Assembly: GCA_947857085.1 (NCBI GenBank)
Contig: CANUDF010000015.1
Coordinates: 1-33,035 of the forward strand
Length of the DNA: 33,035 bases
From: Candidatus Gastranaerophilales bacterium
Lineage (GTDB): Bacteria > Cyanobacteriota > Vampirovibrionia > Gastranaerophilales > Gastranaerophilaceae
Direction of reading: 5' to 3'
Shown here piece after piece: positions 1 through 33,035 of the stretch. The first letter of the stretch is position 1; the number at the start of each line of letters is the position of its first letter. A model generated the notes under the pieces. It saw nothing but the letters and a program-made list of their open reading frames with translations. It ran no database searches and was not told the origin of the DNA. The translations under genes were made by a program, and so were the position numbers.

Positions 1-35
1 CCCCCCCCGAAGTTCATGTTTAATAATTCTTTCAT
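1..35 (-). CDS. Start of an unidentified gene, cut by the window edge
   Basis: On the minus strand a strong ribosome binding site (AAAGGAG at about 41-47) lies 5 bases before an ATG at 35-33. The reading frame then stays open to the window edge and gives MKELLNMNFGG. Only about 11 residues are visible, so no family can be named. The gene is divergent from zupT, and the two share the roughly 100-base gap. The run of eight C at bases 1-8 encodes Gly-Gly in this frame; a homopolymer like this at a sequence end could be miscounted. Confidence 0.5.
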   Translation of the reverse strand, partial: MKELLNMNFGG

Positions 36-99
36 GCTTTCTCCTTTTGGTTTTCTACCGTTTCAATATAACATTTTTTTCTTAAGTTTGCAAATTCTA

Positions 100-114
100 T
101 TTTGTGATAAAATT
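100..114 (+). promoter_or_regulatory. Extended -10 promoter of zupT
   Basis: TTTTGTGATAAAATT contains TGA directly before TAAAAT (108-113), an extended -10 element. No good -35 lies at the usual spacing, which fits the extended type. The same 15 bases occur before ychF at 17740-17754. The start codon is 21 bases downstream of the -10. Confidence 0.5.
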
Positions 115-134
115 GTAAATGTACAAGGAGAACT

Positions 135-932
135 ATGACACTACCAGATAATTACGGAATTGCTTTATTAATGACATTATTCGCCGGACTTGCTACTGCA
201 ATCGGCGGCGGGATTGCTTTTATGGTGAAAAAAAATAACCTGAAAGCTTTATCTATAGGTTTAGGTTTTTCTGCCGGAGTTATGATTTTCTTATCTTTTA
301 ATGAAATCATTCCTGAAGCAGGCGAAATGCTTAAAGTTAATTTTCCGCATAATTATAACTGGATTGTTTATACAGGATTTATAATAGGTATTATTGTTGC
401 AGTATTAATAGACTACTTTCTTCCTGATCACATTGATACAGATGAACTTTTGCATCCTGATGCACCTTGTACCCATCATTACAAGCTTAAAAGAGCAGGG
501 TTATTTACTGCTATAGCAATATGCGTACATAACTTTCCGGAAGGTATGGCCACATTTTTAACAACTACACAAAACTTCACTTTAGGATTATCTGTAGCTT
601 TTGCCATCGCTATTCATAATATTCCTGAGGGTATTGCTGTTGCGCTGCCGATTTATCATGTTACAGGTAAAAAACGTTATGCAATGCTTTATGCAGCACT
701 TTCAGGTATAACTGAACCTATCGGAGCTTTAGCGGGAATGTTTATTTTCAGCCTGTTTCTTCCACAGGTTCTGGTTGGAGCGTTAATGGCGGCTGTTGCA
801 GGAATAATGATTTATATATCTTTTGATACATTGTTACCACTTGCCAAAGAATATGGAGACTGGCACCTTTCTATGGTTGGAATTGTTTCCGGAATTCTTT
901 TTATATGGATAAGTTTAATCTTAATAGGATAA
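135..932 (+). CDS. zupT: ZIP family divalent metal transporter (ZupT-like)
   Basis: A 265-residue inner-membrane protein of the ZIP family, which brings zinc and other divalent metals into the cytoplasm. About eight hydrophobic segments are visible. The family's paired metal-binding helices are present: HNFPEGMATF near residue 136 and HNIPEGIAVALPIY near residue 166. The length is normal for bacterial ZupT. An ACAAGGAGAACT ribosome site precedes the ATG. A short His-rich loop (CTHHYKLKR, near 112-120) lies between membrane segments; loops of this kind often bind metal. The gene stands alone, is divergent from the truncated gene at the left edge and ends 200 bases before the phage-like cassette. 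The exact metal cannot be told from sequence. Confidence 0.93.
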   Translation: MTLPDNYGIALLMTLFAGLATAIGGGIAFMVKKNNLKALSIGLGFSAGVMIFLSFNEIIPEAGEMLKVNFPHNYNWIVYTGFIIGIIVAVLIDYFLPDHIDTDELLHPDAPCTHHYKLKRAGLFTAIAICVHNFPEGMATFLTTTQNFTLGLSVAFAIAIHNIPEGIAVALPIYHVTGKKRYAMLYAALSGITEPIGALAGMFIFSLFLPQVLVGALMAAVAGIMIYISFDTLLPLAKEYGDWHLSMVGIVSGILFIWISLILIG

Positions 933-974
933 TTTTTTAATATGCTGTAATTCCAAATCTAATGCTGTATTACA

Positions 975-1058
975 ATAACGTATACTCCGTAAAATTACGT
1001 AGGTATTATTAAGTACTTGTAAATACGAAGTTGTATTTTTTTAGAAATACGTTATACT
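975..1058 (+). promoter_or_regulatory. Cluster of TACG dyads before the phage-like cassette
   Basis: This 200-base gap after zupT holds several related dyads. ATAACGTAT (975-983) is the exact reverse complement of ATACGTTAT (1047-1055). CGTAA-AA-TTACG lies at 988-999. AAATAC (1021-1026) pairs with GTATTT (1033-1038) and is followed by a T run, a weak terminator-like shape. TATACT at 1053-1058 could be the -10 of the promoter that serves the cassette. The role as an operator is inferred. Confidence 0.3.
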
Positions 1059-1133
1059 CAAAATATAAAGGACGGTTAAGATTCAAGCCCAAGATGGCAA
1101 AGTCGTTTACCGGTTCCACAGAAAGGGAGTACT

Positions 1134-1496
1134 ATGGGGTATATTCATTGCTGTGGAGGTCTGAGAAAAACCAGAAGTTTCAGACTCTCACCGCAGGACG
1201 ATTTTGTGCTGTGTGAACTTGATTACCTTAACAAATGTCCTGTATGCGGTCATACAGCAGTACAATTAACAAGAATTGACAAAGATAATAATATTTCAAC
1301 TATTAGAAAGACAAATAGCAAAGCATTAAAATTTTTCAGCAAATTAAAGGATAAAATTTTATATGAAGAAAAAACATTTAATAACTTAAATACCTTCTCC
1401 GGAAGATTTTATCTTTACTATAACGAGTATGGCGTCAGGAAAAGGTGTTATTCTAATCTTAAAAATCTTAAACTGGGTCTTAAAACTCTTATATAA
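1134..1496 (+). CDS. Small protein with one CPVCGH motif, unknown function
   Basis: A 120-residue basic protein that I cannot assign to a family. A single zinc-knuckle-like CPVCGH lies at about residues 35-40; a second Cys pair is not evident, so full zinc-ribbon folding is uncertain. The middle is Lys/Asn-rich and the C-terminal third carries aromatic residues (RFYLYYNEYGVRKRCYSNL). The start at 1134 is supported by AAAGGGAG five bases upstream. It is the first gene of the cassette and is followed by a strong terminator, so it forms its own transcription unit. A longer frame beginning at 1031 overlaps its start in another phase and has no ribosome site. Confidence 0.6.
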   Translation: MGYIHCCGGLRKTRSFRLSPQDDFVLCELDYLNKCPVCGHTAVQLTRIDKDNNISTIRKTNSKALKFFSKLKDKILYEEKTFNNLNTFSGRFYLYYNEYGVRKRCYSNLKNLKLGLKTLI

Positions 1497-1516
1497 TCCT
1501 TCAATTATTTACTCTC

Positions 1517-1538
1517 GGGGGAATTTTCCCCCTTTTCT
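1517..1538 (+). terminator. Rho-independent terminator after the CPVCGH gene
   Basis: GGGGGA (1517-1522) pairs with TCCCCC (1527-1532) across a four-base loop and is followed by TTTTCTT. It lies 20 bases after the stop codon at 1496. Confidence 0.75.
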
Positions 1539-1623
1539 TAAAAAAGGAAATATTATTAAAGTAAATAAATATTATTGATATAAGATTTAAATAACCAGAT
1601 TAAAAAAACAAAAAGGAATTAAG

Positions 1624-1821
1624 ATGAAACTTACACCAAAGGAACATGATGTAATAACTTTGGTTGCGGATGGTTATGCAGATAAAGAAATCGGTCTAAA
1701 ACTAAAGATTTCCCCAAGAACGGTTCAAGCACATCTTACAAGTATTATGCTAAAATTGCAGGCCCGTAACCGAACAAACGCAGCAGTATTATATATAAAA
1801 GCTAAATATAAGAAAAAATAG
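1624..1821 (+). CDS. Stand-alone LuxR/GerE-type DNA-binding domain
   Basis: This 65-residue protein is almost nothing but the LuxR-type helix-turn-helix. LTPKEHDVITLVADGYADKEIGLKL matches the conserved LTxxExxVxxLxAxGxxxKEIAxxL scaffold, and SPRTVQAHLTSIMLKL is the recognition helix region. No receiver or ligand-binding domain precedes it, and the upstream bases offer no frame for one. An AAAAAGGAATT ribosome site precedes the ATG. The stop is 7 bases before the amidase gene, so the two are co-transcribed. Inference: it is the only DNA-binding regulator of the cassette and may switch late or lysis genes on. Stand-alone GerE domains are known in Bacillus sporulation and in some phages. Confidence 0.85.
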   Translation: MKLTPKEHDVITLVADGYADKEIGLKLKISPRTVQAHLTSIMLKLQARNRTNAAVLYIKAKYKKK

Positions 1822-1828
1822 GTATTTT

Positions 1829-2326
1829 ATGCAACGAATTATTATTCATTGGACAGGCGGTGGTTATTACCCCACCGCCTACGAAAAGAACTATTACCAT
1901 TTTTTGGTGGACAAAGAAGGTAAGGTTCATAAGGGTAAGTTTAAACCTGAGGACAACTTAAACTGTAAAAAAGGTACTTACGCAATGCACACAGGTGGAG
2001 GAAACACCGGTTCAATAGGGATATCTTTGTGCGCAATGGCCGGATTTAAAAGTTCTAAAGAACCCGGCAAATATCCTGTTACAGCAGAACAATTTGAAGC
2101 TGCAATGAAATATTGTGCTGAATTATGTATAAAATATAACATAAAAATTACCCCTGAAACAGTAATGACACACTATGAATTCGGGGTAAAACATCCATCT
2201 ACCAGCAGCGCCGGAAAAATTGATATTATTTACCTTCCTCCATATTCCTGGGTTGCAAAAGAGGAAATAGGAAGTTTTATACGAACAAAAGTTAAGTGGT
2301 ACAAACAAAAAATACAGGGAGAATAA
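1829..2326 (+). CDS. N-acetylmuramoyl-L-alanine amidase (Amidase_2 endolysin)
   Basis: A 165-residue protein made of a single Amidase_2/T7-lysozyme-like domain, which cuts the bond between MurNAc and L-Ala in peptidoglycan. Likely zinc ligands are H7 in IIIHWTGG, H115 in MTHYEF and D132 in GKIDI. Other family features are H54 in AMHTGGGNTGSIGISL and the YHFLVDKEGKV strand pair near 23-33. There is no signal peptide, as expected for an endolysin that needs a holin or other release route. It has no cell-wall binding domain. It sits between the LuxR-type regulator and the tail hub gene, which is unusual because lysis genes normally lie together. A second lysin of another class (GH108) is encoded at 10083. 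Confidence 0.88.
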   Translation: MQRIIIHWTGGGYYPTAYEKNYYHFLVDKEGKVHKGKFKPEDNLNCKKGTYAMHTGGGNTGSIGISLCAMAGFKSSKEPGKYPVTAEQFEAAMKYCAELCIKYNIKITPETVMTHYEFGVKHPSTSSAGKIDIIYLPPYSWVAKEEIGSFIRTKVKWYKQKIQGE

Positions 2327-2328
2327 TT

Positions 2329-3843
2329 ATGGAAGTTGCTTATTTTAACCTCGCAGGCGGAATAAACCAGGCGTCTACAAAAACAGAACTCGGACTTGAT
2401 ACTAAAAAAATTTACTGGTCTGATGCTGTAAATATAGAAATTTTAGAAAATAAAGGCATTTGCAGACAAAAAGGCAATACTTTATTTTTACAGCTGCCAG
2501 AAGCGGAGCCTGTTACCGGGATGAATGAACTGTTTATTGATGACAATTATAAATTAGTGATAACTACAGAAAGTGGCAAAATTTATATATATGATGAACA
2601 AAATAAAAAGCTGGAAAAGTTAGAGAAAACTCTTACTGGCAAAAATCCTATATTTGCAAATTTTTTGAATGGTACAATTATTGCAACCGAAGGTGACAGT
2701 CCATTCTATCTTAATTTTGATTTGACAGTTGAGGATTGTAAACTCAAAGATAATGAAGAAAATCCTATTATCGTGAACTCTGCAGCCGTTTATAAAGGTC
2801 GTGTATGGTTCTCTTCCGAATCAACTATTTATTACTCTGCATTGGGCACTTATAATGACTTTACTACAGAAAATGATGCAGGATATATCAGTGATTTCCA
2901 TACAGACACCTCCAACATCATAGCTATCAAACCATACAAAGATTACCTTGCTATTTATAAGAGAAATACTGTATATTTACTAAGCGGTTCTAATCCTGAT
3001 AACTTTGCCATAACTCCGTTTGCAAATAAAGGCTGTATAGCCCCAAATTCTATATTAAATGTTGAAAACAGACAATATTTTTTAAGTACAGGTATTTATT
3101 CACTTGAACAGGTCGGGGAATTAAATCAAATTAAACTAGGCTCCGAAATTTCTCAAAAAATCAAACCTGAATTAGAAAAATTCAGCCCGCTGGAACTTGT
3201 TAAAAGTTTTTGTGTACATTATGAAAATAAAAACCAGATGTGGTTTTTCTTCCCGTACCCGTCTGAAAATTATTATCATACAGTATGGATAAATGATTAT
3301 GTAAATAAAGCCTGGTATAAAAGGGTTATTCCGCAGGATATCACAACTAGTGCTGTTTTTAAATTTAATATTTTGACAGCAGATAAAGACGGCAAAATAT
3401 ACAGAGAAGATTATGGAACAACATTTGACGGCAGCGCCATAGAATTTATGTGGAAATCACCTTTTTTAGCCATAAATTCTGCCCATCACAGAAAAATGAT
3501 TGATGAATTTTATTTTATTCTCGATGAAACTTATGATAACAATTTTAACTTTTCAGTCTATAAAGATTACAACAGTGAAAGCGCTGATGATATAGAAAAA
3601 ATATACTCTAGCAATTTTGAACATTTAATATGGGCTGATGATAGCACAAGTGACAAACTTGCCTGCCACTGGGCGCTTGAAGATGAAAATATTCCTATTT
3701 GGTCGGTCAGTACGAACTCGCTTGAAAAAGCTGAAATTTCCGAAGCAAACTATGCAATCCAGCTTTGTGTAGAAGGTAATGAGCCGGAACAAGCCTGTGC
3801 CATTATAGGATTACAGTTTAGAGAAATTTATAATGACGATTAG
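2329..3843 (+). CDS. Tail hub / nozzle beta-propeller protein (P22 gp10 or T7 gp12 type)
   Basis: A 504-residue protein with the all-beta, repeat-rich look of short-tail hub (nozzle) proteins. The N-terminus (NLAGGINQ, then IEILENKGICRQKGNTL) and the later GRVWFSSESTIYYSALGTYNDF, LAIYKRNTVYLLSG and GIYSLEQVG stretches are typical blades of this family. In podoviruses it closes the portal channel below the adaptor and forms the tail platform. The frame opens upstream, but the start at 2329 is chosen because an AGGGAGA ribosome site lies just before that ATG and the amidase stop is three bases away. Here it precedes the coat gene instead of following it. Assignment is by pattern and not by a catalytic motif, so the exact class (gp10 or gp12) is open. 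Confidence 0.68.
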   Translation: MEVAYFNLAGGINQASTKTELGLDTKKIYWSDAVNIEILENKGICRQKGNTLFLQLPEAEPVTGMNELFIDDNYKLVITTESGKIYIYDEQNKKLEKLEKTLTGKNPIFANFLNGTIIATEGDSPFYLNFDLTVEDCKLKDNEENPIIVNSAAVYKGRVWFSSESTIYYSALGTYNDFTTENDAGYISDFHTDTSNIIAIKPYKDYLAIYKRNTVYLLSGSNPDNFAITPFANKGCIAPNSILNVENRQYFLSTGIYSLEQVGELNQIKLGSEISQKIKPELEKFSPLELVKSFCVHYENKNQMWFFFPYPSENYYHTVWINDYVNKAWYKRVIPQDITTSAVFKFNILTADKDGKIYREDYGTTFDGSAIEFMWKSPFLAINSAHHRKMIDEFYFILDETYDNNFNFSVYKDYNSESADDIEKIYSSNFEHLIWADDSTSDKLACHWALEDENIPIWSVSTNSLEKAEISEANYAIQLCVEGNEPEQACAIIGLQFREIYNDD

Positions 3844-3888
3844 CACCACTCTATTTGTACATACACTTAAAAACAGAAAGGAAAAACA

Positions 3889-4776
3889 ATGACAGACTCA
3901 ACTCCAACACAAACACTAAGTTCTGGCGATTACTCACATACTTATGGTGCATTTGTTCCTGAGGTATGGAGTCAAAAATTAAACACTATGCTTGAAAAAG
4001 ATTGTGTTATGCTCCAATGTGTAAACAGAAACTATGAAGGTGATATTAAAAATCAAGGTGACAAAGTTAAAATTATCACACCTGCAACTGTAAAAGTATC
4101 TACCTTAGGTTCAGAAAATATTACATATGAAGCACTTGAACCGACTTCTTCTGAATTATTAATTGATCAGAAAAAATTCTTCGCATTCAAAATTGATGAC
4201 GTTGCTCAAGCCCAAGCTAATACAGATATTATGGAAGCCCACTTGAGAAATGCTAAAAAGGCAATTGAAGAAGTTCAGGACTCTTACCTGCTTGGACAGC
4301 ATGCATATGTGGCCGAAGGCAACTGCGTTGGTACTGAAGAAGCAGCTATAACTCTTGATAAAACAACTATTTATTCTGAATTTGTAAAATTAGCATTATG
4401 TTTGAAAAACTCTAATGCAGTTACATCAGAAAAGCGTCCTTGGGTAGTTATTAACCCGACAATTGAATCATATCTGCTCCAGAGTACTGAATTTATAAAT
4501 GCACATAATGTTGCTGATGAAACCCTCAGAGAAGGAGCTATCGGCAGAATTGCAGGTATGGATGTTCTTGTAAGTACAAATTTAACAGCAACCAACAGTA
4601 AATATTATGTACTTGCAGGTACGAATGACGCAATTACCTTTGCATCACAGCTTGCAAAGATAGAAAGCTTAAGAGATAAAGACAGTTTCTCTGATTTAGT
4701 TCGAGGCTTATATTTATACGGTGCAAAAACAGTACAGCCTAAAGCTTTGGCTAAAATGATTGTTAAAGCAGCTTAA
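3889..4776 (+). CDS. Major capsid protein, HK97-type fold
   Basis: A 295-residue protein that looks like a coat protein of short-tailed phages. The N-terminus has FVPEVWSQKLNTMLEKDCVMLQCVNRNYEGDIKNQGD. It is followed by a beta-rich part with KVKIITPATV. Next comes the long spine-helix region DDVAQAQANTDIMEAHLRNAKKAIEEVQDSYLL, then VVINPTIESYLL and GRIAGMDVLVSTNL, which match the later part of the coat family's A-domain. There is no delta domain or protease in the window, so maturation cleavage is unlikely. The ribosome site AGAAAGGAAAAAC is strong, and a hairpin terminator follows the gene; both fit high expression. A scaffold-like protein is encoded two genes downstream. Confidence 0.85.
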   Translation: MTDSTPTQTLSSGDYSHTYGAFVPEVWSQKLNTMLEKDCVMLQCVNRNYEGDIKNQGDKVKIITPATVKVSTLGSENITYEALEPTSSELLIDQKKFFAFKIDDVAQAQANTDIMEAHLRNAKKAIEEVQDSYLLGQHAYVAEGNCVGTEEAAITLDKTTIYSEFVKLALCLKNSNAVTSEKRPWVVINPTIESYLLQSTEFINAHNVADETLREGAIGRIAGMDVLVSTNLTATNSKYYVLAGTNDAITFASQLAKIESLRDKDSFSDLVRGLYLYGAKTVQPKALAKMIVKAA

Positions 4777-4788
4777 TACCCCCCATTA

Positions 4789-4828
4789 AATGTACTCTTA
4801 AATATAGTACATTTAAGAGTACATTTTT
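4789..4828 (+). terminator. Hairpin terminator after the capsid gene
   Basis: A perfect 15-bp inverted repeat, AATGTACTCTTAAAT (4789-4803) and ATTTAAGAGTACATT (4811-4825), has a 7-base loop and runs into TTTT. It is AT-rich and so probably leaky. It lets the coat gene be expressed more than the genes after it. Confidence 0.7.
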
Positions 4829-4844
4829 CTTAAGGAGAAAATAA

Positions 4845-5087
4845 ATGTTTAAAAATTTAAAATCAAAAATAAAAGAAATTGCCATAACAGCTGTCGAATT
4901 AGCTGAAGATGCACTCGGAAGCAATAAAGGCAAACAAAAAAAAGAAATGGCGATTGAATATATTGTTTCCAATATACCGGTAATAAGGCCGTTAAAAAAG
5001 CTCATTGCTATGCTGTTATCCAGTTTTATCGATGATGCGGTTGAATTTGCGGTTAACTATATGAAAACAATACAGGAGGAGGTATAA
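4845..5087 (+). CDS. Small amphipathic protein between coat and scaffold genes, unknown
   Basis: An 80-residue protein not assigned to a family. The first half is charged and helical (KSKIKEIAITAVELAEDALGSNKGKQKKE). The second half has alternating hydrophobic stretches (IEYIVSNIPVIRPLKKLIAMLLSSFIDDAVEFAV). No clean membrane segment is present. The layout recalls small phage holin-like proteins whose helical charged part precedes or follows a membrane segment, but that is only a suggestion. The ribosome site TAAGGAGAAAATAA is strong. Its stop overlaps the ATG of the scaffold-like gene by one base (TAATG), so translation of the two is coupled. Confidence 0.65.
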   Translation: MFKNLKSKIKEIAITAVELAEDALGSNKGKQKKEMAIEYIVSNIPVIRPLKKLIAMLLSSFIDDAVEFAVNYMKTIQEEV

Positions 5088-5761
5088 TGGAAGAATTTAA
5101 TAACTTTGAAGAACCCATTTTAGATGTGCCTTCACAACAAGATATTTCATTACCTGCCGGAAGTCAGCAGGAGCAGATTAATAATCAGACAAATAATTCT
5201 TCATTGGTTCCGGAGCTGGAAAGAGTATTAGCAGAGGATGCAGCTAAACTCCAAAATCTTGTTCAATCAGGAATACTTACTCCACAACAAGGGCAATATT
5301 ATATGAGTCGATTGGCAGAAAAATCATTTGAAATAAACAGACTCAAACAAGATTCGGAACAAGCAGCACCTGATGTTAATATTATGAGAGCTATAGAAGA
5401 ATTCAACAAAGAAAAACCCGACTTCTTTAATTCAGAAGGACGGTATGAAGTGTTGGATTATTTGAAGAATAGCAATGCTGTTGTTGACAAAGATGAAATA
5501 AATCTAATATCTCAAATGGTAGAAAAACTTGAAAACTCCGCCATAAAAAGATATTTGAAACAACAAGCTCACGAAAAAGCATTGAATGATGAGAATGAAG
5601 CTGCTAAGCGGAAATTAACGGCAAATGCCCAAAATACATCGTCTTACGGCAATAAAAATAAGGTTTTTACTCGTGAGCAGATAGGCAGGATGAGTGGTGC
5701 TGAATTTACCCGAAATGAGCCCCTTATTATGGAACAACTCAGAAAAGGTCTTATACACTAG
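5087..5761 (+). CDS. Scaffold-like capsid assembly protein with C-terminal FTREQIG motif
   Basis: A 224-residue acidic, Gln-rich, largely helical protein with the composition and position of a phage scaffolding protein. Residues 1-45 are disordered-looking (many Q, N, S). Residues 46-180 are helical with coiled-coil character (LERVLAEDAAKLQNLV, then NLISQMVEKLENSAIKRYLKQQ). A flexible linker follows. Residues 194-224 form a compact C-terminal motif of the form FTRxQIGxMxxxEFTxNEPxIMxQLxxGxI. In P22-like phages the scaffold C-terminus is a small helical element that docks to the coat, and I infer the same role here. The same motif occurs twice in the GH108 lysozyme of this cassette. AGGAGGAGG precedes the start. 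Function is inferred from position and composition. Confidence 0.65.
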   Translation: MEEFNNFEEPILDVPSQQDISLPAGSQQEQINNQTNNSSLVPELERVLAEDAAKLQNLVQSGILTPQQGQYYMSRLAEKSFEINRLKQDSEQAAPDVNIMRAIEEFNKEKPDFFNSEGRYEVLDYLKNSNAVVDKDEINLISQMVEKLENSAIKRYLKQQAHEKALNDENEAAKRKLTANAQNTSSYGNKNKVFTREQIGRMSGAEFTRNEPLIMEQLRKGLIH

Positions 5762-5778
5762 TAAATTCAAGTCTTCGC

Positions 5779-5800
5779 AAAAAAGGCGGCGTTTGCCGCC
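5779..5800 (-). terminator. Minus-oriented terminator hairpin between scaffold and adaptor genes
   Basis: GGCGGC (5785-5790) and GCCGCC (5795-5800) form a GC stem with a four-base loop. The A run at 5779-5784 becomes the U tract when the minus strand is read. On the plus strand no T run follows. It would therefore stop antisense transcription, and at most slow plus-strand transcription. Confidence 0.5.
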
Positions 5801-5825
5801 TCTGCGGAGATTTAAAGGAGAAAAA

Positions 5826-6464
5826 ATGAATTATTTAGAACTTATTAATAAATGTCTGGTTGAATTAAATTACAAGCAGGTAAACGAATTTGAGGAACTT
5901 GTAAAAAATGACCACAAAAAAATTAAAAATATTTTAAATTTAATTAATAAAGAAGTATGCCGATTTGATAAATGGAATTTTTTACTAAGAAAACAAACTT
6001 TAACTCTTCCGAAAAATACAGGAGAACTGGATAACACGATTCCGGGCAGAATTGCCCTTGTGTTAATTGACGGAGTTAAACATGAATACTATGAAAATTT
6101 TGAGAAATTTTTGATGAATTCCCAGCCTCCGTGTACTTATTCGGCATTTAATGACAAACTGCTTTTTCCTATTTTTGATGAAGCAAAAAATATAGAAATA
6201 ATATACTACACAAATAATAATGCCAAAGATAATCAGGATAAAGAAAAACTTTCACTTGAAAATGCTGAAGACAGTTCTTTAATTCCTGAATTATTTGCAG
6301 AACCCATTCTTGTTTACGGAACCTGCATGCGCTTAAAGGCAAACCCGCAGCATGTCAAGTTCAGTTACTGGCTGAGCATGTATAATGACGCCCTTGCTAA
6401 CTTACGTTCCAAAAACAAGGTAAGTATTGACGCAGCACCTGCTGTAAAACTTTTCAGGTACTAG
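5826..6464 (+). CDS. Head-tail adaptor (P22 gp4 / T7 gp11-like)
   Basis: A 212-residue protein resembling short-tail adaptor proteins that bind under the portal and carry the hub. Family-like features are the N-terminal helix MNYLELINKCLVELN, then a long helix with INKEVCRFDKWNFLLRKQTLTLP. A central beta segment (IPGRIALVLIDGVKHEYY, later KLLFPIFDEAKNIEIIYYTN) follows. The C-terminal helical bundle begins at IPELFAEPILVYGTCMRLK. The start at 5826 is set by the AAAGGAGAAAA ribosome site; an in-frame extension to 5694 overlaps the scaffold-like gene and lacks one. Hairpins that would terminate minus-strand transcripts lie on both sides of the gene. The family call is by pattern, so other connector proteins remain possible. 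Confidence 0.62.
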   Translation: MNYLELINKCLVELNYKQVNEFEELVKNDHKKIKNILNLINKEVCRFDKWNFLLRKQTLTLPKNTGELDNTIPGRIALVLIDGVKHEYYENFEKFLMNSQPPCTYSAFNDKLLFPIFDEAKNIEIIYYTNNNAKDNQDKEKLSLENAEDSSLIPELFAEPILVYGTCMRLKANPQHVKFSYWLSMYNDALANLRSKNKVSIDAAPAVKLFRY

Positions 6465-6466
6465 TC

Positions 6467-6503
6467 AAAAAAAAAACAGGAAGTTTTTTCATTTCCCCCT
6501 GTT
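6467..6503 (-). terminator. Second minus-oriented terminator-like hairpin
   Basis: AACAGG (6475-6480) pairs with CCTGTT (6498-6503), with further A-T pairs inside and a small bulge. A run of ten A at 6467-6476 becomes a U tract on the minus strand. The plus strand lacks a T run after the stem. The position just after the adaptor stop codon also allows weak plus-strand termination. Confidence 0.4.
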
Positions 6504-6589
6504 AAGATTTACACTAGCCGAAATATAAATAGCATGATTATTATACAATTTTTTTCAAAAAAATACAAATTATACTAAGAAATGTAAAA

Positions 6590-7024
6590 ATGAAACAATT
6601 AACCCCGCAGCAAAAAAACTTTGTAACAGAGTACATAAAATGCCTTGACGGCGAGCTTTCAGCACAAAAAGCCGGATATAAATCTAAAAATTTAAAAGAA
6701 ATTTCTAACCGGCTTTTATCTAAAGATTTCGTAATAAATGAAATAAAACATCAGCTGAAAAAACAAATTTCATCATTACGCGTAAATAAAGGATATGTAA
6801 TTCAAAAACTCTTGCAAATAGCTGAATTTTCACTGGAAGAAGAAGATATTCTGGACAAAGAAGGCATGCCAACCGGAAAAAGAAAACTTCGTGACACAGC
6901 AGCCGGTCTTAAGGCGCTGGAAAGCTTATGCAAATATCTGGGCTTTAATACGCAAAATGAAGAAGAAATTTATAAAGAGGCAAAAATAATAACTATTTCA
7001 AACCTTGATGACAGCAAAATTTAA
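6590..7024 (+). CDS. terS: Terminase small subunit (Terminase_2 family)
   Basis: A 144-residue DNA-recognition subunit of the packaging motor. The N-terminus LTPQQKNFVTEYIKCLDGELSAQKAGYKSKNLKEISNRLLSKDFV is the classic Terminase_2 helix-turn-helix region. It is followed by the oligomerisation helices (VNKGYVIQKLLQIAEFSLEEED and the DTAAGLKALESLCKYLGF stretch). The length is normal. No strong ribosome site is seen before the ATG at 6590. The gene lies about 4 kb from the large subunit, with the portal and a lysozyme gene between, whereas phages usually keep the two adjacent. It starts a run of closely spaced genes through the portal. Confidence 0.88.
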   Translation: MKQLTPQQKNFVTEYIKCLDGELSAQKAGYKSKNLKEISNRLLSKDFVINEIKHQLKKQISSLRVNKGYVIQKLLQIAEFSLEEEDILDKEGMPTGKRKLRDTAAGLKALESLCKYLGFNTQNEEEIYKEAKIITISNLDDSKI

Positions 7025-7037
7025 AAAAGGAGAAAAT

Positions 7038-7391
7038 ATGAAAGACATGGAACAGATGCTATTAAATAATGCATCCTTAGACGAACTTATCCGCATGAAA
7101 ATAGAGGAAGAATTTAAAACAGAATTAAAAACAAAAAAACAAAAACCTGAAGTTGTGACTTTAACCGATTTAAAAGAGGTACCGCGAGAAAAGATTTTCA
7201 CAAAAGATTCAACATTCCGTGTTTACAACCGTAAGAATAAAACTGAAACTTTTATAGATGGAGTACAGGCTGATGCAATGATTGGTCTTAAAAATGCAAT
7301 AAGGGAACAATTTTTAAACAAAACTCTCACTGCTTTTTCTACAGATGATACTTTTGTAAAATTTGAGAGCACAGTAATAAAAAATGTGTAA
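7038..7391 (+). CDS. Small cassette protein of unknown function
   Basis: A 117-residue protein with no family I recognise. The N-terminal half is a charged helix (LDELIRMKIEEEFKTELKTKKQKPE). The C-terminal half looks like a small alpha/beta region (STFRVYNRKNKTETFIDGVQADAMIGLKNAIREQFL). The start at 7038 is chosen because AAAAAGGAG lies six bases before it; the frame is open from 7005, but that stretch overlaps the small terminase gene. Its last 8 bases overlap the GNAT gene, so it belongs to a translationally linked group of small terminase, this protein, GNAT and portal. It may be a capsid accessory protein. Confidence 0.6.
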   Translation: MKDMEQMLLNNASLDELIRMKIEEEFKTELKTKKQKPEVVTLTDLKEVPREKIFTKDSTFRVYNRKNKTETFIDGVQADAMIGLKNAIREQFLNKTLTAFSTDDTFVKFESTVIKNV

Positions 7392-7878
7392 ATTTGTACA
7401 GGTCAAACCTGAATATTTTGAACAGTTAAATCATCTTTATAAAAAGTATATGAAATACCTTGAAGATGATTACAATGAAGATACCTTAGCCGGCATAATA
7501 AACCGAACAGCTCCTTTCTTCTGGGTAATACTTACATCCTCCGACAACTCATTTGCCGGCTTTGTGTATCTTGAAAATATAACAGGCAATCAAAAAGCTC
7601 TGCATAGTGCAGAAATTACAACATGTTTCCATCCTGATTACTGGGGAGATTTTTCAAAATACTGTGCAAAAATTTTCCTGAAACAATGCTTTACGCAGCT
7701 CGGTCTAAAAAAAGTCAAAGCTGTAATATATCCGCAGAACCACAGGGTAAAGACCCTGCTAAAGCTAAGCGGCTTCAAAAAAGAAGCAGAACTAAAATCT
7801 GAAACTCTGAAAGACGGGAAATTACAGGATTTGGAAATTTATTCACTATTCAAAACATATTATGAGGTAAAAAAATGA
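7384..7878 (+). CDS. GNAT-family N-acetyltransferase within the head gene block
   Basis: A 164-residue GNAT-fold protein. The core strands are visible: WVILTSSDNSFAGFVYLENI (beta 2-3), SAEITTCFHPDYWG (beta 4 and the acetyl-CoA loop region), AKIFLKQCFTQLGLKKVKAVIYPQNHRVKTLLKLSGFKKEAEL (helix 3, beta 5, the Asn-containing turn and the GF motif), and a final strand with LEIYSLF. The substrate cannot be told. It overlaps the preceding gene by 8 bases and the portal gene by 4 (ATGA). That placement suggests it acts on phage or host protein during particle assembly and is not a casual cargo gene. Similar acetyltransferases occur in structural blocks of some podoviruses. Confidence 0.78.
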   Translation: MCKFVQVKPEYFEQLNHLYKKYMKYLEDDYNEDTLAGIINRTAPFFWVILTSSDNSFAGFVYLENITGNQKALHSAEITTCFHPDYWGDFSKYCAKIFLKQCFTQLGLKKVKAVIYPQNHRVKTLLKLSGFKKEAELKSETLKDGKLQDLEIYSLFKTYYEVKK

Positions 7879-9524
7879 AAATAGAACAAGAAGATTTAAC
7901 ACAGAAATTAAAAAAAGAAGATGAGCATATTTTAGCAGCAGCAATAACAGAAAAATATGACAAATTTGAAGAATCAAGAATGACACAGCTTAGAGATATA
8001 AAAGCTGTAAGGGAAGCGATATATGACTGTACTATTCCCAAAATAAATGATTGGGCAAGCAAAATGCAGCTTCCGGAGATTTACGAACTGGCTCAGACTT
8101 TAAAATCGCATATCGGACAGAATTTATATTCACATCCGGATGCAATGTTTGATGTCTCAGGAACAACTCCGCAGACTCAGGCTTATGCAAATAAACAAAA
8201 AGCAATGCTGGTAAACACTTTTGAAAACATGAAAATAGAAGAAGAAATTGAAAAGGTGATTGACAGCATTGTTGAAACCGGCGAAACCACTCTGTTCGTG
8301 GGCTGGGAAACAAAAGTAAAACAAACAAGACGTGCCCAGACCCTTGAGGAACAAATCCTCAATCCGACAGAACAAGGTTTTATAGTAGAAGAAAAAATTG
8401 TTTATGACAACGCAAAAATCAAACACATAAAAGCCGAAGACTTTGTATTTGATAAAAACAGCAGAGACCGCTGGGATAACTGTGCAAAGATATACCGCAC
8501 ATATGTTACTCTTGATGAATTAGTATCAGACAAAGCAAACAACCTGTTAACAGACGAGAAAAAAGAGACACTGAAAGGAGTGGTGGCAAGCAAGAAAACT
8601 AAAAACACAGATGACAAAGCAATAGATGGAAATAAACTTGAAATTTTGGAATACTGGGGAGATATAGAGCTTCCAAACGGTAAACTATTGAAAAACTGGC
8701 TAGTTGTAATTGCCGGAAGAAAAGAGATTATAAGATTTGAATCAAATCCTTTTGTAATAAATCCATTTATACACGCAAATATAATTGAATGTCCTTCAAC
8801 ATGCAGAGGCATATCGCCGTTAAGGGTGGCGTTAATCTTAAACAATATTTCATCAACCATATTAAACAAACAGATAGATGCACTTGCTTTAATGATGAAC
8901 CCGCCATATTTAGCACCAAAAGGGTGTTTTCAGGGTGAGCAGGAGGTTCGCCCGGGAAAAATTATAGAATACGATGCAGCTTTAATGCCGTCAGTTCCGA
9001 CGCCTTTAAGCTTTGACAAAGCAATGCAGGGCTGGGATTTTCTAACATATTTTAAAACTACTATTGAGAGTGCAACCGGAATTTTCAAAAATATGGCAGG
9101 CAATCTTCAAACATCACAGAGAACAGCAACCGAACTAAATTATTCAGTAAACGGTCAGGAAGCACGATTGAATATGATGCTTGATGCAATTAACAGAAAA
9201 GTTATTGTTCCAATGGTAGAAAAAACAGCAGAAATAATTGCAAATTTCAAACTTGGACGCGAAGTAATAGGCTTGAATGACCATGGCAAGTCAATGTTTC
9301 TGGAAATCGACGACAACATAAGAAACGCGAATTACATTTACAGATACGGCGATAGAAAAGCAACATTTGAAAGAAAGATGAAATTGAAAGAACTTTTTGA
9401 AGTAGTTAAGTCATTTGCTCAGGTTCCGGAAGTAGAACAACAAATAGACTGGCTAGAATGCTTTAAATTTGCACTTGAACAATACGGTATTGAAAACTCT
9501 AATAATTTCTTGACTGAAAAATAA
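7875..9524 (+). CDS. Portal protein (podovirus head-tail connector type)
   Basis: A 549-residue protein with the pattern of short-tailed phage portals, which form the dodecameric ring at one capsid vertex. Recognisable parts are the N-terminal stem (IPKINDWASKMQLPEIYELAQTLKSHIGQNLY) and the SIVETGETTLFVGWE wing strand. FIHANIIECPSTCRGISPLRVALILNN follows, then the ALMMNPPYLAPKGCF crown-side segment. The helix after SATGIFKNMAGNLQTSQRTATELNY matches the conserved region where portals read ATGxxxxxxG followed by RTATE. The C-terminal region is helical. The length is typical. The start overlaps the GNAT stop. A strong terminator follows the gene, which closes the head operon. Confidence 0.85.
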   Translation: MKIEQEDLTQKLKKEDEHILAAAITEKYDKFEESRMTQLRDIKAVREAIYDCTIPKINDWASKMQLPEIYELAQTLKSHIGQNLYSHPDAMFDVSGTTPQTQAYANKQKAMLVNTFENMKIEEEIEKVIDSIVETGETTLFVGWETKVKQTRRAQTLEEQILNPTEQGFIVEEKIVYDNAKIKHIKAEDFVFDKNSRDRWDNCAKIYRTYVTLDELVSDKANNLLTDEKKETLKGVVASKKTKNTDDKAIDGNKLEILEYWGDIELPNGKLLKNWLVVIAGRKEIIRFESNPFVINPFIHANIIECPSTCRGISPLRVALILNNISSTILNKQIDALALMMNPPYLAPKGCFQGEQEVRPGKIIEYDAALMPSVPTPLSFDKAMQGWDFLTYFKTTIESATGIFKNMAGNLQTSQRTATELNYSVNGQEARLNMMLDAINRKVIVPMVEKTAEIIANFKLGREVIGLNDHGKSMFLEIDDNIRNANYIYRYGDRKATFERKMKLKELFEVVKSFAQVPEVEQQIDWLECFKFALEQYGIENSNNFLTEK

Positions 9525-9534
9525 CTCATTCCAT

Positions 9535-9565
9535 GTGTCATTCACACCAGAATGACACTTTTTTT
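9535..9565 (+). terminator. Rho-independent terminator after the portal gene
   Basis: GTGTCATTC (9535-9543) and GAATGACAC (9550-9558) form a perfect 9-bp stem with a six-base loop, followed by seven T. It separates the portal transcript from the secreted-protein gene that follows. Confidence 0.85.
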
Positions 9566-9617
9566 AGTATAAAAACCCGAACAACAAACTATATACATTT
9601 AATAAAAATATATACAG

Positions 9618-9644
9618 TTTACTTTTAACTGCAATTTGTATAAA
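9618..9644 (+). promoter_or_regulatory. Probable promoter of the LprI-like gene
   Basis: TATAAA at 9639-9644 followed by AT suits a -10. TTTACT at 9618-9623 is a weak -35 at the short spacing of 15. The start codon is 8 bases downstream of the -10, so the leader would be very short. A terminator just upstream makes an independent promoter likely. Confidence 0.4.
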
Positions 9645-9652
9645 ATAAACTT

Positions 9653-10051
9653 ATGAAATATTTAATTGTCTTACTACTATTTCTAACATATCCTATTTAT
9701 GCTTTTAGTATTGAAAATATTGATAAAAAAGAACTTGAATGCATAAACAATACAAGTTCAACATATGAAATGCTAAAATGTACGGATAATGCAGAAAAAG
9801 CTTGGTTTAAAGAAATAAATAAATATAGAAAAGAAATTAAAAAAATTCTCCCTGTTAATGATTATAATTTATTTATAGAATCAGAAAAGCAATGGGACAA
9901 TTATAGACAAAGCCATTTTAAATTTATAAGCAATTCTATTGATAAAAAAGAAGGTACAATGTATAGGAATGTAGCTAAAGGAATACAAAACACTTTGGTG
10001 AAACAACATGCACTATTCTTAAAAGAATATTATCAAATATTAATTGATTAA
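9653..10051 (+). CDS. Secreted LprI/DUF1311-like protein, possible lysozyme inhibitor
   Basis: A 132-residue protein with a signal peptide (MKYLIVLLLFLTYPIYAFS) and a short domain that matches the DUF1311/LprI pattern. C30 in ELECINNTSSTYEMLKCTD pairs with C43, then AEKAWFKEINKYRKEI, a Trp/Arg segment EKQWDNYRQSHFKF, and a final helix. Mycobacterial LprI inhibits lysozyme; whether this protein does is inference. It sits between the portal terminator and the GH108 lysozyme gene with its own promoter-like sequence, the layout of a moron (a gene expressed independently within a prophage). Unlike its neighbours it is very AT- and Lys/Asn-rich, which fits separate acquisition. A role in protecting the cell wall before lysis is one option. 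Confidence 0.68.
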   Translation: MKYLIVLLLFLTYPIYAFSIENIDKKELECINNTSSTYEMLKCTDNAEKAWFKEINKYRKEIKKILPVNDYNLFIESEKQWDNYRQSHFKFISNSIDKKEGTMYRNVAKGIQNTLVKQHALFLKEYYQILID

Positions 10052-10082
10052 CTATTTAGATTTATAGCATAAGGAGATTAAC

Positions 10083-11009
10083 ATGAAAGATGAAGTTTTT
10101 GAAAAAACTTTGCAATTTGTATTGCAAAAAGAAGGAGGTTATGTAAACGATCCGCACGACTTAGGCGGTGAAACGAATAAAGGAATTACACATCAAACAT
10201 ATAATAGCTACAGAAAAAGTAAAAATTTGCCAATTCAAAGTGTAAAATATATATCTGATGATGAAGTAAAAGATATTTATTATAACAATTATTATAAAGC
10301 ATCCGGTGCAGATCAAATATCAGATCCGCAGCTATCTGCATATACATTTGACACAGCAGTTAACATGGGTGTTTCCAGGGCAAAAACTTTTTTGAAAAAT
10401 AGTAATGGTAACCCGGAAATTTTTGAAAAACTAAGACGAGACAAATATGAAGAATTTGTAAAAGCAAAACCCGATCAAAAAAAATATTTACAAGGATGGA
10501 ATAATCGTGTAAATGATCTAAAAGAGTTTTCAATCAAAAATTTCAGCAAAAATGCTTCTGATGAAACTCTAACTTTGCAAGGTGGAATAGAAAAAACGAA
10601 TTATATTGATTTTTTTAAGAATAACTTTATAAAAAAAATTACCGGACAAGCGGCACCAATTGATAACACATCTCAACCTTTTACACGTCAGCAAATCGGC
10701 GCAATGACACCCGATGAGTTCACAAAGAATGAACCGCAAATTATGCAGCAACTACAAATGGGACAAATTAAAAGTCAGGCTCCTGACTTTTCAGCAGTTA
10801 AAAATTCCGGCAGAATATTTACAAGAGAAGATATAGGAAACATGTCCCCTGATGAATATACACAAAATGAACCTCAGATTATGCAGCAGCTAAAATCAGT
10901 TGGAATTCCTGCTAATAAACAAATACAAACTAATCCCAATGTTGTTTTTGTTCAACCTTATACAAGAGCCGATGGTACAGAGGTTAAAGGTTACTATAAA
11001 GCAAAATAG
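10083..11009 (+). CDS. GH108 lysozyme with two scaffold-type FTR motifs and a C-terminal YTRADGT motif
   Basis: A 308-residue protein. Residues 1-155 are a GH108 muramidase domain followed by its usual peptidoglycan-binding part: QKEGGYVNDPHDLGGETNKGIT with catalytic E17, then SAYTFDTAVNMGVSRAKTFL and LQGWNNRVNDL. Residues 156-195 are a linker. Residues 200-229 and 246-275 are two copies of the FTRxxIGxMxPDEFTxNEPQIMQQL motif that also ends the scaffold-like protein. The tail carries YTRADGTEVKGYYKAK (293-308), a short motif seen at the ends of various phage and surface proteins. There is no signal peptide. AAGGAGATTAAC precedes the start. The tail suggests binding to coat or scaffold, so this may be a virion-packaged lysozyme and not only a lysis enzyme. 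Confidence 0.85.
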   Translation: MKDEVFEKTLQFVLQKEGGYVNDPHDLGGETNKGITHQTYNSYRKSKNLPIQSVKYISDDEVKDIYYNNYYKASGADQISDPQLSAYTFDTAVNMGVSRAKTFLKNSNGNPEIFEKLRRDKYEEFVKAKPDQKKYLQGWNNRVNDLKEFSIKNFSKNASDETLTLQGGIEKTNYIDFFKNNFIKKITGQAAPIDNTSQPFTRQQIGAMTPDEFTKNEPQIMQQLQMGQIKSQAPDFSAVKNSGRIFTREDIGNMSPDEYTQNEPQIMQQLKSVGIPANKQIQTNPNVVFVQPYTRADGTEVKGYYKAK

Positions 11010-11053
11010 CAATATAACTTTATTAGTTAAGTAAACATACTTTATTTAAAATT

Positions 11054-12343
11054 ATGAAATACCAATTATTAAAAGCACAGCGCGAATTTTTAGAAATACC
11101 CCACAAATATACTCTTGACGTTGCAGTGTATCAAGGCGGCTACGGTTCAGGCAAAACTTTTGCAGGTTCTCTGCTCGGAATTTTGTTATGCTTAAAATTC
11201 CCGGGCATAAGAGGGCTTGTAGGAGCACAAACTTATACCCTCGTCCGCGACACAACACTTCAAACCTACTTTGAACACCTCGACAGCATGGGTTTCATAG
11301 CAGGAAAAGACTACGACTGGTCCAGCACACTGCAAAAACTTACATTCAAAAACGGTTCTGAAGTGCTTTTCAGACATTTCGACGAACCCAACAAACTAAA
11401 GTCTTTGAATTTGGGATTTGTAGAAATCGAAGAAATGTCTGACACTCCTTACGATACATTTAAAATGCTTCTCGGGCGTATGCGCCAGAAACCGCGCAAA
11501 TGCTGGAAAGATTTTACCTATAGGATTTTCGGACATACAAATCCGGAAATGCAGCGCGGCTGGATATATAAAACTTTTGTTGAAAATCCCGCCCCTAATT
11601 ACAGGCTTATTACAGCGCCGACTACCCAAAATATCTATCTTCCGGACGGTTTTTGCGAGGAGCTGAAAAAACTTTATGACGAAGAATATTATAAAATTTT
11701 TGTTCTTGCCCAAAACGGTGAATATAATAAAGGATTGGTAATAAAAGACTTTTCCGGTGATAATATTAAAGACATAACTTACCAGCCGGAAATGGATTTA
11801 CATATAAGCTGTGACTTTAACGTCGACCCTATGTGCTGGGTTCTGGCTCACCGCACCGATGATAAAGTTTTTTATTTTGACGAAATCGTTCTCGAAAATA
11901 CTACAACAGCAAAAACTTGTGAAGAATTTTGCAGAAGATATCCGAACCATAAAGGCAGAATTATAATCAACGGTGATGCCTCAGGCGACAACAGAAGCTG
12001 CACAAGCGAATATACAAATTATGTTATTATAAAGAAGAAACTTGCTCATTTTGGCTATGATGCAGATATAAAAATTAAAGCATTTAACCCGCCGATTAAA
12101 AACCGTATAATGGCTTTTAATGCAAAAATTAAAAACGCAGACGGCGAAATATGTCTTTATGTTGACAAAAAATGTGAAAAACTTTTGTATAACATCTACA
12201 ATTTGAAATATAAAGAGGGGAGCTCAAGAATTGATATTCCTACATACAGCCAAATTAAGCAGAGCAAAGAACTTAAATTTTTATCACACCCGATAGATGC
12301 TGCGTCATATCTTGTAGATTTTTACTGGCCGATAACTTTATAA
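11054..12343 (+). CDS. terL: Terminase large subunit
   Basis: A 429-residue packaging ATPase and nuclease that appears complete. Walker A is GGYGSGKT at 28-35. Walker B is LGFVEIEEM at about 120-128, with the catalytic Glu at 126 or 127. The FGHTNPE segment at 159-165 fits the coupling motif. The RNase H-like nuclease carries D254 (SCDFNVDP), D308 (INGDASG) and D415 (HPIDAASYL). The length is normal for short terminases of the PBSX/phage P22-like groups. The ribosome site is weak. The gene stands downstream of the lysozyme and far from terS. All catalytic residues being intact argues that packaging is still functional or only recently lost. Confidence 0.93.
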   Translation: MKYQLLKAQREFLEIPHKYTLDVAVYQGGYGSGKTFAGSLLGILLCLKFPGIRGLVGAQTYTLVRDTTLQTYFEHLDSMGFIAGKDYDWSSTLQKLTFKNGSEVLFRHFDEPNKLKSLNLGFVEIEEMSDTPYDTFKMLLGRMRQKPRKCWKDFTYRIFGHTNPEMQRGWIYKTFVENPAPNYRLITAPTTQNIYLPDGFCEELKKLYDEEYYKIFVLAQNGEYNKGLVIKDFSGDNIKDITYQPEMDLHISCDFNVDPMCWVLAHRTDDKVFYFDEIVLENTTTAKTCEEFCRRYPNHKGRIIINGDASGDNRSCTSEYTNYVIIKKKLAHFGYDADIKIKAFNPPIKNRIMAFNAKIKNADGEICLYVDKKCEKLLYNIYNLKYKEGSSRIDIPTYSQIKQSKELKFLSHPIDAASYLVDFYWPITL

Positions 12344-12351
12344 AGGAAATT

Positions 12352-12582
12352 ATGGAAAATTTATTGCACTATTCACCTATAATAATCGCTATTATTGTTT
12401 TTTTAATACAACAAAGAATTGTAGTTACTCCCGAACAGCTTGAAAAAAAACATCGTGAAATTTTAGAGGATGTTGAAGAAAAATTTGTAACACTCAACAG
12501 CTTTCATGATCTAAAAGAACAATTCAGCGAGATGAAAGAAAAAATTGATAAAATATACGACTGTATTATTGCAGTAAAATAA
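12352..12582 (+). CDS. Small membrane protein with coiled coil (holin- or XhlA-like)
   Basis: A 76-residue protein with one N-terminal membrane helix (YSPIIIAIIVFLIQQRIVV, about residues 7-25). It is followed by a charged helix with heptad character (PEQLEKKHREILEDVEEKFVTLNSFHDLKEQFSEMKEKIDKIYDCII). This layout, with one membrane anchor plus a long cytoplasmic or periplasmic helix, is found in phage lysis accessory proteins such as XhlA (which has the reverse order) and spanin-like proteins. AAAGGAAATT lies just before the ATG and the gap from terL is 8 bases, so they share a transcript. It is the only membrane-anchored lysis candidate in the cassette, but the assignment is weak. Confidence 0.55.
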   Translation: MENLLHYSPIIIAIIVFLIQQRIVVTPEQLEKKHREILEDVEEKFVTLNSFHDLKEQFSEMKEKIDKIYDCIIAVK

Positions 12583-12694
12583 TGTAAACATTTGTTACAA
12601 TAATAGTTTTCATTATTAAAGTTTTGTGAGTCTAAAGCCGTCATTCTACATGAGATACAAGGATTTTGTTACTAAGCAGATCGAAAGGAAAGCA

Positions 12695-14245
12695 ATGGGA
12701 CTGGCAGCATCACAAGCAAGATTTTTAGCCATAACTTCCAGAAAAGCATATTGTGAATTCCAATCTATGCAGATTGCACAAGATAAGCTTTCCGTTACCC
12801 GTGATTTGTCAAAAATTTCACAAGAGTATCAAAATTCAATTAATAAAACAAAATTGGTCTGGGATTATGACGGAACAGGTGAAAACCCGTATAATCTGTC
12901 TTACGGCGTCTTGATGACACCAACAACTCTTAATAACTTCCAGCCTTATTTGATAACCACAAGAACAGGCTCTGTTGTATTAAACGGACAGCTTGCAGGT
13001 GCTGCAGCAGTAATAAGCCCTGAGGGCAAACCTGTTGACAGAAGTGACACAGGATTCCATACATTTGTAGATGCTTTAGCACAAAATGGTGTAATAGCAC
13101 CATCAACTGCCAGCAGTATTAAATCACAAAAATATAGCAAAAACGCAGGTTACGGCGCTGAACCGTTAAACAAAAATGGTGCTCTTGTTAACAACGTAAC
13201 AGGTTTAGCTGAAAGGTTATCTGATACAAGCCTTGGATTGACAGGTGATTTTTCTACAGTAGTCACAGACAACGCCTATAAAGTTAAAGTCAATGGTAAT
13301 CTTGTGGGCACTGAAGAGGCACAAGGTTTAACTATCGGTGATTTATTAGAAAATGATGTTGTATATATTTATACATTACCAGATGGAACGCATGATATAA
13401 ACCCTGATGAGGATAGCTTTATCAAATCTGTTGAGGGCATATTTAATAAAATTTATGAGACCCTTTACAATAATATATTCCCTGAAGATGCCGCAACTAG
13501 ATTTGCTCTACAAAATGCTAAAACAATGATAGAATCTAGCTATCTAAATTGGGATAATAGAAAACAGACATTTGACAAGAAAAGTACTAATGGAGCTTTT
13601 GACAATGCTGTAAACAGTGCTAACAATCACCTTGGATATGGATTTGGTCAAACAAACAAAGGTAAAAACAATAGTACTGTTGCCATAAACTTGTCTAATT
13701 TACTTGCGGCATTCTTAACTAATTTTGAGTTAGCATTAAATGGTTATGACTCTGTTTACTCTGTAGGTGGATCTGTTGGCACATCTAACTTTGTAACTGA
13801 TGATCCTTATTATAATTACGTATTAAAAGATGATGATGCTGTTGACAGTGAATTAGTTATGCAAGCTGACTTTTATATGCAGCTTTACAACAACATATGC
13901 GTAAACGGCTGGACTAAAAATGAAAATATTGAAGATGATAATTATCTTACTAATGCGTTAAAAAATGGAACTTATTTTATAACATCCTTAAATGCTGACG
14001 GATATTTCTATCAAGGTCGTTATAATGAAGAAGACTGTATTATTGAAATAAAAGATGAAGATGCTATTGCTCAGGCAGAAGCTGAATTTACATATAAAAA
14101 ATCTAAATTAACTTATAAAGAAGAACAGCTCGATTTGGATATGAAAAACTTAGATACTGAAATTTCTTCATTGACTACGGAATATGATTCCGTTAAAAAC
14201 CTTATCAGCAAAAACGTTGAAAAAGTATTCACTATGTTCCAATAA
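12695..14245 (+). CDS. Large protein of unknown function with N-terminal ASQARFL helix
   Basis: A 516-residue protein I cannot assign. The start at 12695 is preferred because GAAAGGAAAGC precedes this ATG; an in-frame GTG 69 bases upstream lacks a ribosome site. The N-terminus (MGLAASQARFLAITSRKAYCEFQSMQIAQ) is an amphipathic helix that leads into a helical stretch with coiled-coil spacing. The middle (about 60-440) is Asn/Asp/Tyr-rich and beta-like with few charges, as in extracellular or structural proteins. The last 75 residues form another coiled coil (KLTYKEEQLDLDMKNLDTEISSL...). Helical ends around a variable middle recall flagellin-, hook- or needle-type proteins; there is no homology evidence for that here. 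I recall similar N-termini in gut bacterial orphan families. It may be a host gene next to the phage cassette or its last gene. Confidence 0.7.
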   Translation: MGLAASQARFLAITSRKAYCEFQSMQIAQDKLSVTRDLSKISQEYQNSINKTKLVWDYDGTGENPYNLSYGVLMTPTTLNNFQPYLITTRTGSVVLNGQLAGAAAVISPEGKPVDRSDTGFHTFVDALAQNGVIAPSTASSIKSQKYSKNAGYGAEPLNKNGALVNNVTGLAERLSDTSLGLTGDFSTVVTDNAYKVKVNGNLVGTEEAQGLTIGDLLENDVVYIYTLPDGTHDINPDEDSFIKSVEGIFNKIYETLYNNIFPEDAATRFALQNAKTMIESSYLNWDNRKQTFDKKSTNGAFDNAVNSANNHLGYGFGQTNKGKNNSTVAINLSNLLAAFLTNFELALNGYDSVYSVGGSVGTSNFVTDDPYYNYVLKDDDAVDSELVMQADFYMQLYNNICVNGWTKNENIEDDNYLTNALKNGTYFITSLNADGYFYQGRYNEEDCIIEIKDEDAIAQAEAEFTYKKSKLTYKEEQLDLDMKNLDTEISSLTTEYDSVKNLISKNVEKVFTMFQ

Positions 14246-14248
14246 ACC

Positions 14249-14542
14249 ACCCTCACCCGGCAGTGCCAAAGGCACGATAACACATTGGATTATGGTCAAC
14301 TTTTAACAATTAATTTTAGATTGTCAAGCAGTAACGACAGTGCGATTACTACGTCGGACATACGTCCTCCTCGTAATGACATGGAACTCTTATGTCATCA
14401 CGAGCAGACATAGTCTGCGTAGTGATCGCATAATCTATAGCTATGGTATCACTTCGTTCGACTACGCAATGACTGTATGATGTCGTGCCTTTGGCACCCC
14501 TCTACCTCTGGGAGAGGGTGGCGCAAAGCGCCGGGTGAGGGT
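14249..14542 (+). repeat. Composite palindromic intergenic element (MITE/BIME-like)
   Basis: The 383-base gap before secA has no gene and is mostly this element. The outer arms ACCCTCACCCGGC (14249-14261) and GCCGGGTGAGGGT (14530-14542) are perfect inverted repeats. Inside them GTGCCAAAGGCACGA (14263-14277) and TCGTGCCTTTGGCAC (14483-14497) are perfect inverted repeats of 15 bp. Smaller hairpins follow at 14500-14518 (CCTCT/AGAGG type) and 14520-14532 (GGCGC-AAA-GCGCC). Between the arms are about three degenerate copies, in alternating orientation, of a GTCAT(T/C)(A/G)CGAG...GT(A/G)GTGATCGCA repeat (about 14338-14385, 14393-14432, 14446-14473). The base composition is far more GC-rich than the flanks. 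It has no coding capacity. It is either an interspersed repeat or a non-autonomous transposon that took up others. Confidence 0.75.
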
Positions 14543-14603
14543 TCAAAATATTAATTCTTCCTTAAGAAATACCATTTCTATTATGTTCATGGTACGATTG
14601 TAA

Positions 14604-14609
14604 TATAAT
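14604..14609 (+). promoter_or_regulatory. -10 element of secA
   Basis: A perfect TATAAT lies 19 bases before the secA start codon. The matching -35 at 17 bases spacing (TTATGT, 14581-14586) is poor. It lies between the palindromic element and the GGAGAGGAATA ribosome site. Confidence 0.5.
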
Positions 14610-14628
14610 AGAAATTTGGAGAGGAATA

Positions 14629-17262
14629 ATGTTAAGTTTGCTAATGAAGCTGTTAGGAGACCCTAACGAAAAAAAAGTTAAACAGATGATGGGGATTGTA
14701 GAGCATATAAATGCTCTTGAACCGCAGTTTGAAGAAATGACAGATGAACAGCTCAGAGCAAAAACTGAGGAATTTAAGGCAATCTTAGCAAAACGTCCTG
14801 TTTCAGATGATTTTAAAACAGACAGAAAGCTTGAAAAAGAAGCTCTTGATAAAATTCTTCCGGAAGCTTTTGCTACTGTCCGTGAAGCCGGCAAACGCGT
14901 ACTAAACATGCGGCATTTTGACGTACAGCTTATTGGCGGATATTTTCTGCATAACGGACATATTGCAGAAATGAGAACAGGTGAAGGTAAGACTCTTGTT
15001 GCAACTTTACCGGCATATTTAAATGCTTTAACAGGTAAAGGCGTCCATATTATCACAGTAAATGATTACCTTGCAAAACGTGACAGTGAATGGATGGGAA
15101 AAATCTATAAATTCTTAGGGCTTTCAGTCGGTGTTATTCTTTCCGGCGGAAGAAACGCGGAAGACTTTGAAGCTAAAAAAGCAGCTTATAACTGTGATAT
15201 AACTTACGGAACAAATAATGAATTCGGATTTGACTACCTGCGTGACAATATGGCAGGAAGTCAGGAAATGCTTGTCCAAAGACCTTATAACTATGCAATT
15301 ATTGACGAAGTTGACAGTATTTTGATTGACGAGGCAAGAACTCCGTTAATAATCAGCGGCAGACTTGAAAAATCAGCAGAAACTTATAAACTAATGGCTA
15401 AAATCGCTCCTCAAATGCAAAAAGTTGTTGATTACGAGGTAGACGAAAAAAATAAAAACATAATCTTAACAGAAGAAGGCATTGACCACGCGCAAGAACT
15501 TTTAGGTATAAATGACCTGTTTGATATTAACACACAATATGCCCACCATCTTTTGCAAGCGTTAAAAGCAAAAGAATTATTTGTTAAAGATACTGACTAT
15601 GTTATAAAAAATGGTGAAGTTATGATTGTTGATGAATTCACAGGCCGTTTAATGGAGGGCAGACGCTGGTCAGACGGACTTCATCAGGCTGTTGAGGCAA
15701 AAGAGGGCGTTCAAATTCAAGACGAAACCCAAACTCTTGCAAGCATAACTTTCCAGAACCTTTTCCGTTTATATCCAAAACTTTCAGGTATGACAGGTAC
15801 TGCTATGACTGAAGAAGCTGAATTTGGAAAAATTTATAATCTTGAAGTTACAACTATACCGACAAACAAACCTGATATAAGAATAAATTATCCTGACGTA
15901 ATTTACAAAACAGAACGCCAGAAATATTTATCGGTTGTTGAAGATATTATTCAAATGAACCAAATCGGCAGACCTGTTCTTGTCGGTACAATCAGCATTG
16001 AAAAATCAGAATACGTGTCTGAATTATTAAAAAAACGCGGAATAAAGCATAATGTTTTAAACGCAAAACAACATGAACGCGAAGCTTATATTATTGCACA
16101 GGCTGGACGAGTCGGAGCTGTAACCATTGCAACAAATATGGCAGGCCGCGGTACTGATATTCTTTTAGGCGGTAACGCTGAATATCTTGCTAAAGAAGCC
16201 CTCGACAAAAAAGGTATAACACCTGAAAATCCTGATTATGAAACCGAGAAAGAAAAAGCTCTGGCAGAAGCAAGAGCTTTGACGGAAAAAGAACATAAAC
16301 AGGTTGTTGAAGCCGGAGGATTGCATGTAATCGGTACGGAACGCCACGAATCCCGCCGTATTGATAACCAGTTAAGAGGACGTGCAGCAAGACAGGGCGA
16401 CCCGGGTTCAACAAGATTTTTCTTATCTCTGGAAGATAATTTGATGAGAATTTTTGGCGGAGATAAAATTACTGCATTAATGAATATGCTTAATGTTGAT
16501 GAAACAATGGCTATTGAATCTCCGTTGATTAGCAAACAAATTCAATCTGCACAAAAGAAAGTTGAAACCTACCACTTTGATATAAGAAAGAGTGTACTCG
16601 AATATGACGATGTTATGAATATTCAGCGTGAAAAATTCTATGCACAGCGCCGTAAAGTTCTTGCTGGTAAAAATCTGAATGAAGATATCCAGTTTATGAT
16701 TGAACGGGAAGTTGACAGAATTTTAAGAAGTTATATTTCACCGGAACAGCATGTTGAAGATTATATTTATGAAGATTTACAGACAATGATTAAAGAACTC
16801 CATTCATACATCCCGCAATTGTCTCATTTTGAAGTATCTGATATTCAAAATATGAGGTTTGAACCTATGTATGATAAAGTCAAAGACTTTGCACTTCAGG
16901 CATACAGAGATCATGAAACTGAAATTATTGAATTTTATAACAAAGTTATTTCACAATACGAACCTGAATTTATTCCTCAGGAGCCTTATACGCCGGATAA
17001 TGTAATGAGAGACCTTGAAAAAGATATTTTATTACGCGTTGTTGATAACAAATGGATTGATCACCTGCATAACATAGATATGCTTAGAGACGGCATAGGC
17101 TTGAGGGCTTACGGACAAAAAGATCCGCTTATTGAATATAAGCGTGAGGCTTACGATTTGTTTAACAACATGATGTATGAAATCCAAAAAGATACTGTTC
17201 GTCATTTGTTCAGAACAAAATTCGGGGTTCAAATTATTAATAAACCGGCAGAAGAAGCTTAA
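14629..17262 (+). CDS. secA: Preprotein translocase ATPase SecA
   Basis: An 877-residue motor that drives unfolded preproteins through SecYEG. Walker A is MRTGEGKT at about 115-122; [14 protein letters not shown] is the Walker B region. [15 protein letters not shown] and [31 protein letters not shown] are the later helicase motifs of NBD2. The preprotein cross-linking domain, helical scaffold and wing domains follow in normal order, up to [33 protein letters not shown]. The C-terminal zinc finger (CxCxSG...C[HC]) that binds SecB in many bacteria is absent; the protein ends at KPAEEA. Such ends are common in Cyanobacteria and others, so this is not a truncation. GGAGAGGAATA sets the start. The 3' end overlaps a convergent regulator gene by 4 bases. 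Confidence 0.97.
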
Positions 17263-17576
17263 GATGTCAAGGCCTTTACCAGCTTATAGAAGTCACTAAT
17301 CTTTTCGGGATTTTGGTGCAAAATATCTATAATTTCCTCAAGCAGATTCTCTTTTTCTTTTAAATGCTCAAATCTAAACAGTTCGTGCGGCTGAACATCA
17401 AGAGCTCTGGATAGTTTCGGAATTTTATCTGCACGCAGAAAATTCGTTCCGCATTCAATTTTGCTAATGTTCCTTTCTGCAATATCAACCAGTTCTGCAA
17501 GCTGTTCCTGAGACAGTCCCTTTTTTAACCTTAATTCCTTTATCCTTTTTCCCAAAAGCTTTTTTATATCTTCCAT
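17259..17576 (-). CDS. XRE-family transcriptional regulator
   Basis: A 105-residue protein with an N-terminal HTH_3 domain ([59 protein letters not shown]). It is followed by a short helical tail ([28 protein letters not shown]), probably for dimerisation. The start at 17576 is chosen because the domain begins right after it. Eight extra residues are possible up to 17600, but neither Met has a ribosome site. TTTACA (minus strand, 17609-17604) with TATAAA (17585-17580) at 18 bases spacing fits a promoter that leaves little or no leader. An interrupted palindrome around CAAATTTG (near 17598-17606) overlaps this promoter and could be its own operator. Targets are unknown. Confidence 0.85.
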
Positions 17577-17739
17577 ATATTTATAATACATTTGTTTCAA
17601 ATTTGTAAAAAGGATTTAAAAAATACTATTAAAACCGACACGGCATTTAATAAATTGAACCATTCTATATAATAGATACTGAATATTTTCATATTCAATA
17701 TTTAAAATAGAAATTATCTTATCAACGCTTAGATAAATT

Positions 17740-17754
17740 TTTTGTGATAAAATT
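17740..17754 (+). promoter_or_regulatory. Extended -10 promoter of ychF
   Basis: TTTTGTGATAAAATT is identical over 15 bases to the element before zupT (100-114), with TGA directly before TAAAAT. It lies 32 bases before the ychF start. No convincing -35 is present. The rest of the gap from 17601 shows only AT-rich sequence. Confidence 0.5.
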
Positions 17755-17785
17755 TAATAGAGAATAACTTAAGAGGGAAATATAA

Positions 17786-18883
17786 ATGCTAAGAACAGGA
17801 ATAGTAGGACTGCCGAATGTCGGTAAATCAACATTATTTAATGCGCTCACAAGCTCAAAAAATGCACAGAGTGCAAATTATCCGTTTTGTACAATAGAAC
17901 CTAATGTCGGTGTTGTCACTGTTCCGGATGAAAGACTTGAAGTTCTTGCAAAACTTTGCAAAACAGAAACCATTATTCCTACAGCAATTGAATTTGTTGA
18001 TATTGCAGGTCTTGTTAAAGGGGCAAGCAAGGGTGAGGGATTAGGAAACCAATTTTTGCATAATATACGGGAAGTTGACGCAATAATCCAAGTTGTACGC
18101 TGTTTTGACGACCCAAATACAATTCACGTAGCAGGAAAAGTAAATCCGCTTGATGATATTGAAGTTATTAATACGGAACTTGCACTCGCAGATTTAGCGT
18201 CCGTTGAAAAGCGTCAGGCTCGTATTGCAAAACAGGCAAAAGGCGGGGATAAAGACGCTGTTCTGGAAGACAAAGTTCTTAATAAATTAACTGATTTGTT
18301 ATCAGAGGGAACTTTCATAAATGTAAAAGACCATTTTAACGAAGATGAAATTCCGGTTGTTAAAATGCTTAATCTTATGTCAACAAAGCCTGTTATTTAT
18401 GCGGCAAATGTTTCGGAATATGACCTGAAAGACGGAAACAGCTATACAAAACAGGTTCAGGAATATGCTTCAAAGCATAATGCCGAAGTTGTTCTTATTT
18501 CCGCAAAAATAGAAGAAGAACTTGCAGAACTCGGTGAAGAGGAAGCAAAAGAATATCTCGCAGAACTCGGCATTGAAGACAGTGGAATTAACCGTATGAT
18601 TAAATCAGTTTATAAACTGCTTAATCTAAGAACATTTATTACAGCAGGTGAAAAAGAAGTTCATGCCTGGACAATTCCTGCCGGAGCAAAGGCCCCTCAA
18701 GCTGCCGGAGTAATCCATACAGACTTTGAAAAAGGATTTATCAGAGCTGAAGTTACCCCATACAAAGATTTTGCAGAACTCGGCTCATATGCCGCGTGCA
18801 AAGAAAAAGGCGTTACACGTCTTGAGGGAAAAGATTACGTTGTTCAAGACGGTGACCTTGTTCACTTTAGATTCAGTGTTTAA
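17786..18883 (+). CDS. ychF: Redox-regulated ATPase YchF (Obg family)
   Basis: A 365-residue cytosolic ATPase of the Obg/TRAFAC class that associates with ribosomes and takes part in stress and translation control. The P-loop GLPNVGKST is at 8-16, the second switch is FVDIAGLVKGASKGEGLGNQFL, and the modified G4 site (NVSEYD, near 210-215) matches the ATP preference known for YchF. A helical coiled-coil insert follows the G domain core. The C-terminal TGS domain begins near FITAGEKEVHAWTIPAGAKAPQAAGVIHTDFEKGFIRAEV. AAGAGGGAAATATAA precedes the start. The gene ends tail to tail with the GH13-like gene, with an overlap of 4 bases. Confidence 0.96.
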   Translation: MLRTGIVGLPNVGKSTLFNALTSSKNAQSANYPFCTIEPNVGVVTVPDERLEVLAKLCKTETIIPTAIEFVDIAGLVKGASKGEGLGNQFLHNIREVDAIIQVVRCFDDPNTIHVAGKVNPLDDIEVINTELALADLASVEKRQARIAKQAKGGDKDAVLEDKVLNKLTDLLSEGTFINVKDHFNEDEIPVVKMLNLMSTKPVIYAANVSEYDLKDGNSYTKQVQEYASKHNAEVVLISAKIEEELAELGEEEAKEYLAELGIEDSGINRMIKSVYKLLNLRTFITAGEKEVHAWTIPAGAKAPQAAGVIHTDFEKGFIRAEVTPYKDFAELGSYAACKEKGVTRLEGKDYVVQDGDLVHFRFSV

Positions 18884-21800
18884 GCCATACTTTTTTCATA
18901 TGCCTTTGATATAAAATTAAACTGAGGTTTGAAATTTATCTTTCCGGTAAATGCAACCTGAGATTTTTCCGGAACGTGATAGAGAATTAAAGTACTATCG
19001 TCAATAGTTATGGGTTCATTGTTAGGATGTTTAATATAGTATTGCTCACCCTCTTTATGAACATAATAGACATCATCTTTATTGTTTGCATTGATAAACT
19101 TTGTACCTTCTTTTAAGCCGTACTTAATACCGATTTTGTATTCTTGTTTATCAAGATAAATCCTGTTTTCGTGTAAGTAAACTTTCTTAGGTAAATAATA
19201 CTCTTTCGGATCATGATGTATTCCTGCTGTGTTAAACAATGAAATTGCCATTTTGCCGTCAGTATTTTGTCTTAAAATAGCAGAAACTTTTGTTTTTTTA
19301 CCGTCTTCACATGATGCCTCCTGCAACGGAAGTGTAAACGGCGCACCATTATTTAATGCATCGAGTTCAGGTCTCGCGCGGAGAGACATTATATCGTTTA
19401 ATTCTTTATAATGATCTTTAATGAATTTTTTATCAGAGTCTTCAAGCCATTCATTATGAAGATAGTTTCTGTTTTGAAGATAAATATTTTTTGTTTTTTG
19501 CTCATAACCTGTTGCACCTAAGTCATCACCCGCAAACAATGTTGGTTTGCCCGGCAATGCAACAAGAAACTTCATTATACCTAAAAGTTTTGATATGGCA
19601 GGGTCTGTCATACATTCAAAAACTTTGTTTTTATACATTTTACAATCTTCGGCACTTAAAGGTAATTTATGCCGCAGCTGGTATTGCGCCTGTTTTATTA
19701 CCGCATCAATAGTCACATCAAACGGTTTCACGGCGAAGTTGTCTGCTTCGAAATTTTTACCAAGATATTTGCCGTTTGCTAATGATGTTACGGCATGACT
19801 TATTGATTCAAAAATTGCTTTGTGTTTTGAACGGAATTTTTCGTTATCATCGCTTAATTCATTCAATGTTCGAATAAACGCACCACGCACGGCTTCACCC
19901 ATTGCAACAGCTTTTGGACTTACACGGCTGAAGTCAAAGTCATTAAGTTCTTTTTCCGGTATTGCCTTTCCGTCGTATCTGTCATTTAGGAGTCTAAACG
20001 CACGTTCTCTGTACTCTTGGTTTTTAGGGTTTGTCAAATCAGTATAGAACATTCCCATATCTAAAGCAAGGCAATGCAGGGCTCTTGGTTTATCGTGGTT
20101 GTCAATAAACGTATATGAATATAAAAGTGAATTTAAATTAGAGGATCTTAAATAATCTTCTCCGCCAATCATCTTTTCGAATATAGCAGACGGCAAATCG
20201 GAAAGTTTTGTTTCGGTACCGTCTTCAAAGCTTTTTCCGAAAATTTTTGCAATATCGGTAAAGAAATATCTATAATTTGCAATCGCAGTTAAGCCTGTTT
20301 CATTAAGAAGTTTTCTTCTTATATCAACATCATTATTATACTTGTCAGAGTAATTAGATTTTCCTATTTTATGCAAATCATATTCATCTGTGACTTCAGC
20401 TACAAGATATGCATTCGGATTAACCTTTATAATATTATCGTTAAACTTTTTCCAAAAATCCGTTACATTTTGCCATGTAAAGTCAAAATCTGTATTGCCG
20501 TTTCTCAAAGCATCCATATCTGCAATATCTTTAGTAGCATCAATTCTCCAGTCCAAACCGGCTTCCGAACGGTCAATAATCATATCGGCAAGTGCAAAAC
20601 TATTTGCATTTGTATTTAAAATTGAATTTGCAAGAGCATCTGCTAATAATTCTTTATCGCTTTTATTTATTTTATTTATACCTGAACGAATTTTGTTAAT
20701 TAAACTGATTGCTTCATCTTCCGGAGACGCACCGTGAATACCCAGAGTTTGCAGGTGGACATCTTTAAGGGCTTTATAGTCATAGCCTATTTCACCATTT
20801 TCGTTATTTACAAAAACTTTTGCATTTGGTTTTACTGATTTTATAACCGCAAATTTTGCAATTTCCGGAGCCAATAAAGGTAAAACATATTTACCATAAA
20901 GTGTTGTATTATCACCTTCAGAAAATTTTTGGTCTTCCGACAATTTACTTTCTACCTTTTTCAAAATATCAGAAGCAAAATTAAACATTTCTTTATTATA
21001 CATTTTTAATGTATTTTCATAGCTTCTTTTATACTCTTCTGCAAGATTAGGATTGCCCATTTTGTATAAATCATAACGGGAAACACCTAGTTCATCATTA
21101 TTTCCGGCTCTTTTAGAAATATAAGGAGACGCAAGAACACCAGCAATATTGTCACCAAGTTCAATAGCATCAAGTGGGAAGTTCATTAATCCTTTTCTTA
21201 TTTCTTCATCATAAGGAAGGGTTGATAAATCCCTGCCTGTCTCATAGTATCCGTTTAATACATTGTGGACAACCTGTTTATTAATATTTGACAATAATCT
21301 TTTAGGTAAAATCCCCTTATCAACTTTATCAGTTATTTGAGAATAAACATTATCCGGGTTATTATCATCTATATTCTGTAAGTTACGGGCTGTATATAAA
21401 GTTAATATGTCTTTTGTTTTTTGTGTCCAGTAAACACCTGATGAAATAATATAATCCTTAACTTCGGTATTACCGCGTTTTAAAGCTTGTATCTTTTCCA
21501 ACCTTTCTTTAGGAGTCAAGTTCTTTAAATCTTCTGTATTTGCATGTGAATATACAAAATTCAATTTTGCGATATCAGGATTTGCATCCCAGGTTTCAAA
21601 CCCGCTTTCAAATTTTTCTTCCAATTCAAAATTTTCAAACTTTGTTAAAAACCTTGTACCGTTAAAATCATTAATAAGGATAGGTATAGGATGTTTTTTG
21701 TTATATTCATTTATATTTAAAATATTTTTATTGTATGTTTCAGGATTTATTTCAAATGAATAATTTATTACTGTATCATTATGAGTATTTATCTCATATG

Positions 21801-22947
21801 GGTTATTTGTATTTAAAATATCGTAAGATTCTATTAAATGCTGGCTGTCATATCTTTGTTCATCAGAAACCAATCTTGTATCAAAAATTTGTACATACGT
21901 CGGTTTTTTAGGATTATAATTTTTATTTCTTCCTGCACGAATAATACCGTTATGATCTTGAGTATATTTATAAGGAGAGTTTACGAGCTTATGGGAGATA
22001 AAATCGTGATTTTTGCTGAAAACACCCAGTGCAAGAGGCCCGTTTTTAAGACCAGAGGCTTTAAACCAGTTGAAATACGGTGACTTTTCACGCCATTTTA
22101 AAATATTTTTGAAGTGAATCCCTTCCAAACCTTCGTTTACAAACGCTCCGTCTGAAACAAAATTTATACCTTTAGCAAATATTTTTCTTTGTAAGGAGGC
22201 ATAGTTATTAATATTCCCGAGTGCTTGTGCCATCTGCATACAGTTTTTGTTCCAGTAAGCATGAGGCGACAAACTGTCATCAGTAAAAATAGGCAAAGAA
22301 ATTATTCCTGAATAGCCGTCAAACTCGCCGTTGTCAACTGCTTTCTCAAGTCCAGCCATACTTCCGCCGATTTTATTAGAAAAATGCTTGTATGACTTCA
22401 TAGCTTTTTTCAACAGATTATCATCCTTTATAATATATTCTTTTGAAAAGAGTATAGGATGATATTTATAGCCTGCCTTAAAATTATCCAGTGAGACAAG
22501 TTTCATTGAGCCGCCATGAGCTACGTTTGAACCTGTTTGGGCTACAACGTTATAAATCTCATGAGCTCCTTTTCCGGTATTATCAATAACATCACCTGCA
22601 TCAACATGATATTCCGGAATGTCTGAATTTTTTCTGATAAGTTTGTAGTGGTAAGCAAAAGGAGTATCTTTACCTATAAAATAGCTTGAAGAAAGATTAA
22701 CGGTATTTTTACCGTTATCCAGCTTAAGCATGCCGTTTTCTGTATCGGCATTAGGAATCAGATCCGTTACAAAATAGTTACCGTTCTTGTCTTTTTGTAC
22801 ATTATAAACCTCAAGGTAACAGTCGAATTTATCATCATCAAACGGGAAATTAAACTCATAAGCTTTAAAGCCATAATCATCTTTTACAGGCTTAAACCCT
22901 TGAAAAGTTACATTAGACAGCTCTTTATCTATAAAATTTATTTTCAC
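18880..22947 (-). CDS. Very long GH13 (alpha-amylase superfamily) protein
   Basis: A 1355-residue protein that starts with GTG at 22947, preceded by AAGGAGTATTTT. The catalytic landmarks of GH13 lie in its second half: AGLDWRIDATKDIADMDAL with the presumed nucleophile D803, YLVAEVTDEYD with the acid/base E851, and YTFIDNHDKPRALH with the transition-state Asp D952. After the barrel, KFLVALPGKPTLFAGDDLGATGYEQK matches the end of GH13 barrels, and the last 150 residues look like a beta-sandwich domain. The first 600 or so residues are not a known carbohydrate-binding module to my eye; they begin with NVTFQGFKPVKDDYGFKAYEF. No signal peptide is present, so it is probably cytoplasmic and acts on storage or imported alpha-glucans. 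Whether it hydrolyses or transfers is unknown. It converges on ychF. Confidence 0.78.
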   Translation of the reverse strand: MKINFIDKELSNVTFQGFKPVKDDYGFKAYEFNFPFDDDKFDCYLEVYNVQKDKNGNYFVTDLIPNADTENGMLKLDNGKNTVNLSSSYFIGKDTPFAYHYKLIRKNSDIPEYHVDAGDVIDNTGKGAHEIYNVVAQTGSNVAHGGSMKLVSLDNFKAGYKYHPILFSKEYIIKDDNLLKKAMKSYKHFSNKIGGSMAGLEKAVDNGEFDGYSGIISLPIFTDDSLSPHAYWNKNCMQMAQALGNINNYASLQRKIFAKGINFVSDGAFVNEGLEGIHFKNILKWREKSPYFNWFKASGLKNGPLALGVFSKNHDFISHKLVNSPYKYTQDHNGIIRAGRNKNYNPKKPTYVQIFDTRLVSDEQRYDSQHLIESYDILNTNNPYEINTHNDTVINYSFEINPETYNKNILNINEYNKKHPIPILINDFNGTRFLTKFENFELEEKFESGFETWDANPDIAKLNFVYSHANTEDLKNLTPKERLEKIQALKRGNTEVKDYIISSGVYWTQKTKDILTLYTARNLQNIDDNNPDNVYSQITDKVDKGILPKRLLSNINKQVVHNVLNGYYETGRDLSTLPYDEEIRKGLMNFPLDAIELGDNIAGVLASPYISKRAGNNDELGVSRYDLYKMGNPNLAEEYKRSYENTLKMYNKEMFNFASDILKKVESKLSEDQKFSEGDNTTLYGKYVLPLLAPEIAKFAVIKSVKPNAKVFVNNENGEIGYDYKALKDVHLQTLGIHGASPEDEAISLINKIRSGINKINKSDKELLADALANSILNTNANSFALADMIIDRSEAGLDWRIDATKDIADMDALRNGNTDFDFTWQNVTDFWKKFNDNIIKVNPNAYLVAEVTDEYDLHKIGKSNYSDKYNNDVDIRRKLLNETGLTAIANYRYFFTDIAKIFGKSFEDGTETKLSDLPSAIFEKMIGGEDYLRSSNLNSLLYSYTFIDNHDKPRALHCLALDMGMFYTDLTNPKNQEYRERAFRLLNDRYDGKAIPEKELNDFDFSRVSPKAVAMGEAVRGAFIRTLNELSDDNEKFRSKHKAIFESISHAVTSLANGKYLGKNFEADNFAVKPFDVTIDAVIKQAQYQLRHKLPLSAEDCKMYKNKVFECMTDPAISKLLGIMKFLVALPGKPTLFAGDDLGATGYEQKTKNIYLQNRNYLHNEWLEDSDKKFIKDHYKELNDIMSLRARPELDALNNGAPFTLPLQEASCEDGKKTKVSAILRQNTDGKMAISLFNTAGIHHDPKEYYLPKKVYLHENRIYLDKQEYKIGIKYGLKEGTKFINANNKDDVYYVHKEGEQYYIKHPNNEPITIDDSTLILYHVPEKSQVAFTGKINFKPQFNFISKAYEKSMA

Positions 22948-23087
22948 AAAATACTCCTTACTACCTTTTATTATAATAAATCTAAAGCTTTGTTTTTGCC
23001 AAACAAATAAGCTTTATTAAGAATTTTTTACATACATTAATATTGTATGACTATTTATTATTTATCGATTATAATTAAAACGTGTAG

Positions 23088-24389
<1,302 letters not shown>

Positions 24390-24390
24390 T

Positions 24391-24422
24391 AAAAAAAGCG
24401 GTCTTCTAAGACCGCTTTTTTT
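24391..24422 (+). terminator. Bidirectional terminator between ahcY and the convergent orphan gene
   Basis: GCGGTCTT (24398-24405) and AAGACCGC (24408-24415) form a stem with an A run before and a T run after, so it can stop transcripts from both sides. It starts right after the ahcY stop and touches the stop of the minus-strand gene. Confidence 0.9.
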
Positions 24423-24939
24423 ATACAATATTATCTAACTTATGATTCAGTAATTCTTCTACCTCTTTTCTTAAGCTTTCTACTACCTCCTCTTTTCCCT
24501 CACGAGAAAAAATAAAACTATGTTCAGCATTCTCCATCCTTAAATACTCTTTTCCATGTTCCGGAAGTTTTTTATTATGACGCGTATAATAATCGTCAAT
24601 GACAGAGTATAGGCTGGTCGCACCCTTAGGCTTCTTTAGACCCCTCTCATTAATAATAGGCATAAAGCTTTCAACTTCGCCGTTTCTTAGTGTTCCAACT
24701 CCTCTGAATATTTTTCCTATGCTAAATAGAGATTTCTTATTCTTATTAATACCAATCATATATTTTAGCATAAATGTATCATTAGATCCGTCTTCTTTGA
24801 TCGACTCAAGAGCTTGTACAAACAAACTCTTAAATTTGAGGCTCGTATTATTTTTAGCATAATGAATTCCGTCTGATAACGCCTTAGACGGGATAATCTT
24901 TGCCGTAAAAACCGGACTGTTGTTTACTGAACTTAACAT
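24421..24939 (-). CDS. Orphan protein with N-terminal PVFTA motif
   Basis: A 172-residue protein with no family I can name. The N-terminus MLSSVNNSPVFTAKIIPSKALSDGIHYAKNNTSLKFKSLFVQALESIKEDGSND carries a P-x-F-x-A-x-x-I pattern, then helices and a short charged turn. The pattern also occurs near the N-terminus of the GNAT-like protein at 29218 (ISPSFKAVHIS). The rest is basic and probably soluble (SFMPIINERGLKKPKGATSLYSVIDDYY, then a C-terminal helix with EEVVESLRKEVEELLNHKL). AAAAGGAGAATGAC gives a strong ribosome site. A TATAAT (minus strand, 24972-24967) lies about 28 bases before the start. Similar small proteins recur, as I recall, in gut Melainabacteria genomes. No function is proposed. 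Confidence 0.7.
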   Translation of the reverse strand: MLSSVNNSPVFTAKIIPSKALSDGIHYAKNNTSLKFKSLFVQALESIKEDGSNDTFMLKYMIGINKNKKSLFSIGKIFRGVGTLRNGEVESFMPIINERGLKKPKGATSLYSVIDDYYTRHNKKLPEHGKEYLRMENAEHSFIFSREGKEEVVESLRKEVEELLNHKLDNIV

Positions 24940-25011
24940 GTCATTCTCCTTTTATTAACTACGTTTATTATATAAACATATCAAGGAAAATTTTGATACC
25001 CGTATACTTTG

Positions 25012-25033
25012 ACCATACCATACCATACCATAC
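25012..25033 (+). repeat. Short tandem repeat of ACCAT
   Basis: Four perfect copies of ACCAT plus two bases lie in the gap of about 170 bases between two minus-strand genes. The repeat is upstream of the PVFTA orphan gene and beyond its likely promoter. Length variation by strand slippage is possible, but an effect on expression is not shown. Confidence 0.7.
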
Positions 25034-25108
25034 AGGCATTATAACTGGGTTTCAGTTATTTTTAAATTCATCTTTACATTTCGCAATACTTAGCTTATAA
25101 ATCAAGTT

Positions 25109-26158
25109 TTACTTGTTTGCAATTCTGTTTTCAAGTTTTTTATTATACCGGACTGAGGATATAAATGCCGCGGCTATAAAGCCAAATCCTATCATGCCTG
25201 TAACGACTTCCGGAACCTCTTTTACAGTTGAAATAAACATAATTAAAGCTAAAGCTCCTATTGCCCAGTGCGCACCGTGTTCAAGGTATCTGAATCTTGC
25301 AAGTGTTTTCTTCTCTACAAGCATTATTGTTAAAGAACGGACAAACATAGCCCCTATTGCAAGCCCGATTGTGATTATAATAATATCTTTGCTTAGCGCA
25401 AAAGCGCCTAAAACTCCATCCAAAGAAAAAGAAGCATCAATTAATTCCAAATAAATAAAGCTTACAAGCCCGGTACATTTAGCACCCTCCGTACATTTTG
25501 CAAGCCTTATTTGTTCATGGTGTTCAAGATAATGCGTAAGACCGTCTATAATAAGATAAACAAGTATTCCGAAAAGTCCCGAAATTACAACACTTATCTT
25601 TTGTTCCACAGGTACAGCCGTATATAAACTCAATAATATTATTATTGATAAAATTACCTCAATACTTTTTACATGATCCAAATGCGCAAGCGGTTCTTCT
25701 ATTTTTCTAATCCAGTGAATATCTTTTTCATGGTTAAAGAAATAATGCAAAAACAGCATCAACAAAAACATTCCGCCGAATGCAACAATAGGTGCGTGTG
25801 TTTGATGCAGATAATAAGCATATTTATCAGCATTAGTTAAGGCAATTTTTGCAACCTCAATCATACTTAAATTTGCAAAAACAGCGACAACCAGAATCGG
25901 AAACAAAAATCTCATCCCAAAAACTGCTATTGCAATTCCCCAGGTTAAAAAACGATGGCGCCAGACAGGTGTCATATTTTCCAGCTTCATTGCATTAACT
26001 ACGGCATTGTCAAAAGAAAGACTTACTTCAAGAACACCGAGAATTATGGCAATAAATACACATAACAAACCTGTGCCGGGATGAACATGTTCCCCCCAGA
26101 AATATGCACCAATAAGTCCGGCTGCCGTAACAATATAAGATCCTGTAAAATAATTCAT
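25109..26158 (-). CDS. DUF475 / TerC-superfamily integral membrane protein
   Basis: A 349-residue inner-membrane protein with about nine hydrophobic segments. The TerC-superfamily signatures are both present: LEVSLSFDNAVVNA with D50, and LELIDASFSLDGVLGAFALS with D241 and D247, in membrane helices that together form the likely metal site. Relatives export manganese or take part in metallation of secreted proteins and in tellurite response, so a metal-related role is inferred. A middle loop has a His-rich segment (DGLTHYLEHHEQIRLAKCTEGAKC) that could bind metal. The ribosome site TAGGAGAAATTT precedes the ATG. It has its own promoter and is divergent from the radical SAM gene. Confidence 0.88.
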   Translation of the reverse strand: MNYFTGSYIVTAAGLIGAYFWGEHVHPGTGLLCVFIAIILGVLEVSLSFDNAVVNAMKLENMTPVWRHRFLTWGIAIAVFGMRFLFPILVVAVFANLSMIEVAKIALTNADKYAYYLHQTHAPIVAFGGMFLLMLFLHYFFNHEKDIHWIRKIEEPLAHLDHVKSIEVILSIIILLSLYTAVPVEQKISVVISGLFGILVYLIIDGLTHYLEHHEQIRLAKCTEGAKCTGLVSFIYLELIDASFSLDGVLGAFALSKDIIIITIGLAIGAMFVRSLTIMLVEKKTLARFRYLEHGAHWAIGALALIMFISTVKEVPEVVTGMIGFGFIAAAFISSVRYNKKLENRIANK

Positions 26159-26176
26159 AAATTTCTCCTACCCTAA

Positions 26177-26206
26177 TTTATATCATAAATTCTGATTTAA
26201 TGTCCA
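26177..26206 (-). promoter_or_regulatory. Promoter of the DUF475 gene
   Basis: On the minus strand TGGACA (26206-26201) is separated by 18 bases from TATAAA (26182-26177), with TGA just before the -10. It lies about 20 bases before the start codon. On the plus strand of the same gap TTGTAA (26218-26223) and TAATAT (26242-26247) at spacing 18 may serve the radical SAM gene. No yybP-ykoY-like riboswitch was recognised, though these often precede TerC genes. Confidence 0.6.
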
Positions 26207-26266
26207 GAAAAATATCCTTGTAAAAATATTTTGACGTGCCATAATATAAGTATCGGAAGGGATGAC

Positions 26267-26884
26267 ATGTCAAACACTCTTGCTTATTTATTAGACGGCA
26301 AAATTTATATAAATTTAACTAACAGATGTACAAATTCCTGTATTTTCTGTCTTCGTAATGACAAAGATGATGTTTGCGGTAAAAACATGTGGCTTGACAA
26401 TGAAAATTTTACTGCACAGGATGTAATTGACCAGTTGGAAAAATTGCCTTTGTCAAATGAAATAACTTTTTGCGGCTATGGCGAACCCCTTTTAAAATTA
26501 GATATTTTGAAAGAAGTTGCAAAATATATTAAAGAAAAACATCCCGAAGTTAAACTTCGTATAAATACAAACGGCCATGCAAATTTTGTACACAGAAGAA
26601 ATATTGTGCCTGAATTAGCAGGGCTGATTGATACAATATCCGTAAGTTTAAATGCTCCGACAGAAGAAGAATATAATGAGCTTTCACAGCCCTCATTTAA
26701 AAATGCATATGAAGAAGTTAAAAAGTTTATAAAAGCATCATCAAATGCTGGTATCCATACAGTTTGCAGTATTGTTGAGGGTTATAAAGGCAGACATATG
26801 GATATAGAAACATGTAAAAAAATCGCAAATGAACTTGGAGCAACTTTAAGAGTTCGTGAATGGATAGAAAACGGGTACTCATAA
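26267..26884 (+). CDS. TatD-associated radical SAM protein
   Basis: A 205-residue short radical SAM protein. The cluster motif CTNSCIFC has C21, C25 and C28 as ligands of the 4Fe-4S cluster that cleaves S-adenosylmethionine. ITFCGYGEPLLK is the GGE-like motif, and RINTNGHANF and TISVSLNAPTEEEYNEL are the following core strands. The N-terminus IYINLTNRCTNSCIFCLRND is the hallmark of the family that is often encoded beside or fused to TatD hydrolases; no tatD is in view here. The start at 26267 follows GGAAGGGATGAC. It has a shorter barrel than most and no extra cluster. The substrate is unknown. The next gene is 33 bases downstream, so the two may be co-transcribed. Confidence 0.85.
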   Translation: MSNTLAYLLDGKIYINLTNRCTNSCIFCLRNDKDDVCGKNMWLDNENFTAQDVIDQLEKLPLSNEITFCGYGEPLLKLDILKEVAKYIKEKHPEVKLRINTNGHANFVHRRNIVPELAGLIDTISVSLNAPTEEEYNELSQPSFKNAYEEVKKFIKASSNAGIHTVCSIVEGYKGRHMDIETCKKIANELGATLRVREWIENGYS

Positions 26885-26917
26885 ATAATTAAACGTTAAA
26901 TATAGAAAGGAAAAAAC

Positions 26918-29089
26918 ATGAAATCTTTAGACAAAATCATGAAACCGAAAGCAATAGCTGTTATCGGTGCATCAACAAAAGAACACACAATCGGTTCAGA
27001 TATTATGAAAAGATTGCAGGAATACAAATTCAACGGTAAAATTTACCCTGTAAACCCGAAAGGCGGAATTATTGAGGGCTTGCAAGCTTATACATCAGTA
27101 AAAGAAATTCCTGGCGAAGTTGATTTGGCAATCATTGTAGTAAACGCAAAATTCGTTTTAGATACAATTGATCAATGCCATGAAAAAGGAATTAAAGGCT
27201 TATGTATTATCACAGCAGGTTTCAAAGAAACAGGCGCTGAAGGTGCAGAAGCTGAAAAACAATTACTTGCAAAAGTAAGAGAATACGGCATGAGATGTGT
27301 AGGACCAAACTGCTTAGGTGTAGTAAATACTCACCCTGATATCAGAATGGACGGCTGCTTTGCAGAAAGTTTACCTGAACGCGGAAATATAGGTTTCGTA
27401 TCACAATCAGGCGCTTTAGGCGGCGGTATTTTAAATATTTTAAAAGACTTAAACTTGGGCTTTGCACAATTCATATCAATCGGTAATCAGGCTGATGTAA
27501 ATGCAGAAACTGCTTTAGAATACTGGGAAGACGAAGACGACGTTGAACAAATTCTTCTATATATGGAATCAATTCAAAATCCGTCAAACTTCAGAAACTT
27601 AGCATCAAGAATTTCCAAGAAAAAACCTATCTTGGCATTAAAAGCTGGTCGTTCAGCAGCCGGTGCTTCAGCAGCCTCTTCTCATACAGGTTCGCTTGCA
27701 GGTGCAGACAAAGCCGCTAATGCTTTGTTACATCAATCAGGTGTAATCAGAGAATATTCTTTGAAAAACTTATTCGCTACAGCAAAAGTTTTTGCTAACT
27801 GCCCTATACCTAAAGGCGACAGAGTAGCAATCATTACAAACTCAGGCGGCCCTGGTATCATGGCAACTGATGCTATATGTGAATACGGTATGCAAATGGC
27901 TAAAATTTCAGACGCGACAAAAGATAAGTTAAGAAGTTTCTTACCATCAGCAGCATCTGTTAAAAACCCGATAGACATGATTGCCTCAGCACCGATTGAA
28001 CACTATAAACAAACATTAGAAACCGTTATAGCTGATGAAAATGTTGATATGATTATGGTAATTTACTTACCGTTCTTAGGTTTGAAAGATATTGATGTTG
28101 CAAAAGCCGTTATGGAAATTAAAGCGCAGCATCCTGAAAAACCTGTTATCGGCGTATTCATGACTAAGAGCGAATTCTTTACAGCCTTATCTGATATGAA
28201 TGTAAATATGCCGTTCTTTATGTATGCAGAAGAAGCAGCAGACGGTTTCAACAGATTAAACCAACAAAGACAATGGATGGAAAGACCTCAAGGCAAAGTT
28301 CCTTGCTATGATGTTGACAGAGTAAAAGTTGAAAATATTATTAAATCAGCTTTAGCAGAAGGTCGTGACCAGTTAACAACATTGGAATCAATTGACGTTC
28401 TTCAGGCTTACGGTATCAGAGCTTGCAAATACGGTCTGGCAACAAATGAAAATGAAGTTGTTGAGTTAGGCAACTCAATCGGCTACCCTGTTGTAATGAA
28501 AATGACTTCAAAAACAACATCACACAAAACAGATGTAGGCGGTGTAAGAGTAAACATCCAATCTGAAGAACAATTAAGAGCAGAATACAAAGACTTAATC
28601 GAAAAATTAACAGAAAAAGGTCTTATTGACGGCCTTGAAGGCGTGATTATTCAGGAAATGGTTAAAGGCAACCGTGAAATGGTATGCGGTATTGCAACAG
28701 ATCCTCAATACGGTCCTATGATGATGTTCGGTTTAGGCGGCGTATTTGTTGAAGCATTGAAAGATGTAACTTTCAGAATTGCACCTTTAACAGACTTAGA
28801 TGCTCAAGATATGGTTAAATCAGTTAAAGCATACAAATTACTTCAAGGTGCAAGAGGCACAAAACCTGCTGATATGCCGCAAATTGAAGAAACATTACTG
28901 CGCTTGTCACAATTGGTAAATGACTTTAAGTTCATTGATGAACTTGATATTAACCCGTTGTTAATCAGTGAAAAAACAGGTGAAGGCATTGCAGTTGACG
29001 GCAGAATCAAGGTAAGACTGGCAGAAGCAAAAGAAGTTCTTGGATGTCAATGCGGATGCGGATCATTAACTTGTTCCTGCGGAAAGTAA
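26918..29089 (+). CDS. acd: ADP-forming acetate-CoA ligase, fused alpha-beta chain
   Basis: A 723-residue cytosolic enzyme that turns acetyl-CoA (or other acyl-CoA), ADP and phosphate into acid, CoA and ATP, a substrate-level phosphorylation step of fermenters. Order: CoA-binding domain (8-135, KAIAVIGAST, GPNCLGVVN), succinyl-CoA-ligase-like domains (155-460) with the phosphohistidine H256 in SSHTGSLAGAD, then the ATP-grasp domain (from about 480) with the second His in TSHKTDVGGVRV and the DELDINPLL strand. There is no GNAT domain, so it is not the Pat-type protein acetyltransferase. An odd feature is the C-terminal tail CQCGCGSLTCSCGK with five Cys in 14 residues, absent from the usual enzyme. 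AGAAAGGAAAAAAC precedes the start, and a terminator follows. Confidence 0.93.
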   Translation: MKSLDKIMKPKAIAVIGASTKEHTIGSDIMKRLQEYKFNGKIYPVNPKGGIIEGLQAYTSVKEIPGEVDLAIIVVNAKFVLDTIDQCHEKGIKGLCIITAGFKETGAEGAEAEKQLLAKVREYGMRCVGPNCLGVVNTHPDIRMDGCFAESLPERGNIGFVSQSGALGGGILNILKDLNLGFAQFISIGNQADVNAETALEYWEDEDDVEQILLYMESIQNPSNFRNLASRISKKKPILALKAGRSAAGASAASSHTGSLAGADKAANALLHQSGVIREYSLKNLFATAKVFANCPIPKGDRVAIITNSGGPGIMATDAICEYGMQMAKISDATKDKLRSFLPSAASVKNPIDMIASAPIEHYKQTLETVIADENVDMIMVIYLPFLGLKDIDVAKAVMEIKAQHPEKPVIGVFMTKSEFFTALSDMNVNMPFFMYAEEAADGFNRLNQQRQWMERPQGKVPCYDVDRVKVENIIKSALAEGRDQLTTLESIDVLQAYGIRACKYGLATNENEVVELGNSIGYPVVMKMTSKTTSHKTDVGGVRVNIQSEEQLRAEYKDLIEKLTEKGLIDGLEGVIIQEMVKGNREMVCGIATDPQYGPMMMFGLGGVFVEALKDVTFRIAPLTDLDAQDMVKSVKAYKLLQGARGTKPADMPQIEETLLRLSQLVNDFKFIDELDINPLLISEKTGEGIAVDGRIKVRLAEAKEVLGCQCGCGSLTCSCGK

Positions 29090-29111
29090 TTAAATAAATA
29101 AAAAAACAAAA

Positions 29112-29138
29112 AGCTCCCTTAATAAAGGGGGCTTTTTT
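29112..29138 (+). terminator. Rho-independent terminator after the acetate-CoA ligase gene
   Basis: AGCTCCCTT (29112-29120) pairs with AAGGGGGCT (29125-29133) with one G-U pair and a four-base loop, followed by a run of T. Confidence 0.88.
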
Positions 29139-29156
29139 AAAAATTTTTACAAATTC

Positions 29157-29213
29157 AAAAATTCCTGTCAATTTTTTTTGTTGATTGTTTTTATAAAATC
29201 GACAGGAATTTTT
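29157..29213 (+). repeat. 13-bp inverted repeat around the promoter and ribosome site of the GNAT-like orphan
   Basis: AAAAATTCCTGTC (29157-29169) and GACAGGAATTTTT (29201-29213) are perfect inverted repeats, 31 bases apart. The right arm contains the AGGA that would serve as ribosome site. Between the arms is TATAAAAT (29191-29199 region), a possible -10. It is either a regulator-binding pair of half-sites or, in a longer transcript, a hairpin that hides the ribosome site. Confidence 0.55.
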
Positions 29214-29217
29214 GACA

Positions 29218-29883
29218 ATGCAGATAGACAAATCTCCTAAAAGCAGAATATCACCAAGTTTTAAGGCAGTTCATATTTCAGCCGTAAGGAACTTTACGGA
29301 AAATATAGAGAAAACTATTAATCTGTATGAGCTAAACGGAAAATATGACAAAAGCTTTTTAAAACTGCTGCCGCAAAAGATAAAAATGGATAAATTAATG
29401 CCTGATTTAACAGCACCTGCATATTCAAGATGGCAGGAAATGCTTCAATACGCAGTTGATAATGCGCTAAAAATCGACCATCAAAGCTATCTTGCAGTAA
29501 CAGACAACAAACCTTGCGGGATATTGGTCTTTTTGCCCGGCAAAAACAAATTTCATCTGGATTGCATTTGTACTTGGCCTGTTGAATACGGCAAGAAAGT
29601 AAAACTTGCAGGCAGTACTTTATTTGCACAATTATTTAAAAAGTTTAGCGGTTCGAAAGCGCAAAAATTGAATTTGGAAGCAATAACTAATGGCCCATAC
29701 GACACAGTGAGCAAATATAAAAAACTAGGTTTTATAGAATGCGGCGGAGAGGGCTCCAAAATTTTTATGGAAACAAATACCCAGCGGGCCGGCAAAAAAC
29801 TTAAAGAACTGGAAGAAATCATCCATTTTGAAAATATAAACGATAACACAAACCAAAAACTAACCGAAATGTTAGAAATTTAA
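29218..29883 (+). CDS. Orphan protein with N-terminal PSFKA motif and GNAT-like core
   Basis: A 221-residue protein (223 if the TTG at 29212 is used; both lie within reach of AGGA at 29204-29207). The N-terminus KSRISPSFKAVHISAVRNF carries the P-x-F-x-A pattern seen in the orphan at 24421. The middle resembles a GNAT acetyltransferase: SYLAVTDNKPCGILVFLPG, HLDCICTWPVEYGKKVKLAGSTLFAQLFKKFSGSKAQKLNLEAIT and DTVSKYKKLGFIECGG give the strand-helix-strand order and the final GF turn. I see the acetyl-CoA loop only as a degenerate form, so catalysis is not certain. The last 12 bases overlap a convergent XRE gene. The substrate is unknown; N-terminal residues 1-90 have no clear match. Confidence 0.68.
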   Translation: MQIDKSPKSRISPSFKAVHISAVRNFTENIEKTINLYELNGKYDKSFLKLLPQKIKMDKLMPDLTAPAYSRWQEMLQYAVDNALKIDHQSYLAVTDNKPCGILVFLPGKNKFHLDCICTWPVEYGKKVKLAGSTLFAQLFKKFSGSKAQKLNLEAITNGPYDTVSKYKKLGFIECGGEGSKIFMETNTQRAGKKLKELEEIIHFENINDNTNQKLTEMLEI

Positions 29884-30090
29884 AATATCTTTTATAGGGA
29901 TATCCAATGAATTTGCTAAAGCAACTATCTTTTTTATAGTCAAATTTTGTTCTCCCCTTTCAACTTTTCCGATATAATTAGTATGAACATTTGCAATTTC
30001 GGCAAATCTTTCCTGTGAAAGCATTCTTTTTGTGCGTTCAACCCTAAACCTTAATCCAATATGCTTTAACACATCATTGTAATTTTCCAT
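29872..30090 (-). CDS. Short XRE-family regulator divergent from the pilin-like gene
   Basis: A 72-residue protein that is a bare HTH_3 domain: GLRFRVERTKRMLSQERFAEIANVHTNYIGKVERGEQNLTIKKIVALANSLDIPIKDIL. Such compact proteins bind DNA as dimers. It starts with ATG at 30090 without a ribosome site; TATAAA (minus strand, 30105-30100) is so close that the transcript would have a leader of only a few bases. The divergent gap to the pilin-like gene contains an inverted repeat that fits its operator. It overlaps the 3' end of the preceding convergent gene by 12 bases. It may regulate itself and the pilin-like gene; this is inference from layout. Confidence 0.85.
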   Translation of the reverse strand: MENYNDVLKHIGLRFRVERTKRMLSQERFAEIANVHTNYIGKVERGEQNLTIKKIVALANSLDIPIKDILNF

Positions 30091-30104
30091 ATTGAAAATT
30101 TTAT

Positions 30105-30141
30105 ACTATTGACAATGTGTATTCTATACCATTACAATAGT
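30105..30141 (+). promoter_or_regulatory. Promoter of the pilin-like gene with flanking inverted repeat
   Basis: TTGACA (30109-30114) is separated by 18 bases from TACAAT (30133-30138), a near-consensus promoter. The half-sites ACTATTG (30105-30111) and CAATAGT (30135-30141) are exact reverse complements and overlap the -35 and -10. A protein bound there, for example the divergent XRE protein, would block RNA polymerase in both directions. Confidence 0.6.
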
Positions 30142-30160
30142 GCAACAAGGAGACATTAAG

Positions 30161-31174
30161 ATGAAAAAGAATGCATTTACATTGGCAGAAGTGCTGATAA
30201 CATTAGGAATAATAGGTGTTGTTGCAACAATCACAATACCTACCATAGTCTTGAATTACCAAACAAAAGCTTGGGACACAGCATCACAAGTTTTTGAAAA
30301 AAAGCTTGAAGAAGCTTTAAAAGTAATGAACAGCCAGCAGACTTTGGCTGGATATGAAAATACCGAAGACTTTGTTAACGAATTAAGCCAACATCTTAAG
30401 ATTACTAAAATTTGTAAAAATGATGACTTAACCTCATGTTTTGAAGACAAAGTGACGTGGGGAACAGATAACAAAGAAATAGATATGCAGGATATAAAGC
30501 ATTCAAGAAATTTTGGATTAGAAGACTGGGATACAGAAACAATAGGGTTACAATTTGCTAACGGTACTACAGGTATTATTGTATACAATCCTGATTGCAG
30601 GCAAGACCCGTATTCAAACCAGATAAAAGGAACAGACTGTCTTGCTATATTGTACGATACATCTGGGTTTGCAAAACCTAATACACAAGCAAAAGATTTA
30701 CGATCAATCAATGTTATAAAACTGGGCCAAGAATGTGCTTTTGAATCAGGCGGTTATTGTTACGGAAAAGCATTTTTCCCAACGCCTTTAAGTGTAGATG
30801 AATGCGAACAGTATTTAACAAGTATTGGATTATCAAACAACTGTTCCTCTAATGGAGTTATTTATTTTGCGGGAGCAATCAAGAAATGTGGCGGACCTGA
30901 ACATTTAGCAGGATTTCCAGAGGGTTCAAAGGTTTGCACAACCGGTGGTGGCATAACAACAGCATATAGGAAACAAATGGCTCAAACATTAGGTTTAGTT
31001 TTTGTCCAAGATAAATATGATGATAAATTATATGATGATGTAATTGCCGTATGGGACTTAACACGATTCCATACATACTGCTCAGTATCTGGAGACTTCG
31101 GAGGTCAAGGGGCAGCTCCTTCATGGTATGATTTATATAGTGTATCCGATGTACAAGCCATATGCAAATACTAA
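30161..31174 (+). CDS. Type IV pilin-like protein (prepilin N-terminus)
   Basis: A 337-residue exported protein. MKKNA is followed by FTLAEVLITLGIIGVVATITIPTI, the type III-like prepilin signal and hydrophobic stalk helix with the conserved Glu at position 5 of the mature chain (E10). Cleavage would fall between A5 and F6; the usual Gly at -1 is replaced by Ala, which prepilin peptidases tolerate. The remaining 300 residues are a soluble, Cys-containing domain (about 11 Cys) with unknown fold, large for a major pilin, so it is more likely a minor or surface-display pseudopilin. The start at 30161 follows AAGGAGACATTAAG; seven extra residues upstream lack a site. Gastranaerophilales genomes carry many such genes. 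Its own promoter is controlled by the flanking repeat. Confidence 0.85.
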   Translation: MKKNAFTLAEVLITLGIIGVVATITIPTIVLNYQTKAWDTASQVFEKKLEEALKVMNSQQTLAGYENTEDFVNELSQHLKITKICKNDDLTSCFEDKVTWGTDNKEIDMQDIKHSRNFGLEDWDTETIGLQFANGTTGIIVYNPDCRQDPYSNQIKGTDCLAILYDTSGFAKPNTQAKDLRSINVIKLGQECAFESGGYCYGKAFFPTPLSVDECEQYLTSIGLSNNCSSNGVIYFAGAIKKCGGPEHLAGFPEGSKVCTTGGGITTAYRKQMAQTLGLVFVQDKYDDKLYDDVIAVWDLTRFHTYCSVSGDFGGQGAAPSWYDLYSVSDVQAICKY

Positions 31175-31178
31175 TAAG

Positions 31179-31207
31179 TTGACGCTTTGAAAATTTAATG
31201 TTTTAAT
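31179..31207 (+). promoter_or_regulatory. Promoter of spmA
   Basis: TTGACG (31179-31184) is followed after 17 bases by TTTAAT (31202-31207). The spmA ATG at 31214 would be at or next to the transcription start, and no ribosome site precedes it, so the mRNA looks leaderless. Confidence 0.6.
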
Positions 31208-31213
31208 AAACAT

Positions 31214-31816
31214 ATGAATTATATTTTTTACTTCTTAATAGTGGTTTCAATAATAGCGGGGGCAATAAACGGCAAACTTTCTGATGTCGTAAATGCAATT
31301 CTTTCAGGTGCGGAATTATCCGTAAAAGTTGCTTTTTCTTTAATCGGTATAATGGCATTTTGGCTGGGAATGATGAAAATCGCAGAAAAATGCGGTCTGA
31401 TTGAGATAATTTCAAAATTAATAAAACCCGTTACAAAAAAAATGTTTAATGAAATCCCCGAAAACAGCCCTGCAATAGGTGATATTGCCATGAGTTTTTC
31501 AGCGAATGCTTTTGGACTTACAAATGCTGCAACACCTATAGGAATTAAGGCTATGGAGGAATTACAGAAAAATAATACAGACAAAAACTCTGCCTCAAAT
31601 GCAATGTGCATGTTTTTAGCAATGAACACAGCAGGATTTCAATTAATTCCTGCAACAGTAATTGCTGTTTTAATAGGTATAGGATATAAAAATCCTACAG
31701 AGATAATCGCTCCAACATTACTTGTTACTACAATTGCATTCATTTCTGCAATATTATTGGCAAAATTATTTCAAAGATTTTGGTCTCCACAAGAAAATAA
31801 GGAGGTTAACCCATGA
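31214..31816 (+). CDS. spmA: Spore maturation protein A-like membrane protein
   Basis: A 200-residue membrane protein of the nucleoside-recognition (Gate) family. Landmarks are AELSVKVAFSLIGIMAFWLGMMKIAEKCGLIE, then the conserved PENSPAIGDIAMSFSANAFGLTNAATPIGIKAMEEL and AMCMFLAMNTAGFQLIPATVIAV. In Bacillus SpmA and SpmB are needed for spore core dehydration, but the pair is widespread in non-sporulating bacteria, where its transport role is unknown. It overlaps spmB by 4 bases (ATGA) and forms an operon with it. There is no ribosome site before the ATG; the promoter position suggests leaderless translation, with the coupled second gene having AAGGAGG. Confidence 0.9.
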   Translation: MNYIFYFLIVVSIIAGAINGKLSDVVNAILSGAELSVKVAFSLIGIMAFWLGMMKIAEKCGLIEIISKLIKPVTKKMFNEIPENSPAIGDIAMSFSANAFGLTNAATPIGIKAMEELQKNNTDKNSASNAMCMFLAMNTAGFQLIPATVIAVLIGIGYKNPTEIIAPTLLVTTIAFISAILLAKLFQRFWSPQENKEVNP

Positions 31817-32352
31817 CCTTCCAATCTGTTATGAATGTAATTTCTTTATGGGCACTGCCGTTTATAATTTTATTAATTCTTACAATGGGTTTAGTAAAAA
31901 AAGTTCCTATATATGAAGTTTTTACAGATGGAGCAAAAGACGGATTTAAAGTTGCCGTAAATATAATACCTTATTTGGTAGCAATCATTGTTGCTATATC
32001 AATGTTTAGAGCATCGGGAATAATTGAAATGCTGGAAAACGCATTGTCAGGAATTCTGGCACAAATACATGTGCCGGCAGATGTAATCCCTGTAATGATA
32101 GTTCGCTCACTGTCAGGTTCCGCGGCTCTCGGAGTATTTTCTGATATAGCAAATACTTTAGGGCCTGATGATTATGCCACAAAACTTTCTGCAATTATGG
32201 TAGGAAGCAGTGAAACAACTTTTTATGTATTAGCAGTTTACTTTGGTGCCGTAGGGATTTCAAAACTTCGTTATGCTCTGCTTGTAGGTCTGTTAGCAGA
32301 TATTATCGGAATTGTTGCAGCAGTTTGCGTGTGTAATTGGATGTTTCTTTAG
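31813..32352 (+). CDS. spmB: Spore maturation protein B-like membrane protein
   Basis: A 179-residue membrane protein and partner of SpmA. Landmarks are YEVFTDGAKDGFKVAVNIIPYLVAIIVAISMFRASG and the conserved IPVMIVRSLSGSAALGVFSDIANTLGPDDYATKLSAIMVGSSETTFYVLAVYFGAVG. The ATG overlaps the spmA stop and is preceded by AATAAGGAGG, a strong site inside spmA. Like SpmA it belongs to the Gate family, thought to form a solute or ion path. The last 50 bases overlap a convergent zinc-ribbon gene on the minus strand, which is an unusually deep tail-to-tail overlap. Confidence 0.9.
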   Translation: MTFQSVMNVISLWALPFIILLILTMGLVKKVPIYEVFTDGAKDGFKVAVNIIPYLVAIIVAISMFRASGIIEMLENALSGILAQIHVPADVIPVMIVRSLSGSAALGVFSDIANTLGPDDYATKLSAIMVGSSETTFYVLAVYFGAVGISKLRYALLVGLLADIIGIVAAVCVCNWMFL

Positions 32353-32683
32353 GCTCACTCCAACTTTGAGTATATCTTATGTTTTCTACAGGAATTACGG
32401 TCTTAACTAAAACTGCGTAATTTATATCAATAAAATTAATTTTATTAACTCGTTCTACAATAAAATTTTTACTACCGCAGTTATGACAAAATTTTTCCTG
32501 CGGAACTATCTGCCCGTTTTTTAAAATAGCCTTATGTTTAACACCGCAGCACGAACAGCGTATAATAAACCATTGGTTTTCGATTAATTCACCGCAATCC
32601 GAGCAATAGCCGATATCTTTATCCGGCGGGAATTTATCATGTTTGCATTCATGATTCCTTTTAAAAAATTCCATAATAAACAT
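32303..32683 (-). CDS. Zinc-ribbon protein of unknown function
   Basis: A 126-residue protein rich in Cys: C13, then CSDC (C27, C30), CSCC (C43, C45, C46) and CHNC (C66, C69), which could build one or two zinc ribbons. The C-terminal half has a beta strand region (FIVERVNKINFIDINYAVLVKTVI) and a charged tail. The ATG at 32683 or at 32674 may be used; neither has a good ribosome site. It is convergent with spmB and overlaps its last 50 bases. It is also the first gene after the rRNA operon on the same strand, behind a terminator. I know no specific function. Zinc-ribbon proteins of this size often bind nucleic acids or proteins. Confidence 0.68.
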   Translation of the reverse strand: MFIMEFFKRNHECKHDKFPPDKDIGYCSDCGELIENQWFIIRCSCCGVKHKAILKNGQIVPQEKFCHNCGSKNFIVERVNKINFIDINYAVLVKTVIPVENIRYTQSWSEPKETSNYTRKLLQQFR

Positions 32684-32745
32684 ATTAATTTTATAATTAC
32701 AAAAAATAATAAGTCAAAATTTTTAGTACTTATAAAAATAATAAC

Positions 32746-32781
32746 AAAAGGCAGAACTTACAAATGTAAATTCTGCCTTTT
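32746..32781 (-). terminator. Terminator of the rRNA operon
   Basis: AAAAGGCAGAA (32746-32756) and TTCTGCCTTTT (32771-32781) are perfect inverted repeats with a 14-base loop that can pair further. Read on the minus strand it follows the 5S rRNA by about 10 bases and ends in TTTTGTT. Confidence 0.85.
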
Positions 32782-32792
32782 TAAAATTAGAT

Positions 32793-32907
32793 GTCGGCAA
32801 CGGGCTATCTTCCCAAGCGGTGGCCCGCCAAGTATTTTCGCTGAAATGAGTCTTTACGACCGTGTTCGGGATGGGAACGGGTGGTTTCCTCACTCTTGGT
32901 CACCGAC
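32793..32907 (-). rRNA. rrf: 5S ribosomal RNA
   Basis: Read on the minus strand the RNA starts near GTCGGTGACCAAGAGTGAGG. It contains the universal CCCGTTCCCATCCCGAACACGG, then AAGACTCATTTCAGCGAAAATACTTGGCGGG, and ends near GGGAAGATAGCCCGTTGCCGAC. The two ends are complementary and form helix I. The length of about 115 bases is normal. The ends are placed by this pairing to within 2-3 bases. It is the last gene of the rRNA operon and is followed by a terminator. Confidence 0.93.
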
Positions 32908-32987
32908 AAACTTAGTAACCAGTGCTTTCGCACATTGAAAGTTGCATAATGATTATAAGGTTCGCAATCATCCTAACTTATTTAGGA

Positions 32988-33035
32988 AAAGCCCTCGTCC
33001 GATTAGTATCAGTCGACTGAAAATGTTGCCATTCT
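32988..33035 (-). rRNA. rrl: 23S ribosomal RNA, last bases, cut by the window edge
   Basis: On the minus strand the window edge starts within AGAATGGCAACATTTTCAG and continues to CTGATACTAATCGGACGAGGGCTT, the conserved 3' end of 23S rRNA. Only about 48 bases are in the window. The spacer to 5S (32908-32987) holds no tRNA and a small CCTAA/TTAGG hairpin. Confidence 0.85.

What the first reader, a model, noticed from the sequence alone, without database searches (positions are those of the whole stretch)
10683..10908. Scaffold-type C-terminal motif duplicated in the tail of the GH108 lysozyme
The C-terminal 31 residues of the scaffold-like protein (194-224, FTRxxIGxMxxxEFTxNEPxIMxQLxxG) recur twice in the lysozyme at 200-229 and 246-275, after its catalytic domain. 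In scaffolding proteins the C-terminus is where coat is bound. Two copies attached to a muramidase suggest the enzyme is carried into the procapsid by a coat-docking tag, or competes with the scaffold. A packaged muramidase would then help DNA entry into a new host. I know of no named system built this way.
Basis: partly seen in the sequence, partly recalled or inferred. Interest (0 to 1): 0.75.

Follow-up and report, generated by a model that had tools for sequence, protein, structure and literature searches.

The report
Toxins carrying a phage scaffold tag
A family of gut bacteria (Gastranaerophilales) keeps a tamed phage head in its chromosome, and a whole set of its toxin-like proteins, the lysozyme seen here included, carries the same end-tag as that phage's head-building scaffold protein, which suggests that the toxins are loaded into the phage shell for delivery to rival bacteria; loading and delivery are inferred, not shown.

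Summary
The scaffold's last 32 residues recur twice in the GH108 lysozyme (BLASTP 3e-10; profile ~1e-20). It is one case of something larger. In 146 genomes of the same Gastranaerophilales family, the tag marks (i) the extreme C-terminus of the scaffold in all 49 scaffolds extracted, and (ii) a diverse repertoire of mostly unlinked proteins: muramidases, transglycosylase-like enzymes, lipases, PBECR nuclease, DUF6973 and others. These usually sit beside a putative immunity gene whose predicted location fits the toxin: signal-peptide (LprI-like) proteins beside peptidoglycan hydrolases, small multi-TM proteins beside all 14 lipases. The ~10.5-kb head cluster is single-copy, tracks SecA, is under purifying selection and often lies at one chromosomal site: a domesticated phage. 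Two or more tags almost never occur without it (2/76 versus 54/70 genomes). The same tag ends scaffold proteins of free phages and is predicted to form a C-terminal helix-turn-helix like P22's coat-binding domain. Best reading: a polymorphic-toxin arsenal docked into a domesticated capsid by a borrowed scaffold tag. Encapsidation is inferred, not shown. A second, alternative head cluster whose scaffold lacks the tag also hosts tagged toxins, which complicates the docking partner.

The parts
10083..11009 (+). GH108 lysozyme with two scaffold-type tags (tagged cargo)
   Evidence: Pfam Glyco_hydro_108 4e-27; PHROG endolysin 3.8e-35; tags by BLASTP and HMM
10113..10370 (+). GH108 catalytic domain
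   Evidence: Pfam residues 11-96; untagged ~150-aa GH108 relatives in viral contigs stop after the catalytic region
10677..10772 (+). tag 1, A-type (ends QLxxGxIK like the scaffold)
   Evidence: HMM 1.9e-20; AF2 helix-turn-helix 202-206/210-225 at moderate confidence
10815..10910 (+). tag 2, B-type (ends QLxxxGIP)
   Evidence: HMM 2.7e-22; AF2 helix-turn-helix 248-252/256-272 at moderate confidence
10911..11006 (+). C-terminal beta tail VVFVQPYTRADGTEVKGYYKAK, shared with many tagged proteins
   Evidence: same tail follows the B-tag in unrelated tagged proteins; AF2 strands 281-306 at low confidence
9653..10051 (+). LprI-like secreted lysozyme inhibitor, putative immunity protein of the lysozyme
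   Evidence: Pfam LprI 3.4e-9; N-terminal hydrophobic segment; homologue directly upstream of every tagged GH108 outside G046 whose upstream is held
5087..5761 (+). scaffolding protein
   Evidence: position next to coat; tag at extreme C-terminus in all 49 family scaffolds extracted; fold match to a viral scaffolding protein at E 0.03
5663..5758 (+). scaffold C-terminal tag (source motif)
   Evidence: AF2 H196-201/H204-219, pLDDT about 90
3889..4776 (+). major coat protein
   Evidence: phrog_267 4.3e-54; single copy in nearly all of the 70/146 family genomes with a strong match
5826..6464 (+). SU10-type adaptor
   Evidence: Pfam SU10_adaptor 1.8e-6
6590..7024 (+). small terminase
   Evidence: Pfam Terminase_2 2.4e-17
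7875..9524 (+). SU10-type portal
   Evidence: Pfam SU10_portal 5.2e-22
11054..12343 (+). large terminase
   Evidence: Pfam Terminase_3 2.1e-18; Mantel r 0.91 with SecA
1829..2326 (+). amidase, putative endolysin of the cluster
   Evidence: Pfam Amidase_2 2.9e-15
2296..3843 (+). head-closure or nozzle-like structural protein
   Evidence: phrog_3287 virion structural 5.3e-21, phrog_578 head closure 2.2e-6
4845..5087 (+). holin-like protein
   Evidence: Pfam Phage_holin_6_1 1e-5
1624..1821 (+). LuxR-type HTH protein at the head of the cluster
   Evidence: Pfam GerE 6e-17; conserved in position in most clusters
7005..7391 (+). conserved cluster gene p128 of unknown function
   Evidence: conserved in order in the clusters
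7384..7878 (+). GNAT acetyltransferase of the cluster
   Evidence: Pfam Acetyltransf_3 1.4e-10; conserved in order in the clusters
12352..12582 (+). conserved 76-aa cluster gene (p76) after the large terminase
   Evidence: conserved in order; N-terminal hydrophobic segment in the G038 homologue

Best explanation
The head genes at 1624-12582 are a domesticated phage head (SU10-type podovirus lineage), vertically kept in a Gastranaerophilales family. The 32-residue motif is the coat-docking C-terminus of its scaffold. Many chromosomal antibacterial toxins, the GH108 muramidase at 10083-11009 among them, have acquired one or two copies of this motif, at the C-terminus or at residues ~17-48. While the procapsid assembles, the tags would compete for scaffold sites on the inner coat surface and carry the toxins inside. 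The particle, released by lysis, would then deliver them to neighbours. Producer kin are protected by adjacent immunity genes, here the LprI-like inhibitor 9653-10051. Shown by computation: the tag, its scaffold origin, its co-occurrence with the head cluster, conservation of the cluster, and the effector/immunity gene architecture. Inferred: toxicity, docking to coat, encapsidation, delivery.
For: (1) All 49 extracted family scaffolds end in the tag. It is the most conserved part of a fast-evolving protein (0.69 versus 0.31). (2) Scaffold-position proteins of free phages, between ~645-aa portal and ~292-aa coat, end in the same tag (L276, L277, L281), and so does a PHROG 'head scaffolding protein' (L316, phrog_206 6.5e-10), so the scaffold use is probably ancestral. 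(3) AF2: flexible linker then C-terminal helix-turn-helix; P22 gp8 residues 271-300 form a helix-loop-helix bound to coat, and losing the last 11 residues abolishes binding (PMC9965877). (4) Co-occurrence with coat: any tag 68/70 versus 11/76 genomes; two or more tags 54/70 versus 2/76. (5) Tagged proteins: DUF6973 17, Lipase_3 14, GH108 6, LPD3 5, PBECR1 2, transglycosylase-like 2, MuF 2 of 73. (6) Partners: lipases 14/14 beside a multi-TM gene; GH108 6/7 and transglycosylase-like 4/4 after a signal-peptide gene; background 28/210 and 16/210. (7) Same locus, swapped tagged protein, LprI kept in a close relative. (8) Domestication: conserved order and often site, Mantel r 0.71-0.91 with SecA, dN/dS 0.04-0.06 for portal and coat.
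Against: No particle, proteome or tag-coat complex is available. Own-scaffold versus other-scaffold tag similarity was not significant (p = 0.14). Seven genomes without this coat carry tagged proteins and a second, unrelated head cluster; in G055 and G082 the tagged gene lies inside it, and that cluster's own scaffold lacks the tag. So the B-type tag may dock elsewhere. Three genomes have a tagged protein and neither head cluster. No tail fibre was recognised in the cluster. Immunity partners were called from hydrophobicity and position, not function. Fisher tests ignore shared ancestry, and the 'any tag' count includes the scaffold itself.
Confidence: 0.62

Rival explanations
1. The tagged proteins are antibacterial toxins tied to phage particles, but the tag is not a coat-docking tag. 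It binds another head or tail part, or a host export factor, and resembles the scaffold end because both bind that partner.
For: B-tag proteins occur in genomes with a second head type whose scaffold lacks the tag; N-terminal tags are B-like; no significant coevolution with the own scaffold.
Against: In the scaffold the tag is always the extreme C-terminus, also in unrelated phages, where known coat-binding ends lie. A-tags end like scaffolds (QLxxGLIK).
Confidence: 0.2
2. Ordinary phage biology: the tagged lysozyme is an ejection or lysis protein of an active prophage and helps DNA entry or release; LprI only regulates it.
For: GH108 is a common endolysin (phrog_315); some viral contigs carry untagged GH108.
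Against: Tagged proteins are mostly unlinked to the cluster and include lipases and nuclease-like domains. The cluster tracks SecA, often at one site, with no integrase or replication gene seen. An amidase and a holin-like gene are already present. The locus swaps tagged proteins in a close relative.
Confidence: 0.08
3. The tag is a generic protein-interaction or secretion repeat of this bacterial family and the phage scaffold captured it; toxins leave by another secretion route.
For: Most tagged genes lie away from the head cluster; three genomes have tagged proteins with neither cluster.
Against: The tag ends scaffolds of free phages. It is absent from 48 of 51 family genomes with neither head cluster and, in the phylum sample, is confined to this family plus one weak hit.
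Confidence: 0.1

Closest known systems
T4 internal proteins with capsid targeting sequence (CTS)
   Same: A short conserved peptide is the only common part of a diverse set of proteins and loads them into the scaffolding core for injection (PMC3012670).
   Different: The tag here is 32 aa, occurs at either end and up to twice, is shared with the scaffold's own C-terminus, and most tagged genes are chromosomal toxin-like genes with partner immunity genes.
MuF polymorphic toxins of temperate phages (Jamet 2017, PMC5576092) and Bxa (PMC11699363)
   Same: Phage-associated polymorphic toxins with immunity genes, proposed to be carried in the head and injected.
   Different: There the targeting part is the MuF minor-head domain encoded in the prophage's packaging module. 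Here it is a scaffold tag on proteins encoded mostly outside a domesticated cluster; only 2 of 73 tagged proteins match MuF.
SaPI1 CpmB and phage 80alpha scaffold
   Same: A second protein carries the scaffold's C-terminal coat-binding motif (RIIK) and competes for coat (PMC5644958).
   Different: CpmB redirects capsid size; it is not toxin cargo.
Engineered P22 particles with scaffold-fused cargo
   Same: Fusing a protein to the scaffold loads it inside the shell (PMC12129825).
   Different: Engineered; here the fusions are natural and many.
Gene transfer agents
   Same: Vertically kept, compact head cluster under purifying selection with terminases, portal and coat.
   Different: DNA packaging and transfer unknown; recognised tail genes sparse; appended toxin repertoire.

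Membership tests
Phage scaffolding protein (tag source) | gene beside coat, alpha-helical, C-terminal helix-turn-helix | tested here: met
   order, AF2 all-helical with C-terminal HTH
Phage scaffolding protein (tag source) | C-terminus binds coat; protein needed for procapsid assembly | not testable with these tools
   needs a complex or an assembly assay
Polymorphic toxin system | shared trafficking part joined to many different toxin domains | tested here: met
   toxicity itself not tested
Polymorphic toxin system | adjacent immunity gene | tested here: met
   by position and predicted location; neutralisation not tested
MuF toxins | MuF (SPP1 gp7-like) domain | tested here: not met
   no MuF match in the window lysozyme; 2 of 73 tagged proteins match
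T4 CTS internal proteins | conserved targeting sequence shared by otherwise diverse internal proteins | tested here: inconclusive
   a sequence shared by otherwise diverse proteins is shown; location inside a head is not
T4 CTS internal proteins | homology to the CTS and cleavage by a prohead protease | not tested
   no sequence comparison with the T4 CTS was made; no protease was recognised among the cluster genes scanned
Gene transfer agent | domesticated, vertically inherited, no self-replication genes | tested here: met
Gene transfer agent | packages and transfers host DNA | not testable with these tools
   needs purified particles
GH108 lysozyme | Glyco_hydro_108 domain | tested here: met
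   Pfam 4e-27

The most novel reading that the evidence does not exclude
A bacterial family has turned two unrelated domesticated phage heads, almost mutually exclusive between genomes, into capsid-based toxin delivery machines. They share one interchangeable tag-and-tail module derived from a phage scaffold terminus, with a chromosomal arsenal of interchangeable toxin-immunity pairs: a toxin-carrying viriform distinct from tailocins, type VI secretion and gene transfer agents.
Probability: 0.4. Interest if true: 0.95.

Novelty: new variant of a known kind. Interest (0 to 1): 0.85.

Why it matters
If true, bacteria would have a capsid-based weapon in which a borrowed scaffold terminus acts as a cargo barcode: nature's version of engineered P22 cargo loading. 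It would give the many toxin-like genes of Gastranaerophilales, gut bacteria, a delivery route, and offer a new answer to why phage heads are kept by cells besides DNA transfer. The tag is a ready search key for toxins and a candidate peptide for loading proteins into capsids. The core claim is directly testable by co-expression and mass spectrometry.

Tried and rejected
Coevolution test of tags with the own scaffold: not significant. Motif against PDB sequences: no relative. Foldseek of the scaffold against PDB: nothing at E<=0.001. tblastn of the motif and of a free-phage scaffold against INPHARED phages: no match. PADLOC: only weak single matches, not a catalogued defence system. Related large prophages with large terminase at 54-65% identity: most lack a clear scaffold tag, so the tag is not a marker of the whole phage lineage. 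G049 tag hit judged spurious: its sequence looks like a MurC-type ligase (by eye). Literature searches found no description of such a system in the held library; subscription papers are not covered. Tag-coat complex prediction was not possible with single-chain tools.

Full report
OBSERVATION. The scaffold-like protein (5087-5761) ends in VFTREQIGRMSGAEFTRNEPLIMEQLRKGLIH. The lysozyme (10083-11009; GH108) carries it at residues 199-230 and 245-276. BLASTP of the two proteins gives 3e-10 per copy and a five-copy profile gives 8e-20 to 3e-22. A search of the window's own genome finds two more copies in proteins outside this contig (ORFs).

SURVEY. In 146 genomes of the family, 79 have the tag, up to 16 matches each. 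Loci were fetched and ORFs read. Three architectures appear. (i) Scaffold: the tag is the extreme C-terminus in all 49 scaffolds extracted. (ii) One or two tags near the C-terminus followed by a ~35-aa tail, mostly ...YTRSDGTEVRGYYRAK or ...GKWVTINGNHVLIEK. (iii) The tag at residues ~17-48, then a toxin-like domain. In double-tag proteins the first copy ends like the scaffold (QLxxGLIK, A-type) and the second ends QLxxIGIP (B-type). Of 73 tagged non-scaffold proteins, Pfam finds DUF6973 in 17, Lipase_3 in 14, GH108 in 6, LPD3 in 5, PBECR1 in 2, transglycosylase-like in 2 and Phage_Mu_F in 2. NCBIfam adds the SA1320 family in 11. Several share a glycine-rich N-terminal region and tags but differ in the middle, the polymorphic-toxin pattern (arrays such as L049).

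IMMUNITY. Neighbours were classed by predicted location (raw list). All 14 tagged lipases lie within 45 bp of a divergent 110-156-aa multi-TM gene. GH108 (6/7) and transglycosylase-like (4/4) genes follow a signal-peptide gene. DUF6973 proteins have a multi-TM neighbour in 12/16 and N-terminally tagged proteins in 17/24. Background genes have multi-TM 28/210 and signal-peptide 16/210. Outside G046, the signal-peptide partner of tagged GH108 is an LprI homologue every time the upstream is held. In L317, a close relative of the window genome, the site between portal and large terminase keeps LprI but the lysozyme is replaced by a different tagged, DUF6973-like protein (assignment by eye).

HEAD CLUSTER. 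Coat at 72-86% identity occurs in about 60 of 146 genomes and more divergently in about ten others, nearly always single copy. Gene order (LuxR-type HTH, amidase, gp515, coat, holin-like, scaffold, adaptor, TerS, p128, GNAT, portal, TerL, p76) is conserved in most of the 20 genomes read, with rearrangement in G046, G066 and G095. In several genera the cluster lies between the ZIP gene and h539-SecA. Three congeners without it have ZIP and h539-SecA close together. Protein distances correlate with SecA (TerL r 0.91, portal 0.88, gp515 0.90, coat 0.79, scaffold 0.71). dN/dS is about 0.05 for portal, coat and TerS (synonymous sites near saturation, so rough), and 0.16-0.24 for the scaffold. No integrase or replication gene was recognised among the window ORFs scanned. 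IMG/VR contigs with large terminase at 78% identity or more are short, 5-18 kb, while relatives at 54-58% lie on contigs up to 39-48 kb; one 34-kb viral contig carries a 77%-identity coat. This is best read as a domesticated phage, not a random prophage.

LINK. Coat and tag co-occur: 68/70 versus 11/76 genomes (Fisher 4e-27). Because the scaffold itself carries a tag, the stricter count is two or more tags: 54/70 versus 2/76 (7e-23). These tests ignore phylogeny. In the phylum sample the tag is confined to this family plus one weak hit; a scan of species genomes returned almost only records titled Gastranaerophilales, Melainabacteria, Cyanobacteria or unnamed bacteria.

ORIGIN AND MECHANISM. 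In viral contigs the same tag ends a 283-309-aa protein lying just before the coat (L276, L277, L281, L272; one small gene between in L282), and a 249-aa protein matching the PHROG head scaffolding family (L316). The tag is therefore probably an old scaffold terminus. AF2 of the scaffold shows a linker and a C-terminal helix-turn-helix at pLDDT about 90. The lysozyme model has two such units and a beta tail, at moderate to low confidence. In P22, gp8 residues 271-300 form a helix-loop-helix bound to the coat (PMC9965877). Proteins fused to P22 scaffold are loaded (PMC12129825). SaPI1 CpmB shares the scaffold terminus to bind coat (PMC5644958). T4 internal proteins share only a targeting sequence (PMC3012670). 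By analogy, tagged toxins would be loaded into the procapsid. This step is inference.

COMPLICATION. Eleven genomes had a tag but no strong match to this coat. Seven of them carry a second, siphovirus-type head cluster (portal phrog_533, coat phrog_10, major tail protein phrog_4971). In G055 and G082 the B-tagged gene lies between portal and scaffold of that cluster; in G005, G118 and G137 it lies next to its genes. Its scaffold ends differently. The two head clusters almost exclude each other: both in one genome, G020, where the second coat is broken, versus about 12 expected (p 1.4e-7). The four congeners lacking the window's cluster all have the second one. Of 51 genomes with neither, three have a tagged protein. 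So the tag module goes with phage heads in general here, and the A-type copy with the tagged-scaffold head in particular. What the B-type binds is open.

VERDICT. Observation confirmed; the docking-tag idea is strengthened and generalised; the DNA-entry role is unlikely. Working model: capsid-loaded polymorphic toxins of a domesticated phage, confidence 0.62, with encapsidation and delivery untested.

Noticed in passing
L428, L434, L435-L440 (genomes G055, G082, G068, G134, G116, G118, G018, G092): A second, siphovirus-type head cluster occurs in 26 of 146 family genomes and almost excludes the window's cluster; B-tagged toxin genes lie inside or beside it in several genomes.
   Followed up: partly
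window 10911-11006 and many tagged proteins: A beta tail (YTRxDGTxVxGYYR) follows the B-tag in most tagged proteins, also after N-terminal tags; an alternative tail ends GKWVTINGNHVLIEK. Function unknown.
   Followed up: no
L317:9981-10379: LprI homologue kept without a lysozyme beside it, next to a different tagged protein, like an orphan immunity gene.
   Followed up: partly
L025:1291-1677, L169:3535-3975 and similar short ORFs in L135, L139, L173: Small tagged proteins, some with a Phage_Mu_F match, followed closely by a ~250-265-aa gene, often with a signal peptide.
   Followed up: no
L102 (G046) 5803-12799: In a divergent version several tagged toxin-immunity pairs lie inside the head cluster between portal and coat.
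   Followed up: partly
L044, L054, L134, L150, L166 upstream of N-terminally tagged genes: A divergent ~127-147-aa gene, some starting like an HTH regulator, lies ~90-140 bp upstream of several of these genes.
   Followed up: no
window 7384-7878: A GNAT acetyltransferase is a constant member of the head cluster; its role is unknown.
   Followed up: no
G038:C21:993-3235 (L053): Between portal and large terminase the congener has two near-identical tag blocks in short ORFs, perhaps frameshifted tagged genes or an assembly break.
   Followed up: partly
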